Positions 1 to 64,000 of a DNA stretch of 64,000 nucleotides are shown in pieces. Position 1 is the stretch's first letter. Each line of letters opens with the position of its first letter. Origin of the DNA: Methanococcus voltae (GTDB taxonomy: Archaea > AGJL01 > Methanococci > Methanococcales > Methanococcaceae); assembly GCF_024807655.1 (NCBI RefSeq), contig NZ_JANUCR010000004.1, positions 1 to 64,000 of the forward strand. Reading direction: 5' to 3'. Under the pieces are notes generated by a model that saw only the letters and a list, made by a program, of their open reading frames with translations, had not been told where the DNA came from and did not search any database. Position numbers and translations under genes: made by a program.

Positions 1-96
1 TAAAAATAAAACTAAAAATAAAACTAAAAATAAAACTAAAAATAAAACTAAAAATAAAACTAAAAATAAAACTAAAAATAAAACTAAAAATAAAAG
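1..96. repeat. 12-bp tandem repeat, 8 copies
   Basis: Eight head-to-tail copies of taaaaataaaac; the last copy has one mismatch. The array may continue to the left of the window. It lies just downstream of the ksgA stop codon. No coding or RNA signal is seen. It looks like slippage-generated minisatellite DNA. Confidence 0.9.
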
Positions 97-108
97 TTAA
101 AAGATTAA

Positions 109-924
109 TTAAGAATTGAATTTGGTTAATAAATTAGCTAATTCTCCTATTTTAAAACCTGGCAATTTAAAAACTCGTTCTTTAAAGTCAAATGCTTCAG
201 AATACTCTTCTACAAATTGTTTCACCGATTCACGACTAAGTTTAATTTCGTGTGCTGAATTAACAAGTGCTTTACCGACAGTTTTATTCCTATGCTGAAA
301 TAGTGCTTTAAGCAAGTTTTTAAACATTTTTTCGTCTAAAACGTCATATTCTGGATTTTTCTTAACCAAACTAACAATTGCTGAGTCTACTTTTGGTTTA
401 GGTGAAAATGCAGTCGGTGGAACTTTGCATATCATTTTTACATCTGCAGAATACTGAACTGCTACGCTAAGTCTACCATATTCCTTTGTATCTTCTTTTC
501 CCGCCATTCTTTTGGCAAATTCATACTGATACATAAGTATGGCTAAATCAAAACCTTTTTTACGTTCTAAAAATTTAAATGTAATCGGTGATGAAATTTG
601 ATATGGTAAATTTGCAACTATCTTGTTAAAGTCTAATGAATCCAAATCTACTTTTAAAGCATCTTCCCAGATTATACTTACATTAGGGTACTCTTTAATT
701 ACTTCATTGGCAAATATTTCGAGTCTTTTATCAAGTTCGATTACATAAACTTTTTTAGCAACTTTTGCAAGTTCTTTTGTGAGTACGCCTTCCCCGAGAC
801 CTATTTCAAGTACAATATCATCATTGTTTAAATTTGCACGATTTATTGCTTTTTTTACGAAATTTTTATCCTTTAAAAAGCATTGACCTAATTTTTTAGA
901 ATTTTTATGAGAATTTGAATTCAT
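109..924 (-). CDS. ksgA: 16S rRNA adenine dimethyltransferase KsgA/Dim1
   Basis: KsgA/Dim1 makes N6,N6-dimethyladenosine at two adjacent adenines near the 3' end of 16S rRNA, using S-adenosylmethionine, late in small-subunit assembly. The sequence shows the N-terminal GQCFLKD segment, a Rossmann motif I (LEIGLGEG, near residue 40) and the catalytic NLPY motif near residue 105. The length of 271 aa is normal for the family. A start four codons upstream (936) is open, but GTGAT lies just before the ATG at 924 and matches the usual ribosome site of this genome, so 924 is preferred. It is the last gene of a minus-strand series, about 45 bp from the membrane protein upstream. Family assignment is firm; the exact start is inferred. 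Confidence 0.95.
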
Positions 925-967
925 AGAATCACACATTAATTATTTTATTATTTTAGTATTAGTTTAG

Positions 968-2101
968 TTATTTTTTATTTTTAGCTTTATTTTTTAATTT
1001 ATGAACTTCATATACTACATAAAGCAATGAAAAAGCACCTAATCCAAAGAAACATACCACATCAAGGTCCAATAGACCTGTTTCAATTCCTGCAAGTAGA
1101 TAAGCTATTAATATGGCATAAATACCCATAAATATACCGTTAAGTTTACTGCTAATGTAATGTAGTGCTCCTATGAACATACCTAACAGTCCAAAGTATG
1201 AAACTAAACCTAAGTATCCAAAGTCTGCGAAAACTGCCCCAAATATTGTGGGTGTAATTGTGACACCCTCTATTCCAAGATTATTTGCTACTATGGTACG
1301 AGGACCAGAGCTAACACCGGGAATAAGCCCGTAAGATGAGAATATTGCAGTATGCAAAATTCCCTGAAGACTACCCTCAAAATTTTGAATTACCATATCC
1401 AGTATGTTCATAGTGAGTTGTATACGTGATACAATAGGATTTCCACCGATATTTAATGCGTAAAATCGCAATACTGACATAACTAATACAATCAAGGCAA
1501 GCCCAACTACCGGATAAACAACCTGTTTGTTTGATAGTTTATTGTTATAGTACATTACAAATATTGTAGATAATAGCAATATAATAACCTGTGTCCTATA
1601 CCCTAATAACGCAATTAACGTTGCAAATACTAATGAATAGGTAAATACCTTTTTTTTACTCATTTCCACACAAGAAACTACAATCGCCCAACCTAATGGT
1701 AAAAGATGTGCAAATGCAGTAAATCCAACATTCAAAAATTTCCTTGAAGCAGGGTCAAATAATGGAACGCCACTCACCCAGATTAAATCTGCAACGGTGA
1801 ACAAAGCACCGATTGTAATTAATAACAAGCCTATTTTAGTTTGCTTTTCATAGTTAATGTTTTGTTTTAGCTTTGTAAGAAAATTTTCATTATCATCATT
1901 TTCATTATCATCTGAGGTCATATATAATTTAATTAATCTTTTTCCAACAATAAACGAAATGTAGAGGAAAGTTGCGCAAAATAATACAATAGCCCCAGTG
2001 GTTATTGAAATATTTGATGCAAGTATTACGAACATACAACTTATAAGAACAAAAATATCATGTGGATTAACTTTTTCTTTTAAATTTAAGTTTAAATTCA
2101 T
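968..2101 (-). CDS. Multi-pass membrane protein, oligosaccharide-repeat polymerase-like
   Basis: A 377-aa hydrophobic protein with roughly ten membrane segments and a short charged Asp/Asn-rich loop (residues about 62-72). The pattern resembles the archaeal putative O-antigen polymerase family (PF01901), whose members may join glycan repeat units outside the membrane. I see no catalytic motif that proves this, so function is inferred from topology and from a large glycan island elsewhere in the window. GTGAT precedes the ATG by three bases and supports the start. The next gene upstream on the same strand is a membrane-anchored unknown protein, 166 bp away. It could instead be an unrelated polytopic protein. 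Confidence 0.6.
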   Translation of the reverse strand: MNLNLNLKEKVNPHDIFVLISCMFVILASNISITTGAIVLFCATFLYISFIVGKRLIKLYMTSDDNENDDNENFLTKLKQNINYEKQTKIGLLLITIGALFTVADLIWVSGVPLFDPASRKFLNVGFTAFAHLLPLGWAIVVSCVEMSKKKVFTYSLVFATLIALLGYRTQVIILLLSTIFVMYYNNKLSNKQVVYPVVGLALIVLVMSVLRFYALNIGGNPIVSRIQLTMNILDMVIQNFEGSLQGILHTAIFSSYGLIPGVSSGPRTIVANNLGIEGVTITPTIFGAVFADFGYLGLVSYFGLLGMFIGALHYISSKLNGIFMGIYAILIAYLLAGIETGLLDLDVVCFFGLGAFSLLYVVYEVHKLKNKAKNKK

Positions 2102-2267
2102 CTTATCACTAATCTTTAAATGTATATATGCGTATATTTGTATTTTTGTAAATTTTAATAATCATTATTTAAAAAAATTAAGAATTAAGAATTAAGAATT
2201 AAAAATTAATAAATAGATATTATTTATATTTTATTAAATTTTATTATTATTATTATTATTTATTTGA

Positions 2268-3035
2268 TTATTTCCAAGAACTAATTTTTAATTTAACATC
2301 TTCGCCAATTTTTTCAGTTATTTCAGCTTCAGTTTCTGAATATACTACTGAAACTTTTAAATCTGATGTTAATACATTATTCGGGTGTAAAATTTCATCA
2401 AAAGACTCAAAATGAGTAATTTCGAATTCTCCCATCATTGTAGTACCGTTAATTAATATACTGAATGTAGGCATTAATTTTTCATATTTGAAAACATTTC
2501 TAATCTCTTGCTGTGTTGTAGGTAACAATGTATTTCCATCTGAAGCGATTGAACCTTCAATAATAATATATTCAGGAGTTAATCCAGTTATTGCAGTTTC
2601 TTGCTCAATTTTGGATTTTAAATCAGCATAAGAGCTTGCTTGTACGCTATTTAACCTATAAGTAATCATTGAATTACCCGCAGGTACTAATTTTATGTAT
2701 TTTATTGCAACGTCTTCTTTAGATGCTAATCTACCGCCCATTTCGTATTCCTTATCGCCATAGATTACAGTAAGGGTTCCCCCGCTTGCACCAATTATTC
2801 GCACCGTATCCTTGAATGGACTTTTATCCGCAGTCCATTCTCCATCTACTTCCGCATTTAAAATAAATCCTTTTTTTAAGATATTTTCAGATACCCACGC
2901 ACATTTATACATTTCCTCTCCACTATAGTCGTATTTAGTCGTATTTGAGCCTAAAAAGTTATATCCCAAAACTCCTGCCGTAATAACTATCGAGAGGATA
3001 ACGAGTATCTCTAAAATACCGATTTTTAATTTCAT
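2268..3035 (-). CDS. Membrane-anchored protein of unknown function (DUF4330-like?)
   Basis: A 255-aa protein with one hydrophobic N-terminal segment (about residues 7-28, ILEILVILSIVITAGVLG) followed by a soluble, beta-rich part that should face outside. There are no catalytic motifs and almost no cysteines. N-anchored proteins with this layout in methanogens are sometimes placed in DUF4330, which I cannot confirm. GTGAT just before the ATG supports the start. It lies upstream of and codirectional with the polymerase-like membrane protein, so a shared role at the cell surface is plausible but unproven. Confidence 0.55.
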   Translation of the reverse strand: MKLKIGILEILVILSIVITAGVLGYNFLGSNTTKYDYSGEEMYKCAWVSENILKKGFILNAEVDGEWTADKSPFKDTVRIIGASGGTLTVIYGDKEYEMGGRLASKEDVAIKYIKLVPAGNSMITYRLNSVQASSYADLKSKIEQETAITGLTPEYIIIEGSIASDGNTLLPTTQQEIRNVFKYEKLMPTFSILINGTTMMGEFEITHFESFDEILHPNNVLTSDLKVSVVYSETEAEITEKIGEDVKLKISSWK

Positions 3036-3175
3036 GATATCACAATTGTAAATTAATTTTTTATAAATTTAAATTGATATTAACTAAATTATCTATCGAT
3101 TTTATACTATAAAAATATGTAATAATACTATATAAATTAAAAAAGAATTAAAAATAAATTAAAAAAGTAAATGAA

Positions 3176-4090
3176 TTATATAAAATTCAAAATGTGATAT
3201 AACGCCGTAAGAGTACCAATAGACACGACGGTGGTAATAAAGCAACCTGAAGCTATCATTTTAATATCTAAATCATACTGTATTGCAAATACTAAGCTCA
3301 TCATAGCTGAAGAAGTCCCAGATTGTAATACTGCAACGTTTCTGTCCAACGTATTATCTAATACGAACTCTGAAGCCCCAAAAGTGAATGCAGGGGCAAG
3401 TAATAAACGAATAACAGAAGCTACTAATCCATAGAACATCCCAAATTTAAGGGCTGAAGGGGATAACGACAAACCCAAGGATATCATAATCAAAGCGATG
3501 GTGGCTTGTGAAAAGTACGTAAGCGTTTCAACAATAATTGAGGGCATATATGATAAATTAAATCCAAGTACAACAAGTAAAGTACTAAAAACCCCCGCTA
3601 CAATCGGCGGGAATTTCATAATTTCCAAAGCAACATTTTTTTTAGCTCCAGACATCTTAAGACCGATATACGTACCAAGTCCCATAATGACAATTACGCT
3701 ACCCATATCCCAAAATATTGCTCTTGTAAGTCCTTCTGCCCCGTAAAATCCATTTATCACAGGATAACCCATAAAGCTTGTATTTCCAAGTGTACACAAT
3801 AGTATAAATGCACCAAGTGATTTATCACTCATTTTTAAAGCTTTTCCTACATAATACGAGGTTATTATACAAAATGCAGACATTAAAAATACCAAAATCG
3901 GTAATTTTAAAAATTCTGAAAGTTGGTCAACTCTTACATTTTCAAGTACATTTAAAAATATTGTGGAAGGTATGCCCATGTAAATAACTATGTTATTAAG
4001 TGCTAAAATATGGTCTTCGCTTAATATCTTGCTTACTTTTGCAATATATCCAACCAAAATTAAAGCTACAATTATTATCATTATATCCAT
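3176..4090 (-). CDS. AEC (auxin efflux carrier) family permease
   Basis: A 304-aa polytopic protein with about ten hydrophobic helices in two similar halves, typical of the AEC/PF03547 transporter family. Family features are the GIPSTIFLNV segment in the first half and the LQSGTSSAMMS segment near residue 260. Bacterial and archaeal members export or import small organic acids or amino acids; the substrate here is unknown. The gene is followed on the minus strand by ksgA and the surface-protein genes. It is preceded by archaeal coaD with an 80-bp gap, so the two may be cotranscribed. Confidence 0.85.
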   Translation of the reverse strand: MDIMIIIVALILVGYIAKVSKILSEDHILALNNIVIYMGIPSTIFLNVLENVRVDQLSEFLKLPILVFLMSAFCIITSYYVGKALKMSDKSLGAFILLCTLGNTSFMGYPVINGFYGAEGLTRAIFWDMGSVIVIMGLGTYIGLKMSGAKKNVALEIMKFPPIVAGVFSTLLVVLGFNLSYMPSIIVETLTYFSQATIALIMISLGLSLSPSALKFGMFYGLVASVIRLLLAPAFTFGASEFVLDNTLDRNVAVLQSGTSSAMMSLVFAIQYDLDIKMIASGCFITTVVSIGTLTALYHILNFI

Positions 4091-4169
4091 AATTTCGCCT
4101 TATTTAATTATTTTAATTATTTTAATTATTTTAATGGTTTTATTATTTCATTTATTTTTTATCCTTTTT

Positions 4170-4715
4170 TTACTCTTCATTGTATGTTATCGTATGTCCA
4201 TTTTTATCCAATTCGTTATTTCTTATTCGAGTTGTTGATATCGGTTTATTATCTTCCGCCAGTTCGAATTCACATAATTCTATTTTTAGGGGTTTTTTTC
4301 CTTTTTCAACACGTATTTCATTTATTTTTTCGGCATTAGAAAGTGTTTCCGGACTAACTATAATATAATCGTAGTCAGTTTCTAAAGTATCGCCATAAGG
4401 GTCATTTATGATTTGTATATCAAAATCCATATCGTTTTCTGAAAGAAATGTTTCTAACTTTTTAATTCTAATTATCAACGGATTTATATCGTGTTTTTCA
4501 TATTTGCCGTATTTTTTAAGGTACTCATCACTCGTAATTCCAATATAAAGTTTACCAAATTTTGAACCATATTTTAGCAATTTTTCATGTCCCTTATGTA
4601 TTATATCAAAAGTACCGCCTATTACAACTTTTTTAGGGTATAAATCTGATTTTGATTCATTTTTTTCCAATTTATTTGTGGTATTTTTTATATTCATTAT
4701 TTTGGATATTTTCAT
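4170..4715 (-). CDS. coaD: Archaeal phosphopantetheine adenylyltransferase
   Basis: This nucleotidyltransferase converts 4'-phosphopantetheine and ATP to dephospho-CoA, the penultimate step of CoA synthesis. It shows the family motifs GGTFDIIHKGH (near residue 33; the HxGH equivalent) and STTRIRN near the C-terminus. The archaeal type differs from bacterial CoaD, and 181 aa is slightly long because of a Lys/Asn/Glu-rich N-terminal tail of about 27 residues before the Rossmann strand. AAGGT precedes the ATG. A downstream start that removes the tail is possible. The adjacent AEC permease gene lies 79 bp downstream. Confidence 0.9.
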   Translation of the reverse strand: MKISKIMNIKNTTNKLEKNESKSDLYPKKVVIGGTFDIIHKGHEKLLKYGSKFGKLYIGITSDEYLKKYGKYEKHDINPLIIRIKKLETFLSENDMDFDIQIINDPYGDTLETDYDYIIVSPETLSNAEKINEIRVEKGKKPLKIELCEFELAEDNKPISTTRIRNNELDKNGHTITYNEE

Positions 4716-4953
4716 TTTTGTACCTTAATGTGTAGTTTTTAATTATCCTTATTCTTTTAATTTTTTAAATTCATATTATTATTCTTATTATTTTTATTCT
4801 TTATTTAATTTTTGATACATCTACATTAAAATAATATAATAAATTGAGAGTACTCTAAAAAAGAAAATTATAAAAAAAGAAATTATGTTTTATTTATTTA
4901 ATTATTAGTTAGTTTAGTTATTTTAATTATTTTAATTATTTTAGTTATTTTAG

Positions 4954-7239
4954 TTATTTTTTAGCATTTCTTATTGAATCTAAAATTATTTTTTGTTCTG
5001 TTCTTGCAACTACGCTTCTAATGGTTTTTACAGCATCAATGTTTGAGGAAATACTTGTAATACCCCATTCAACCAATTTCTCAACAATTGCAGGTCTACT
5101 TCCAGCTTGTCCACAAACTGATGTTTTAACATCGTTTTCTCTACAAATTTTTATAACGTGTTCAATTAATTTTAAAACTGCAGGGTGGTTTTCCATATAG
5201 TATTTAGCTACAAACTCATTGTTTCTATCAATTGCAATTACATACTGTGTCAAGTCATTAGTTCCAAAACTAACGAAGTCAACACCTTCTTTTACAATAT
5301 CGTCAATAATTAAAGCAGCAGCCGGGGTTTCAACCATAATACCAAATTCAATATCGGTTCTCATGTTTAAACCTACTTCTTTACCTATTGCTTTAACTTT
5401 TCTAATTTCATCCACATTTGTGACAAGTGGTATCATTATGTTTAAATTTCTGTATCCATCTTCTCTAAGTCTTTTAATTGCTTTTAATTCGCAACTTAAG
5501 ATTTCTGGCTGGTCTAAACCTCTTCTGATACCTCTCCATCCCATCATTGGGTTTTGTTCGTGTGGTTCATCTTGCCCACCTTCTAAACCCATAAATTCAT
5601 CTGTTGGAGCGTCTAAAGTTCTATATGTGACCGGTCTTGGGTAAAATGCATCTGCTACTTTTTTAATTCCTTCGATAAATACTTCAACAAGTGCTTCAGA
5701 ACCTTGTTCGTTTAATATTTTACTTGGGTGAACACCAGTTCCTAAAATCATGTGTTCAGCTCTTAATAATCCTACACCGTCAGCACCAGTCGCTGCAGCT
5801 CTTTCAGCTACTTCAGGCATACTAACATTAACTTTAATATCTGTAGCTGTGATTATTGGGTTGCTTTCATATATGACTTGCTGTTGTCCTTGTTCCATAT
5901 TATTCTGTTTTTTAGCAACTGCACCTGAGTAAATAATACCTTTTTCACCATCTACGGTTACAGTTTCGCCATTTTTCAAAATTTGGGTTGCTTTTTTAGT
6001 ACCTACTACACAAGGAGTACCTAATTCTCTTGATATGATTGCAGCGTGGCAAGTTAAACCACCGTCATCGGTGATAATTGCAGCAGCTTTTTTCATTCCT
6101 GGAACCATATCTGGAGTGGTCATTTTTGTTACTAATATATCCCCGTCCACAACGTCCCCGATTTGGTCAAGGTCCAATATTAATTTAACTTCTCCTGACA
6201 TAGTACCTGGTGAAGCACCAATACCTTTTAATAATATCTCAGCATCGTATTGTTCTTCTGCTGTCGTTTTTTTAGCTCCTTCTTTGTCCAATGTGGTAAT
6301 AGGTCTTGCTTGAACCATGTATAATTCATCGCCTTCGTAAACCCATTCAATGTCCATAGGTTGAGCATAGTGTTTTTCAATTAATTTACCAACTTGCGCA
6401 AGTTTTAAAATTTTAGTCTCATTTAATACTTGTAAATCTACTTTTTCAGCTGGTGTTTTTATTTCTTCGGTTTTTCCTTCTTCATTTTTAATAAACATTG
6501 TGTCTTTGCTTGCAACATTTATATCGGTAATTTTTTCAGCACCTTTCGCTATTAAATAAGTGTCTGGACTAACTGTACCACTTACAACACCTTCACCGTA
6601 TCCCCAAGCAGCTTCAACAACCATCTGGTCGTGATTTTGATTAATTGGGTTAACTGTGAACATTACACCTGCTTCATCTGCATCAGCCATTTTTTGAACT
6701 ACTGCACATAAAGCTACTTCAAAGTGGTCAAATCCTTTCTGTTCTCTGTAAAAAATAGCTCTCGGGGTAAATAATGATGAATAGCACTTCCTAACTGCGT
6801 CAAGAACTTCGTCATTACCTTTCATATTTAAAAATGTTTCTTGCTGTCCCGCGAAACTTGCATCAGGTAAATCTTCAGCTGTGGCTGAACTCCTAACTGC
6901 TACAAAAATATCTTCGCCATCGCCTAATTTGTTGTATGATTCGACAATGCTTAATTTTAAATCTTCCGGCATTTCCACCGTTTCGATAGCTTTTCTAACA
7001 TCTTCGGAAGCTTTTATTAATTTTTTTGAATCGTTTACATCTAAACCTTCGAGAATGTGTTTAATAGTATTTTTTAAGTTAGTTTCTTCAATGAAATATC
7101 TGTATGCGACTGCCGTAGTAACAAATGCAGGAGGTACGGGTAATTTTGCGTTCCACATTTCACCTAATGAAGCACCCTTTCCGCCTGCTATATCTACATC
7201 TTCATTTGTTAGTTCATCTAACCAAGCTATTAATTTCAT
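4954..7239 (-). CDS. ppsA: Phosphoenolpyruvate synthase
   Basis: PEP synthase converts pyruvate, ATP and water to PEP, AMP and phosphate, the entry to gluconeogenesis in methanogens. The order is an N-terminal ATP-binding domain (RSSATAEDLPDASFAG near residue 115), a swivelling phosphohistidine domain with GGLTCHAAI (His near residue 396), and a C-terminal PEP/pyruvate TIM barrel with FGTNDLTQY and the CGQAGS segment. The length of 761 aa is normal and there is no intein. GGTGAA precedes the ATG. The gene is transcribed away from the transketolase/rpe genes, with a 620-bp intergenic region between, so carbon-flow genes of opposite direction share this control region. Confidence 0.97.
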   Translation of the reverse strand: MKLIAWLDELTNEDVDIAGGKGASLGEMWNAKLPVPPAFVTTAVAYRYFIEETNLKNTIKHILEGLDVNDSKKLIKASEDVRKAIETVEMPEDLKLSIVESYNKLGDGEDIFVAVRSSATAEDLPDASFAGQQETFLNMKGNDEVLDAVRKCYSSLFTPRAIFYREQKGFDHFEVALCAVVQKMADADEAGVMFTVNPINQNHDQMVVEAAWGYGEGVVSGTVSPDTYLIAKGAEKITDINVASKDTMFIKNEEGKTEEIKTPAEKVDLQVLNETKILKLAQVGKLIEKHYAQPMDIEWVYEGDELYMVQARPITTLDKEGAKKTTAEEQYDAEILLKGIGASPGTMSGEVKLILDLDQIGDVVDGDILVTKMTTPDMVPGMKKAAAIITDDGGLTCHAAIISRELGTPCVVGTKKATQILKNGETVTVDGEKGIIYSGAVAKKQNNMEQGQQQVIYESNPIITATDIKVNVSMPEVAERAAATGADGVGLLRAEHMILGTGVHPSKILNEQGSEALVEVFIEGIKKVADAFYPRPVTYRTLDAPTDEFMGLEGGQDEPHEQNPMMGWRGIRRGLDQPEILSCELKAIKRLREDGYRNLNIMIPLVTNVDEIRKVKAIGKEVGLNMRTDIEFGIMVETPAAALIIDDIVKEGVDFVSFGTNDLTQYVIAIDRNNEFVAKYYMENHPAVLKLIEHVIKICRENDVKTSVCGQAGSRPAIVEKLVEWGITSISSNIDAVKTIRSVVARTEQKIILDSIRNAKK

Positions 7240-7859
7240 TCTTTCACCGTAGTATAAATATATGATAATTTTTTGATATTCATTTTTATGGTATTCGGTC
7301 TTTTTAATTTTTAATTTATTTTATTAATTTAATGATTTATAATATTCAATATATAAATTTGTATTAATATTTACATATTTATTTATTGCTTCAATTGTAT
7401 TTATAATTACATAGGAGCAGATGTGTATGTAAATAATATAATAATATAATAATATAATATTTATAGTAATTTTTAGTACGTTGTAGTATTATGTATTATT
7501 TATGTATTCGTTAACATCAAATATTCTAATTAAGTATTTAAATATAATCCTTGATTAAAATATTGTTATTATTGCAGTACTATTGTACTTATAAATTATA
7601 GAATTAAAATAATATAAAATAGGAAATATAAATTAAAATAGGAAATATAAATTAAAATAGGAAATATAAATTAATCTGAATATCAAAATATAATATTAAA
7701 TAATTTGAACATATATTAAGTATATAAATAAGTAATGATTAAATGAATTACTGAATTATAATTTATTATTTTTAATATTATCCTTATTGCAAATATTAAG
7801 ATAAATGATAACTAAAATAGTATAATTTAAAGGCAAAAAATACATAATGCGGTGTAATT
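7240..7859. other. 620-bp divergent intergenic region
   Basis: No ORF or RNA gene is recognised. The region separates the divergent ppsA and transketolase genes and should hold promoters for both. It contains an ATA-rich run near 7434-7460 and a 19-bp tandem repeat at 7621-7673. I found no convincing operator. Confidence 0.5.
7621..7673. repeat. 19-bp tandem repeat, 2.8 copies
   Basis: The unit aggaaatataaattaaaat occurs at 7621-7639, 7640-7658 and partly at 7659-7673. It lies upstream of the transketolase N-terminal gene and has no evident function. Confidence 0.85.
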
Positions 7860-8717
7860 ATGAGTGAAAATAAAAATACAAATAAAAATACAAAAACTAT
7901 GGAACAAAAAGTCCAAGATTTAACACAAATAACAAAAAAGTTGAGATACAACATTGTTAAAATGATAGCGAAAGCTAATTCAGGACACCCTGGAGGCTCA
8001 TTATCTGCTATTGATGTAGTAGCTACACTTTATTATGAAGTTATGAATCAAGATGCTTCAAATCCAAATATGCCAAATAGAGACAGATTTATATTAAGTA
8101 AAGGACACGCTTGTCCAGCAGTTTATGCCACATTGGCAAGTTTGAACTATTTTTCAGAAAATGAATTATGGAATCTTAGACAAGTTGGAGCTCTTTTACA
8201 AGGACACCCTACAATTGAAATACCTGGAATCGAAGCGAACACTGGTTCATTAGGTCAAGGATTTTCTGCATCAGTAGGTGTTGCACTCGGTTGTAGATTA
8301 GATAAATATGAAAATAACGTTTTTACACTCTTAGGCGACGGAGAATGCCAAGAAGGTCAAGTATGGGAAGCTGCAATGGCTGCACATCACTACAAATTAG
8401 ATAATTTAATCGCAATTGTTGACAGAAACAAATTACAGATTGATGGATGTACTGAAGATGTAATGTGTTTAGGCGACGTTAAAGCTAAATTTGATGCTTT
8501 CGGTTGGAATACTTTTGAAATTGATGGACACGACTATAAAGCAATAATTGAAACCATAGAAACTGCAAAAGCACTTAAAAACGGAAAACCTACTGCAATA
8601 GTTGCAAACACTATTAAAGGAAAAGGTGTTTCATTTATGGAAAATAACGTAGGATTCCACGGGAAAGCACCAAATGCAGAACAATTAGAGCAAGCTTTAA
8701 ACGAATTAAGTAATTAA
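7860..8717 (+). CDS. tkt: Transketolase, N-terminal (TPP-binding) subunit
   Basis: This is the half of split archaeal transketolase that binds thiamine diphosphate. With the C-terminal half (9658-10590) it transfers two-carbon ketol units between sugar phosphates in the non-oxidative pentose phosphate route. The sequence has GHPGGSLSA near residue 41, the GHA segment, and the TPP motif GDGECQEG near residue 160 with a downstream Asn. The length of 285 aa fits the family. The first 18 residues are an Asn/Lys/Thr-rich tail, like other low-complexity tails in this window. GGTGTAATT precedes the ATG. rpe lies between the two transketolase genes. Confidence 0.95.
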
Positions 8718-8735
8718 TTACTCAAATAAATATAA

Positions 8736-8803
8736 AATAATAAGATAAAATAATAAGATAAAATAATAAGATAAAATAATAAGATAAAATAATAAGATAA
8801 AAT
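8736..8803. repeat. 13-bp tandem repeat, about 5 copies
   Basis: The unit taagataaaataa recurs every 13 bp, with TAAGAT at 8741, 8754, 8767, 8780 and 8793. It lies between the transketolase N-half gene and rpe. Confidence 0.85.
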
Positions 8804-8877
8804 AAAAATAAGAATAATATAACAATAGAACAATAATATAAAATTGGAAAATTAATTTTATAAGAATTGGTGATTAA

Positions 8878-9540
8878 ATGGTTATGATTGGAGCTTCAAT
8901 ACTTTCTGCTAATTATGGACATATGGCAGAGGAAGTAAGGAGAGCAGAAGAGGCAAAAGTTGACTTTTTCCACGTTGATATTATGGATGGTCATTTTGTA
9001 CCTAATTTAAGTATGGGTCTTAAAGTACCCGAATATTTACAAGATATTACACACGGAACTAAAATAGATGTGCACTTGATGGTTGAAAACCCCGACATAT
9101 TTATCCCCAAAATAGCTGAAGCTTCCGATATGGTTTCATTTCACGCAGAAGCTACAAAGTTTTTGTTTAGAACAGTTGATTTAATTGCAGATAATGGTGC
9201 AAAGCCAATAGTAGCTTTAAACCCGTCTACAAGTATCTCAAACATCGAGTACGTTCTCGAAAACTTATATGGTGTATTAATAATGACTGTTGAGCCAGGA
9301 TTTTCCGGTCAATCATTTATTAATCCAATGTTAAAAAAGATTGATAAATTAAAAAATTTAATACTTACAGAAGGATACGATACAAAGATATTCGTAGATG
9401 GCGGTATAAACACGACAACGGCTCCTAAAGTTGTTGAAGCTGGAGCTGACGCATTAATAGCGGCATCTGCAATTTATGGAAAAGACGACGTTGTAAAAGC
9501 TGTTCAAGATTTAAGGGCTTCTGCAAATTTCAAAATTTAA
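8878..9540 (+). CDS. rpe: Ribulose-phosphate 3-epimerase
   Basis: Rpe interconverts D-ribulose 5-phosphate and D-xylulose 5-phosphate. The TIM-barrel motifs are in order: ILSANYGHM at the N-terminus, HVDIMDGHFVPN near residue 33, HLMVENP near residue 66, EPGFSGQSF near 140 and VDGGIN near 174. The metal-binding His/Asp residues are therefore present. The length of 220 aa is typical. GGTGATTAA precedes the ATG. The gene is flanked by the two halves of transketolase, which uses its product xylulose 5-phosphate, so the three genes form one functional pentose module. Confidence 0.97.
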   Translation: MVMIGASILSANYGHMAEEVRRAEEAKVDFFHVDIMDGHFVPNLSMGLKVPEYLQDITHGTKIDVHLMVENPDIFIPKIAEASDMVSFHAEATKFLFRTVDLIADNGAKPIVALNPSTSISNIEYVLENLYGVLIMTVEPGFSGQSFINPMLKKIDKLKNLILTEGYDTKIFVDGGINTTTAPKVVEAGADALIAASAIYGKDDVVKAVQDLRASANFKI

Positions 9541-9657
9541 TATACTTTAAAATATTACAAATTTAACATATTTTAATAATAATTTTTTAAATAATACATT
9601 AAAATTTTAATCAATTATAATCATTTATCCAGTTAAACCAAGAATAACGGTGAAATT

Positions 9658-10590
9658 ATGAATGGAGTTAAAAAGGCAATGAGAGAAGCCTACGGTGAAA
9701 CATTAGTGGAATTAGGCGAAAAAAATGAGAATATAGTGGTATTAGATGCTGATTTATCAGGTTCTACAAAAACAGCTCTTTTCTCAAAAAAGTACCCTGA
9801 AAGATTCTTTAACGCAGGTATTGCAGAGCAAAATATGATAGGAATGTCTGCAGGGCTCGCAAGAACTGGAAAGACTGTTTTTGCATCTACTTTTGCAATG
9901 TTTGCAACTGGTAGGGCTTGGGAACAAATAAGGAACTCGATTGCATACCCTAAATTAAATGTAAAAGTATGTGCAACTCACAGTGGTATTACAGTGGGTG
10001 AAGACGGAGCTTCCCACCAAATGACTGAAGATTTAGCAATTATGCGAGTTATACCAAATATGGTTGTTTTAGCTCCAGCAGACTACTATGAAGCTAAAAG
10101 TGTTATAAAATGGTGTGCAAATTACGAAGGACCCGTTTACGTAAGAATGCCAAGGGGAAATACGGAAGTTATTTTCGATAACGAAGAAGATGCAAAATTC
10201 GAGTTAGGAAAAGCAAGAAAATTAAAAGAAGGGACCGATATTACAATTATCGCAACTGGTGAAGTAGTCCCAGAAGCTTTAAAAGCGTCAGAATACTTAA
10301 GTAATGAAGGAATAAGTGCTGAAGTGGTATCTATGACTTCGATAAAACCTATCGATGAAGTTGCAATATCATTTGCAAAAGATATTATTATTACTTTAGA
10401 AGACCACAACGTAATCGGTGGTTTAGGTGGGGCTGTTTCCGAAGTAGTTTCATCAAAAGGTCTTAATAAAAAGGTTTTAAGAATAGGTATTAACGACACA
10501 TTTGGTAAATCAGGTCCTGCCGGTGAATTATTGGAATATTATAAATTAGATGGGAAAAGCGTAGCTGAAACAATTGTTAAAAACTTATAA
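9658..10590 (+). CDS. tkt: Transketolase, C-terminal (pyrimidine-binding) subunit
   Basis: This is the second half of split transketolase. It contributes the pyrimidine-binding domain and the C-terminal domain. It shows LDADLSGSTKT near residue 29, GIAEQNMIGMSAG near residue 59 with the conserved Glu that activates TPP, and the HSGITVGEDG segment near residue 113. The length of 310 aa fits archaeal C-halves. GGTGAAATT precedes the ATG. It probably forms a heterotetramer with the product of 7860-8717; that is inferred from the family. Confidence 0.95.
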   Translation: MNGVKKAMREAYGETLVELGEKNENIVVLDADLSGSTKTALFSKKYPERFFNAGIAEQNMIGMSAGLARTGKTVFASTFAMFATGRAWEQIRNSIAYPKLNVKVCATHSGITVGEDGASHQMTEDLAIMRVIPNMVVLAPADYYEAKSVIKWCANYEGPVYVRMPRGNTEVIFDNEEDAKFELGKARKLKEGTDITIIATGEVVPEALKASEYLSNEGISAEVVSMTSIKPIDEVAISFAKDIIITLEDHNVIGGLGGAVSEVVSSKGLNKKVLRIGINDTFGKSGPAGELLEYYKLDGKSVAETIVKNL

Positions 10591-10694
10591 ATTAAGGTTA
10601 TATCTTAAATTATATTTTTATTTCTTCTTTTTATTTCTTATTTTATTATTTTTAAAATAATTTCTTTTTTTCGTAAATATTATTTCCAAAAATC

Positions 10695-10703
10695 TTTATA
10701 TAA
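10695..10703 (+). promoter_or_regulatory. TATA box upstream of TIGR00300 gene
   Basis: TTTATATAA preceded by a purine/pyrimidine context (aaaaatc) is a strong methanococcal TATA box. Transcription should start about 25 bp downstream, leaving a leader of roughly 130 nt before the ATG at 10855. Confidence 0.55.
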
Positions 10704-10854
10704 TTTAGCACATAACAAGAATACACAGGAATTCAATAGATATTTTTAAATTCTTATGATTAAGGTACAATCAATTAATATTCAAATAGGGTAATAATAC
10801 TAATAACAATAGTAATACTAATAACAATAATAAAATAATAAATTTGGTGAAATA

Positions 10855-12123
10855 ATGTTTATGCAAGAAATTGAACTAAAAGGGCATATTATAGACAGTA
10901 TGATAATGACTAAAGCATTTGACAAGACTTTAGACTTAGGCGGGGATTACAAAGTTTTAGAATTTCAAGTGGGTAAAGAAAAAACCGACCCTTCTTACGC
11001 AAAGCTATTAATAATCTCTTCTAAGAGTCAGCAACATCTCGAGAGTATTTTAGAGGAATTGCAAAACATCGGTGCAGATATTCCGGAAGTTGAAGATGTT
11101 AACTTAAAACAAGCTGAAAAAGACCAATGTTTGCCTAAAGGATTTTATTCTACAACTAATCACCAGACCTTTGTTAAATTAAATGGAGAATGGATTAAAG
11201 TAGGACACCCAAAAATGGATGCGGTAATTACTGTAGACCCAACTACAAAAACCGCTGAAACAAAGGTAATACGGAAAATTAAGGCGGACGATTACGTTGT
11301 AGTTGGTCATAGTGGTATTAGAATCGTACCTCCTGAAAAACCACGAGAAGCTGGTCAATTATTTGAGTTTATGAACTCCGAAGTTTCCTCTGAAAAGCCA
11401 AAAGAGGCCATAATCAGAAAAATTGCAAAAGAAATGTTCGAAATAAAACAAGAATACCAGAAAAACTTAAAAGAAGGGAAAAACGAAGGTGGTATCGCAA
11501 TAGTGGGGGGTCCTGCTATTATTCACACAGGCGGAGGCGAAGCTTTAGCTAAACTTGTGGAAATGGGTTATGTTCAAGGTCTTTTGGCAGGAAATGCCCT
11601 CGCAACACACGATGTAGAGAGCGTATTATATGGTACGTCATTGGGCATTGATATAGAATCTGCAAATCCCGTTTTAGGAGGTCATAAGCACCACATTTAT
11701 GCCATAAACGAGATTAACAAAGCAGGTAGTATAAAAGACGCTGTAGAAAAAGGCATACTTACTAAGGGTATTATGTACGAGTGTATACATAATAATGTGC
11801 CATATATATTGGCTGGAAGTATAAGAGACGATGGACCACTCCCTGATGTAGTTACTGACTCCGTAGAAGCTCAAGATATAATGAGAAATATGGTAATGGA
11901 CAAAAAAATGGTTATTATGATGGCAACGCTCTTGCATTCAATAGCAACGGGTAATTTAATGCCTTCTTCTGTAAAAACCGTATGTGTGGATATTTTACCT
12001 GCAACCGTTACAAAATTAATGGATAGGGGGACGTCTCAAGCAATTGGTGTAGTGACCGATATAGGCGTATTTTTAGTATTACTTGCAAAAGAATTGGAAA
12101 AATTGGAAAATGAAAATAAATAA
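10855..12123 (+). CDS. TIGR00300 / archaeal ornithine cyclodeaminase family protein
   Basis: A 422-aa protein of the LOR/SDH-related TIGR00300 family. An N-terminal domain (to about residue 110) precedes a nucleotide-binding domain with IAIVGGPAIIHTGGGEAL near residue 218, then GLLAGNALATHDVE and GGHKHHIYAIN. From memory, the M. maripaludis relative has been reported as an NAD-dependent ornithine cyclodeaminase that makes proline from ornithine and is unrelated to mu-crystallin-type enzymes; I have not been able to check this. GGTGAAATA precedes the ATG. A TATA box lies at 10695. The downstream gene is DUF2100-like, separated by a trinucleotide repeat. Confidence 0.8.
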   Translation: MFMQEIELKGHIIDSMIMTKAFDKTLDLGGDYKVLEFQVGKEKTDPSYAKLLIISSKSQQHLESILEELQNIGADIPEVEDVNLKQAEKDQCLPKGFYSTTNHQTFVKLNGEWIKVGHPKMDAVITVDPTTKTAETKVIRKIKADDYVVVGHSGIRIVPPEKPREAGQLFEFMNSEVSSEKPKEAIIRKIAKEMFEIKQEYQKNLKEGKNEGGIAIVGGPAIIHTGGGEALAKLVEMGYVQGLLAGNALATHDVESVLYGTSLGIDIESANPVLGGHKHHIYAINEINKAGSIKDAVEKGILTKGIMYECIHNNVPYILAGSIRDDGPLPDVVTDSVEAQDIMRNMVMDKKMVIMMATLLHSIATGNLMPSSVKTVCVDILPATVTKLMDRGTSQAIGVVTDIGVFLVLLAKELEKLENENK

Positions 12124-12164
12124 TAATATAAAATAATATAAAATAATATACTGTAAAATAAAGA

Positions 12165-12205
<41 letters not shown>

Positions 12206-12217
12206 TTGGATGATAAT

Positions 12218-12967
12218 ATGGTTAAACAACTTAAAAATTCGCAGGAATTGCTCAAAAAATCAATAGAATCAATTTCAAAATTGGAACAAGAGAAATTGAT
12301 AGAAATTAAAAAGCAAGATATGGGCAATATGTCGGAAAATACTCAGGAAACTGCTAAAAAGAATGAAAAAACGTATAAAGATGCAGAAGCGGGTATTATA
12401 GATATAGCAGAGCTTAAAAAAGCTGCTTATGATTTAATAGATGCTGACGAGTATGTATATAAAAAGGCTCCTAATCACGAATTGACAAAAGAAGAAGCTG
12501 AAGAATTTACAAAAATAATATTGGGCGCTCAAAAGAGTTTAAGCACCGTTTTAGAAGCTTTTGGATTTGAACAAGAGAAAAATATTATAAATTTGGACTC
12601 TGATGCTTTATATTTGGTTAGTAATAAGAAATTAATAAAAATATTAAATGAAATAAACGAAGAAGCAAATAAAGCAATGGGTATTACTTTAAAAACCAAT
12701 TTGAATATTATTTCAACAGATGGAGTTTTAAAACCCGAAGATATGCTTATTATAAATCCAAAAATGCCTGAAAAAGCTTTAAAAGGTATTGAAAAGAAAT
12801 GTGCTATCACAAAGGAAAACATACAAAAAATAATCGCTAATAAAAAACCTTCAAAAGTGTATGTAGTTGTAAAAGAAGGCGATAAAGCTGATGAATTAAT
12901 ATTAAAAAGAGCAGAAGCATTATATGGTGCTAAAAAATTGCCTTTAGAAGAATTACAAGTTTTATAA
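12218..12967 (+). CDS. DUF2100-like methanogen protein
   Basis: A soluble, Lys/Glu-rich protein of 249 aa that I associate with the methanogen family DUF2100; its function is unknown. The N-terminal third is helical and low in complexity (residues about 35-55, Asn/Lys/Glu/Thr). The C-terminal part (DGVLKPEDMLIINPK, then PSKVYVVVKEG) looks like a folded alpha/beta domain. An in-frame TTG at 12206 would extend it by four residues. GGATGAT lies directly before the ATG at 12218, so that start is preferred. It probably shares a transcript with the gene at 10855. Confidence 0.65.
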   Translation: MVKQLKNSQELLKKSIESISKLEQEKLIEIKKQDMGNMSENTQETAKKNEKTYKDAEAGIIDIAELKKAAYDLIDADEYVYKKAPNHELTKEEAEEFTKIILGAQKSLSTVLEAFGFEQEKNIINLDSDALYLVSNKKLIKILNEINEEANKAMGITLKTNLNIISTDGVLKPEDMLIINPKMPEKALKGIEKKCAITKENIQKIIANKKPSKVYVVVKEGDKADELILKRAEALYGAKKLPLEELQVL

Positions 12968-13072
12968 CGCCATATACTTAATATAAAATTAATTTTTATA
13001 ATAATTTTAATTTTATTAATTATTATTTTAATTATTATTTGGTATTTAATTTATTATATGAGATGATACTTT

Positions 13073-14185
13073 ATGATTGACGATAAAATAAGAAATGTAG
13101 TAAAGGAATTTAAAGCATACGTTCCAGGAAAATCAAAGGAAGAAATCGCAAGAAAGTACAATTTAAATCCTGAAACAATTATAAAATTGGGTTCAAATGA
13201 AAATCCTTGGGGATGTTCACCTATGATTAAAGATAGATTGCTTGAGGAATTGCCAAAATTTAGCCAGTACCCTGAATCAATAAACCCAATTTTATTGCAG
13301 GAAATCGCTGATTTTGCAAAAGTGCCAAAAGAAAACTTAATCGTGGGTGGAGATGGTGCTGATGAAGTAATAGACCTCATAATGCGAATTTTAATCGACG
13401 AAGGTGACGAAGTAATAATCCCTATACCTACATTTACCCAATATGCAATTTCTGCAAAAATACACGGTGCAAATATAAAATGGGCTAAGTATGACGAGAA
13501 AAACGAGTTTAAGTTAGATGTTAACAGTGTTTTAAGTCAAATAACTGATAAAACAAAAGTAATCTTTTTATGCACTCCAAACAATCCAACAGGAAATATA
13601 ATTCCAAACGAAGATATTAAGAAAATAATTGAATCTACTGACGCTTTGGTAATGATTGACCACGCATACATAGAATACTCAAGAAAGGAATACGATTTAA
13701 CAGATTGGGCTTTAAAATACGATAATGTGCTTGTATTAAGGACATTCTCAAAAGTTTTAGGACTTGCGGGTCAAAGAATAGGATATGGAGTTTCAAGTAC
13801 TAAAATAATCGATTATATGATGCGAATAAGACCCGCATTCAGTTTAACAAGAGCCACACAAATTTCAGCAATTGCAACACTCCAAGACAAGGAATTCATT
13901 TATAAAAGTCTTGACGATGGAATAAGAAGCAGAGAAATGATATACGAAGGAATAAAGCAATTCAAAGAGTTAGAAGTTTACCCTACTGAAGCAAATTATA
14001 TGCTTATAAAGGTTAAAAATGGTATGAATTCATCACAATTCGCAGAGGAATTGCTTAAAAAAGGCGTAATCGTTAGGGATTGTTATTCATTCACTGGTTT
14101 AGAGCCGTATTATGTAAGGGTATCTATCGGAACCTTTGAAGAAAATGAAAGATTTTTAAAAATTCTTAAAGAAGTTGTTGAATAA
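13073..14185 (+). CDS. hisC: Histidinol-phosphate aminotransferase
   Basis: HisC transfers the amino group of glutamate to imidazole acetol phosphate in histidine synthesis. It is a fold-type I PLP enzyme: LGSNENPWG near residue 41, the GGDGADEVI segment near residue 93, CTPNNPTGN near residue 165, and the PLP lysine in [15 protein letters not shown] near residue 225. The length of 370 aa is normal. The ATG at 13073 follows GATGAT. No other histidine gene is adjacent; the hisH and hisF paralogues at 37-39 kb belong to the glycan island and do not indicate a his operon. Confidence 0.93.
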
Positions 14186-14216
14186 ACCAAAATAGTAAAA
14201 TAATAAAACAAAAATC

Positions 14217-14250
14217 AATACCAATAATAATAATAATAATAATAATAAAA
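14217..14250. repeat. (AAT)n trinucleotide run
   Basis: A short run of AAT/TAA triplets between the convergent hisC and lysS genes, with no evident function. Confidence 0.7.
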
Positions 14251-14306
14251 AACGAATAATGATAAAAAATAAAATTTTATCTATTTTTATCTATTTTTAT
14301 CTATTT

Positions 14307-15929
14307 TTAATTTAATTTGTACAATTCGATTACTTTTTCGCTACTCAACGAAGCTAAGAAGCTACCTAATTTAGGGCCGTATTTTTTACTTAATAATATG
14401 GCATATGAAGCACCAAATGCTTCTTTAGGGCTCAATTCCAATGAATTAGCTATTTCATATATCAATTCGTGCAAGTTCATTGCAGTGATTTCATTGGATT
14501 CAAGAGATTCAAATCTTTCAATAAATGTATTAACCCATTCTTTTTGAGCATCTGAAAGTTTTTCATACTCCATTTTTGCTTGTTCTTTTGTATTGATGTT
14601 TAATTTTTCACCGTAGTTTTTAGCCCAGTTTTTGCTCATTTCAAGTCTTGCAATAAGTCTGTTTTTGTCAAATTCGGTAAATTCTTCTACATTGTAGCCA
14701 TTTCTTCCTAAAATGTCGTATACTCTTTCCATATCGATTTCTTCATTATCAGCGATTGCAATTTGTGCGATAATTGAACAGAATTTGTATGCAACTTGAA
14801 CAGGCAATTTTTCGGAGATATTTGTTGTAATAACCTCATATAATCTAATTTTATCGAGGTCATTTGTATTCAATTCTTCTGAACTGCTCTTTTGTTTTTC
14901 AATTAATTCGAAGTATTTTCTTTCTAATTCGTCGTAGTCATCTACAATATTCGGAATTCCTTTTAAATCAAAGTCAATGTGTTTTGAAGGTTTACTTCTT
15001 ACCAATAAAAATCTTAAGATTTCTGGATGGCAAATTTCATTCCAATCCTTAACTGCAAATACAACACCGGCAGACGAGGACATAGGAACAGCTTTGTCGC
15101 CTACTTTTAACTGAATCCATTCGTAAATCATTTTTTCAGGTGGGACGTATCCATAAACCATTCTTGAAATTTTAACGCCTGTATCGTATGAACCACCGGA
15201 AGCACCGTGGTCTTTACCCATAGGCTCAGCAGTTACGCCGAATATTTGCCATCTCGCAGGCCAGTCAACTCTCCACGGTAATTTACCGATTCCATTAAAT
15301 GGTTGGACGTTGTTTTCAAATCCACAATCAGAACAAACATATGTAATTGTTTTATCTTCGCTATTGTACCCCAATATTTTGGTATTTATCATTTTACCGC
15401 ATTTTTCACAAACAACGTTTAAAGGATACCAGTCATCAGCAAGAGGCTCTTTTCTGAATCCATCAAGGATTTCTTTAATTTTTAATCTGTTATCGAGAGC
15501 TTTAATAATTGCATCGTTGTACATACCCGCTTTATAGCATTCACTTGCCCTATATGTAGTAATTTCAATACCTAAATCTTTTAAACTGTTTAAATAAGGG
15601 TTTAAAAAGTGTTCTGCGTAGCTATTACAACATCCTTCAGGACAAGGTATTTCACTCAATGGCATACCAATGTATTTTGTGTATTCTTCGGTTAAGAAAG
15701 GGTATAATTTCCTAAGTGGGTCGTAATCGTCAGCAACAAAAATTAATTTTGATTTTTTACCTGCTTTTTTGAGTCCTTGGTGAATACCGTCTGCAGTAAG
15801 TGTTTCTCTTGCATTTCCAACGTGAATATGACCCGATGGGGTTATACCGCTTGATACAACATATTCTTCGATTCCATCCCTATCTCTTTTTTTAATTATT
15901 TTTTCAGCTGTAGCATCTGCCCAGTACAT
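14307..15929 (-). CDS. lysS: Lysyl-tRNA synthetase, class I
   Basis: This class I LysRS charges tRNA-Lys with lysine and is the archaeal alternative to class II LysRS. The HIGH-type motif is SGHIHVGN near residue 32, and the KMSKS counterpart is VPMSSSAG near residue 285, the degenerate form usual in this family. A CxxC pair near residues 174-177 and another near 194-197 (CEKC, CSDC) suggest zinc binding. The length of 540 aa is normal. A strong GGAGG site precedes the ATG. The two tRNA-Cys-type genes lie upstream on the same strand. Confidence 0.95.
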
Positions 15930-16160
15930 GTTTTTCCTCCATAAAATATTAAATTTAGACGTTATAAAAAATCTTAAAATAAGTGATTTTAATTACTTAT
16001 GTATTAATTTTATAAAAAGATTAACTATAAATTTTGATATTTAAAAAATAACAATAAAAATAACAATAAAAATATACTAAATAATAATACTAATAATAAT
16101 ATAAATACTAAAAAACATTAGTTAATTTAAATTAATAAATATATATGCCTAAAATAAAAA

Positions 16161-16234
16161 AGCCAAGGAAGGGATTTGAACCCCTCTGAAGCGGATCTGC
16201 AGTCCGCTGCCTCGCCGGACTAGACTACCTTGGC
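16161..16234 (-). tRNA. trnC: tRNA-Cys (GCA)
   Basis: A full cloverleaf on the minus strand: 7-bp acceptor GCCAAGG/CCTTGGC, D stem GTCT/AGGC, anticodon stem GCGGA/TCCGC with loop CTGCAGA (anticodon GCA, U33 present), a 5-nt variable region and T arm AGGGG/CCCTT. The discriminator is U73, the key cysteine identity base. Residues 15 and 48 are both G, a feature noted in some tRNA-Cys. The 3' CCA is not encoded. A run of T follows the 3' end on the minus strand and may terminate transcription. A TATA box lies at 16288-16296. Confidence 0.97.
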
Positions 16235-16287
16235 ACTTGCGTGTTTAATCTATTTCTTTTATTTACAAGTATAGGAGGGCTATTCTA

Positions 16288-16296
16288 CTATATAAA
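16288..16296 (-). promoter_or_regulatory. TATA box of tRNA-Cys (GCA)
   Basis: On the minus strand this reads TTTATATAG within AAAACTTTATATAGTAG. It lies about 55 bp upstream of the tRNA 5' end, giving a predicted leader of about 30 nt. The same context recurs upstream of the second tRNA at 16598-16606. Confidence 0.7.
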
Positions 16297-16371
16297 GTTT
16301 TCTATAATTTGTCATATATCTACATATATAATTTTATTGGTACAATTTTAGTAAGTTATTCCTCGAAAAAA

Positions 16372-16445
16372 AGCCAAGGAAGGGATTTGAACCCCTGTTG
16401 CACGAATCTGATGTCCGTTGCCTGGCCGGACTAGACTACCTTGAC
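16372..16445 (-). tRNA. tRNA-Cys-like tRNA with UCA anticodon and A33
   Basis: A complete 74-nt cloverleaf closely resembling the neighbouring tRNA-Cys. The acceptor is GTCAAGG/CCTTGGC with a U-G pair at 2-71. The D stem GTCT/AGGC and T arm are identical, and U73 is kept. The anticodon stem is ACGGA/TTCGT: pair 27-43 changed from G-C to A-U on both sides, and 30-40 became G-U. The 7-nt loop is CATCAGA, so positions 34-36 are UCA, which would read UGA, and position 33 is A instead of U. The variable region is GCAAC, so 15-48 becomes G-C. It is not tRNA-Sec: the acceptor has 7 bp, the D stem 4 bp and there is no long variable arm. It is either a novel UGA-reading or non-decoding tRNA, or an early pseudogene. 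Confidence 0.8.
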
Positions 16446-16453
16446 GATTTTCG

Positions 16454-16513
16454 CATTATTTATTTCATTATTTATTTCATTATTTAATTCATCATTTATT
16501 TCATTATTTTTTA
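16454..16513. repeat. 12-bp tandem repeat in tRNA leader, about 4.9 copies
   Basis: The unit cattatttattt starts at 16454, 16466, 16478, 16490 and 16502, with small variations. It lies between the UCA tRNA and its probable promoter at 16598-16606. This would explain why that leader is about 100 nt longer than the leader of the neighbouring tRNA-Cys. Confidence 0.8.
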
Positions 16514-16597
16514 TTTTAGGGTTAATAAAATTATTAATATCTATAACATACATTAATTTTTCTATTATGTAGTTATATTATTAGAAATACTATTATA

Positions 16598-16606
16598 CTA
16601 TATAAG
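16598..16606 (-). promoter_or_regulatory. TATA box of the UCA tRNA
   Basis: On the minus strand it reads CTTATATAG within AAAACTTATATAGTATAATAG, almost the same as the context at the tRNA-Cys promoter (AAAACTTTATATAGTAGAATAG). The predicted start site is near 16573, giving a leader of about 128 nt. Confidence 0.55.
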
Positions 16607-16785
16607 TTTTTTGATTATTTATTTTGATTATTTAATTACCTATTTTTTATAACAATACTATTTTTGATTTAAAATGTTTTATACATTCTATAATGTCTAT
16701 TCTTTCTATTCTTTCTATTCTTTTCCATATAATTTAACAAATAACTTATAAATTTATATATTCCAATATACGCTTTTTAAAAAGA

Positions 16786-16794
16786 TTTATATAT
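16786..16794 (+). promoter_or_regulatory. Strong TATA box of possible ncRNA
   Basis: TTTATATAT preceded by AAAAAGA has the form of methanococcal stable-RNA promoters. A second TTTATATAT lies at 16753-16761. No ORF follows; the next recognised gene on this strand is tRNA-Ser at 17377, which has its own TATA box. Confidence 0.5.
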
Positions 16795-16814
16795 CATAAC
16801 TTATATTCCTATAA

Positions 16815-17330
16815 TATATATTATACTAAAGAAATTGAGAAACACGTTAATCTATACAATAACTAAGGTTAGAGATAGATTTAAATCGAAATCTATATAA
16901 ATAAAGTTAACATAGTATTTGATGAAGTATTAAGGGACTGAAACACAGACAATTATATATGTTATATGATTACAATTAACAATTAATTACTCAAAAATGC
17001 TGATTTATAGGCTAAATGGTATTATATTAGTATTACCTTCGGATTTATATATTAGTTTTCAGTGTAATTATGATTATGGTTGTATGATTTATATTTTGAC
17101 TGATTGGATAGGTTCCTACGTCTGTAAATCTAATAATAAAGTGAATATACGGGTATTTGCCTTTTAGGTACCCAATATACGTGATTAAACAAGAATCATA
17201 TTGGTCATACTAATTAAATGGTTGAAGTCAGAAACCTTAATGTCGTATGGTTGGTAAATTGAGCATATAAATATAATAGTTATTTAATATTTCGTTTAAT
17301 AAGTTTATTAATTATCGCTTAACAATTGAA
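16815..17330 (+). ncRNA. Candidate structured ncRNA (unidentified)
   Basis: This gene-free stretch has no ORF above 60 codons on either strand. It follows a strong TATA box and is less monotonous than other intergenic DNA here. Visible hairpins are: a perfect 8-bp stem 16875-16882/16889-16896; a bulged stem 17151-17155/17169-17173 with an inner 3-bp pair; and a long stem 17206-17249 made of CATAC/GTATG, ATTAA/TTAAT and GGTT/AACC with small bulges. I could not match RNase P RNA, SRP RNA or a complete C/D-box RNA. The boundaries are guesses from the promoter and the tRNA-Ser promoter. Confidence 0.35.
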
Positions 17331-17334
17331 ATAC

Positions 17335-17343
17335 TTTTATATA
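17335..17343 (+). promoter_or_regulatory. TATA box of tRNA-Ser
   Basis: TTTTATATA about 34 bp upstream of the tRNA-Ser 5' end. The predicted start site is near 17366. The transcript may continue into rps13, whose start is only 56 bp beyond the tRNA. Confidence 0.6.
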
Positions 17344-17376
17344 GCACAGCGAATGAAAACTTAAAAACGTTGATGT

Positions 17377-17461
17377 GCAGAGATAGTCTAGCCCGGAAAG
17401 GCGTACGGCTGGAACCCGTATGAGGCTTTGCCTCTCGGGGGTTCAAATCCCCCTCTCTGCG
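17377..17461 (+). tRNA. trnS: tRNA-Ser (GGA)
   Basis: An 85-nt class II tRNA: acceptor GCAGAGA/TCTCTGC, D stem GTCT/AGGC, anticodon stem TACGG/CCGTA with loop CTGGAAC (anticodon GGA), a long variable arm with stem GAGGC/GCCTC, T arm GGGGG/CCCCC and discriminator G73. CCA is not encoded. It lies directly upstream of the ribosomal protein cluster. T-rich tracts at 17465-17480 could partly terminate transcription. Confidence 0.97.
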
Positions 17462-17517
17462 TCACTTTTTTATTTTTTTTACAGTCATCAAACACGAAGA
17501 TCTCTGGAGGTGCAAGA

Positions 17518-17967
17518 GTGACTCAAACAGAATTTAGACACAGAATTAGAATATCTAAAACAGATTTAAAAGGGGAAAGTCCTTTAGAATACGCTCTTCA
17601 AGAAATAAAAGGTATTGGTAGAGCAATGGCAAGAGCTATCATCAGATTAACCGAATTAGACCCTAAAGTTCAAGCTGGTTATATCGGTGATGAAGAAGTA
17701 GCTAAAATCGAGTCAGTATTGGAAGACCCAGCAAAACACGGTATACCATCATGGATGTTTAACAGAAAGAAAGATGTATACTCAGGGTTAGACAAACACC
17801 TTATCGAAACAGATTTAACAATGACCGTTCAAGAAGATATCACAACAATGAAGAAACTCAGATGTTATAGGGGTATCAGACACGAATTGAGATTACCATG
17901 TAGGGGCCAAAGAACAAGAGGTTCATTCAGAAAAGGTAGCTCAATGGGCGTTAAAAGAAGAAAATAA
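17518..17967 (+). CDS. rps13: Ribosomal protein S13 (uS13)
   Basis: S13 sits in the head of the small subunit and contacts tRNA and L5. The 149-aa archaeal form begins TQTEFRHRIRIS and has the helix-two-turn-helix motif IKGIGRAMARAI near residue 29 and the basic GQRTRGSFRKG C-terminal tail. An upstream in-frame start lies within tRNA-Ser and is rejected. GGAGGTG at 17506-17512 points to the GTG at 17518. It is the first gene of the S13-S4-S11-RpoD cluster conserved in archaea. Confidence 0.97.
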   Translation: MTQTEFRHRIRISKTDLKGESPLEYALQEIKGIGRAMARAIIRLTELDPKVQAGYIGDEEVAKIESVLEDPAKHGIPSWMFNRKKDVYSGLDKHLIETDLTMTVQEDITTMKKLRCYRGIRHELRLPCRGQRTRGSFRKGSSMGVKRRK

Positions 17968-18057
17968 TTAAGTAATATTAATTAAATGGTTTAAATAAAT
18001 ATTAAATAAGTATTAAATAAGCCAAATAGTCAATATTAACTTAATTATTAAAAACGA

Positions 18058-18131
18058 ATGCTTAAAAGCGTAATGTACTTAGAATCATATGAATTATGTC
18101 GATAAGACCTATTATACAATGACCTAAGCAT
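18058..18131 (+). other. Predicted nested stem-loop in the rps4 leader
   Basis: Three nested complementary segments are visible: ATGCTTA (18058-18064) with TAAGCAT (18125-18131), CTTA (18078-18081) with TAAG (18103-18106), and CATA (18086-18089) with TATG (18095-18098). It lies in the 230-nt gap between rps13 and rps4 and could be a leader control element. It could also be chance pairing in AT-rich DNA. Confidence 0.3.
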
Positions 18132-18197
18132 AGCAGGAAGCAAATGCACAAATGCAAATAAAGCAAATGCACATGCAAAATGCAAAAAGGTGAAAAC

Positions 18198-18731
18198 ATG
18201 GGAGACCCAAGAAGGTTAAGTAAAAAATACGACACACCTAATCATCCTTGGATTGGCGAAAGAATAAACAAGGAAAGAGATTTAAGCCAAAAATACGGTT
18301 TAATAAACAAGAAAGAATTGTGGAAAATGGAAACACAATTAAGAAACTATAGAAGACAAGCAAGAAAACTTATCAGCAACACAACAGCGCAAGGTGTTAA
18401 GGAAGCTATTCAGTTATTTGCTGTTTTAAAAAGATATGGTATCTTAAATGAACAAGAGCCTACATTAGACCACGTCTTGTCATTAAACATCGAAAACATC
18501 TTAGATAGAAGATTACAAACAATCGTTTACGAGAAAGGTTTAGCAAGAACACCAAAACAAGCAAGACAATTCATCGTACACGGCCACATTGCAGTTAACG
18601 GTAGAAAAGTATCATCACCTTCATACTTAGTAGAACTTGAAGAATCAGATGCTATTTCATACGTTGGTATTTCACCTTTGGCTGCCGAAAATCATCCTGA
18701 AAGGGCAAAAGCCGTAGAGGAAAAACAATAA
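18198..18731 (+). CDS. rps4: Ribosomal protein S4 (uS4)
   Basis: S4 is a primary 16S-binding protein that nucleates small-subunit assembly. The 177-aa archaeal form starts MGDPRRLSKKY and carries an S4 RNA-binding domain near residues 100-165 (LQTIVYEKGLARTPKQARQ, then HGHIAVNGRKV). An ATG six codons upstream (18180) is in frame, but AAGGTGAAAAC directly precedes the ATG at 18198, which also matches the conserved N-terminus. A 230-nt gap with possible structure separates it from rps13; rps11 follows after 9 bp. Confidence 0.97.
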   Translation: MGDPRRLSKKYDTPNHPWIGERINKERDLSQKYGLINKKELWKMETQLRNYRRQARKLISNTTAQGVKEAIQLFAVLKRYGILNEQEPTLDHVLSLNIENILDRRLQTIVYEKGLARTPKQARQFIVHGHIAVNGRKVSSPSYLVELEESDAISYVGISPLAAENHPERAKAVEEKQ

Positions 18732-18740
18732 GGTGATTAA

Positions 18741-19115
18741 ATGAGTCAAAAATGGGGAGTAGTGCATATATACGCATCATACAACAACACAATACTTCAT
18801 GTTACAGATGTAACAGGTTCAGAAACAATTGCTAAGGTATCTGGTGGTATGATTGTAAGAAACCAGAGAGATGAATCATCACCTTACGCAGCAATGCAGG
18901 CAGCATTCAAAATCGCTGATTTAATCAGAGATAAGGGTATTGACCATGTTCACGTTAAAGTAAGGGGTGCTGGTGGACAAAAATCCAAAAATCCAGGACC
19001 AGGTGCTCAAGCAGCTATCAGAGCTTTATCAAGAGCAGGAATTAGAATCGGTAGAATCGAAGATGCTACGCCAATTCCGCACGATGGTACAACACCTAAA
19101 AGGAAAAACAGATAA
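18741..19115 (+). CDS. rps11: Ribosomal protein S11 (uS11)
   Basis: S11 lies on the platform of the small subunit near the 3' end of 16S rRNA. The 124-aa sequence has the typical [14 protein letters not shown]-terminus, [17 protein letters not shown] near residue 34 and the arginine-rich C-terminus ending [24 protein letters not shown] precedes the ATG, only 9 bp after rps4, so the two are cotranscribed and probably translationally coupled. Confidence 0.98.
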
Positions 19116-19263
19116 TTAATTTAATTTATAAATTTATTCAAATTTATTATTAATACTCTTATATTTTGGATTAAAATTTATAATAATTTACGGTAATCTA
19201 TTAATTTAGTAAATACCTGTTAAATAATTATTAAATATTTATGAAATTGATTTGGTGATTTTT

Positions 19264-19842
19264 TTGATAACTGATATGCAAAAAGAGGTAAAAAGAACTG
19301 GAGAAATCATAACTATGAAAGTTGAAGCTCCTTTATCTTTTTCCAGTGCATTAAGAAGAATAATGATATCAGAATTACCAACTTATGCCATAGAAAATGT
19401 TTTTTTCTATGAAAACACTTCTTCAATGTACGATGAAGTTTTAGCTCATAGGTTAGGTATGGTACCAATAAAAGGAAAACCTGTAAGTTCTGATGAGTTA
19501 ATAACATTTGTAGTATCTAAAGAAGGACCTTGTACAGTTTATTCATCCGATTTAAACTCAGAAGTGGGAGAATCTGCTTTTGATAATGTACCATTGGTTA
19601 AATTAGCAGAAGGTCAGAAATTAGAGGCTGAATGTGAAGCATTGGTAGGAACCGGTAAAATTCACTCAAAATGGCAACCATGTAATGTGGTTTACAAAGA
19701 ACTCGGAGATAATCTCGTAGAGTTTAAAATTGAATCTCATAAAAACATGGAAGCTGAGGATTTAATAAGGTCTGCATTAGAGATTCTTAAAAATAAAGCT
19801 GAAACATGTTTAATTGAATTAGAAAGTCATGTATTTGATTAA
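19264..19842 (+). CDS. rpoD: RNA polymerase subunit D (Rpo3)
   Basis: Subunit D pairs with subunit L to form the assembly platform of archaeal RNA polymerase, equivalent to the bacterial alpha N-terminal domain. Family segments are LSFSSALRRIMISELPTYAI and AHRLGMVPIK. At about 192 aa it lacks the ferredoxin-like insertion found in some archaeal D subunits; no CxxC pair is present. GGTGATTTTT at 19254 precedes a TTG at 19264, which I prefer. A further TTG (19252) and an ATG (19276) are alternatives. Confidence 0.93.
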   Translation: MITDMQKEVKRTGEIITMKVEAPLSFSSALRRIMISELPTYAIENVFFYENTSSMYDEVLAHRLGMVPIKGKPVSSDELITFVVSKEGPCTVYSSDLNSEVGESAFDNVPLVKLAEGQKLEAECEALVGTGKIHSKWQPCNVVYKELGDNLVEFKIESHKNMEAEDLIRSALEILKNKAETCLIELESHVFD

Positions 19843-20083
19843 TAGTTTATTAATATGATTATTAGTATATTTATTAATCGAATATTGTATTACTAATTTA
19901 TTAATTACTCGAAATAACGTTAATTAAATATATTAACTCCAAAAATTTCACGAACCAATAATATTTATAATCTTTGAGATTATTTACTATATTTAATAAT
20001 ATTGATATAATATTAGTATATTATTCATAAATATTTAATATTAGAAATATGATAAGATAATCAAACATGACATGGTGAAAATC

Positions 20084-20446
20084 ATGAGAAAATTACTTGC
20101 AACAAACCCTGAAGTACACGGATTGGTACAGTTCTTAAAAGAAGCAGCTTTTAAAAATGAAGCACCAATTTGGAAAGACGTTGCTAAAAGAATGGCAAAA
20201 CCTTCAAGAAGAAGGGCAGAAGTAAACATCAGTAAAATAAACAGATACGCTTCAGAAAACGATACAATTGTAGTAGCTGGAAAAGTTTTAGGTGCAGGTT
20301 CCTTAAAACAAAACGTTACTGTAGCTGCATTCACTTTCTCAAACTCTGCAAAGTTAGCTATCGAAGCTGCTGGTGGTAAATGTATTACAATCCCAGAACT
20401 CGTAGAACAAAACCCAAAAGGTTCAAAAGTAGTTATTATGGCATAA
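20084..20446 (+). CDS. rpl18e: Ribosomal protein L18e (eL18)
   Basis: An archaeal/eukaryotic large-subunit protein of the L15/L18e fold. The 120-aa sequence starts MRKLLATNPEVH and includes PSRRRAEVNISKINRYA near residue 45 and the conserved VVAGKVLGAGSL segment. An in-frame ATG at 20072 lies within the GGTGAAAATC ribosome site, so the ATG at 20084 is chosen. The 241-bp gap after rpoD suggests it begins a second transcript of the cluster. Confidence 0.96.
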   Translation: MRKLLATNPEVHGLVQFLKEAAFKNEAPIWKDVAKRMAKPSRRRAEVNISKINRYASENDTIVVAGKVLGAGSLKQNVTVAAFTFSNSAKLAIEAAGGKCITIPELVEQNPKGSKVVIMA

Positions 20447-20667
20447 TTGAGATAATTATATTAGTATAATATTATAATAATTTATTATAGTAATTATTGT
20501 ATTATATTATTATATTATTATATTATTATTCATTATGTTATTTCATTATTAATTATTTAAATGCTAAAATTAATCTAATTATCAGATAATTATTATCATT
20601 ATGGCGTATACATTTATATGCCCTCATAATCATATTTATGAACGATAAACACGAAAGGTGGATAAGC

Positions 20668-21081
20668 ATGGTTGTTATTAATGCTGAAAACGCTGTAGTT
20701 GGAAGATTAGCTTCATATGTTGCTAAAGTTGCATTAAGCGGTGAAGAAGTTGTAATTATCAACGCTGAAAAAGCAATTATGACTGGTAATAAAGAATTTA
20801 TTTTCCAAAAATACGTGCAATTGAGAAACAGAAAAAGTATTTCCAACCCTAAAAAGATGGGTCCAAAATTCCCAAGAAGGCCAGAAGATATATTAAGAAG
20901 AATTATCAGAGGCATGCTCCCTTACAAAAAGCCAAGAGGAGTAGAAGCATTCAAAAAAATTAAAGTTGAAGTAGGAGCTCCTGCAGGTGTTGAAGCAGAC
21001 ATTGTTTTAGGTTCAATACCAAAAACAAACAAGTACGTAACTTTGGGAGAATTAAGTAGCTTCTTAGGTGCTAAATTTTAA
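20668..21081 (+). CDS. rpl13: Ribosomal protein L13 (uL13)
   Basis: L13 is an early-assembly large-subunit protein. The 137-aa sequence shows VGRLASYVAKVALSGEEVVIINAEKA at the N-terminus (only part shown in order) and the GMLPYKKPRG segment near residue 89. The ORF is open from an ATG at 20638, but the conserved protein begins at MVVINAEN; AGGTGG lies ten bases upstream of the ATG at 20668. rps9 follows 17 bp later, the usual archaeal pair. Confidence 0.95.
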   Translation: MVVINAENAVVGRLASYVAKVALSGEEVVIINAEKAIMTGNKEFIFQKYVQLRNRKSISNPKKMGPKFPRRPEDILRRIIRGMLPYKKPRGVEAFKKIKVEVGAPAGVEADIVLGSIPKTNKYVTLGELSSFLGAKF

Positions 21082-21098
21082 TTTAGAGGTGATTTAGC

Positions 21099-21503
21099 GT
21101 GAAAGTTATCAATACAGTAGGAAAAAGAAGAACTGCAGTTGCAAGAGCTACTGCTAAAGAAGGAAACGGAAGAATTAGAATTAACAAAAAGCCTATAGAA
21201 TTAATAGACTCAAAATACTTAAAAATGAAGTTAATGGAGCCTGTAATTTTAGCTGGTGAAGAATTAAACAACATTAACATCGACATCGACGTTAAAGGTG
21301 GCGGTGCTGTTGGTCAAGCAGAAGCAGTAAGAACTGCTTTAGGTAAAGCAATCGTAGAATTCGTAGGAAACCTCGAATTAAAAGATAAGTACTTAGCTTA
21401 CGACAGAACAATGTTAGTTAGTGATGCAAGAAGAACTGAACCGCACAAACCAAGTAAGTCTTCAAAAGGTCCAAGAGCTAAAAGACAAAAATCATACAGA
21501 TAA
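21099..21503 (+). CDS. rps9: Ribosomal protein S9 (uS9)
   Basis: S9 lies in the head of the small subunit; its basic C-terminal tail reaches the P-site tRNA. The 134-aa archaeal form begins [16 protein letters not shown] and ends AKRQKSYR, the conserved tail. GAGGTGATTTAGC precedes a GTG start at 21099. It is 17 bp after rpl13 and upstream of rpoN and rpoK, the standard archaeal order. Confidence 0.97.
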
Positions 21504-21839
21504 ATTATTTACTATTTATCTTTTAGATTTTACTTTTAAAATTGAGTATATATTAAGTATGTTAATATGTAAATATTATATACTAAATTAAATAATTGAA
21601 ATAATTATTGATTTTTAAGTTTTAGATTTTATTATTACTATTACAAATTTATTGAGTATTAACCGTATAGTTTTTAAGTTTTTAAGTTTTTTATCAGATT
21701 TAATTTTAAGTTTTAAATAATTTTAAATATTTGATGGTATAAAACATATTTATCCTAAAAATGAAATACAAATAATTCAATACTGTAATTACGAATATTA
21801 TAATTTTAAACACTTTTACCGGTAAAAAGGTGATAACAT
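21504..21839. other. 336-bp intergenic region
   Basis: AT-rich spacer between rps9 and rpoN with several tttttaagt-like repeats near 21613 and 21670-21690. No ORF, RNA gene or clear promoter is recognised, though a new transcript for rpoN could begin here. Confidence 0.4.
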
Positions 21840-22046
21840 ATGATGTTTCCGGTTAGATGCTTTTCTTGTGGGACAGTTGTTTCAGAAGTGTATGGAGAAT
21901 ACCATGAAAGACTTACAAATGGGGAAAAATCAGACGAGATTTTAGACGATTTAGATATTACAAAATATTGTTGCAGAAGGATGTTTGCATCCCATAGATT
22001 ACATAACGACAAGGATTTATTTGACGATGTAATGGAATATAAATAA
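21840..22046 (+). CDS. rpoN: RNA polymerase subunit N (Rpo10)
   Basis: A 68-aa zinc-binding subunit that stabilises the D-L assembly platform. The family signature is present: RCFSCG near residue 6 and the paired cysteines in YCCRRMF near residue 43, which together bind one zinc ion. Two consecutive ATG codons are possible starts; GGTGATAACAT precedes both. rpoK follows closely, as in most archaea. Confidence 0.97.
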   Translation: MMFPVRCFSCGTVVSEVYGEYHERLTNGEKSDEILDDLDITKYCCRRMFASHRLHNDKDLFDDVMEYK

Positions 22047-22119
22047 AATATTAATAATCCATTAATCAAAATCCATAATTCTATAATCAAAAATGTTAAA
22101 AGTTCGTGCGGGTGATTTT

Positions 22120-22305
22120 TTGAGCTATACAAAATTTGAAAAAGCGAGATTAATAGGTTCAAGAGCCTTGCAAATTTCAGGCGGAGCACCAACTACTGTA
22201 GATTCTGACAGTAGTTCATCTTTAGATTTAGCAATTGAAGAGGTAAGCAAAGGTGCTGTACCTTTAACAATCAAAAAACCTAAAGTTATTAAATTAGATG
22301 AATAA
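22120..22305 (+). CDS. rpoK: RNA polymerase subunit K (Rpo6)
   Basis: The archaeal homologue of eukaryotic RPB6 and bacterial omega, which clamps the large subunit. The 61-aa product reads SYTKFEKARLIGSRALQIS and ends KVIKLDE, with GAPTTV near residue 22. The ORF is open from an ATG at 22093, but GGTGATTTT directly precedes a TTG at 22120 and gives the usual family length, so the TTG is chosen. It is 73 bp after rpoN. Confidence 0.95.
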   Translation: MSYTKFEKARLIGSRALQISGGAPTTVDSDSSSSLDLAIEEVSKGAVPLTIKKPKVIKLDE

Positions 22306-22569
22306 TAGTCTGATAAAAAGTGTTTTTCTTTTATTTGATTATTCACTTTTATATGGGAATTTATATATAAATTTTCATAAAATGTCATATTTGCAAATTT
22401 GCAATGTTATTAATTTTCTCAATTTTTATTAATTATTTATCAAATAATATAGTTATTTAATATTTTATTTATTTAATAATTCGCCTAATTTTAACAACCT
22501 ATCTAATTATTTATTATTTAATCAATACTAATAATTGCAATAATTTAAAAATCGAAGTAGGGGATTTAT

Positions 22570-23508
22570 TTGGAATATGAAACAGCTATAAAAAGAATAA
22601 CTGCAAAGAAAGTATTCAAAAATTCCAAAATTCAGGTAAAAATATCCACAATAACTGAAAAGGGGATAGGATACGATGTTATAGATGTGGATAATCCAGA
22701 ATATGTAATTTCAGATATCGAAAATGTGATAGCTCCCGAAATAATAGGATATCCTGCATACGACCAAGATTTTATCGATGCAATAATCTGCGACACAAAC
22801 GTTGACAATCCTATGATTACAATGAGTGCATCAGTTAGTGTCGCAAGGGCTGCATCAAATAGTATCAATATACCAATGTTTAAACATATAGGCGGTATTT
22901 TATCGGCTGATTTACCTGTAGTAAGTTGTCCTATTTTAGCGGATAAAAAAGGTAATCAATTAATTGTATTTCCAATGGCTGAATCAATCGGGGAAATGAT
23001 ACATACGTACGAGTTTATCATTGACAATATATACCCAAAATATCAATCCAGAAATATGGAAGGTGAATTCCTTTGTAAGTCTGTTTTTGACAATATAGAC
23101 GATTTTTCGGAAATTATATCAAATATTGCAGAAGATGAAGACTTAGATATTTTAATGGGTGCAAAAATAACGAGTTATGACCAACGGATAGAAAGTTTGG
23201 ACTATTTGGAAACAAATGAAATTGTTGATTTTGATGGATTATTATGTACTGAGAATATGGACGAAGAAGCCGATATTTCGAAAATAAATCCATACACAAC
23301 AGGTTCTTTAACTGAAATGAAGTATTTGGTAAGTTATATGACAAATGCAGGTATAACGCCAATGATAGATTCAGAAAATACATCTTTTGCTCATTTAGCA
23401 ATAGGATTTAAAGTACCAATTATAAAAACTTCGTTAACTTCTAAAATTTTAAATGAACTTTGGAATGTTGAGAGAATTTTAAAAAATCCAAACATTACAA
23501 GATTTTAA
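22570..23508 (+). CDS. Enolase-like protein, probably catalytically inactive
   Basis: In many archaea the gene after rpoN-rpoK is enolase. This 312-aa product aligns by eye with enolase in scattered places: SVSVARAAS near residue 88, a counterpart of the LPVP..NV.NGG strand (LPVVSCPILADKKGN), and TTGSLTEMKYL near residue 240, then FAHLAIGFKVPIIKTS. It is about 110 residues shorter than true enolase (around 420). It lacks the SGAST loop, and the HRSGE segment is replaced by IDSENTS. It therefore seems unable to dehydrate 2-phosphoglycerate. The start is a TTG after GGGGAT. The role is unknown; a true enolase should be encoded elsewhere. Confidence 0.75.
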   Translation: MEYETAIKRITAKKVFKNSKIQVKISTITEKGIGYDVIDVDNPEYVISDIENVIAPEIIGYPAYDQDFIDAIICDTNVDNPMITMSASVSVARAASNSINIPMFKHIGGILSADLPVVSCPILADKKGNQLIVFPMAESIGEMIHTYEFIIDNIYPKYQSRNMEGEFLCKSVFDNIDDFSEIISNIAEDEDLDILMGAKITSYDQRIESLDYLETNEIVDFDGLLCTENMDEEADISKINPYTTGSLTEMKYLVSYMTNAGITPMIDSENTSFAHLAIGFKVPIIKTSLTSKILNELWNVERILKNPNITRF

Positions 23509-23592
23509 AATAATGTAATTGAAATATAATATAGTATAATATATTATAATATATTATAATATAATATAAATAAAATATAAATATTATTTTTT

Positions 23593-23790
23593 TTACTCAG
23601 ATTCTAAATCCAAAAGTATACAGTTATTTGGGCAAACATCTGTACAAACCTTACACCATACGCAAGTTTCAGGATTAACAATTATTATTTTATCGTTTGA
23701 AATATCAAATATTTCCATAGGGCAGGTATTTACACATTCTGCACAATCTAAGCCATTACAAAGATTATAGTCTATTGTTATTTTAACCAA
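23593..23790 (-). CDS. Small 2[4Fe-4S] ferredoxin-like protein
   Basis: A 65-aa electron carrier with two cysteine clusters: one spaced CX4CX2CX3CP (residues about 11-23) and a classical CX2CX2CX3CP (CVWCKVCTDVCP, near residue 43). Each should bind a [4Fe-4S] centre. The first motif with four residues between the first two cysteines is a recognisable variant in methanogen ferredoxins. Its partner is unknown. hypC lies upstream on the same strand (about 120 bp away), so a link to hydrogenase is possible. Confidence 0.85.
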   Translation of the reverse strand: MVKITIDYNLCNGLDCAECVNTCPMEIFDISNDKIIIVNPETCVWCKVCTDVCPNNCILLDLESE

Positions 23791-23910
23791 ATTATTCCTC
23801 GTAAAATTTTAATGAATTAGTAAATACTAAATTAATAAATTAATTTATTAATTATTGTATGATTAAATAAAATTTAAAATAGTAATTTGTAAGTTATTAA
23901 ATGTTTTAAA

Positions 23911-24210
23911 TTATTCTTTTTTCATAATTTCCTTTAAATCTTCTGGAACATTAATATTCTCGTTTTTACCTTCCATTTCATCTAAAGCATCGAATAATTC
24001 TTCCCACGTATCAAGGGTTATTTTAGCATCTTCTTCACTTAATTTTTCCAAAGCATAGCCGGTATGTATTAATACATAGTCCCCAACATTCACATCTTCG
24101 AGTAAAGCTAATTTAGCTTTCTGTTTAACGCCTTTGTATTCTGCAACTGCGTATTTTTCCCCATCTTCTTCAAAAATATCTATAACTTTTGAAGGTATTG
24201 CCAAACACAT
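23911..24210 (-). CDS. hypC: Hydrogenase maturation chaperone HypC
   Basis: HypC carries the Fe(CN)2CO fragment with HypD and delivers it to the large subunit of NiFe hydrogenases. The N-terminus MCLAIP contains the essential Cys2 after methionine removal; the family [12 protein letters not shown] segment is near residue 45. The length of 99 aa is slightly longer than usual because of an acidic/lysine-rich tail. A GTG at 24222 is in frame, but the conserved MCLAIP start at 24210 follows GGTGGTAG. No hydrogenase gene is in the window. Confidence 0.96.
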
Positions 24211-24405
24211 ATTTACTACCACCTAATTTAATTTACAAGTATATAGTTTTTTAAAATATTTAAATATGAGGGATTCAATTTTTTTATAATATCTAATAAA
24301 AATAGTAAAAATAGTAAAAAAGTATATTGTATTTTAACTTTTAACTTTTAACTTTTAATTATTAATTATTAATTACTAATTAATATCTGCCGTATTCTAC
24401 CTAAC

Positions 24406-24924
24406 TTAAAATGGCCAAATCCCATAAGATTTTAAGAAAGCATATAATCCAAACGGTGCAACTATTATCCCGTGTTTTAATACTCTGCTTACAAATACTG
24501 CAATAATATATGTTTTAAATGGCATTTTAAAAGCACTTGCTGACCAACAGATTAGTTCAAATGGTATGGGCGTAATCCCTACAATTATTAACCCCATAGG
24601 CCCCCATTTTTCCAAAAAACGATTAGTTTTGTCATAGTACTTGTCGCTCTTAAAAAATTTGCGATATAGTCTTTCACCATATTTTGAAGCAAGGTAGTAT
24701 GTAATAACTGCACCAAGTGTACTGCCCACTGTAGACGCTACAAGCACCCAAAACCAGTTTAAACCAATTGTAAGCCCTGGAATCATAAATATTTCAGTTG
24801 GAAAGGGTTGAAATATAGATTCTGAAAATCCTAATAAAAAAATTGCCCAAAGACCGTATTTATGCACTAAATAAAGCCCAAAATCAATAAATGGGTTAAT
24901 GAATGCGGATAAATCTATACTCAT
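24406..24924 (-). CDS. VTT/DedA-like (YqaA-type) membrane protein
   Basis: A 172-aa integral membrane protein with the VTT (SNARE-associated Golgi/DedA) signature: E-x-I-F-Q-P-F-P near residue 36, GSTLGAVITYYLASKYG near residue 67, and a re-entrant helix region GIIIVGITPIPFELICW-like near residue 115. Family members are thought to move lipids or lipid-linked molecules across membranes. A role with the neighbouring glycan genes is possible but only inferred. About five hydrophobic segments are visible. Confidence 0.8.
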   Translation of the reverse strand: MSIDLSAFINPFIDFGLYLVHKYGLWAIFLLGFSESIFQPFPTEIFMIPGLTIGLNWFWVLVASTVGSTLGAVITYYLASKYGERLYRKFFKSDKYYDKTNRFLEKWGPMGLIIVGITPIPFELICWSASAFKMPFKTYIIAVFVSRVLKHGIIVAPFGLYAFLKSYGIWPF

Positions 24925-25162
24925 ACTATACCTTTGTGCATTTTATTATTTTTTCTTTTTTTTGTAAATTAAATATATTGTGTAAATTTTTATGATATAA
25001 GTATTTATTAAAATTTATGTAGTACTGCACTAATCAAATATTTTAAATCATTATTGCAACAAACAGTATATTATTTTTAATATATAAATCAATAATATTT
25101 ACAATACTAATAAAATAATATAAAAATAAAAAACCAAAATAAAAAAACTTAAAAGTTAGAAC

Positions 25163-25236
25163 TTATACTTTATAAGTTATACTTTATAAGTTATACTTTA
25201 TAAGTTATACATTATAAGTTATATTTTATAAGTTAT
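25163..25236. repeat. 14-bp tandem repeat, about 5.3 copies
   Basis: The unit ttatactttataag starts at 25163, 25177, 25191, 25205 and 25219, the last two with one change each. It abuts the stop codon of the dehydrogenase gene on the minus strand. The unit is nearly self-complementary (tata..tata), so the transcript's 3' end could fold. It lies in a 308-bp gap that otherwise holds nothing recognised. Confidence 0.85.
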
Positions 25237-26591
25237 AATTTAAAATTACCTACGCTAAGATATTTAAATCCTTTTTCACGTGCAATAACTGGGTCAATTG
25301 TATTTCTACCATCAACAATTAAAGGAATATTCACATTCTTCATTAACTTGTCCAAGTCCATATTTTTAAATTCAACGTGGTCAGAGGTAATAATAACGGC
25401 ATCCCATTTATATGATTCCATTTCCGCCCATTTTGCACCATATCTATTAGCATCTGTTTCATCACATAATGGGTCAAATGCGTAAACGTCTGCATCCCAA
25501 CCATTGAGTTCGGAAATAATTGGAATAGCTGCACTTTTCATAAATTCTTTAACGCCCCCTCTAAAGGTTAAGCCCAAAACAAGAATTTTAGCGTTTTTAA
25601 GTGATTTTTCAAAGCTATTAAGACCTTTAATAGTTAATTCGACCATATGGTGAGCCATATAATCATTTAATTCTCGTGCTGTTTTTGTAATACGGGGGTT
25701 AAGTTTTTCAGAGGAATTTATAACAAACCAGGGGTAAACTGGAATACAATGACCTCCAACACCTGCACCAGGGGTATGAATATGACAGTATGGCTGCGTG
25801 TTAGCTGATTCAAATACTTCAAGAGCATCTACATTATGCTCTTCACACCAAAGTGCTAATTCGTTAGCTAATCCAATATTAACATCCCTGTAAACTCCTT
25901 CGAATACTTTAACAGCTTCAGCACCTTTAATACCACTAATAGGTACTATACCAGCATTATTTATTGTTTCATACATTCCGCTTAATATTTCAAGAGTTTT
26001 GGAATCATTAGCACCGATAATTTTCGGATACTGACCTTTAATGTCCCTAAGTGCGGTACCTGTCATAGTTCTTTCAGGAGCGTGAGCAAGCCCAAAATCC
26101 CCATTTGATAATTTTAAACCGCTTTTTTCAAAGATTGTTATAAGACTTTCTGTAGTGGATGGAGGCATTGTAGCTTCGGTAATTACAATATTGCCCTCTT
26201 TTAATCCACTACTTATTATTTCAGCAACGTTATACACAGGACCAAGCTTAATATTACCTTTTTCATCGGTAAGTGTTGGAACGAGTATAATCATAATGTC
26301 AGCTTTTTCAGCGGCAAGCTTTCCATCGGTTGTAGCACAGTAAGTTCCGTTTTTAACGTTTTTAGCCACCAATTCACTTAAAAATGGTTCTTCTGTGATA
26401 TGATTTATACCTTTGTTTAAGTTTTCGACAACTTCTTCGCAAATATCAACGCCTATTACATTAACACCAGCTTCAGCAAAGACATTTGCAAGTGGTAAAC
26501 CCATTTTACCTTGCCCATATACTGCAACAGTTATTTTTCCATTTTTAAATTTATTCTTAAATTCTTCTTTTGATAAATTTAACATACTCAT
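25233..26591 (-). CDS. UDP-N-acetylhexosamine 6-dehydrogenase (WecC/WbpA type)
   Basis: A nucleotide-sugar dehydrogenase that oxidises the C6 hydroxyl of a UDP-HexNAc to the uronate with two NAD+. It shows the N-terminal Rossmann site VYGQGKMGLPLA near residue 24, the central domain, the catalytic cysteine in GVGGHCIPVYPW near residue 270 and a C-terminal UDP-binding domain. The length of 452 aa is normal. The downstream pathway could be ManNAcA (with WecB at 33759) or GlcNAc(3NAc)A (with the oxidoreductase immediately upstream at 26739 and the acetyltransferase at 46757). I cannot separate WecC from WbpA activity by eye. Confidence 0.88.
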   Translation of the reverse strand: MSMLNLSKEEFKNKFKNGKITVAVYGQGKMGLPLANVFAEAGVNVIGVDICEEVVENLNKGINHITEEPFLSELVAKNVKNGTYCATTDGKLAAEKADIMIILVPTLTDEKGNIKLGPVYNVAEIISSGLKEGNIVITEATMPPSTTESLITIFEKSGLKLSNGDFGLAHAPERTMTGTALRDIKGQYPKIIGANDSKTLEILSGMYETINNAGIVPISGIKGAEAVKVFEGVYRDVNIGLANELALWCEEHNVDALEVFESANTQPYCHIHTPGAGVGGHCIPVYPWFVINSSEKLNPRITKTARELNDYMAHHMVELTIKGLNSFEKSLKNAKILVLGLTFRGGVKEFMKSAAIPIISELNGWDADVYAFDPLCDETDANRYGAKWAEMESYKWDAVIITSDHVEFKNMDLDKLMKNVNIPLIVDGRNTIDPVIAREKGFKYLSVGNFKL

Positions 26592-26655
26592 TGTATTACC
26601 CTTATTTTTATTATTAATATTATAATAAATTATTATAATAAATTATTACACTACT

Positions 26656-26705
26656 TTATTAATATTATTTTATTAATATTATTTTATTAATATTATTTTA
26701 TTATA
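26656..26705. repeat. 14-bp tandem repeat, about 3.5 copies
   Basis: The unit ttattaatattatt repeats in the gap between the Gfo/Idh oxidoreductase and the dehydrogenase genes. It is one of many AT-rich minisatellites in this window. Confidence 0.75.
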
Positions 26706-26738
26706 TTATTATTTTATAGTACTATATTACGTATTTTA

Positions 26739-27671
26739 TTATTTTGAACTATTTAAAGCCTTGAGAGCAACTTCTAAAGCGTGAAGTCCATCTTCGCCAC
26801 ATACGAGAGGCTCCACATTACTTTCAACGCTTTCTATCACATTTAATAACTCATTTTTAAGAGGTTCGGAATGTTCTATTTTAGCCTTTTTAACCCATTC
26901 ATCGTCATATATTGTAAGTGATTGTTCTATATAATCTAAATAAGCTATTCCTTCGGTTCCAATAACGTTTAAACTCCTGGTTTTGTGTGGGGTAAGTCTG
27001 TTTGTTTCAATAATTCCATCGACATCATTCTCAAAACTTGCAATAATAAGTGCATAGTCTTCAGCATCGGAGGGGTGTTTTACGTTTTTAGCTTTAGCAT
27101 AAACGTCTTTTACTTTTGAACCGCATAAAAAGTGCATAGCGTCAATATCGTGCACTGAAAGGTCGAGGATAACTCCAACATCGGTAATACGGGAAGTCAT
27201 AGGTCCAACTCTTTTAGCAGTCATCGTTACAATATCTCCGAGTACTCCATTTTGAATATGTTTTTTAAGCTCTAAAACCGCAGGGTTAAACCTTTCAACG
27301 TGCCCAACAGCTAATTTAACGTTATTTTCCTTTGCAAGCTCTATAAGTTCCTTTGCATTTTCAATACTGTCAGCGATAGGTTTTTCTACAAGTACATTAA
27401 CGCCAGCTTTTATAAAATCACTTGCAATTTTTTTGTGTAAGAAAGTAGGGACTACAATGCTTACAAGGTCAACGCCTTCTTTAATGAGTTCGTTGTAATC
27501 TGTGAAAGCCTTTGTATCAAACTGTTTTGCAATTTCGTTAACTCTTTCCGCATTCGTATCTGAAACGCCTACTAATTTTATATCTTTTTCTTTACTTTTT
27601 TCTAATTCCTTATAAATCCTAACGTGGTTGTATCCCATCATTCCCACGCCAATAACGCCAACTTTTAACAC
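26739..27671 (-). CDS. Gfo/Idh/MocA oxidoreductase, probable nucleotide-sugar 3-dehydrogenase
   Basis: A 310-aa NAD(P) oxidoreductase with N-terminal Rossmann motif [12 protein letters not shown], the EKP motif (VEKPIAD near residue 98) and VGHVERFNP near residue 123. These resemble WlbA/WbpB-type enzymes that oxidise C3 of UDP-GlcNAc(A) before transamination. The start is GTG after GGTGATAAT. It precedes the 6-dehydrogenase on the same strand, a pairing seen in di-N-acetyl-uronate pathways. The aminotransferase that should follow (WbpE type) is not in this window. Confidence 0.85.
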
Positions 27672-27875
27672 ATTATCACCTTTAAGCCCTATAACTATGT
27701 AATATTACTTAATATATTTTATAATATTCTCATAATTTAATATTATTTTATCATAATTTAATATTATTGGGTTAATATGTATTTTATTTAATGGTTTATA
27801 ATTACTATACAATTATTATACAATTATTATACAATTATTCAATAATTTATATTAATTTTTAATAAACTATTCTAT

Positions 27876-29384
27876 TTATTTTTTGACAATTGATACAATT
27901 TCCTCAATATCAATTATCTTCAGTCCAAATATCAGCAATACATACAATATCGAATAACTCGCTGAGCCTATTATTAATCGATATAAGTCGCTCATTGCGA
28001 AATTTGATAATATTACCACAGGTATTAAACTAAAAAGCCCTACAACCAATAATTTAAATGTTTCTTTATATTTAATTTGTAAATTCATATTCTTTTTAAT
28101 ATACCTACCCATAAGCATTTGAATTGCAAAATAACTAATCAAAGTAGTTATTGCAGCCCCTAAGCTTCCAAATTGTGGTATAAGTAATATATTTAGTATT
28201 ACGTTTACCATCGCCCCAAAATACAAAAATTTGGTAGCTATTTGCGGTTTTCCCACGCCTACTAATATATCTGAGCTTATAACATTCAAAGAGGAGAATA
28301 TTGCACTAATCATTAATATTCTGACAGCGTTGCTAACTGGTAAATAGCTGGAATTGAAGAATACATTTATAAATTCTGGGGTGTAGTAAATCAAACAAAT
28401 AATCAACGGCAAAGTTAAGGCCATCATATATTTGAATATATTTGTAATTCCATAGTTTAATTCTTTTACTTTCCCAAGTGTCCACAATTCTGATACTAAT
28501 GGTAATAATACAATAGATATAGCTCCAACTCCTACATTAAGCAAGGTAATAGTTGGTGTTGCAACATTACGGTATTCTGCAACTGCAATTAATCCTGTAA
28601 ATATTGTTAAAAATACCCCATCAATATAACTCATTAATACAGATGTAGAATTAGTTAAAGTAGCAGGTATGCCCTGTCTAAATATTTTAACAATTAAATC
28701 TTTGGATATTTTAGATTTTATTTTGAAATAATCCGGATAAACTTTTTTGAATACAATAAATCCATACATAATTACTGCAATAACTGGAACAATCGAATAA
28801 GCCAAAACTGGTACAAATGCGTTGTTTATTCCCAAAAATATTAATATCAAGGATATTGCAAATATGAAGCTTATTTTAAATGGCGTAATTGTTGCTAAAT
28901 ACTTCTGATTTTGGAATCCTCTCAATATATTATATAATACTGCTAATATTCCCTCAAATATGAAATATACTACTACCATTATCATAAAAGCGTCCGAAGC
29001 AACTAACAAATGGTTCGTATATTGCCCAGCACTATTAAGATAATTATTAACAATATAGGGGCTTAAGGCCAATAGTATGGCAACCATTATTAATGTAAAG
29101 CTTATTTGAAATATAAATGAAAAATTTACCGACGATTTAATGGATTTATAATCCCCTTCTGCTTTAAATTTTGGTATATATCTCGTAAGTGCTACATCTA
29201 CACCCAAACCTCTAAAAACAGCTAATATACTAAGTAAATCTAATATGGCATAGAATAAACCTACTTCTGTTTTTGGCAAGTAGTTTGCATAGAGCATTCT
29301 TACCCCATAGCCAATAGGACCTGCCAATACCAGTAATAAAAAATTCCAACCAATTCCTCTAACTGCTTTTTGTTTATAACTCAA
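27876..29384 (-). CDS. Polysaccharide/lipid-linked glycan flippase (Wzx-like)
   Basis: A 502-aa protein with about 12-14 hydrophobic helices and the start GIGWNFLLLVLAGPIGYGVR typical of the MOP-superfamily polysaccharide exporters. Members flip lipid-linked oligosaccharides to the outer face. Here it could export the dolichol-linked glycan used for N-glycosylation of S-layer and archaellins. The start is TTG after GGGATATT. It is in the glycan island, upstream of the oxidoreductase/dehydrogenase pair on the same strand. The substrate is inferred only. Confidence 0.85.
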   Translation of the reverse strand: MSYKQKAVRGIGWNFLLLVLAGPIGYGVRMLYANYLPKTEVGLFYAILDLLSILAVFRGLGVDVALTRYIPKFKAEGDYKSIKSSVNFSFIFQISFTLIMVAILLALSPYIVNNYLNSAGQYTNHLLVASDAFMIMVVVYFIFEGILAVLYNILRGFQNQKYLATITPFKISFIFAISLILIFLGINNAFVPVLAYSIVPVIAVIMYGFIVFKKVYPDYFKIKSKISKDLIVKIFRQGIPATLTNSTSVLMSYIDGVFLTIFTGLIAVAEYRNVATPTITLLNVGVGAISIVLLPLVSELWTLGKVKELNYGITNIFKYMMALTLPLIICLIYYTPEFINVFFNSSYLPVSNAVRILMISAIFSSLNVISSDILVGVGKPQIATKFLYFGAMVNVILNILLIPQFGSLGAAITTLISYFAIQMLMGRYIKKNMNLQIKYKETFKLLVVGLFSLIPVVILSNFAMSDLYRLIIGSASYSILYVLLIFGLKIIDIEEIVSIVKK

Positions 29385-29642
29385 AATATCCCTTAAATTA
29401 TTTTATAAATTTATAATGTGTTTAATCCTTTTTAATTTATGATATTTACGGATTTTAATGAATATAGTCTATAATTTGATAATTTCTAATATATTAAACA
29501 TGCTATTTAAAATAACCTAAATAAAAATAGAATAAAAATAGAATAAAAATAGAATGATAATCTAAGAAGAATTATAAAAATATTAAAAGAATAAATGAAT
29601 AAGAGAATAAAAGAATAAAAGAATAAAAGAATAATTAAAATA

Positions 29643-32279
29643 TTAGAAAAAATTATCCAATGTTTTTTGAATTTTTTTAGGTTTACCCTCGGTTTTATCT
29701 GAAGACGTTGATTTTAGTTTATCGGCATCTACTATCGATAAATCGCCATATGGAATTTTTAACTCATCAAATACTTTATAGCCTATTTTACCAATAGTTT
29801 TAATTACAAACTCTCGGTTAGTTCCTATATCGGCAACTGTCTTTATATTGGCATCATATAGTTTTCTTGCCCTTACTCTACCAAGATTTTTAACTCCAAG
29901 CAATTCTACTAAGTCAGATTTTGCCCCGTATTCAATACGCAACTGTAAATCTTCAATAATCCGTTTAATAAAAGTTTTTAAACCTTTAACGCTATCGTAT
30001 TCTTCAAAAGCTCCGGATAGTTCCAAAGCCCTAAATATTTCACGAGTGGCGTGAGCAATCCATTTTACTTGCTCAATTTTGTAATTTAAAATACCTGCCT
30101 CTACACCGTATTTTTCGTGAATTTCAAGCTCGGAAGCTTCGTTTATCCAGTCTTTAATCATTTTAGATGTTTTATAGGCGCAAATATTGTCATAGTCCTC
30201 ATATTCGTATATTTTAAGCGATATCATTTCTTCGACTAAATCATCATATTCATATTTATTTACTCGCAATGAAGGTCTTAATTCAGTAGATTTACAAATC
30301 ATATATATAATTCTTTGTTCAATATCACCAATATTTTCAGTATTTTGATTAATTTCAAATTTATTATTAATTTTCATCTCAAAAATTGATTTAATACCCT
30401 TAGAAATGTATTTGGCACTCAATGGGTCTATATATTGCTGTGCTGTAGCATTACCTAATTTTGTAGACTTAAATGTGGTACTTGCATCTTCTATAAGTTC
30501 ATATTCTTCGTAATTGAATTTTTTTCCATTCTTACCTTTATTATTTTTATTATTATTTTTATCGTTCTTATTATTCTTATTATTCTTATTTTTACCAGTC
30601 ATCAAATTTCCATTTTCATCAAATGAAATACTGTTTATTTTGAATTCATCATTTTTATCGTCCAAATTTAATTCAATTTTAGAGCCTTTATTTTCAATTT
30701 TTTGAGGAAAGTCTTCTTTTTTATCAAAATTATCAAAATTATCTGAATCGTCAAAATCAAAGTTATACTCAATAAATCCATTTTCCATTAAAAATATGAC
30801 TTCATCCCTTATATCTTCCACAATTTTCTCGTAATCGCCATATTGGACAGCATAAAACGTGTTTTTCATAAACTGTTTTAATTCTCCGAAAGAAGAAATT
30901 TCCCCCGAAAAGATGCTCCCGAGAATAAATATACGAAGTGTCTTTTTATTAGATATGTTAGAATATATCTCTTCGGGTTTTCCACGCAACATATAAAGGT
31001 TATCTCCGACTTCTGAAGATTTTTTAACTACAATAATCCCCTCACCATATGGGTCAAGGCCAGGACGTCCAGCACGACCTATACACTGTTGTATTTCCAT
31101 ATTGGGAATGTTTGAAAACCCTTTTCCATCAAAACGCTTAGTGTCCCTAATTATTGCACGTCTACAAGGTAAGTTTAACCCTGCGGATAGGGTTGGAGTA
31201 CAGCATATAACCTTTATAATTCTTTTTCTGAACCCTTCTTCAACCAATTTACGCTGTTTCATTGCTAAACCAGCGTGGTGGAAAGCTACACCTTTTTTAA
31301 TACATTCAGAAAGCTGTTCGCAAGTTTTAGAAGGTTTTTCAAGAACATTTAAAATTTCAGAACTAAGGTTATTTAATTCCCCCTGTTCGTCGTTTGTTAA
31401 ATATTTTGCGAGGTCGTTCTTTTTGGCTTCTGAAACTGCATTCCGTTTTGAACTACAAAATACTAAGCAAGAACCACTATTTTTTACACAATCCACTATT
31501 AAATTGGATATTTCACTTTTGGAGCTTCCAAAATTTTTTAATGGTTTGATTTGTTTATTTTCCCCATTTTCGCCGTTAACTACCTTGTAATCTTCAATGG
31601 TATAGTAATTAACCTTATTTTCATCGGGGTGGTAAAGTCCTTTTTTAAGTTCCACAGGTCTCCAAGTATCTACTACGAGTTTCGCATCAAGCCAGTTGGC
31701 AAGCTCTTCAGAATTACCAATGGTTGCAGATAACCCGATTATTTGGATGGGCAACATTTTTAATTTTGTTAAAACTATTTCTAAAGTTCCACCACGTTCT
31801 TTATCTCCCAATAGGTGTATTTCATCAATTATAACAACTGAAACGTCATTTAACCAAGTTGTATTTTTTTTCCGCATAAGACTATCAAGTTTTTCAGACG
31901 TCATAATTATGATGTCATATCTTGATAAATTTTCCTTACTATCATAATCACCAATTGATATGCCAATTTTTAAGCCAAATTTGTTATATTTTTCCCTAAA
32001 TTCGTCAAATTTTTCCGTAGCGAGAGCTTTTAATGGAACTATAAAGAGTGCCTTTTTACCACTCGGTATATACCCTAACTCATTTTTAGGGCTATTTTCT
32101 AAAACGTGATTTATAAATGCCATTTCCCCAATTAGGGTTTTTCCGGACGCCGTAGGTATGCTAATTATAAAATTTTTGTCTTTTTCGAGGATTCCTTCAG
32201 TTAATACCTTTTTTTGAGGGGGTCGAAGGCTTTTTATCCCGTTTTTTGATAAAACATTCATTAAATATTTTTCATTCAC
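29643..32279 (-). CDS. hel308: DNA helicase Hel308 with Asn/Lys insertion and C-terminal PIP box
   Basis: Hel308 is a superfamily 2 3'-5' helicase acting on stalled or broken replication forks. Visible motifs: Walker A TASGKT near residue 43, DEIH near residue 153, and QQCIGRAGRPG near residue 395. Winged-helix and ratchet domains follow, then a helix-hairpin-helix end (LGVKNLGRVRARKL). An insertion rich in Asn/Asp/Lys spans about residues 500-585 and raises the length to 878 aa, against roughly 700-750 usually. The protein ends QKTLDNFF, a consensus PCNA-interacting peptide. The start is GTG. It interrupts the glycan island. Confidence 0.93.
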   Translation of the reverse strand: MNEKYLMNVLSKNGIKSLRPPQKKVLTEGILEKDKNFIISIPTASGKTLIGEMAFINHVLENSPKNELGYIPSGKKALFIVPLKALATEKFDEFREKYNKFGLKIGISIGDYDSKENLSRYDIIIMTSEKLDSLMRKKNTTWLNDVSVVIIDEIHLLGDKERGGTLEIVLTKLKMLPIQIIGLSATIGNSEELANWLDAKLVVDTWRPVELKKGLYHPDENKVNYYTIEDYKVVNGENGENKQIKPLKNFGSSKSEISNLIVDCVKNSGSCLVFCSSKRNAVSEAKKNDLAKYLTNDEQGELNNLSSEILNVLEKPSKTCEQLSECIKKGVAFHHAGLAMKQRKLVEEGFRKRIIKVICCTPTLSAGLNLPCRRAIIRDTKRFDGKGFSNIPNMEIQQCIGRAGRPGLDPYGEGIIVVKKSSEVGDNLYMLRGKPEEIYSNISNKKTLRIFILGSIFSGEISSFGELKQFMKNTFYAVQYGDYEKIVEDIRDEVIFLMENGFIEYNFDFDDSDNFDNFDKKEDFPQKIENKGSKIELNLDDKNDEFKINSISFDENGNLMTGKNKNNKNNKNDKNNNKNNKGKNGKKFNYEEYELIEDASTTFKSTKLGNATAQQYIDPLSAKYISKGIKSIFEMKINNKFEINQNTENIGDIEQRIIYMICKSTELRPSLRVNKYEYDDLVEEMISLKIYEYEDYDNICAYKTSKMIKDWINEASELEIHEKYGVEAGILNYKIEQVKWIAHATREIFRALELSGAFEEYDSVKGLKTFIKRIIEDLQLRIEYGAKSDLVELLGVKNLGRVRARKLYDANIKTVADIGTNREFVIKTIGKIGYKVFDELKIPYGDLSIVDADKLKSTSSDKTEGKPKKIQKTLDNFF

Positions 32280-32543
32280 ATTATCATTTCCAATTGCTAA
32301 AATTATATCTTTCTTAATTATATTGATATCTTTACTTAAATAAATGATGATTTAAAAAATTGAAACCTTAAGGCTGAAATCAGATATTTGAATTTATAAT
32401 TAAATTTAAAACAATACTTATTAATATTTTAATAATATATTTAATAAATAATCAAAAAATATCGTACTAAACTACTATGAATAGATGGAATACTACAAAT
32501 ATATATTAAAAATTATTTTATGAGATTTATAAGGATTGAAATT

Positions 32544-33680
32544 ATGAAAATAGTAATGACTGCAACAAATCCTGTAACGAACGACCCGAGAATAATAAAA
32601 GAAGCAAAAGCCCTCAACGAGGCAGGACACAATATAACAATTGTTGCGTGGGATAGGGATTGTAAAAATCCGTCTGAAACTACAAAAGAAGGTATAGAAA
32701 TTATAAGAATTCCAGTTAAGGCATCTTATGGTAGTATGAAAGATTTTATAAAAAATTTGCCGTTATTTTACAAAAAAGCTTACAAAATATTAAAAAAATT
32801 AGATTTTGATGCAATACATACTCACGATTTTGATACTGCTTTTTTAGGATATGTTATAAAAAAACAAGGTAAAAAAAATACTAACAAAACTAACCCGATA
32901 AAATGGGTATATGACATTCACGACTTATATGAGAGTTTTATTGAAAAAAATAACCCAAATTTGGCGAAATTAATTTCCAAAATGGACGTAATATTAATGA
33001 AAAACGCAGACGATTTAATCGTTGTAAATGAAAAATTTATCAATTTAATCGACGAAAGAATAAATGATAAAAAAGTATTGGGTAAAATAAAAATTGTTAG
33101 AAATACAATAAATCCACCAAAAATTACCTTAAAATCACCCGCCGATAAGCCTGACTTTATGGTATTTTACGGAGGGGTTTTATCTAAAACTCGTTATATT
33201 ATGGAAATGATTAATATTTGCGAAGAATTAGATATTAAAATGACTATTGCGGGTATGGGCGTTTTGGAAAATGAAATAATCGCTCATTCTAAAGAAAGTA
33301 AAAACATAAGATTTTTAGGAAAATTACCTCACGATAAACTTTTAGATGAAATGAACAATTACAGTTTAAATTTTGCAATTTACGACCCAGTTATACGTAA
33401 TAATCAACTCGCAACTCCAAATAAGTTGTTTGAGTCGATGTGTATGGGCATACCTATTATTGTTACCAAAGGCAGTGTAATGGGTGACATTGTGGAAAAA
33501 AATAACTGTGGTTTAACTGTAGATTTTGATGAAAAGTCTGTAAAAGAAGCAATTTTAAAATTAAAATCTGATAAGGAATTTTTTAATACGTTGTCGAAAA
33601 ATGCAGTGGACGCTTATCCAAATTACGTATGGGATAAACAGGTTGAAGAATTAAAGAAAATTTATAATACTAAATTTTAA
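32544..33680 (+). CDS. Glycosyltransferase family 4-like protein
   Basis: A 378-aa GT-B glycosyltransferase. The N-terminal domain begins MKIVMTATNPVTNDPRI, a common start for archaeal GT4 enzymes; the C-terminal domain has MVFYGGVLSKTRYI, LGKLPHDKL and NKLFESMCMGIPIIV with the E-x7-E-like donor site. It would add one sugar to a lipid-linked glycan at the inner membrane face. The ORF is open from an ATG at 32520, but AAGGATTG lies before the ATG at 32544, which also gives the conserved start. It is followed by wecB. Donor and acceptor are unknown. Confidence 0.85.
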   Translation: MKIVMTATNPVTNDPRIIKEAKALNEAGHNITIVAWDRDCKNPSETTKEGIEIIRIPVKASYGSMKDFIKNLPLFYKKAYKILKKLDFDAIHTHDFDTAFLGYVIKKQGKKNTNKTNPIKWVYDIHDLYESFIEKNNPNLAKLISKMDVILMKNADDLIVVNEKFINLIDERINDKKVLGKIKIVRNTINPPKITLKSPADKPDFMVFYGGVLSKTRYIMEMINICEELDIKMTIAGMGVLENEIIAHSKESKNIRFLGKLPHDKLLDEMNNYSLNFAIYDPVIRNNQLATPNKLFESMCMGIPIIVTKGSVMGDIVEKNNCGLTVDFDEKSVKEAILKLKSDKEFFNTLSKNAVDAYPNYVWDKQVEELKKIYNTKF

Positions 33681-33758
33681 TAATATCAACATTATCTATA
33701 ATTTTAATAATATCTATAATTTTAATAATGTTTAAAAATCATAAATATCGGTGAAATT

Positions 33759-34844
33759 ATGAAAATTTTGACAGTAGTCGGTGCAAGACCTCAATTTATT
33801 AAGTTAGCCCCCGTTTCAAAAGAATTAAGAAAAAATCACGATGAAATACTTGTGGATACTGGTCAACATTATGATTATGAAATGAATAAGATATTTTTCG
33901 AACAGCTAAATATCCCAAAACCAGATTACTATTTGGGCGTAGGTTCTGGTAATCACGGGCATCAAACCGGGGAAATGCTTAAAAAAATAGAAGACGTGTT
34001 ATTAAATGAAAAACCAGACCTTTTAATCGTTTATGGAGATACAAACTCAACGCTTGCAGGAGCTTTGGCAGCTTCAAAATTACATATAAAAGTAGCCCAC
34101 ATTGAGGCAGGATTAAGAAGTTTTGACAGGAGAATGCCTGAAGAATTGAATAGAATAACAACGGACCATTTAAGCGATTTATTGTTTGTACCTACTAAAA
34201 CAGGCGTAGACAACTTAAAAGTAGAAGGAGTTTCTAAGGGTGTTTATTTAACTGGCGATGTAATGTACGATGCAGTATTAAATAATTTAGAAATAGCTGA
34301 AAATAAAATCGGTGTTTCAAAATTATTTGATGATTTGGGTTTAAAAAATCACGAATGTAAACAGTATATGCTTGCAACTATTCACCGAGCTGAAAATACG
34401 AACGATAAAGAAAAATTAACCAATATATTTGAAGCAATGATGGAATCAAATGAGAATATCGTTCTTCCACTTCACCCAAGAACGGAAAAATATTTAAAAG
34501 AATATGGGCTCTATGATAAAGTACAAAAATCTAATATAACGATAATTAAACCAGTTGGATATCTTGAAATGCTATTATTGGAGAAATACGCTAAAAAAAT
34601 ACTCACCGATAGCGGAGGGGTTCAGAAAGAAGCTTATTTCGTAGACGTGCCTTGCATAACACTCCGTGAGAATACTGAATGGATTGAAACACTTGAAGAC
34701 GGTTATAACGTGTTAGTTGGTTCAAATAAGGATGAAATATTGAAGAATATAAAAGAATTTGAAATTAACAAGAATTCTAAAACAAATAGATTTGGAGATG
34801 GAAATGCTTCAAAAGTCATTGCAGAAATTATTTCAAGATATTAA
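33759..34844 (+). CDS. wecB: UDP-N-acetylglucosamine 2-epimerase
   Basis: WecB interconverts UDP-GlcNAc and UDP-ManNAc. The 361-aa sequence begins KILTVVGARPQFIKLAPVS, with DTGQHYD near residue 37, VYGDTNSTLAGALAA near residue 91, HIEAGLRS near residue 112, the ATIHRAENT segment near residue 206 and TDSGGVQKEAY near residue 285. All are hallmarks of hydrolysing/non-hydrolysing 2-epimerases; the non-hydrolysing type fits best. GGTGAAATT precedes the ATG. With the dehydrogenase at 25233 it could supply UDP-ManNAcA. A WbpI-type role on UDP-GlcNAc(3NAc)A is the alternative. Confidence 0.92.
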   Translation: MKILTVVGARPQFIKLAPVSKELRKNHDEILVDTGQHYDYEMNKIFFEQLNIPKPDYYLGVGSGNHGHQTGEMLKKIEDVLLNEKPDLLIVYGDTNSTLAGALAASKLHIKVAHIEAGLRSFDRRMPEELNRITTDHLSDLLFVPTKTGVDNLKVEGVSKGVYLTGDVMYDAVLNNLEIAENKIGVSKLFDDLGLKNHECKQYMLATIHRAENTNDKEKLTNIFEAMMESNENIVLPLHPRTEKYLKEYGLYDKVQKSNITIIKPVGYLEMLLLEKYAKKILTDSGGVQKEAYFVDVPCITLRENTEWIETLEDGYNVLVGSNKDEILKNIKEFEINKNSKTNRFGDGNASKVIAEIISRY

Positions 34845-34950
34845 TTTATTGTTTAATTTATAAAAGTACTATAATGTTATTAATATATTTATATTATTAA
34901 ATATATTATACTATACTATACTATTATAATTTTATAATTGAATACTTTTT

Positions 34951-34980
34951 ATAACTTTTATAACTTTTATAACTTTTATA
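34951..34980. repeat. 9-bp tandem repeat
   Basis: The unit ataactttt is repeated three times, just upstream of the C5-epimerase-like gene. No function is evident. Confidence 0.7.
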
Positions 34981-35012
34981 AATTTTTTAAAACTAAAATG
35001 TGAGTGAATAAT

Positions 35013-36005
35013 ATGATAGGACCTTTTCCAAAAATAGTTCCCGAATTAGATTACACAAGTGATAATTTAATCGACGTTTACCATAATTCTTTAAAAAAGA
35101 AGGTAGTTTCAAGATTATTCCATAGTTTAATCATTGGTGATGACGGTAGTATATATATGCTAAGTCGAAAAACTGGTGAATTACACTATCAACATTTAGC
35201 AAATATGACTTTGGCATTGGTTTGTTATAACGATTATTTAAGAACCAACGATAAAAAATATTTGGAAGGTCTTTACAGGGAATTTAATAAATTAATGGAT
35301 TGTATAGAGATAAATGAAACTATTGACTCGGATAACAATGTTAAAAAAATAGCAGGCTGGAAATTGGGTTATGGCGTTCATTTAAAAGGTTATCCAGAGC
35401 CTAAAAGGTCATTTTCTGCATTATCATTAGGTAGGGCTTTAAATTTAATGATTAGGTATTATCAACTTAAACCATCTGAAGATGTGGAAAATTTAATCGA
35501 GTATGTGTTAAATAGCTTTGAAACACTTTCTGATGATGGCGGAGTCTTAAAAGAAGAAAAAAATACTGACGGAACGATAAATACTTGGTATTTGGAATAT
35601 TCTTACGGAAAAGACTCACCTGTAGTTTACAATGGCTTTTTAAGTGCTTTAATAGGACTTTATGAAACTTCTAAGTATGGTCCAGAAGCTATACGTGAAA
35701 AAGCGAAAGTTTTATTTGATAAGGGTTTTAATACCTTATTGAATAACATTGATAATATTGCGTACAATGGAAAACATTTACAATGGTTAAGGTACGATAA
35801 TAATCTTCTTTTCTTTGCAGATGGTGATTATGTAGATATTAAGTTAAAACAACTTAATTATTTATATGAAAAAACAAATAATCCAAAAATAAAAGAAACA
35901 ATTGAATTGTGGGAAAAAATTCGAAAAGATAATAAATTTAGAGCAAGTATATTTGAATGGGTAAATTACCTTTATAAAAAAGGTATAATAAATCTTAAAT
36001 CTTAA
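35013..36005 (+). CDS. D-glucuronyl C5-epimerase-like protein
   Basis: A 330-aa soluble protein that resembles the C-terminal catalytic domain of glucuronyl C5-epimerases (PF06662), an alpha/alpha barrel. Suggestive segments are GWKLGYGVHLKGYPEPKRSFSAL (partly quoted), EYSYGKDSPVVYNGF near residue 205 and repeated helical hairpins. In heparan and alginate-like systems such enzymes invert C5 of a uronate within a polymer. Members lacking a secretion signal also occur, and none is seen here. A GTG at 35004 is in frame; GTGAGTGA before the ATG at 35013 favours the latter. It sits between wecB and the WbpG-like gene. The substrate is unknown. Confidence 0.65.
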   Translation: MIGPFPKIVPELDYTSDNLIDVYHNSLKKKVVSRLFHSLIIGDDGSIYMLSRKTGELHYQHLANMTLALVCYNDYLRTNDKKYLEGLYREFNKLMDCIEINETIDSDNNVKKIAGWKLGYGVHLKGYPEPKRSFSALSLGRALNLMIRYYQLKPSEDVENLIEYVLNSFETLSDDGGVLKEEKNTDGTINTWYLEYSYGKDSPVVYNGFLSALIGLYETSKYGPEAIREKAKVLFDKGFNTLLNNIDNIAYNGKHLQWLRYDNNLLFFADGDYVDIKLKQLNYLYEKTNNPKIKETIELWEKIRKDNKFRASIFEWVNYLYKKGIINLKS

Positions 36006-36050
36006 ACTTTAAACCTTAATTTAGATAATAACTGATGTGGAGATTAAATT

Positions 36051-37196
36051 ATGAATAATGAATATAGAATTTGTAAAAGGTGTGTGATGGATACCACTGA
36101 CGAAAATATCACATTTGACGAAAATGGGTATTGTAATCATTGTACAAAAGTTTTAAAAAACCTGAATAGCTATCCGTTTAATTTAAATGACCAAGAAAAA
36201 GAAACTGAATTAAAAAAACTCGTGGATAAAATAAAAGCAGACGGAAAAGGTAAAAAATACGACTGTATTATTGGCGTAAGTGGTGGTGCAGATAGTACTT
36301 ATGTGGCTTATCTCGTAAAAAAATTAGGGTTAAGACCATTAGCTGTACACGTAGATAACGGCTGGAATTCCGATTTATCTGTTAAAAACATTGAAAATAC
36401 ATTAAATAAATTGGGCATTGAATTATACACACACGTTTTAGATTGGGACGAATTTAGGGACTTGCAATTATCTTATATAAAGTCATCAACGCCAGATTTG
36501 GAAGTACCAACTGACCACGCCATATATGCAGTAATGTTTAAGATAGCCTCAAAGAACAACATTAAATATATATTAAGTGGTTATAATTATAAAACCGAGT
36601 CTATTTTACCACCCACTTGGTCAAACGGTGGACACGATTGGAAATATATCAGTTATATCCAAAAAACTTTCGGTACACGGAAATTAAAGAATTATCCTCA
36701 TCGTTCATTAATTGATATCGGAATTCAAGAGTTCATATTAAAAATTAAGCGGATTAATATATTAGATTACGTAGATTACAATAAAAAAGATGCAACTGAA
36801 ATTGTAAGCACAGAATTAGGCTGGAAACCTTACCCTGTAAAGCACGGTGAGTCAGTTTATACAAAATTCATTCAATCATATATTTTACCGGTTAAATTCG
36901 GTTATGATAAGAGAAAATCGTATATGTCTGCGTTAATATGTTCAGGACAGCTTACAAGGGACGAAGCACTCGAAGAATTGAAAAAAGATATATACACGCC
37001 TCAGGAATTGAATGAAACAATTGAATATGTATGTGATAAATTAGAAATTACAAAAGATGATTTTGAAAAATATATGAAATTACCTAATAAAACGTACTTT
37101 GATTACCCCTCATACGATACAAATCCCATATTAGTTAAAATGAAGAAAGTATATCATAATTTAAACAATACTAAATACTTTAGATTAGATGAATAA
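36051..37196 (+). CDS. N-acetyl sugar amidotransferase (WbpG/PseA family)
   Basis: A 381-aa PP-loop ATPase that converts an acetamido group of a nucleotide sugar to acetamidino, using ammonia from a partner glutaminase. It has a zinc-type N-terminus (RCVMDTTD near residue 10, CNHC near residue 28), the PP-loop SGGADSTY near residue 77 and HVDNGWN near residue 104. HisH-like and HisF-like genes follow on the same strand, as in the Pseudomonas wbpG-hisH2-hisF2 set and, from memory, the AglXYZ set of M. maripaludis. This argues for an amidinated sugar in the surface glycan. Confidence 0.88.
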   Translation: MNNEYRICKRCVMDTTDENITFDENGYCNHCTKVLKNLNSYPFNLNDQEKETELKKLVDKIKADGKGKKYDCIIGVSGGADSTYVAYLVKKLGLRPLAVHVDNGWNSDLSVKNIENTLNKLGIELYTHVLDWDEFRDLQLSYIKSSTPDLEVPTDHAIYAVMFKIASKNNIKYILSGYNYKTESILPPTWSNGGHDWKYISYIQKTFGTRKLKNYPHRSLIDIGIQEFILKIKRINILDYVDYNKKDATEIVSTELGWKPYPVKHGESVYTKFIQSYILPVKFGYDKRKSYMSALICSGQLTRDEALEELKKDIYTPQELNETIEYVCDKLEITKDDFEKYMKLPNKTYFDYPSYDTNPILVKMKKVYHNLNNTKYFRLDE

Positions 37197-37434
37197 TTAC
37201 TTTTACATTATTTTTTAATCTTTTTAATCTTTTTAATCTTTTTAATATTTTTTTAAATACTAATATTCTATTTTTACCCCGAATCAACAAAATTTACTTT
37301 AGTATATTTTTTATAATAGTTTTGTTAAATAAGTTAATAGTTTTAATTTATCAAATAATCTATAAAATGCCATTAAAATAATAAATAATATGAAAGTAAT
37401 ATGAAATTATAGTGCCAAACAATCAAGTGAAATT

Positions 37435-38130
37435 ATGACCGAGATTAGTCAGACTGCCGAGTCAGAAAAGGATATTACAATCGTAAATTACGGGTTAGGA
37501 AATTTAAAATCCGTTGCAAACATTATAAAAAAAATGGGCGGAAATCCAACGATTTCATCGAGTAAAGAGGATATAAAAAATGCAAAAAAGCTTATACTAC
37601 CAGGAGTAGGTGCTTTTGACGAAGGAATGAATAATTTAGAAAAAATGGATTTAATAAATATTCTCGACGAAAAAGTGCTCGACGAAAAAGTGCTTACGTT
37701 GGGCATATGCTTGGGAATGCAGTTAATAACAAAAAGAAGTGATGAAGGTCAAAAGGAAGGTTTGGGTTGGATAGATGCAGAAACAGTATCTTTTTCAAAA
37801 GCTTTTAATGATAATAATACTAATAATACTAATAATACTAATAATAATAATAATAATAAAAATTTAAAAGTGCCACATATGGGTTGGAATTACGTAAACG
37901 TGGAGAAAGAAACACCCTTATATAACAATATGTATGAAAATCCCAGATTTTACTTTGTACACTCATACTATGTAAAATGTAATATTAAAGAGGATATATT
38001 AACTACTACAAGTTATGGGATTGATTTTACATCCTCAATAAATAAAAATAACCTTTATGCAACTCAATTTCACCCTGAAAAGAGTCATAAATTTGGTATG
38101 AGGTTAATGGAGAATTTTATAAATTTATAA
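37435..38130 (+). CDS. HisH-type glutaminase for glycan amidination
   Basis: A class I glutamine amidotransferase of the HisH family. It has the N-terminal VNYGLGNLKSV segment, the nucleophile elbow GICLGMQLI (Cys near residue 92), and HPEKS near the C-terminus for the catalytic His/Glu. It should make ammonia for the HisF-like partner (38255) and the WbpG-like amidotransferase (36051). An insertion of about 20 Asn/Thr residues (near residues 123-144) lies just before VPHMGWN, encoded by AAT/ACT triplets. Its context in the glycan island, away from his genes, argues against a role in histidine synthesis. Confidence 0.87.
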   Translation: MTEISQTAESEKDITIVNYGLGNLKSVANIIKKMGGNPTISSSKEDIKNAKKLILPGVGAFDEGMNNLEKMDLINILDEKVLDEKVLTLGICLGMQLITKRSDEGQKEGLGWIDAETVSFSKAFNDNNTNNTNNTNNNNNNKNLKVPHMGWNYVNVEKETPLYNNMYENPRFYFVHSYYVKCNIKEDILTTTSYGIDFTSSINKNNLYATQFHPEKSHKFGMRLMENFINL

Positions 38131-38254
38131 TATGAAAATACTACTAAAAAATAAAATAATAAGCTAATACTAAAATAATATTATAAAATATATTAAGCGA
38201 TATTGAAATCCAAAAATTTGATTCAAAACTCAAAATAACAACATTTGTGATAGT

Positions 38255-39010
38255 ATGAACAATTTAAGACCTCGTATAATACCTACTTTGTTAATGGAAA
38301 ATAATAGGCTCGTTAAAACTGTAAAATTCAAAAATCCTAATTATATTGGCGACCCTATAAATGCAGTAAAGATATTTAATGATAAAGAGGTCGATGAGTT
38401 AATATTTTTAGATATTGGGTGTAGCAAAAAACACACTTCAATAAATTACAATTTGCTCGATAAAATTGCATCTCAAAGTTTTATGCCACTTTGCTACGGG
38501 GGCGGTATCAAAACTTTTGAAGAAGCAAGCAAGATTTTTGAGTTGGGTTTTGAAAAGATTTCACTAAACAGCGTTTTATTTGAAAAACCAAGCCTTTTAA
38601 CTGAACTGTCTCAATCATACGGTTCTCAAAGTATTGTGGCATCTGTAGATGTGAAAAAAAACTTATTTGGTAAGTTAAAAGTATACAACGGTTCAAAAAA
38701 TAATTCTATAAATGATAAAATCTTAGATTATGTGAAAAACCTTGAAAATTTAGGTGCTGGGGAATTGCTTATTAATTCTGTCGATTTGGAAGGTACTTAT
38801 AAAGGATATAACTTAAGTTTAATCAATGAATTATCAAACGCACTGACTATACCATTAATAGCACTCGGCGGTGCAAGTAGTACCAAAGATTTTAAGGACG
38901 CACTACAAGCAGGGGCTTCAGCGTGTGCCGCAGGTAGTTTATTTGTATATTATGGAGTCAATAAAGCCGTACTTATTAATTATCCTACGGATTTTATAAA
39001 TGAATTATAA
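38255..39010 (+). CDS. HisF-type cyclase homologue for glycan amidination
   Basis: A 251-aa TIM-barrel protein of the HisF family: RIIPTLLMENNRLVK at the N-terminus, DIGCSKKH near residue 54, CYGGGIK near residue 80, and IALGGASS near residue 205. True HisF has DLDA-type and conserved Asp residues at the first and fourth strands; here the first is replaced (TLLM where HisF has C-x-D), so the histidine cyclase reaction seems unlikely. It probably channels ammonia from the HisH-like protein to the WbpG-like enzyme. The next gene overlaps its upstream open frame but starts after the stop. Confidence 0.85.
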   Translation: MNNLRPRIIPTLLMENNRLVKTVKFKNPNYIGDPINAVKIFNDKEVDELIFLDIGCSKKHTSINYNLLDKIASQSFMPLCYGGGIKTFEEASKIFELGFEKISLNSVLFEKPSLLTELSQSYGSQSIVASVDVKKNLFGKLKVYNGSKNNSINDKILDYVKNLENLGAGELLINSVDLEGTYKGYNLSLINELSNALTIPLIALGGASSTKDFKDALQAGASACAAGSLFVYYGVNKAVLINYPTDFINEL

Positions 39011-39089
39011 TTTATTTTACTTTATTTTAATTCATTATACGTTTAATTTTAATTTTATACTTGCATATATTAACATAGTGAGGGAAACT

Positions 39090-40322
39090 TTGACAAATTT
39101 TAAAGATAAAAATTTACTTGTGATTACTCGATTTTACCCTGATGGCGAAAATTTAATCATTGGCGATAGTTTTGTAAAGGGACAAGTGGACGAATTAGCA
39201 AAAAATTTTAATAAAATTTACGTAGTTTCTCCAATCCCCTACGTTCCGGCAGTATCTACTTTAAAAAATTTAAAATTTTTGAGTCCTATTACTAATAAAT
39301 TAGACATAAAACCAGATTTAAAAAATTACAAATATAAAAATGTCGAAGTTTACTATCCTAAATATTTGCATCTCCCAATATCCAAATTTAGAAATGAAAT
39401 GGGCGATAACCAATTTAAAGCAATTGATAAATTGTTAAAAAATCAAAATATCAATTTTGACCTAATTCACTCGCAATTTATTTGGGGTTCGGGATATACG
39501 GGCTCTAAATTAAAGGAAAAATACAAAAAACCGCTGATAATTACAGGTCATGGTTTTGACGTTTATGATTTACCTTTTAGAAATGATTACTGGAATTCTA
39601 AGATTAAAAGTATTTTAGAAAAAGCTGATAAAATAATTACAGTATCTGAAAAAAACGTTGAATTCATATCCAAATTGGGATTTAACGCAGAAATGATTCC
39701 AAATGGGTACAATACTTTGTTTAAAAGTTTTGAAAAGTCCCAAATTGAAAAACTCAAAGATAAATTAAAAATTCCGAAAGATGAATATATAATATTAACA
39801 GTGGGTAATTTAATAGAAATTAAAAACCAAGAAACACTTATAAAGTCGTTAAAACTCTTTAAAGAAAATCAAACGAAAAATTTTAAATGTTATATTATTG
39901 GGGAAGGTCATTTAAAAGAATATTTAATTAATTTGATTAATAAATATGATTTAAACGATAACATAAAACTTTTGGGTAAAATACCACACGATGAAATACC
40001 TAATTGGATGAATTGTTGTGATTTGTTTGTTTTACCGAGTTTAAATGAAGGAAATCCCACGGTAATGTTTGAAATTTTGGGCTGTAATAAATATATGATT
40101 GGCTCAAATGTTGGAGGAATTCCAAATATATTATACGACGAGAAATATGGGAAAATTTTAAAAAATCCTAAAGATGAAGCCGAATTATTTAATTTAATAA
40201 ATGAAACATATCTTAATAAAAAATTAATTGATTATATTGAGATTTCAAAATATGCGGATAGTTTTTCTTGGGAAACAATATGTGGAAAAATATTAAAAGA
40301 ATATGCTGATGTAATAAACTAA
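39090..40322 (+). CDS. Glycosyltransferase family 4
   Basis: A GT-B glycosyltransferase of about 410 aa. The N-terminal domain has NLLVITRFYPDGENLI and GHGFDVYDLP; the C-terminal donor domain has ILTVGNLIEIKNQETLI, LGKIPHDEIPNWM and DLFVLPSLNEGNPTVMFEIL with the two conserved glutamates. The frame is open from 39000, overlapping hisF, but that extension is hydrophobic and unlike the family; GTGAGGGA precedes a TTG at 39090, the chosen start. A GTG at 39078 is possible. It probably adds a sugar made by the neighbouring amidination set. Confidence 0.85.
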   Translation: MTNFKDKNLLVITRFYPDGENLIIGDSFVKGQVDELAKNFNKIYVVSPIPYVPAVSTLKNLKFLSPITNKLDIKPDLKNYKYKNVEVYYPKYLHLPISKFRNEMGDNQFKAIDKLLKNQNINFDLIHSQFIWGSGYTGSKLKEKYKKPLIITGHGFDVYDLPFRNDYWNSKIKSILEKADKIITVSEKNVEFISKLGFNAEMIPNGYNTLFKSFEKSQIEKLKDKLKIPKDEYIILTVGNLIEIKNQETLIKSLKLFKENQTKNFKCYIIGEGHLKEYLINLINKYDLNDNIKLLGKIPHDEIPNWMNCCDLFVLPSLNEGNPTVMFEILGCNKYMIGSNVGGIPNILYDEKYGKILKNPKDEAELFNLINETYLNKKLIDYIEISKYADSFSWETICGKILKEYADVIN

Positions 40323-40419
40323 AATAAAATAATAGCTTAATAAATTAATTAATAATAAAATACATAATTAAAAATTAAAAATTAAAATAATATATTGAAT
40401 ATATTTGTTGGTGTATTAA

Positions 40420-41466
40420 ATGTCTAAATTAAAGTCAAAATTAAAAACAATGCTTTCACTATTCTGTTTTAACTTTAGAATTTCAAAGCTTCCGTATATG
40501 CCAAAAGTAGCTATAGTAGAGCTTACAAACGACTGCAATTATCGATGTAAATTTTGTCCTATGAATTCAGAAAATGAAACAATTAGGCGAAAAGTTGTGC
40601 GTGAGAAAACCTATATGTCTTTTGAAGATTTTAAGGATATTGTGGATAAATACGGTCATTTAATAGATGATTTAGGTCTTGCAAGTCATGGAGAATCACT
40701 TTTGCATCCAGAATTTGAAAAATTCGTTAAATACTTATGTGAAAAAGGAATCGATTGGAATATAACTACAAATGGCTCATTATTGGATGAGAAAATGGCG
40801 AAAACCTTTATAAAGTATCCTCCAACACAGATAATATTAAGTCTTTATAGTTTAAACTCTGAAAGATATGAAAAATTATGTGTAAATGGTAAATTGGAAG
40901 TAGTTTTAAAAAATATCAATTATTTCTTAGAAAATAGGGATAAAAAAACAAAAGTAGTAATCAGAACAATAAATATGCCCCAATTACAGGGCGAAATTGA
41001 AAAATTCAAGAGTTATTTTGATAAATATGACAATATCGAGTACCTTTTTGGTGTACTAAACACCTGGGCTGGTAGAGTAGATATTTCGAAGTACGATTCA
41101 AATTTAAAAAATCATAAAATTTCAAATGAAAATAATTACTGTTTACAGCCTTGGCAACACGTAATTATAAATTCCGATACCGGTGTTTATTTGTGTAATA
41201 ACGATGATGACACGCCAATGGGTTATTTGAATAAAACAGACCTTAAAAAAATCTGGAATTCCAAAGAATACATTCAAGTACGTAAAAATATATTAAATGG
41301 AAGGTTAACAGACAACAATCAATGTAGAGAATGCGATACTTATATACCAACCGCAAAATGTGAAGCACCTTCTCCATTATTTATGATTAACCGTAGTTTT
41401 TTAAGACGAGTTGCTACATTTGTAGGCCTTAAAAAGAATCACGACTGGACTACAGATAAAAAATAA
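40420..41466 (+). CDS. Radical SAM protein with C-terminal SPASM-like cysteines
   Basis: A 348-aa radical SAM enzyme: the [4Fe-4S] site CNYRCKFC is near residue 38, with a typical partial TIM barrel. The C-terminal part has cysteines in CLQPW, YLCNND and a CREC pair (near residues 243-310), typical of an auxiliary-cluster SPASM-like domain. Relatives in glycan clusters modify sugars or lipid carriers, but the reaction here is unknown. A basic, partly hydrophobic N-terminus (about 28 residues) could bind membrane. A second radical SAM gene follows at 41734. The start ATG follows GGTGTATTAA. Confidence 0.85.
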   Translation: MSKLKSKLKTMLSLFCFNFRISKLPYMPKVAIVELTNDCNYRCKFCPMNSENETIRRKVVREKTYMSFEDFKDIVDKYGHLIDDLGLASHGESLLHPEFEKFVKYLCEKGIDWNITTNGSLLDEKMAKTFIKYPPTQIILSLYSLNSERYEKLCVNGKLEVVLKNINYFLENRDKKTKVVIRTINMPQLQGEIEKFKSYFDKYDNIEYLFGVLNTWAGRVDISKYDSNLKNHKISNENNYCLQPWQHVIINSDTGVYLCNNDDDTPMGYLNKTDLKKIWNSKEYIQVRKNILNGRLTDNNQCRECDTYIPTAKCEAPSPLFMINRSFLRRVATFVGLKKNHDWTTDKK

Positions 41467-41733
41467 TGCGTTATATGCTTTAATATCCTCCCCTCTATCA
41501 TTTATATATTTTAACTACAAAATACTGAATTAATGAATATATCTTAACTAATTGATATAAAATATAAAAAAATATAATCTATATAAAAATATACTTTCAA
41601 TATTGATTAAATGTTAGTTTAAGCAATATTAATTTAAGCAATATTAATTTAATCAATATTGATGTAATTTAATGTAATTTAATGTAATTTTATTGTTAAT
41701 AATGTTAATTTTTATAATTTATTGAGTGATACT

Positions 41734-42696
41734 GTGAGTATGGGAACTTTAATCCGAAAAATATACAATCGAAAAGTAGATTTAACACTGGGAAAATGTG
41801 CATACGATGTCTTATTGCCTGTACTAAATAATAAAAAGCCCAAAAAACCGCTATTCATAAAAATCGAAACTGTAAATTATTGTAATTCGCAGTGTAAATA
41901 TTGCCCTCATCCTACGATGACTCGTGAAAAAGGATTAATCGACGACGAATTATTTAAAAAAGTTGTAAAAGAGCTTGTAAACTGGGGAGTTAAGGCAGTA
42001 CACTTAACTAACTTTGGAGAAACCCTCCTCGACCCAAAAATCGCCGAAAGAATTGATTATATTAAGGAATTGGATGATGAAATATATATTACAATAATTT
42101 CAAACGGTTTTGCACTTTCTGATAAAAATATCGATAAGTTATTAAATTCGAAATTGGACGAATTACAAATTTCTTTCGATGGATTTTCAAAAGAACATTA
42201 TGAATTTTACAGAACTCCTTTCAAATATGAAAATATTAAAGAAAAGATAATTAAAACAGTTTCTGAGCGAAATAAAAGAAATTCAAAAATGGTTATCAAA
42301 TTAAATACAATTTATGACCCTGAGGAAATATCTGAACAGAAATTAAAAGAATTTACGGACAGTTGGAATTCTGTAAATGGAATAAATATTCAAAAATTAC
42401 ATAATTGGTCATCTGAAGAAGCTAACAACAATGTAAATGGTTGCATAGACGTTTATCAATATATGACTATTTTAAGAAATGGTGATGTAGTACCTTGTTG
42501 TTTGGATTTTGATGGCAAAATAAAACTTGGAAATTGTAATGAAAACACTATACAAGAGATATGGGAAAATAAGAAGTATAAAAACTTTAGAAATTTAGTA
42601 TCTAAAGATATAAAGAGTATTGACCTCTGTAAAAATTGTATGATGGCAAAGAATAAAGAAAGACCTTATTATGCCCTTATTCAGTGCAGGCTTTAA
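41734..42696 (+). CDS. Radical SAM/SPASM protein, second copy
   Basis: A 320-aa radical SAM enzyme with CNSQCKYC near residue 50 and C-terminal cysteines VVPCCLDF and LCKNCMMA, consistent with a SPASM-type auxiliary cluster. It is clearly related to but distinct from the protein at 40420. An upstream TTG at 41722 is in frame, but GAGTGAT lies before the GTG at 41734, so this start is preferred. The two radical SAM genes, the methyltransferase and the asparagine-synthase-like gene run in one direction and probably act on the same glycan. Substrate unknown. Confidence 0.83.
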   Translation: MSMGTLIRKIYNRKVDLTLGKCAYDVLLPVLNNKKPKKPLFIKIETVNYCNSQCKYCPHPTMTREKGLIDDELFKKVVKELVNWGVKAVHLTNFGETLLDPKIAERIDYIKELDDEIYITIISNGFALSDKNIDKLLNSKLDELQISFDGFSKEHYEFYRTPFKYENIKEKIIKTVSERNKRNSKMVIKLNTIYDPEEISEQKLKEFTDSWNSVNGINIQKLHNWSSEEANNNVNGCIDVYQYMTILRNGDVVPCCLDFDGKIKLGNCNENTIQEIWENKKYKNFRNLVSKDIKSIDLCKNCMMAKNKERPYYALIQCRL

Positions 42697-42754
42697 AATT
42701 ACAACCACAAAAATCAATTTACTTAATAATTACTAATTATTACTTAATAATTAT

Positions 42755-42803
42755 GTATCAATAATAAGTATCAATAATAAGTATCAATAATAAGTATCAA
42801 TAA
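42755..42803. repeat. 13-bp tandem repeat, about 3.8 copies
   Basis: The unit gtatcaataataa starts at 42755, 42768, 42781 and 42794, between the second radical SAM gene and the methyltransferase. Confidence 0.85.
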
Positions 42804-42862
42804 TTAATAATTACATTAAATTTTCAATTATTTTTAAGGAATTATATTTTATCGGTGAATTT

Positions 42863-43513
42863 ATGGCAAATGATTTAATATCAAAGTATAAACACGATTA
42901 TTTAATAAATGCGTGCAAGGGTAAAAAGGTATTGCATATCGGAGCAAGTGATTACCCTTACCACGAAGAAAGAGTAAAAAAAGGTACATTACTTCACCAA
43001 AAATTGAATAAAGTTGCGGAAGTAATTGGTTTAGATATAAGTAGAGATGCCATACAAATATTACGTGAAAATGATGTAAATAACGTTTATTACGGCGATA
43101 TTGTAGAAAATGAATACGATGAACACATTATTATTCAGAAATTCGATATAATCGTATTCCCTGACGTGATAGAACATTTATCTAAGCCTGGGCAAGCTCT
43201 TGAAAACTTAACTCAATTTTGTAATCCCAACACAAGAATAATAATAACTGCACCAAATGCTTGGTCGATTTTGGAGTTAAAAAACCATTTTAAGAACGAA
43301 GAAAGCGTTCACCCAGACCATTGTTTTTGGACTTCTGCAAAGACACTTACGAAATTATGCGAGTTTTCTGGCTACAATGTTAAAAAAATTACATATACTA
43401 ATTCGGGAGCAAGTACTGATAAATTAACTTTTAAAGGAAAACTGTTCAGAAATATTGTAGATAACTTCCCACATATGCGAAATGTTTTAATTTTGGAAAT
43501 AAGTCCTAAATAA
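42863..43513 (+). CDS. Class I SAM-dependent methyltransferase
   Basis: A 216-aa methyltransferase. Motif I is KVLHIGASDYP near residue 21, followed by GLDISRDAIQ near residue 56 and IVFPDVIEHLSKPGQAL near residue 98. This is the Methyltransf_23/UbiE-like layout common in sugar O-methyltransferases. GGTGAATTT precedes the ATG. In M. maripaludis the terminal archaellin sugar carries an O-methyl group, so an analogous role is plausible; this is inference from context. Confidence 0.85.
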   Translation: MANDLISKYKHDYLINACKGKKVLHIGASDYPYHEERVKKGTLLHQKLNKVAEVIGLDISRDAIQILRENDVNNVYYGDIVENEYDEHIIIQKFDIIVFPDVIEHLSKPGQALENLTQFCNPNTRIIITAPNAWSILELKNHFKNEESVHPDHCFWTSAKTLTKLCEFSGYNVKKITYTNSGASTDKLTFKGKLFRNIVDNFPHMRNVLILEISPK

Positions 43514-43525
43514 TTAAGAATAAGG

Positions 43526-43557
<32 letters not shown>

Positions 43558-43647
43558 AATAATTAATAATTAATAATACTAATAATTAATAATTAATAAT
43601 TAATTTATTATTTGGTGATTTAGCAATTTAGCGAATTTGGTGATTTT

Positions 43648-45468
43648 ATGCCCGAATTATATCTTGAATATTACAAAAATAAAAGCTTAAAAAACTTAAA
43701 AAGCGTAAAAACAGATGAATTTAAAAAATATACTCCCAATTTTAAATTTTACGTCCCACATAATTCTTTTGAAGAAATTACGGAAGATTATTCTATATTT
43801 TTCTATGATTTTGATTGGAAAGTTGATTCTGTAATTAAAAATAACATAAATACAAATAAACCTAACAGTAGCGATATTAAAAACCCGACACAGATTTCAA
43901 TTTTAAATGGCGAAATATTACCTGCGGAAAAACGTTTTAATCCAGAAGATACGGAGAATATTGATTATGGGGCGTTCAATATAGTTAATATTGATAAAAA
44001 TCAAAATTCTATAACTATTTACAATGATATCTTTGCAATGTTGCCAATGTATTATTATCAAGACGAGGATATTTTTATAATCGCAACAAAGATGAAACCA
44101 ATTTTAGAACGTTTAAAAGCTATTGATAAGACATTAATCGAAGATAATACTGGAAAATATTTATCTGCATCTTGTGGTTATTTTATTGGCGATTATACGT
44201 TTTTTAAGGAAATAAAATATTTAAAACAAGGTAGAAAAATAACAATTGACTTAAAATCTAAGGAAATATCTTTTTCAAGGTATTACACTTATGATTATAC
44301 AAAAAAATATAAAAAAGAGTCAATGACTGAAGAAAAATTCGCTGAATTATTTGATATATTTGACGATTCTCAAAAAACTCTATTAAGTAATTATTCAAAG
44401 AATACCGGACTTATGATTTCTGGCGGTTTAGATTCAAGATATATACTCGCACAAATGCATAAATTAACTATAAAACCATTTCTATTAAATATGGGTCATG
44501 AAAACAGTGCTGAAACAAAATTGGCAATTAAAATAGCAAATTTGTCAAATAATACTAATAATTTAACGATTAATGAATTAACCGAAGATAATATCATCAA
44601 AAATGCAGAAGAATATTATAATATCAATGAAGGATTTGAAAATTTTGAATGCGATTATTTGTTAGATTTTAAAGATTGGGCGGTAAATAACAATGTACGT
44701 TATTTGTATAATGGTTATGCTGGTGATGCAGTACTTGGCGGAACTTTTTATACAAGGCGTAATTTTGATATTAAAAGTATATTTGACCAAATAGTATTTC
44801 TGAAAGATTTAATTGGGGAGATAAATACAAAAGAGGATTGTATAAATTTAATTTTAAAAAATTTGGGAATTAGTAAAGAAAAAATTTTAAAGGAAAAATA
44901 CAAAGATTTTAAAGAAATAAACTTAAGAAAAATCGTTGAAAATGAAATAAATAATATTATGGATGAAATAACTTATGAAAATTATTTGGATGTATATCTT
45001 CATTTTCAATATTTAACACGTGTTTATAGGCACGTTTTAAACGGATGTTTGGCAACGAGAAGCTTTTCAGAATTTATACACCCATTCTTTGCATACAGAA
45101 TGTTTGAAACAGCCCTAAAGGTTGATGATAGTCTAAAGACACAACACCATATGTATAAGAAATATTTAATTGATAGATTCCCAAAATACGCAGGGATAAA
45201 CAAATCCGGTTGGGGTGTTGATTGCTACAAGTCTGCAAAAGTTTGTAAATTTGGTGAGTATTACGAAGCTTTTAAAAATAAAATGATTAATTTGGCCAAT
45301 AATAAACTTGAAAAGCCTTTAATAAAGATGGATACTTATTATGACGCTACATATTGGTATTATGATTCCGAAGAGTTTAGAAAATTCTTAGAATATGATT
45401 TGCAAAATGGATTTATGAATAAACATATCAATTATATTGAAAAATATTACAACATCAAATACAAATAA
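43648..45468 (+). CDS. Asparagine synthase-like protein lacking the glutaminase nucleophile
   Basis: A 606-aa protein of the AsnB/beta-lactam synthetase fold. The C-terminal half has the ATP pyrophosphatase loop MISGGLDSR near residue 257 and a following acidic/basic active-site region. The N-terminal half resembles a degenerate Ntn glutaminase domain, but the protein starts MPEL with no Cys after the methionine, so it cannot hydrolyse glutamine. It may therefore use a free amine, activating a carboxylate to form an amide. An amino-acid amide on a uronic acid (as in threonyl-ManNAcA of Methanococcus glycans) is an attractive but unproven product. Confidence 0.8.
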   Translation: MPELYLEYYKNKSLKNLKSVKTDEFKKYTPNFKFYVPHNSFEEITEDYSIFFYDFDWKVDSVIKNNINTNKPNSSDIKNPTQISILNGEILPAEKRFNPEDTENIDYGAFNIVNIDKNQNSITIYNDIFAMLPMYYYQDEDIFIIATKMKPILERLKAIDKTLIEDNTGKYLSASCGYFIGDYTFFKEIKYLKQGRKITIDLKSKEISFSRYYTYDYTKKYKKESMTEEKFAELFDIFDDSQKTLLSNYSKNTGLMISGGLDSRYILAQMHKLTIKPFLLNMGHENSAETKLAIKIANLSNNTNNLTINELTEDNIIKNAEEYYNINEGFENFECDYLLDFKDWAVNNNVRYLYNGYAGDAVLGGTFYTRRNFDIKSIFDQIVFLKDLIGEINTKEDCINLILKNLGISKEKILKEKYKDFKEINLRKIVENEINNIMDEITYENYLDVYLHFQYLTRVYRHVLNGCLATRSFSEFIHPFFAYRMFETALKVDDSLKTQHHMYKKYLIDRFPKYAGINKSGWGVDCYKSAKVCKFGEYYEAFKNKMINLANNKLEKPLIKMDTYYDATYWYYDSEEFRKFLEYDLQNGFMNKHINYIEKYYNIKYK

Positions 45469-45561
45469 ACTAATAAAATAAATATAAACTAATAAAATAA
45501 ATATAAAAATAAATCAAAGTAAATATAAAATAAAAAAAGAGAAATAAAAATAATCATATTT

Positions 45562-46560
45562 CTATTTTTTAAAACTTTCTACAGTATTTTTAAGACCTTC
45601 TTTTAAGGTAATAGATGGATTCCAACCTAAACTTTTGATTTTATCAATATTTACGTAGCTATCTATTATATCGCCTTCTCGTTCAGAACAGTATTCTGGA
45701 GAGTCTCCGTATTCCAAAATATTGGAAATAATTGCGTATAATTCATTAATGGTGGTTTTAGAGCCCGTACCTACATTAAGAATCTGATTTTTCCAATTAA
45801 CAGCCATTAAATTTGCTTTTGCAACGTCTTTAACATTTACAAAGTCTCTGGTCTGTTCACCATTGCCATATATCTTGGAAATCTTGTTGTTTAGCATATT
45901 GTCTATAAATATGCTAATTACCCCAGCTTCGCCATAAGGGTCTTGTCTTTCTCCATAGACATTAGCGTATCGTAATATTGTATAATCAATCCCGTAAAGT
46001 TCGCTATAAAGCTTAATATATTCTTCCCCAGTTATTTTGCTTAATCCATAGGGCGATAGTGCTTTTAATGGATGATTTTCATCTATTGGTAAATATTGTG
46101 GATTTCCGTAAATTGCACAGGAAGATGAAAATACTATTTTATTAACATCATTTTTTCGCATTGCTTCCAATAAGTTTAAAATACCAATAATATTTATATT
46201 GGCGTCGTTTAATGGATTTTTAAGTGAATTACTTACGCTAATTTGGGCAGCAGTATGAAAAACAGTACTATATTCTTTTTCAGAAAATATTTTATCTAAA
46301 TTTTCATCTAATATGCTGTTTTTTATGAAATTTACTTTTGAATTGCGTTTATCATTACAATTGTTATCATTATTATCCTTATTATCCTTATTATCCTTAT
46401 TACTATTATTATTGCTTAATTTTTCCAAATCTTTTAAATTATTTATATTTCCAGAGCTTAAATTATCCAAAATTGATATATCACATTCGGGGCAATTTTT
46501 GAGTATTTCCTCGACAATATGGCTACCAATAAATCCTGCACCACCTGTTATCATTACCAA
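45562..46560 (-). CDS. NAD-dependent sugar epimerase/dehydratase (GalE-like)
   Basis: A short-chain dehydrogenase/reductase of about 332 aa with MITGGAGFIGSH at the N-terminus, the catalytic YGLSK near residue 165, and an upstream Ser triad (SSCAIYGNP). This is the layout of UDP-glucose/UDP-GlcNAc 4-epimerases. An Asn/Asp/Lys-rich insertion (about residues 45-72) interrupts the first half. GGTGGATAAA precedes a TTG at 46560, the chosen start; 46572 is an alternative. The stop is TAG, one of two in the window. It is convergent with the asparagine-synthase-like gene. Confidence 0.88.
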   Translation of the reverse strand: MVMITGGAGFIGSHIVEEILKNCPECDISILDNLSSGNINNLKDLEKLSNNNSNKDNKDNKDNNDNNCNDKRNSKVNFIKNSILDENLDKIFSEKEYSTVFHTAAQISVSNSLKNPLNDANINIIGILNLLEAMRKNDVNKIVFSSSCAIYGNPQYLPIDENHPLKALSPYGLSKITGEEYIKLYSELYGIDYTILRYANVYGERQDPYGEAGVISIFIDNMLNNKISKIYGNGEQTRDFVNVKDVAKANLMAVNWKNQILNVGTGSKTTINELYAIISNILEYGDSPEYCSEREGDIIDSYVNIDKIKSLGWNPSITLKEGLKNTVESFKK

Positions 46561-46756
46561 TTTATCCACCAATCAAAATTAATAAATTAATTATATTTGT
46601 AATTAGAATATTTATTTAGTATTTATAATATAAAAGATTATATAAATAATTTTATAATAATTTTATAATAATGTATAATGAGTTTACAATAACATTATAT
46701 CCAATAATTGGAGATATACATTTATTGTTTTAAAATACCATTGCAGGGGGAGTAAT

Positions 46757-47356
46757 ATGATTCATGAGACCGCAATTGTGGAAGAAGGCGCAAAAATAGG
46801 TGAAAATACAAATATTTGGCATTTTTGCCACGTTAGAAGAGATAGTGAAATTGGGGATAACTGCAACGTTGGAAAAGGCTGTTATATCGACGTAAATGTA
46901 AAAATAGGCAACGGTGTAAAGGTTCAAAATGGTATAAGTATTTATCAAGGTGTAGAAATTGAAGATAACGTTTTTTTAGGGCCACATATGGTATTTACAA
47001 ATGATTTATACCCAAGAGCGTTTAATAATGACTGGAAAATCGAAAAAACACTCGTAAAAGAAGGGGCAAGTATCGGGGCAAATGCAACAATTATATGCAA
47101 CAATACAATCGGTAAATATGCAATGGTCGGCTCAGGCAGTGTAATAACAAAAGATGTCCCAGATTATGCTTTAGTTGTCGGAAATCCTGCTAAATTAGTG
47201 GGTTTTGCATGTAAATGTGGTTTAAAGTTAGATTTAAATAATATTGTGGAAGAAACCACGGATTATGTTGCTGTAAATTGTGATACTTGCGGAGAAACTG
47301 TTTTGATTGATAAATTAGATTTTGAATTGTTTAATTCCAATAATATCCAAGAATAA
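46757..47356 (+). CDS. Nucleotide-sugar N-acetyltransferase (WbpD-like) with C-terminal zinc knuckles
   Basis: A 199-aa left-handed beta-helix acetyltransferase. The hexapeptide repeats run from residue 10 to 145 (IGENTN, IGDNCN, VGKGCY and so on), ending in VVGNPAKLVG. It fits WbpD-type enzymes that acetylate the 3-amino group of UDP-GlcNAc(3NH2)A. The last 50 residues carry CKCG (near 152) and CDTCG (near 175), which could bind a zinc ion; this tail is common in archaeal members. GGGGGAGTAAT precedes the ATG. With the enzymes at 25233 and 26739 it points to a di-N-acetylated uronate. Confidence 0.88.
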   Translation: MIHETAIVEEGAKIGENTNIWHFCHVRRDSEIGDNCNVGKGCYIDVNVKIGNGVKVQNGISIYQGVEIEDNVFLGPHMVFTNDLYPRAFNNDWKIEKTLVKEGASIGANATIICNNTIGKYAMVGSGSVITKDVPDYALVVGNPAKLVGFACKCGLKLDLNNIVEETTDYVAVNCDTCGETVLIDKLDFELFNSNNIQE

Positions 47357-47470
47357 TTAAAATTATATGATAATATTTTTATATCTTTTAAATATAATAA
47401 ATTATATGATGTATACAATTTATAACGTAATATAATATACGAACATAAAATATGGAACTTGGGTGTATTT

Positions 47471-48100
47471 ATGAATGTTTTATTTTTATCGCCACATACT
47501 GATGATGTAGAATTGGGGGCAGGCGGAACTCTTTTAAAATTCCTTGAAAAGGGATACAATGTTAAATGGATGGTTTTTTCAACGTCTGAGGACAGTGTAC
47601 CTGAAGGTCAACCAAAGGATATGCTTCAAAATGAATTTGAAGACGTTGCAAAAAGCATAGGCTTAAAAGAAAGTCAATATGTGATTAATCACTTTAAAGT
47701 CAGAAGATTAAATGAGCATAGACAAGAAGTACTCGATGAGTTAATCAAAATGAGAAAAGATTTTAATCCTGACCTTATAGTGGGCCCTTCATTAAATGAC
47801 CACCATCAAGACCACCAGGTAGTTGCAAATGAGATGATACGAGCTTTTAAGACAACTGCTTCAATAATAAGTTATGAATTACCTTGGAATCACGTTAAAT
47901 TTAATACTCAACTGTTTGTAGGGCTTACAGAAAATCAAGTGAATCAGAAAATAGAACTTCTAAAAAATTATAAAAGTCAACTGATTTTAAATAGGAGTTA
48001 TTTTGCAGATGAGTTTATCAAAGGATGGGCAAGAACGAGAGGAATTCAAACTAAATACGATTATGCAGAGGCTTTTGAGGTGGTAAGATGGATGATTTAA
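47471..48100 (+). CDS. PIG-L/LmbE-family N-acetylhexosamine deacetylase
   Basis: A 209-aa metal-dependent deacetylase: SPHTDDVELGAGG near residue 7 carries the first zinc ligands and the catalytic Asp, and HHQDHQ near residue 116 supplies the last His. Relatives remove the N-acetyl group of GlcNAc-linked substrates. A TTG at 47459 is open in frame, but GGGTGT precedes the ATG at 47471 and fits the family start. The stop overlaps the next gene by 13 bp, so it is probably translationally coupled to the ATP-grasp ligase. Confidence 0.88.
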   Translation: MNVLFLSPHTDDVELGAGGTLLKFLEKGYNVKWMVFSTSEDSVPEGQPKDMLQNEFEDVAKSIGLKESQYVINHFKVRRLNEHRQEVLDELIKMRKDFNPDLIVGPSLNDHHQDHQVVANEMIRAFKTTASIISYELPWNHVKFNTQLFVGLTENQVNQKIELLKNYKSQLILNRSYFADEFIKGWARTRGIQTKYDYAEAFEVVRWMI

Positions 48101-49164
48101 ACGTATTAATTACTGGTGCAGGAGCTCCGGGGATTGCAGGGAGTCTTTACTCATTAAGAAACAATTATGATAATAGGAAGTTGAATATTATCGGTACTGA
48201 CGTTAAAGAAGACACTATCGGGAAATATTTATGCGATAAAACCTTAAAAGTGCCCTATCCACAAGATGAAACAGAGTTTATAAATGAATTAATAGATATT
48301 TGCAAAAAAGAAGAAATTGATGTAATTTTACCGCAAGTGACAAATGAATTGTTGCCTTTATCTAAAAATAAAAAATTATTCAATGAATTAGAAGATAATA
48401 AAAACGGAACGAAAATCGCAATTTCCAGCGAAAAATCAATAAAATTTGCAAATGATAAATTTGAATTGATAAAAACGTGTAAGAAGCTCGATATCCCATA
48501 TCCAGAATGTTATCTCGTTAAAACGTGGGATGAGTTAGAAAAAGCAGCCGAAAAATTAGAATTTCCATTTATTGTAAAACCGCCCGTATCTAATGGTATG
48601 AGAGGTTTTAGAGTTATTCACAAAGAATTTGACCAGAAAAAAGCTTTTTACAACGAAAAGCCAAATAATGTAAATATTACGATTGCTCAACTTTATGATA
48701 TAATCGGCGATGAGTTCCCTGAATTGATAGCAACCGAATATTTGCCAAATGAAGAATATACAATCGATATTTTTTCAGGTACTTCAAATAATGAGTATTT
48801 TGAAACGATTATCCCGAGAAAACGGGATTTAATACGTTCAGGAATTACATTTAATGGGACTGTTGAAAAAAATAATGATTTGATAGAATACTCTCAAAAG
48901 CTTATAAAAGAGTTAAACTTAGAATATTGCACAGGATTACAGTTTAAATTAGACAAAGACAACGTTCCAAAGATATTAGAGAGTAATCCACGAATTCAAG
49001 GTACTATGGTAATGTCGACACTTGCAAACGCAAATATCATTTACAGCTCTATAAAGATGGCTTTAGATGAAAAAATACCAAGTTTTGATGTCCAATGGAA
49101 TACGAAATTTTATAGATATTGGGGCGGAATCGGTGTAAATGATTTAGGTGAGTTTAAATTATAA
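48088..49164 (+). CDS. ATP-grasp ligase, CarB-like
   Basis: A 358-aa ATP-grasp enzyme. The N-terminal domain is a Rossmann-like fold (NVLITGAGAPGIAGSLYSL); the ATP-binding part has FIVKPPVSNGMRGFRVI near residue 165, EYLPNEEYTIDIFS near residue 228 and LESNPRIQGTMVM near residue 310. It should couple ATP hydrolysis to an amide or thioester bond between a carboxylate and an amine, substrates unknown. AGGTGG precedes the ATG and the gene overlaps the deacetylase by 13 bp. A product of the deacetylase (a free sugar amine) would be a natural acceptor. Confidence 0.82.
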   Translation: MDDLNVLITGAGAPGIAGSLYSLRNNYDNRKLNIIGTDVKEDTIGKYLCDKTLKVPYPQDETEFINELIDICKKEEIDVILPQVTNELLPLSKNKKLFNELEDNKNGTKIAISSEKSIKFANDKFELIKTCKKLDIPYPECYLVKTWDELEKAAEKLEFPFIVKPPVSNGMRGFRVIHKEFDQKKAFYNEKPNNVNITIAQLYDIIGDEFPELIATEYLPNEEYTIDIFSGTSNNEYFETIIPRKRDLIRSGITFNGTVEKNNDLIEYSQKLIKELNLEYCTGLQFKLDKDNVPKILESNPRIQGTMVMSTLANANIIYSSIKMALDEKIPSFDVQWNTKFYRYWGGIGVNDLGEFKL

Positions 49165-49235
49165 ATTAATTATAAACTAATTATAAACTAATTATAAAAT
49201 AATAATAATAATAATAATAATAATTTGGTTATATT

Positions 49236-49895
49236 ATGAAAATTTGGGAAAAATACGAAGATTACCTCTTAACAGGAGAGTGGCACGTGCATACGAATTA
49301 TACTGACGGAAAAAATACGGTTAAAGATTTGTGCGAAAAAGCAACTACTCTTAATATTCCGTTGATTGCATTCACTGAACACGTTCGAAAAAATCTTAAT
49401 TATGATTTTAACGACTTTTTGACTGACATAGATACTTGTAAGAATGAATTTCCTGATTTGATAATATTAAGTGGTTTAGAAGCAAAGGTATTGCCAGATG
49501 GGACTCTTGACGTGTTAGATGATATATTAAATACTGTGGATTATCCTATTTTTGCATATCACGGTTTTCCAAAAGATATTACTACATATCTTGAAACATT
49601 GAATGGTATTGTTTCAAAATCTAAATTTGCAAAGAGATTAAACACTTGGGCACATCCTGGTTTATTTTTCCAAAAAAATCCTAATTTGTTAAATGAATTA
49701 GATGAAGATATTTTAAAAGAAATTTTTATTACGATGAAGAAAAATAAAATATTACTTGAAATAAATTCAAAATATAATTTGCCTTATCAAAATTGGATTA
49801 ATTTAGCAAAAAATGAAGATATATCTTTAAATTTTGTAAAAGGCAGTGATATACACGATTTAAATAATTTAAACAATGAAAAATTACAGATATAA
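49236..49895 (+). CDS. PHP-domain hydrolase
   Basis: A 219-aa PHP (polymerase/histidinol-phosphatase) protein. The metal-binding motifs run in order: HVHTNYTDG near residue 18, FTEHVR near residue 45, GLEAKV near residue 76, AHPG near residue 138 and GSDIHD near residue 205. Such enzymes are phosphoesterases; the substrate could be a sugar phosphate, as the gene lies between an ATP-grasp gene and glmU. A trinucleotide repeat (AAT/TAA) lies just upstream, near 49200-49223. Confidence 0.82.
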   Translation: MKIWEKYEDYLLTGEWHVHTNYTDGKNTVKDLCEKATTLNIPLIAFTEHVRKNLNYDFNDFLTDIDTCKNEFPDLIILSGLEAKVLPDGTLDVLDDILNTVDYPIFAYHGFPKDITTYLETLNGIVSKSKFAKRLNTWAHPGLFFQKNPNLLNELDEDILKEIFITMKKNKILLEINSKYNLPYQNWINLAKNEDISLNFVKGSDIHDLNNLNNEKLQI

Positions 49896-49927
49896 TTTTT
49901 AATGTATCATAACTGTAAAGTGAAATT

Positions 49928-51310
49928 ATGATTAAAAAGGGAAATGACAACACCAATAATATCAATAATGATAATAATGCTAAAAATACTAACAATGCTA
50001 AAACATCTAAATTGGATGCTTTAATATTATGTGCAGGTAAAGGAACTCGTTTAAGACCTTTAACGGACAATACGCCTAAACCAATGATACCAATAGCTGG
50101 AAAACCTATAGTTGTGCATTTGGTTGATAAAATAAAGGATAGTGTAAACAATATTTATATACTCGTTGGTTATCAAAAAGAAGCAATAATTAATTATTTT
50201 ACATCAAATGAGGAATATTATAACTACAATATTCAGTTTATTGAGCAAATTAAACAGCTTGGGACGGGACACGCTGTTTTAATGTTAAAAGAATATTTGG
50301 AAAGTAATAATGCTTTGGAAGATTTAAATGATTTTTTAGTGATAAATGGGGACATAGTATTTGAAGATAATCTCAATGACTTTATAAATGAAGATATCGA
50401 TGATTCTAAAAACTATATGGGTGCTTTAAGAGTTCCTAATCCTGAAAATTTTGGAGTAATACTCACCGATAATGATAATAATATCTTAAAAATCGTAGAA
50501 AAACCTTCAAAAGAGGAATTGCCTTCTTTGAACTCTAATTTAGTTAATGCGGGGATATATAGATTTAAAAAAGATATATTCGATATTTTGAAAGATTTAA
50601 AGCCTTCTCTTAGAAATGAAATAGAACTACCTGACGCAATCGATGAACTAATATTATCCCATAAAATAAAAGCAATAACCATAAATGGTTATTGGGATGA
50701 CATTGGACGACCTTGGGATATTTTAAAGGCAAACAAGGAGCTTTTAAATAATATAAAGCCCGATATTAGGGGAGAAATTCAAGAAAACGTCGTAATTAGG
50801 GGCAATGTAATAATAGAAAAAGGTGCCATAATACGACCAAATACTGTAATTGAAGGACCCGCAATTATAAAAAAAGGTGCAGATATCGGTCCTTTGGCAC
50901 ATATTAGACCATATACAATACTTATGGAAAATACTCACGCAGGAAACTCCTCTGAAATTAAAAATTCGCTTATAATGGAAGGTAGTAAGATTCCACATTT
51001 ATCCTATGTGGGCGATAGTATCGTCGGCAAAAATTGTAATTTTGGATGTAATACCATCACTGCAAATTTGCGATTTGATGACAAACCTCCGAAAGTCATT
51101 ATAAAAGGAGTTCCGACACCAAGTACTCGCAAGATGGGGGTTATAATGGGTGATAATGTAAAAACCGGCATACAAGTTTCATTTATGCCCGGGGTAAAAG
51201 TCGGAAGTAATTCGTGGATAGGTGCAAATACAATAGTTGATAAAGATATCGAGAATAATACGATTGCATTTAAAAAACAAGAAATTGAAATTATAAAAAA
51301 GAAAATATAA
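49928..51310 (+). CDS. glmU: Bifunctional GlcN-1-P acetyltransferase/UDP-GlcNAc pyrophosphorylase (GlmU-type)
   Basis: A 460-aa archaeal GlmU. An N-terminal nucleotidyltransferase domain has LILCAGKGTRLRPLT near residue 32 and KPMIPIAGKP near residue 52. From about residue 280 a left-handed beta-helix carries the acetyltransferase domain (GNVIIEKGAIIRPNTVIEG). In archaea this protein makes UDP-GlcNAc from glucosamine 1-phosphate. The first 27 residues are an Asn/Asp/Lys/Thr tail absent from most relatives. The start follows GTGAAATT. It would feed the glycan genes upstream. A dTDP-type nucleotidyltransferase is the main alternative. Confidence 0.85.
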   Translation: MIKKGNDNTNNINNDNNAKNTNNAKTSKLDALILCAGKGTRLRPLTDNTPKPMIPIAGKPIVVHLVDKIKDSVNNIYILVGYQKEAIINYFTSNEEYYNYNIQFIEQIKQLGTGHAVLMLKEYLESNNALEDLNDFLVINGDIVFEDNLNDFINEDIDDSKNYMGALRVPNPENFGVILTDNDNNILKIVEKPSKEELPSLNSNLVNAGIYRFKKDIFDILKDLKPSLRNEIELPDAIDELILSHKIKAITINGYWDDIGRPWDILKANKELLNNIKPDIRGEIQENVVIRGNVIIEKGAIIRPNTVIEGPAIIKKGADIGPLAHIRPYTILMENTHAGNSSEIKNSLIMEGSKIPHLSYVGDSIVGKNCNFGCNTITANLRFDDKPPKVIIKGVPTPSTRKMGVIMGDNVKTGIQVSFMPGVKVGSNSWIGANTIVDKDIENNTIAFKKQEIEIIKKKI

Positions 51311-51637
51311 AAAAGAAAAAATAATTAATTTAAACTGAATTTTATTTTTATTTTTATTTAGTTAGGATGAATATAATATAAATATATATAATAGAAATTT
51401 AATATTATCATATCGAATTATTATATTTTGTATTACGATTTATTAAATGACGTATTTATATTTTATATTTTAGATTTTAGATATTAGATATCTTTGATAA
51501 TTTTTAGTGAATGATGTATTATAATTTACTTCAATATAATATGGTATTGTACAGGTCATTAAAACAAAATAAAAATGGGAATAATATTAAAAAATACTAA
51601 AAATAATATGTCTGATAAAATATTACGTGGTGATTTA
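51311..51637. other. 327-bp intergenic region before tiaS
   Basis: AT-rich spacer with no recognised RNA gene. An in-frame extension of the tiaS reading frame (51575-51637) lies in it, but the ribosome site supports the later start. No clear promoter is identified. Confidence 0.4.
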
Positions 51638-53164
51638 ATGTATATTGGAATTGACGACACGGATAGTAGGGAAAAGTACTGTACTACATATGTGGGTACT
51701 TTAATCGTAGAGGAACTACTTAAATTAGGTTATATACTTGAAGAACCTCGTTTAATAAGAATGAACCCTATGGTGAAGTATAAAACCCGGGGAAATGGTG
51801 GAGTTTGCCTTAAAATTGTTGGAAAAATTGGGGCAGAAGATACTAAAAAAAATAATTCTAATAAAAATAATTCTAATAATGGTACTCCCAAAAATATAGA
51901 ATATGACTATAAACAAGCACTCGAAGATTTTAACAGAGGCAATATTGATTATGAAGCTCTTTCAAAAGAATCCAATTGTAAATCAAGCTTGAAATCACAC
52001 ATTAAATCACTTAAATCACTTAAGTCATATAGGACGACACTAAATCCTGAAATCACTGAAGAAAGTTATAAATTATCAAAATCTGAATATTTAGAAGTAA
52101 AAACAATTGTATCAAGTATTGTGGAAAAATACACTGATTTTGACTGTTCCACAACTAATCCCGGAATTGTTTTAATAAATTCAAGGTTAACAAGGCAAAA
52201 AAAGGCAATATTAAAAAATTATTATAACAGTGTTTTAACCGAAATTGTAAGTTTAGATGAAGCTGAAGCTATCATTAAAAAAGTGGGTGCAGAATATATA
52301 AAATATAAAAAAGGACTCGGTATAATCGGTTCTTTAGGTGCAATCTCCTCCTATTTCTCAGAAAATCAAACTTACACATATGAACTTTTGGCATACCGAG
52401 AAAATGATAAATGGGGTACTGAACGATATGTAATCGACAGTTCGGTAGTGGAAATGGATAAAATGACTTATCCATATACTTTTAATAATGTGGACAATAA
52501 TAAAAATATAATTGCTCCAAATACAAAATGTCCGGTTTTGTATGGCATAAGGGGAGTTTCAAAAGAAATACTTTTTAATGCAAAAGAGATTGTGGAATCT
52601 GAAAATATTGATAAATATATGATATATCGGACAAATCAGGGAACTGACCACCATTTAAGGATAATGAATATTGCAGACGCAAGGGAAAATACGGGAGCAA
52701 TCTTATCGGGATACATTAGTGAGGAATTCACCGAAATAACCGGCGGACACGTGTTAATTGAACTAACGGATAGTACTGGTAGTATAAACTGTATTGCATA
52801 TGAGCCAACTAAAAAATTTAGGCACATCATAAGAGAATTGGCAATCGGTGATTTAATAACTGTTTATGGCACAATTAGGGAAGAACCTTATCAGTTAAAT
52901 ATTGAAAAAATAAACGTTGTAAAATTGAATAATCTCTATGAAAAAGTTAAAAAGTGTGAATGTGGCGGTACTCTAAAATCTAAGGGCGTATCAAGCGGTT
53001 ATAAATGTAATAAATGTGGTAAGCGTTTAAAATATGATGAAATTCCAAAAATACAAATTGTTAGAAATTTAAGAGAAGGATTTTACGAAGTGCCACCTTC
53101 TGCAAGACGTCATTTAAGTATGCCTTTAAGTTTAATTAATTATTTGCCAAATAACTTAAGATAA
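51638..53164 (+). CDS. tiaS: tRNA(Ile2) 2-agmatinylcytidine synthetase TiaS
   Basis: TiaS attaches agmatine to C34 of tRNA-Ile(CAU) so that it reads AUA. The N-terminus MYIGIDDTDSR and the YKTRGNGG segment near residue 49 are family hallmarks. An OB-fold (about residues 355-425, ARENTGAILSG) and a C-terminal zinc ribbon (CECGG, CNKCGKR near residue 450) follow. A Lys/Asn-rich insertion lies near residues 70-86, and a Ser/Lys/Leu repeat near 113-130. GTGGTGATTTA precedes the ATG at 51638; upstream ATGs at 51575 and 51608 would add a low-complexity tail and are rejected. Confidence 0.94.
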   Translation: MYIGIDDTDSREKYCTTYVGTLIVEELLKLGYILEEPRLIRMNPMVKYKTRGNGGVCLKIVGKIGAEDTKKNNSNKNNSNNGTPKNIEYDYKQALEDFNRGNIDYEALSKESNCKSSLKSHIKSLKSLKSYRTTLNPEITEESYKLSKSEYLEVKTIVSSIVEKYTDFDCSTTNPGIVLINSRLTRQKKAILKNYYNSVLTEIVSLDEAEAIIKKVGAEYIKYKKGLGIIGSLGAISSYFSENQTYTYELLAYRENDKWGTERYVIDSSVVEMDKMTYPYTFNNVDNNKNIIAPNTKCPVLYGIRGVSKEILFNAKEIVESENIDKYMIYRTNQGTDHHLRIMNIADARENTGAILSGYISEEFTEITGGHVLIELTDSTGSINCIAYEPTKKFRHIIRELAIGDLITVYGTIREEPYQLNIEKINVVKLNNLYEKVKKCECGGTLKSKGVSSGYKCNKCGKRLKYDEIPKIQIVRNLREGFYEVPPSARRHLSMPLSLINYLPNNLR

Positions 53165-53329
53165 TACTTTAAATCAAAAATTACGATAATAACTTAAAAT
53201 AATTACTATTTTTTAATTTTTGTAATATTAATTAATTACAGAACATCATATTTTTTATAGGGTAAATAATATAATTAAAATGTTTTAAAAATACTTTAAA
53301 ATTTGTATACTTTGTATAATTTATAAAAG

Positions 53330-53338
53330 TTTATATAA
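53330..53338 (+). promoter_or_regulatory. TATA box of the DUF1786 gene
   Basis: TTTATATAA within aagTTTATATAAttttattg. The predicted start site is near 53360, about 18 bp before the ATG at 53379. Confidence 0.5.
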
Positions 53339-53378
53339 TTTTATTGATTGTATGAAGTAATTAATTAGGAGTGAGATT

Positions 53379-54413
53379 ATGAATGTTTTTTGCATAGATA
53401 TCGGAAATGGTACTCAGGATATATTATACTACAACGATGAAAAGAACATCGAAAACGCCGTAAAATTAATATTGCCATCTCCTACTCAAATACTTGGTAG
53501 TAAAATATCTAAACTAAAGGAAAACTTAAGAATTGATGGTGAAATAATGGGTGGCGGTGCTGTAAGTTTTCAAATATTAAAAAAAATTAAACAGGGTTAT
53601 ACTGTAGAAATTTCCGAAAGGTGCGCAAGGACGATAAGGGATGATTTAGACCAAGTTAGGCAAAAAGGAGTTATTATAAAGGATAATATTGAAAATCCAA
53701 ATGTTATATTGAAAGACTTAGATTTTAGCACCTATAAAAACATTTTTAGTACTTTAAATATGGATTTTGACCCTGATTACGTATGTGTAGCTTGTCAAGA
53801 CCACGGTTTTGTAAAAGGTCAAAGTGATAGAATTACTCGCTTTAAATATTTTAAGGAAAAACTTTCAGAAACGAGAAATCCATATGATTTTTATTTTGAA
53901 AATTCGAAAACTGGGTATTTTACAAGATTTAATGCCATATTAAGTTCTTTAGAATCAGAAAACGAAAATTACAAGGGTTTTGTAATGGACAGTAAAATAG
54001 CATCAGTTTGTGGGATTATGAACTATGCAAATGAACAAAAAATAAATGAATATATCGGTTTAGATATCGGAAATGGTCATACTTTAGGAGTTTCGATTAA
54101 AAATAATCTTATTTACGGGTTATACGAACACCATACTCGTTTATTGACTACAGAAAAGTTATTGGATTACAACGAAAAGCTTAAAAACTGTACTCTAACA
54201 ACTGAAGAGATATACAATGACGAAGGTCATGGAGCTTGTTCTTTAGAATCTCTAAATACAAATTTGACCAAAACTTATATTGCAGGACCTAACCGACGTA
54301 TATTCAAAGATTATGGTGAATACGCCTATTCTGGTGGTGATGTAATGATTACTGGCTGTGTGGGTCTATTAGATACTTTAAATTATAAATTAAATAAAAA
54401 AACAGTATATTAA
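53379..54413 (+). CDS. DUF1786 (ASKHA-like) protein
   Basis: A 344-aa protein of the DUF1786 family. Two phosphate-loop-like repeats, DIGNGTQDIL near residue 6 and LDIGNGHTLGV near residue 228, suggest a duplicated actin/hexokinase-type fold that binds a nucleotide. Cysteines (CARTI, CVACQDHG) are scattered. The family has been labelled a putative pyruvate formate-lyase activating enzyme, but no radical SAM CxxxCxxC motif is present, so that label looks wrong. Function unknown. GTGAGATT precedes the ATG. Confidence 0.75.
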   Translation: MNVFCIDIGNGTQDILYYNDEKNIENAVKLILPSPTQILGSKISKLKENLRIDGEIMGGGAVSFQILKKIKQGYTVEISERCARTIRDDLDQVRQKGVIIKDNIENPNVILKDLDFSTYKNIFSTLNMDFDPDYVCVACQDHGFVKGQSDRITRFKYFKEKLSETRNPYDFYFENSKTGYFTRFNAILSSLESENENYKGFVMDSKIASVCGIMNYANEQKINEYIGLDIGNGHTLGVSIKNNLIYGLYEHHTRLLTTEKLLDYNEKLKNCTLTTEEIYNDEGHGACSLESLNTNLTKTYIAGPNRRIFKDYGEYAYSGGDVMITGCVGLLDTLNYKLNKKTVY

Positions 54414-54477
54414 TTTAAAATAACTTTTATTTTTTATTATTATTTTATTATTATTTTATTATTTATTATTTATTATT

Positions 54478-55074
54478 TTATTCTTCTAATGATTTTTTAC
54501 GATTAAATGTGTATTTTACGTCTGTATTGAGTAAATTTAATCCTTTTTTATTTTTTTCAAGTGTTTTATCCATTTCTGAGATTAATGATTCAACATTATA
54601 AACATCTATCTCAATATGTAAGTTTTTAGTAATTAAAAGGTAATTATCGTGGAGTATATATGTAATAGGCTTATTAAAATAATCCATAATCAATTTTAAG
54701 ATTTTTAAATAATTTTTTATTTGATATGAATTACCATATTTTAAAATAATAGTTCCATTTTTTTCAAAAGTTTTGCAATTATTGTATTCTAATGCAACTT
54801 TCCTAATAATATTCATACAAAAGTCTTCTATTAGTTTATTTTTTTCTTTTTCGTCCATAATAAATTCATAAGGGGCTACTAAAAAATATATGGAGGTATT
54901 TTTTGGACCCCTTACTTTTCCAACAATTTTTTTAGAGATTAATGTGTTCATAGATTTTGACACATTTCGAAGTGTTTCGTGCTTAGAAACGCCCACTAAT
55001 TCTTTTAAATCATTTGTGGACAGAATACCATCGTTTTTATAGAATTCGGTTAATATTTTATCTTGAGAAACCAT
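54478..55074 (-). CDS. Winged-helix DNA-binding protein, unknown
   Basis: A 198-aa protein. The first 75 residues look like a winged helix (SQDKILTEFYKN, STNDLKELVGVSKHETLRNVSK), with a recognition-helix-like stretch. The rest is a mixed alpha/beta domain with no motif I recognise. It is divergent from lysA, with 288 bp between, in which an imperfect inverted repeat lies. An autoregulatory or lysA-controlling role is possible but speculative. There is no GGTGAT directly before the ATG; the start is uncertain. Confidence 0.6.
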   Translation of the reverse strand: MVSQDKILTEFYKNDGILSTNDLKELVGVSKHETLRNVSKSMNTLISKKIVGKVRGPKNTSIYFLVAPYEFIMDEKEKNKLIEDFCMNIIRKVALEYNNCKTFEKNGTIILKYGNSYQIKNYLKILKLIMDYFNKPITYILHDNYLLITKNLHIEIDVYNVESLISEMDKTLEKNKKGLNLLNTDVKYTFNRKKSLEE

Positions 55075-55219
55075 ATTTTCAGCCTATTATAACTATTAAA
55101 TTACCAAATATTGTGATATATACATTTGTTTATTTATATATGCACATTAATATATTTTTAAATTTTAATTTTTGAATATAGTTATGTCTTTTCAATTTTA
55201 TTACAGATTATATAATTAG

Positions 55220-55271
55220 TTTATCATATGTTATATACTTTATCATATGCCCTTATACACAAGTGTATAGG
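55220..55271. promoter_or_regulatory. Possible operator cluster upstream of lysA
   Basis: A direct repeat TTTATCATATG occurs at 55220-55230 and 55239-55249, spaced 19 bp. An imperfect inverted repeat CTTATACAC-AA-GTGTATAGG follows at 55252-55271. They lie about 95-140 bp upstream of the lysA start and about 150-200 bp upstream of the divergent winged-helix gene. Confidence 0.35.
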
Positions 55272-55362
55272 AAGATACTCTCCATAAAAATTTAATAAGA
55301 AGGCTACAAAAACTTTAAATACTTGCTATGCAAATGTTTTAGAAACTACTTATGGTGAAACT

Positions 55363-56697
55363 GTGGTAAAAAATTCACAAGAAAATGTTTTTCTCGGAAA
55401 TGAGATGATATCCAAAAAAGACGGTATATTGCATATTGACGGCTATAAAATAGAAGAAATTGCAGAAAAATACGGTACTCCTTTGTATATTATGAGTGAA
55501 ACGCAAATAAAAAATAATTTCGAAAAATACACTCAAGCATTTAATAGATACACCGAAGAAACAGGAAAAGAAGTAATATTTTCATTTGCATACAAGGCAA
55601 ATACAAATCTTGCAATAACCACACTTTTGAATAAAATGGGCTGTGGGGCGGATGTGGTAAGTAGCGGAGAACTCTACATCGCAAAATTATCCAAAGTGCC
55701 TTCAAATAAAATAGTATTTAACGGAAACTGTAAATTAGTTGAAGAAATAAAAATGGGAATCGAAACTGATATTAGAGCTTTTAATGTAGACGGTATAAGC
55801 GATTTAATCCTTATTAACGAAACTGCCAAAGAAATGGGTAAAATAGCAAATGTTTCATTTAGGGTAAATCCAAACGTAGACCCAAAAACACACCCTAAAA
55901 TTTCAACTGGTTTAAAGAAAAATAAATTTGGATTGGATATAGAAGACGGAACTGCATTAAAAGCTATTAAAATGGCATTAGAAATGGAAAATGTAAATGT
56001 AGTAGGTATCCACTGTCATATTGGTTCACAATTAACTCAAATTGACCCATTCATTGAAGAAGCAAATAAATTAATGGAATTCATTGTTTCATTAAGCGAA
56101 GAAGGAATAAAAATGCGAGACCTTAATATCGGTGGAGGTTTAGGTATCCCATACGATAAAAATACAAAAATCCCAGTTCAAGATGACCTCGCAAAAGCTG
56201 TAATTGATACGATTATGACCTACAGCGATAAAATAGAGCTTCCAAACTTGATAATTGAGCCTGGTAGGAGTATTGTAGGTACTTCAGGTATTTTAGTTGG
56301 TAAAACAATCCACAGAAAAGAAACAAAAGTGGCTAACTGGATAATGATTGATGCAGGTATGAACGATATGATGAGACCGGCAATTTACGAAGCATACCAC
56401 GAAATAACGCCTTGTACAATCAGAGAAGGAACTGAGGAAGTTTTAAATATTGCAGGCGGTTTGTGTGAAAGTTCAGACGTTTTCGGAAAAGATAGGAAAA
56501 TTCCTACAATCCAAGTTGGAGATTACGTTGCAGTACTTGACGTAGGTGCTTACGGTATCAGTATGGCAAATAATTACAATTCAAGAGGAAAACCAGCAAT
56601 GGTTTTAACTAATGAAAATGAAATTAGCTTAATACGTGAAAGAGAGTCCTTATCAGACTTAATTGCTAAAGATAGGGTGCCAAATCATTTATTATAA
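55363..56697 (+). CDS. lysA: Diaminopimelate decarboxylase
   Basis: LysA makes lysine from meso-diaminopimelate and carries PLP. The PLP lysine is in FSFAYKANTN near residue 67. The TIM barrel has GIHCHIGSQL near residue 219, GGGLGIPY near residue 256, EPGRSIV near residue 304 and the C-terminal CESSDVF near residue 366 for substrate binding. The length of 444 aa is normal. The start is a GTG after GGTGAAACT. The gene follows a possible regulatory region and is divergent from the winged-helix protein gene. Confidence 0.95.
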   Translation: MVKNSQENVFLGNEMISKKDGILHIDGYKIEEIAEKYGTPLYIMSETQIKNNFEKYTQAFNRYTEETGKEVIFSFAYKANTNLAITTLLNKMGCGADVVSSGELYIAKLSKVPSNKIVFNGNCKLVEEIKMGIETDIRAFNVDGISDLILINETAKEMGKIANVSFRVNPNVDPKTHPKISTGLKKNKFGLDIEDGTALKAIKMALEMENVNVVGIHCHIGSQLTQIDPFIEEANKLMEFIVSLSEEGIKMRDLNIGGGLGIPYDKNTKIPVQDDLAKAVIDTIMTYSDKIELPNLIIEPGRSIVGTSGILVGKTIHRKETKVANWIMIDAGMNDMMRPAIYEAYHEITPCTIREGTEEVLNIAGGLCESSDVFGKDRKIPTIQVGDYVAVLDVGAYGISMANNYNSRGKPAMVLTNENEISLIRERESLSDLIAKDRVPNHLL

Positions 56698-56951
56698 TTT
56701 TTCAATTATTTTTTATTTTGTAAATATTAATTCTATTTTTAAATTTTAAAGTTTAAATTTTAAATTTATTTTTAGTTATTTTTTTAATTTTTATTTTTTT
56801 AAAATAACGATAAGTAATTATTAATAATTAATGATTAATAATTAATAATTAATAATTTATACAAGATATTTGATAATTTATACATTATTAAATGAGATAT
56901 AATATTATGAGTATTATCAAAATTCTTTGAAACGATATTAAAAGAGATAAG

Positions 56952-57290
56952 ATGAGTAAATCCGCAGAACTGACAAAATTACTGGATGAAGTTGTAAAAG
57001 AAGCCAGCAACGGCGTATATGTTAATATCGACGTTAGCACAAATGCCAAAAAAAATGAAATCGGAAAAATCAACGAATGGCGAAAAAGGTTGGAAATACG
57101 TATAAAACAGCAACCTGTTGAAGGTAAGGCAAATAAAGCCATATTAAAATTTATAAAATCAGAATTAAATCTAAAAACAGACGTAGAAATAGCAACTGGC
57201 TCTACAAATAGTCAAAAGACGTTGTTTTTCAAAGATTTGGATAAAAATACGATTTTGAAAAAATTAAATTTACTAAACTCAATTGATTAA
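56952..57290 (+). CDS. UPF0235/YggU-family protein (DUF167)
   Basis: A 112-aa protein with the family pattern STNAKKNEI near residue 26, LEIRIKQQPVEGKANKAIL near residue 46 and the GSTNSQKTLFF end. The fold is small alpha/beta; function is unknown in all domains. A short N-terminal helical segment precedes it. It is 89 bp upstream of ycaO on the same strand. Confidence 0.88.
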   Translation: MSKSAELTKLLDEVVKEASNGVYVNIDVSTNAKKNEIGKINEWRKRLEIRIKQQPVEGKANKAILKFIKSELNLKTDVEIATGSTNSQKTLFFKDLDKNTILKKLNLLNSID

Positions 57291-57378
57291 CTTGATTAAC
57301 TTGATTAAACTTATATAAAATTTATATAAAATTTATAAATATATACGTTTATAATGATAAAATATTTATTGTGATAGT

Positions 57379-58710
57379 ATGGATAATTTGCAAAAAAATA
57401 CCAAAATAAATTACACATTAGCAGCTTATAGGTTGTGTTCTCCAGAGGAAACCCTTGAAAAAATTGAACCAATTTTAAAAAGGATTGGTGTGACAAGAAC
57501 CGCAAGAATTGATGGACTTGACCGAATTGGGGTACCTGTTTATTCCTCAATACGACCCGAGGCTAAAGAGGGAGCTATAAGTGTTTACGCCGGTAAAGGG
57601 GCAACTGAAACACAGGCAAAAGTTTCATCATCAATGGAAGCAATAGAACGGTACTGTGCAGAACAGGACGAATATACGCCACTTAAATCAACAAATAATC
57701 CGAAAAACCCCGTAAATTTGTATGATTTAATAATACCTACATTAAATACACTTTCAAAAAATGATAATACTGCGAATAATGTAAATGACGGTAATACTAC
57801 TAATGATGACATTAATAACGACAATTCAATCGAATCAAGCTTGAATAATTCAAATTTAAATATTTCCGTGGTCGAATGGGTTGAAGGTTATGATATCATA
57901 AACAATGAAAACGTTGAAGTCCCTGCAAACAGTGTTTTTCACCCTTATGAAGCTAAAACCGGTAAATGGTTGTTCAGAAGTAATACAAACGGTTTAGCTT
58001 CCGGTAATTCTTACGACGAAGCAGTTTTTCACGGAATACTTGAGGTAGTAGAACGTGATGCTTGGAGTATATCCGAGTTATCCCGAAATACATATCGAAA
58101 AATAAATGTAAGTGATGCAAAAAACCCCCTTATTCACGAAATGCTCATAAAATTCAGAAAAGCAAAAATAAACGTAATTTTAAAGGATTTAACGAGTGAA
58201 ATTGGGATACCAACTATTGCTTGCATAAGTGATGAAGACGTGTTAAAAGACCCTGCTCTTTTATGTATGGGCGTAGGTTGTCATTTAGACCCTGAAATAG
58301 CAGTTATAAGGGCATTAACTGAGGTAGCTCAAAGTAGGGCAACTCAAATACACGGTGCAAGAGAAGATACTGTAAGAGCTGATTTAATTCGTAAGGTAGA
58401 ATATGACAGAATGAAGAGAATACAGAGAAGATGGTTTAACCACAAAGAAGAAATTAATATAAGCGAATTACATAACTACGCAAGTTATGACCTAAAAAAA
58501 GATATCGAGACTACAAAAACAATGTTAAAAAACAATGGGTTTGATAAAATTATTGTTTTGGATTTAAACAAGTCTACGGTCGATGATGTGAATGTAGTAC
58601 GAGTAATTATTCCTAAAATGGAAATTTATGCTGTCGATAACGCCCGAATTTCCAAAAATGTAAAAGAAAGAATTAAAAAAAATTTGATGGGTACAAGAAC
58701 AATTGTGTAA
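57379..58710 (+). CDS. ycaO: YcaO-domain protein (methanogen thioamidation type)
   Basis: A 443-aa YcaO enzyme, which uses ATP to activate a peptide backbone carbonyl. In methanogens YcaO is needed to make the thioglycine in methyl-coenzyme M reductase subunit McrA. Signature segments are GKGATETQAKVSSSMEAIERYCAE near residue 73 (ATP site, only part shown in order), NGLASGN and EVVERDAWS near residue 222, and the C-terminal region ISKNVKERIKK. An Asn/Asp/Thr/Ser-rich insertion spans about residues 129-158. No TfuA partner is adjacent. GTGATAGT precedes the ATG. Confidence 0.88.
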   Translation: MDNLQKNTKINYTLAAYRLCSPEETLEKIEPILKRIGVTRTARIDGLDRIGVPVYSSIRPEAKEGAISVYAGKGATETQAKVSSSMEAIERYCAEQDEYTPLKSTNNPKNPVNLYDLIIPTLNTLSKNDNTANNVNDGNTTNDDINNDNSIESSLNNSNLNISVVEWVEGYDIINNENVEVPANSVFHPYEAKTGKWLFRSNTNGLASGNSYDEAVFHGILEVVERDAWSISELSRNTYRKINVSDAKNPLIHEMLIKFRKAKINVILKDLTSEIGIPTIACISDEDVLKDPALLCMGVGCHLDPEIAVIRALTEVAQSRATQIHGAREDTVRADLIRKVEYDRMKRIQRRWFNHKEEINISELHNYASYDLKKDIETTKTMLKNNGFDKIIVLDLNKSTVDDVNVVRVIIPKMEIYAVDNARISKNVKERIKKNLMGTRTIV

Positions 58711-58836
58711 TTAACTTAGGTTATTAATTTAAACGTTATTAAAGCTAATAATCTTAATACCCTTCATATTAATTTTAAAAATTTTAAAAATTTAAACAAT
58801 ATTAATTTATGTTAATTAAATAATTTATGTGATTTT

Positions 58837-59277
58837 ATGATTATAAAAGAATTTAAAGAAGAAAAATTTAAACTTGTAAAACCATTGTATAATTATATTT
58901 TGGATAATTATCTTTTAGAAAACCCTGATTTACAAATTTTAGAGTTAGGTGTTGGTTTTTACTTTGAAATGGCATTAAAATTAAAACAAAATAACTATAA
59001 CATTACAGTAATGGATTTTAATCAAGAAGCAGTACTTAACGCAAATTATTTGGGTTTAGACGCTTTTAAAGATGACCTTTTCAACCCAAACCTTAAATTA
59101 TATGATTCTTATGATTTAATGTATTCAGTACGCCCGCCTCGTGATTTGCAGAATGATATTGCCCGTATTGCAAAATTAAATGATTGTAATTTAATTATAC
59201 AACCATTGTCTAACGAAACAGCTTTAGAATCATTAAAACCAGTATGTTATAATGGTAAAATACTCTGTAAATTATAA
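58837..59277 (+). CDS. UPF0146-family protein
   Basis: A 146-aa protein resembling a degenerate class I methyltransferase: LELGVGFYFEMALKL near residue 29 corresponds to motif I, and VMDFNQEAV follows. This matches the archaeal UPF0146 family. The VRPPRDLQNDI segment near residue 92 is a family hallmark. No function is known. GTGATTTT precedes the ATG. It is convergent with the PhoU-type gene on the minus strand. Confidence 0.85.
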   Translation: MIIKEFKEEKFKLVKPLYNYILDNYLLENPDLQILELGVGFYFEMALKLKQNNYNITVMDFNQEAVLNANYLGLDAFKDDLFNPNLKLYDSYDLMYSVRPPRDLQNDIARIAKLNDCNLIIQPLSNETALESLKPVCYNGKILCKL

Positions 59278-59410
59278 TTATACTTATAATTATAGGTTAA
59301 AGGATATTGAAAAAAATAAGTTATAAGAAAGTAATATATTAAAATTCTATTTTTCAATTTTATTTTTAATTTTATTATTTTTATTATTTTTATTTTTATT
59401 TTATTAACAA

Positions 59411-60259
59411 CTAACTATTTCTAACGTTTTCAGGAATTTTGTTGCTTGAGGGGATATTATAATGTAATTCCCTACTTAATTCATAGATTTTAATACTCCT
59501 ATCTCCAAATCTCTCAACGTCTTTTAAAAACATACCAAATTCAATATATTTTAATATATTAGACTGTTCTGTAGGTTGTTTACTTATTTTATCTAATAAT
59601 TTATCGATAATCCGGTGCAATTTTTTCTCTTGTTCGTATATATCCATATTTACTTCCCTATCAATTGTCATTTGCATAGCAATTGGAAACATATTTGTCA
59701 TCGTTTTTTGCAATTCGTGGATATCTGGTTTGATATTATCGCCAATTATCAACCCATCGACTATTTCTTCGGCAATGTTGGATAAATAGTCCCCACATCG
59801 CTCAATATTTGATGCTATAGCAGTTATAAGTAAAATTTGCTCATTAGTTAAATATTTTGAATATTTCATTTTTATTAATAAATTTAACTCGTCTTCCATA
59901 CGATTTAACATATAATCCATAACTATAATCGATTTAGCTTCTTCTATATCGTTTTTATTAAGTGCATTTATTATTTTGGCATTATGTTCCACCACACAAT
60001 TCCCCATTTCGTGCAATGAATTAATAATTTGACCAAAAAACTTTTCTTCTTCAATATATTTTCCATAATCTTTTATTTTGTCAATATTTAGTACATAAGG
60101 ATGTTTAACTACTTTATCGTCGATAAGTGGTTTTAAAAGTTTTGCAACGTATCTCCTACTTACATCTAATTTTTCCGCAATTTCGTCCTGAGTTTCAGGT
60201 TCGTCATCGATTATGGTATTTAATATCGCATGCAATGTTGCATCTTTGCCTCTCATCAT
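59411..60259 (-). CDS. HTH-PhoU fusion regulator
   Basis: A 282-aa protein with an N-terminal helix-turn-helix (residues about 8-50, ETQDEIAEKLDVSRRYVAKLL) followed by a PhoU-like helical domain (residues about 75-270, with SNIERCGDYLSNIAE and KDVERFGDRSIKIYE, the two acidic metal-binding repeats). PhoU proteins sense phosphate status; the DNA-binding fusion is common in archaea and probably represses phosphate-uptake genes. GTGATAAT precedes the ATG. The stop is TAG. leuA lies divergently upstream, separated by 335 bp. Confidence 0.88.
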   Translation of the reverse strand: MMRGKDATLHAILNTIIDDEPETQDEIAEKLDVSRRYVAKLLKPLIDDKVVKHPYVLNIDKIKDYGKYIEEEKFFGQIINSLHEMGNCVVEHNAKIINALNKNDIEEAKSIIVMDYMLNRMEDELNLLIKMKYSKYLTNEQILLITAIASNIERCGDYLSNIAEEIVDGLIIGDNIKPDIHELQKTMTNMFPIAMQMTIDREVNMDIYEQEKKLHRIIDKLLDKISKQPTEQSNILKYIEFGMFLKDVERFGDRSIKIYELSRELHYNIPSSNKIPENVRNS

Positions 60260-60594
60260 ATTATCACAACAATTATTATATCGTGCCAGAATTAATTGTA
60301 TTTCTGAACTTGTAATTATTTATTTTAAATTAGTTGATTTATTTAAATTATTTCTATTAAACTTCGACATATATTAACTAATATATTTAATATCACATAC
60401 CATCTATTAATATGTATAGTTAAATAGATACAAATATTTAAAATTTATTCCTAAATAATGAATACTGTTGCAAAATTGGATATATATTTTAACATAATGG
60501 ATAACAATATAATAATTTATTAGTATGACCTATGATAATATAAAATTAACATAGAGATTATTTATTAAATAAAAATAAACCCGTTGTGAGTTTT
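60260..60594. other. 335-bp divergent region
   Basis: AT-rich spacer between the HTH-PhoU regulator and leuA. A possible TATA box (GGATATATATTT) lies near 60478-60490 for leuA. No RNA gene or clear operator is identified. Confidence 0.4.
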
Positions 60595-62319
60595 ATGAAC
60601 AACAAAAAACTAAAAGAAGAAAATAAAAAAGAAAATAAAAAAGAAAATAATAATAAAAATAATAATAAAAATAATAATAAAAATAATAATAAAAATAATA
60701 ATAAAAATAATAATAAAAATAATAATGGAGTCAATCTAAAAAACTTAGAAATTTTTGATACGACACTGAGGGATGGGGAACAAACGCCTGAAGTATCATT
60801 CCCAATAAAAGCAAAATTAGAAATTGCAAGTAAATTAGATGAACTTGGTGTAAATACAATAGAAGCAGGTTTTCCAATAACTTCGAACGGTGAATTTGAA
60901 GCTGTTAAAAAGATAAAGCAGTTAGATTTAAATGCAACAATTTGTGGACTCTCAAGATGCTCTAACAAAGATATTGATGCAGTAATCGATTGTGATTTAG
61001 ATAGAATACATCTTTTTATTGCAACATCGCCACTGCATAGGGAATATAAGCTAAAAAAATCCAAAGAACAAATACTGAATAAAATTTCAGAGTCCATAAT
61101 TTACGCAAAGGAACACGGTTTAAGCGTAGAATTTTCCGCCGAAGATGCTACAAGAACGGAACTTGATTACTTAATAAGGGTTTATAAGGAAGCGATAACT
61201 TCAAAAGTGGATTATATAGACATACCTGATACAGTAGGTATATTAACGCCTAAAAAAATGGAAAATTTAATAAAAGATTTAAAATCAGGTTTGGAAACCA
61301 ATAAAGCGATAAATAATAGTTCAACTTTAACAAATCAAATAAATATAAAATCAAATATGCAAATGCCTGTATTATCCGTACATTGCCACAATGATTTTGG
61401 TTTAGCCGTAGCTAACTCATTATCGGCTTTTGAACAAGGAGTTTCTCAAATACACTGTACTGTGAACGGCATAGGTGAAAGAGCAGGAAATACCGACCTT
61501 GCGGAATTTGTTTCAAGTTTAAAATTTTTATGCGGAATCGAACCTGAAACCCTAACTATAAAAACGGAACTTTTATCCGATATCTCAAAACTCGTAGCTC
61601 ATTATACAAATATACCAATAGCTCCAAATAAACCTTTAGTTGGCAGAAATGCGTTTGCGCACGAAAGTGGGATACATACACACGGCGTAATTGCAAATGC
61701 ACTAACTTATGAACCGATAAGTCCTTTTGACGTGGGCAATAAAAGAAGATTAGTTTTAGGAAAACACGCCGGTGCTCACTCTATAAAGTTAAAACTTCAA
61801 GAAATGGGTTTAAATGTTGGGAAAAACCTATCAACCGAGCAATTTGAAGAAATTGTTGACAAAATAAAGGCACTCGGTGATAAGGGTAAATTGGTATTAG
61901 ATGCTGATTTAAGGGCAATTATAAAAGATGTTACTTCTAAAGTAATTAAATCAAAGCGTGTTGTAAATTTGGAACAATTAGCAGTAATAACTGGCATAAA
62001 TGTTATACCTACGGCGAGTGTAGCGGTTAATATTGCAGGTAAACGATATAAAGCTTCTGAAATGGGTGTCGGTCCAGTTGACGCATCTTTAAAAGCTCTT
62101 GAAAGTGTCGTTGGTGAAACTGTAAAAGCAAAACTTATCGAATATACCATAAATGCAGCTACTGGTGGTAGTGATGCCATTGCAGACGTGGTTGTTAAGT
62201 TAGAAAACAACAAAAAAATAGTGACTGCAAAATCTACAAGTGAAGATGTAGTTCACGCTTCCGTTGAGGCAGTAATCGAGGGTATTAATAGATTGCTCGA
62301 TGAAAGTACGATTAATTAA
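60595..62319 (+). CDS. leuA: 2-isopropylmalate synthase, with Asn/Lys repeat tail
   Basis: LeuA condenses acetyl-CoA with 2-oxoisovalerate to 2-isopropylmalate, the first step of leucine synthesis. It has FDTTLRDGEQTPEVS near residue 51, AGFPITSNGEFEA near residue 85, CGLSRC near residue 110, and the metal ligand segment HCHNDFGLA near residue 259. The C-terminal LeuA dimerisation/regulatory domain follows. The GLSR segment favours LeuA over citramalate synthase. The first 45 residues hold a run of NNNK repeats encoded by a 12-bp tandem repeat, and a second insertion lies near 237-255. A GTG at 60586 is open; GTGAG precedes the ATG at 60595. Confidence 0.9.
   Translation: MNNKKLKEENKKENKKENNNKNNNKNNNKNNNKNNNKNNNKNNNGVNLKNLEIFDTTLRDGEQTPEVSFPIKAKLEIASKLDELGVNTIEAGFPITSNGEFEAVKKIKQLDLNATICGLSRCSNKDIDAVIDCDLDRIHLFIATSPLHREYKLKKSKEQILNKISESIIYAKEHGLSVEFSAEDATRTELDYLIRVYKEAITSKVDYIDIPDTVGILTPKKMENLIKDLKSGLETNKAINNSSTLTNQINIKSNMQMPVLSVHCHNDFGLAVANSLSAFEQGVSQIHCTVNGIGERAGNTDLAEFVSSLKFLCGIEPETLTIKTELLSDISKLVAHYTNIPIAPNKPLVGRNAFAHESGIHTHGVIANALTYEPISPFDVGNKRRLVLGKHAGAHSIKLKLQEMGLNVGKNLSTEQFEEIVDKIKALGDKGKLVLDADLRAIIKDVTSKVIKSKRVVNLEQLAVITGINVIPTASVAVNIAGKRYKASEMGVGPVDASLKALESVVGETVKAKLIEYTINAATGGSDAIADVVVKLENNKKIVTAKSTSEDVVHASVEAVIEGINRLLDESTIN
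60649..60726 (+). repeat. In-frame 12-bp tandem repeat within leuA
   Basis: The unit aataataataaa, coding Asn-Asn-Asn-Lys, is repeated about 6.5 times at the 5' end of leuA. It extends the protein by about 26 residues without disturbing the conserved part. Confidence 0.9.
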
Positions 62320-62543
62320 AAATTTATTTTTATATTTTTATTATATTTTTATATTTTTATATTGTATAATACATTTATTGTATTTTACCCCTTATCTTTT
62401 TGAATTTAGAATAATTAAATAGCTATTTTTATATAACTATAAATTAATAAATACACATAATTTTGAATTTGAAAAACAAAATAATTTAAATAATCTAAAT
62501 TAATATATTAATATGACCTATAATTGTACAAAAATGTGAGAAA

Positions 62544-63959
62544 ATGCTTGATATTAATATTAAAGGGACTATACCAAAGAATATGGAAGATAGGGGTTTA
62601 CATATATTATCCGATAATCTCGGAGAGATTGAAAACATATTAAATCAGCGAAAAATGCCAAAAAAAGGTTTAAGCGACGAGAAAATAGAATTACTTTTAA
62701 CTTTTTTATCAAACATGGACACTGATAAAGACCCAAAAGCAATCCGAGTTGGTGAAAGAGAGGCAAGAATTTCGTCAGAAATACATAAAAAATTATCCTC
62801 TAATTTTTGCCACGGCATAGGTAGAAGTGGAAATCTCGTAGACCCACAGCCTAAAGCTCCCGGGGCAAGTGCTATGTATGCTTTAACGAATAAATTACTC
62901 GAAAGCTTTTTAAAAAACCTAAATGTAAATGTAAACGCTTTGGCAACCCCTGTATCTACAGGAATGTCTATTGCATTATGTTTAAGTGCTTTAAAACGTG
63001 GTTTTTTAGTTGAAAATGTAAATAAAAATGTAAATAAAAATAAAGATACCAAAATTGCTACAAATATTACTACAAATATTACTAAAAAACAGTATTCTAA
63101 ATACGACGGTGCAAATGTGGTTATTTACCCATACGCATCTCATAAGAGTCCTATAAAGTCCACATCTTTCGCAGGTATGAGGATGAGGTTTGTAGAGACC
63201 CAATTAAGTGATAGGGATGATTGTGTGGAAATACCTGTCGAAGATATAATTTCCGCAACCGAAAAAGAGTTAAAAGCTGGTAATAATCCAGTAATACTAA
63301 GTACGCTCACGTTTTTCCCACCTCGTAGAGGTGATGACATAGAAGAAATTTCGAAGTACTGTCTTGAAAACAACATTCCCCACATAATAAATGGTGCATA
63401 TGCAATTCAGAATCATAAATACCTTGATAAACTCAAAAAAGCTTTAAAATACCGTGTTGATGCTATCGTAAGCTCAACAGATAAGAATCTAATGACTCCA
63501 ATCGGTGGAGGGATTATATATTCAAAAAATAAAGATTTTTTAAGAGAAGTTTCTTTAACTTATCCAGGGCGTGCTTCTGCGACACCAATTGTAAACACGT
63601 TTGTATCTCTTTTATCTTTGGGAATGGATAAATACACGCAATTGATGAAAGAGCAAGTGATTACTAAAAATTTGTTAGATGATTTATTAATTGATTTGGC
63701 AAATAAAACAGGAAACACAAAATTGAACGTAGATAGTCCGATAGCTTCTTGTATTACCACACAAAAAGACCCTGTTGACGTTTCTGCAAAATTATATAAT
63801 CTTAGAATCACAGGTCCGAGGGGTATAAAAACAACAGACCACTTCGGAAACTGTTATATGCAAAATTATAAATATAATTATGTAGTTATGAATGCTTCGA
63901 TAGGTGTTAAAGAAAGCGATGTTAATAACGCCGTTGATAGATTAAGTAAAGTTATTTAA
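62544..63959 (+). CDS. spcS: O-phosphoseryl-tRNA(Sec):selenocysteinyl-tRNA synthase (SepSecS)
   Basis: SepSecS converts phosphoseryl-tRNA(Sec) to selenocysteinyl-tRNA(Sec) with selenophosphate and PLP, the last step of the archaeal/eukaryotic selenocysteine pathway. Visible features: NFCHGIGRSGNLVDPQPKAPG near residue 88 (phosphate-binding loop, only part shown in order), CITTQKDPV near the end, and the PLP lysine in SSTDKNLMTPIGGG near residue 315. An Asn/Lys/Thr-rich insertion is near residues 156-178. GTGAGAAA precedes the ATG. It shows that the organism makes selenoproteins and reads UGA as selenocysteine at some sites. Confidence 0.93.
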   Translation: MLDINIKGTIPKNMEDRGLHILSDNLGEIENILNQRKMPKKGLSDEKIELLLTFLSNMDTDKDPKAIRVGEREARISSEIHKKLSSNFCHGIGRSGNLVDPQPKAPGASAMYALTNKLLESFLKNLNVNVNALATPVSTGMSIALCLSALKRGFLVENVNKNVNKNKDTKIATNITTNITKKQYSKYDGANVVIYPYASHKSPIKSTSFAGMRMRFVETQLSDRDDCVEIPVEDIISATEKELKAGNNPVILSTLTFFPPRRGDDIEEISKYCLENNIPHIINGAYAIQNHKYLDKLKKALKYRVDAIVSSTDKNLMTPIGGGIIYSKNKDFLREVSLTYPGRASATPIVNTFVSLLSLGMDKYTQLMKEQVITKNLLDDLLIDLANKTGNTKLNVDSPIASCITTQKDPVDVSAKLYNLRITGPRGIKTTDHFGNCYMQNYKYNYVVMNASIGVKESDVNNAVDRLSKVI

Positions 63960-64000
63960 TCAATTTATCTATCATTTTATTTATTTAAATACTATAAAAA

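Follow-up and report, generated by a model that had tools for sequence, protein, structure and literature searches.

The described systems closest to the locus studied here are tRNAs whose body and anticodon point to different identities or which read UGA. The bacterial selC* tRNA-Cys is a Cys-type tRNA with U73, and the UCA anticodon occurs in some of its members (PMC7609411). Its body is of the 8/4 type, as in tRNA-Sec, with an A51a bulge, and in some lineages it adjoins selB* and/or cysS*. The mistranslating tRNA-ProX of Streptomyces carries A33, a foreign anticodon and an unusual 15-48 region (PMC11415595); it is widespread and has a dedicated ProRSx. The tRNA-Sec itself carries UCA and is distinguished by a long acceptor and a long variable arm. 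It has been known that archaeal tRNA-Cys is identified by U73, G15, A47, G34, C35, A36 and G37, among which G34, C35, A36 and U73 are the strongest elements for both CysRS and SepRS (PMC9976931), while SepCysS-SepCysE needs U73 independently of the anticodon (PMC5688128).

We examined a tRNA-Cys-like gene with a UCA anticodon in Methanococcus voltae, in a stretch of 64,000 nucleotides (the window). The genome is a draft of 1.86 Mb in 18 contigs. The genes and positions concerned are as follows.

16372-16445, minus strand: tRNA-Cys-like gene with anticodon UCA, the duplicate copy (hereafter the UCA copy), called by ARAGORN and matched by Rfam RF00005 at 38.3 bits
16409-16411, minus strand: anticodon UCA, positions 34-36, from ARAGORN and the sequence
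16412, minus strand: A33 replacing U33, from the sequence; the 37/37 other tRNA genes have U33
16161-16234, minus strand: normal tRNA-Cys(GCA), the parent gene, from ARAGORN and Rfam, with the same sequence in 7/7 genus members
17376-17463, plus strand: tRNA-Ser(GGA), the third tRNA gene of the region

Both ARAGORN and the Rfam tRNA model recognise the UCA copy as a complete 74-nt cloverleaf. The sequence-only reading had described such a cloverleaf beside a normal tRNA-Cys(GCA), with anticodon UCA and A33, and all of this was borne out. The score of 38.3 bits exceeds the RF00005 cut-off of 29 and places the gene in that family, and it is the lowest among 37 RF00005 matches genome-wide, compared with 50.3 bits for the neighbouring tRNA-Cys(GCA). 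U33 is present in 37/38 tRNA genes of the genome, the UCA copy being the sole exception. The gene lies upstream of tRNA-Cys(GCA) at a spacing of ~137-138 nt, in a region with lysS, tRNA-Cys, tRNA-Ser and ribosomal proteins, and no partner synthetase or elongation factor adjoining it was seen in the gene content of the locus. The two tRNA sequences are 85% identical over 74 nt, which rules out a chance similarity.

When we compared the UCA copy with the known systems, the nearest was the tRNA-Cys(GCA) of Methanococcus, with which it shares the acceptor stem apart from one wobble, the D stem, the T arm, U73 and G37. It differs from that tRNA in UCA, A33, G48C, A27-U43 and an altered variable region, and also in a weak and displaced promoter. 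It resembles selC* tRNA-Cys in its U73 Cys type and, for some members, in the opal anticodon, but its body is a plain 7/5 one (a 7-bp acceptor and a plain 5-bp T stem without the bulge), and neither selB* nor cysS* stands next to it. With tRNA-Sec it shares UCA and nearly the same anticodon loop, but the 7/5 body and the 5-nt variable region do not have the arm lengths of tRNA-Sec. The real tRNA-Sec lies at C1:424305-424393 and scores above the RF01852 cut-off in the family search, and the UCA copy is absent among the RF01852 matches listed. Since it lacks the defining features of both groups, the UCA copy belongs to neither selC* tRNA-Cys nor tRNA-Sec, although by analogy it could work like selC* tRNA-Cys. 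Like tRNA-ProX, it combines one identity's body with another's anticodon, A33 and an unusual 15-48 region, but tRNA-ProX is of another identity and domain, while the UCA copy occurs once, in one genome. Within the genus, tRNA-Sec scores above the Rfam cut-off in six members; in the seventh (G001, a complete single-contig genome) the best match reaches 36.9 bits, below the cut-off, and SepSecS is present.

Alignment of the UCA copy with tRNA-Cys revealed 11 differing sites: C2U, G21C, G27A, U33A, G34U, C40U, C43U, U44G, U45C, C46A and G48C. Changes at four stem sites give U-G at 2-71, A-U at 27-43 and G-U at 30-40 and break no pair, and 21/21 stem pairs remain intact despite the 11 substitutions. 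The change at 27-43, from G-C in tRNA-Cys to A-U, is compensatory, and the preserved pairing there had been correctly noticed from the sequence alone, as had the retention of U73. G1-C72, G15, G37, A47 and the T arm are also kept. The D and T arms had been taken to be the same in the two genes, which is right for the D stem and the T arm but not for the D loop, where position 21 changes from G to C. In the variable region, positions 44-48 change from UUCAG to GCAAC. G21C and C48 need not harm the fold, because tRNA-Cys genes in the family have G, A or U at position 21, and C48, which restores the ordinary 15-48 pair, also does so together with A47 in the tRNA-Cys of a Methanocaldococcus-type relative (L020).

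Under 11 random substitutions, a mean of ~4 broken pairs is expected, and the probability of zero broken pairs was 0.001-0.008 across a range of free-mutation models. When the four stem changes were taken as given and all were C>T or G>A, a model that matches the changes observed in this AT-rich genome, P was 0.12. The preserved stems suggest selection on the structure of the UCA copy, but this is not firm, since P rises to 0.12 and the cluster of four changes in the variable region may be one event. RNA folding of the unmodified UCA copy preferred a non-cloverleaf structure (-23.9 kcal/mol, versus -17.2 kcal/mol for the cloverleaf). Such an optimum is common for tRNAs in these folding programs, and the result was therefore given little weight.

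We then compared the locus among relatives. A search with the 74-nt sequence found one tRNA-Cys per genome in 19/21 family relatives and a second tRNA-Cys-like copy in none of the 21. A pattern scan of 36 phylum genomes, in which any tRNA-Cys-like arm with UCA was accepted, found no such arm besides the UCA copy. In the two nearest relatives the lysS / tRNA-Cys / tRNA-Ser locus is intact without the UCA copy, and the copy's neighbour towards lysS, the normal tRNA-Cys, is intact in every relative. The normal gene shows 0 changes across 7/7 genus members, compared with 11 in 74 for the UCA copy. The absence from relatives and the identity of the normal gene throughout the genus indicate a lineage-specific duplicate; a duplicate lost everywhere else is less likely. 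Absence from close relatives combined with decay of the cloverleaf had been named beforehand as a mark of a pseudogene; the former was found in 21/21 family relatives, but the cloverleaf has not decayed.

The 15% divergence of the UCA copy is close to that of unconstrained DNA on the same branch, and therefore its rate does not support constraint. Intergenic identity between this genome (G000) and G006 is 74-83% (17-26% divergence, both branches included), and nearly all of the differences are G000-specific or on the root branch. The UCA copy thus resembles tRNA pseudogenes and duplicates in being a local, lineage-specific duplicate with fast, relaxed divergence, a weakened promoter and loss of U33, whereas pseudogenes have broken or truncated cloverleaves and its 21 pairs are so far unbroken. 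As for other origins, a pattern scan of viral contigs gave no match and plasmids gave no near match. A remnant of an integration site was rejected, because the 137-bp spacer between the copies contains no element genes and includes the promoter of the parent gene, which aligns with relatives.

Promoters were scored with a matrix derived from the genome's own tRNA genes (consensus GAAACCTTTATATA), and the flanking features are as follows.

16599-16612, minus strand: TATA/BRE-like sequence with the highest matrix score upstream of the UCA copy, AAAAAACTTATATA, at 153 nt and 11.3 bits
16289-16302, minus strand: promoter of the normal tRNA-Cys, GAAAACTTTATATA, 54 nt upstream, 17.5 bits
16454-16509, minus strand: part of the UCA copy's 5' leader with 4.7 copies of a 12-bp tandem repeat, 90% matches (Tandem Repeats Finder)
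16366-16371, minus strand: T-run, a possible terminator, directly 3' of the UCA copy; one is also found 3' of the normal tRNA-Cys

No match above 4.3 bits to this matrix was found within 110 nt of the UCA copy, and the promoter distance in the other lead tRNA genes with a match is 31-106 nt. The 11.3 bits of the distant match is slightly above the 95% level of shuffled sequences (10.8). Some other tRNA genes score 9-10 bits, and tRNA-Sec scores 10.2; these genes presumably work, and the UCA copy may therefore be weakly expressed with its long leader. The 3' flanks of the two copies are unrelated apart from the T-run (P 0.72), and their 5' flanks show a weak similarity (P 0.06).

Some other features of this region were observed. 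The leader of the normal tRNA-Cys (16235-16271) is conserved between species and bears at its ends an inverted repeat, ACTTG...CAAGT, which could form a hairpin directly before the mature tRNA-Cys; the UCA copy does not have it. In the intergenic region from tRNA-Cys to tRNA-Ser, blocks at 16870-17240 show strong conservation with G005 and G006, begin with a promoter-like CGAAATCTATATAAAT and have no Rfam match; judging from conservation, they are a possible unannotated small RNA. In G005, the gap between tRNA-Cys and lysS holds a long repeat array of the AACAACTAAC type, ~60-230 nt 3' of tRNA-Cys, and microsatellites have often expanded around this locus in the group.

With respect to charging and decoding, the genome encodes SepRS, SepCysS, CysRS and SepSecS, the last of which had been reported from the sequence alone and was located at C4:62571-63953. 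The aRF1 motifs are those of the all-codon release factor type and are kept, with no change seen. On inspection of the SepRS sequence, the anticodon-binding region was not obviously altered, and no adapted synthetase for the UCA copy was found in the parts examined. Among the archaeal tRNA-Cys identity elements, the UCA copy retains U73, G15, A47 and G37; its anticodon is not G34 C35 A36, and the sole element lost is G34, replaced by U34. In the work of Fukunaga and Yokoyama (2007), SepRS reportedly had to be engineered to accept opal and amber anticodons, which would make efficient charging by an unchanged SepRS less likely.

The use of UGA was counted in 1.26 of the 1.86 Mb, in non-overlapping, mechanically called ORFs. 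UGA is the stop codon of 31/1096 ORFs (2.8%), compared with 4.4% in G006 and 2.3% in G005. UAG stops drop from 8.3% to 4.6%, the same shift as for UGA from 4.4% to 2.8%, and the UGA:UAG ratio is unchanged (Fisher P 0.71), indicating that UGA is no more depleted than UAG; the fall in UGA stops fits AT drift. An apparent depletion in 400 kb (4 versus 14 genes) vanished with 1.26 Mb, and UGA reassignment was dropped because the two stop codons shift alike. In the same 1.26 Mb, back-up stops were not in excess after UGA. When the proteins of relatives were aligned to the genome, the only believable gene found with UGA in frame at a Cys position was the fdhA-like one, whose UGA stands at a known Sec site motif. 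Nearly all tblastn matches that suggested UGA for Cys came from spurious overlapping ORFs, and the reverse search was symmetric. Neither the depletion nor the conserved sense UGA that accompany natural opal suppressors or reassignment was seen in the 1.26 of 1.86 Mb. These statistics and the fdhA-like Sec codon indicate that UGA is read as stop and Sec, as in relatives. The Sec codon of this gene, in the motif NTASV-U-HGPS, is TGA in this genome (G000:C1:434705) and in G006 (G006:C1:404137) and TGT (Cys) in G005 (G005:C1:480001-500000 at ~6590, minus strand). By sequence, Sec and Cys have been cleanly exchanged at this site between near relatives, in the direction from Sec to Cys.

Based on these observations, we suggest with moderate confidence that the UCA copy is a non-decoding duplicate of recent origin and is drifting towards pseudogene status, the most likely of the explanations considered. 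The poor promoter, the odd anticodon loop and the absence from relatives make a fading duplicate likelier than a working UGA reader. The tRNA-Cys would have been duplicated immediately upstream of itself after the split from the nearest sequenced relatives, and the spare copy would then have picked up its 11 substitutions, U33A and G34U among them. G34U would deprive SepRS and CysRS of a major identity base, and U33A would weaken codon reading. Growth of the leader by tandem repeats may have moved a weakened promoter to ~150 nt upstream. The RNA is probably made little or not at all and charged poorly, and any UGA decoding by it would be too low to have shaped the genome. The stems may still be paired because the copy is young or because a residual function kept them. 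Of the three possibilities raised by the sequence-only reading, an early pseudogene and a regulatory or non-decoding tRNA fit best, while a UGA-reading cysteine tRNA is unsupported: UGA is undepleted relative to UAG, no believable gene outside the fdhA-like Sec codon was seen to use it for Cys, SepRS shows no obvious change, the copy has lost G34, and its promoter is both weak and displaced.

We regard a low-activity opal tRNA as unlikely, though still worth weighing. It would be transcribed, receive Cys through CysRS or SepRS/SepCysS or else keep phosphoserine, be delivered by EF-1alpha and read UGA at low frequency, with A33 holding its efficiency to a tolerable level; stop read-through and Cys at Sec codons would follow, for example under selenium scarcity. 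The preserved pairing with the compensatory A27-U43 is modest evidence for it, the retained U73, G37, G15 and A47 point the same way, and selC* tRNA-Cys with UCA (PMC7609411) and the A33-bearing tRNA-ProX (PMC11415595) are bacterial precedents. Since UGA is rare as a stop (31/1096) and encodes Sec in the fdhA-like gene, weak suppression would also cost little. However, UGA depletion does not go beyond that of UAG, back-up stops are not enriched, believable genes have no UGA at Cys positions, and no change was seen in SepRS or aRF1; the weak, displaced promoter, the absence in relatives and the lack of a synthetase or elongation factor beside the gene argue against it as well. Somewhat less probable is a non-decoding, regulatory role, in which the matured RNA would bind SepRS, CysRS or SepCysS, the last of which reads U73 alone, or occupy processing or modification enzymes. 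Retention of structure with loss of decoding features is consistent with this, as is the finding that SepCysS-SepCysE requires U73 but not the anticodon (PMC5688128), but the gene is species-specific and has a weak promoter and no associated gene. An origin of the anticodon arm by gene conversion from tRNA-Sec, giving a Cys-Sec hybrid, is improbable. The tRNA-Sec loop is CUUCAGA and its 3' stem strand ends in U, so that G34U and C43U are shared with the UCA copy, but the normal tRNA-Cys and tRNA-Sec arms are already alike at most positions, arm sites 27, 33 and 40 are not those of tRNA-Sec, and the likeness is equally well accounted for by two shared point changes. An assembly or sequencing artefact might be suspected in a draft of 18 contigs, and a single-base error in the anticodon had been considered from the sequence alone. 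The 11 differences are spread and alter both 33 and 34, the 3' flank is distinct, the 5' leader bears repeats, and the locus lies inside a 249-kb contig with flanks that align with relatives, making an artefact very improbable.

It is in our view doubtful that this is an ordinary-shaped archaeal tRNA-Cys reading UGA, held back by its own A33, in a cell also using UGA as Sec and stop. If it were true, three meanings of UGA would exist in one cell, sorted by competition among aRF1, SelB/tRNA-Sec and the UCA copy. An active UCA copy would be a natural archaeal example of a Cys (or phosphoserine) tRNA that competes for UGA with both selenocysteine and termination, and would provide a natural test of the effect of A33 in a mistranslating tRNA, a role that a 2024 review called unexplored (PMC11415595). 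If it is inactive, the locus would be a snapshot of the drift of a tRNA duplicate, in which the anticodon and its loop change first and the stems stay paired.
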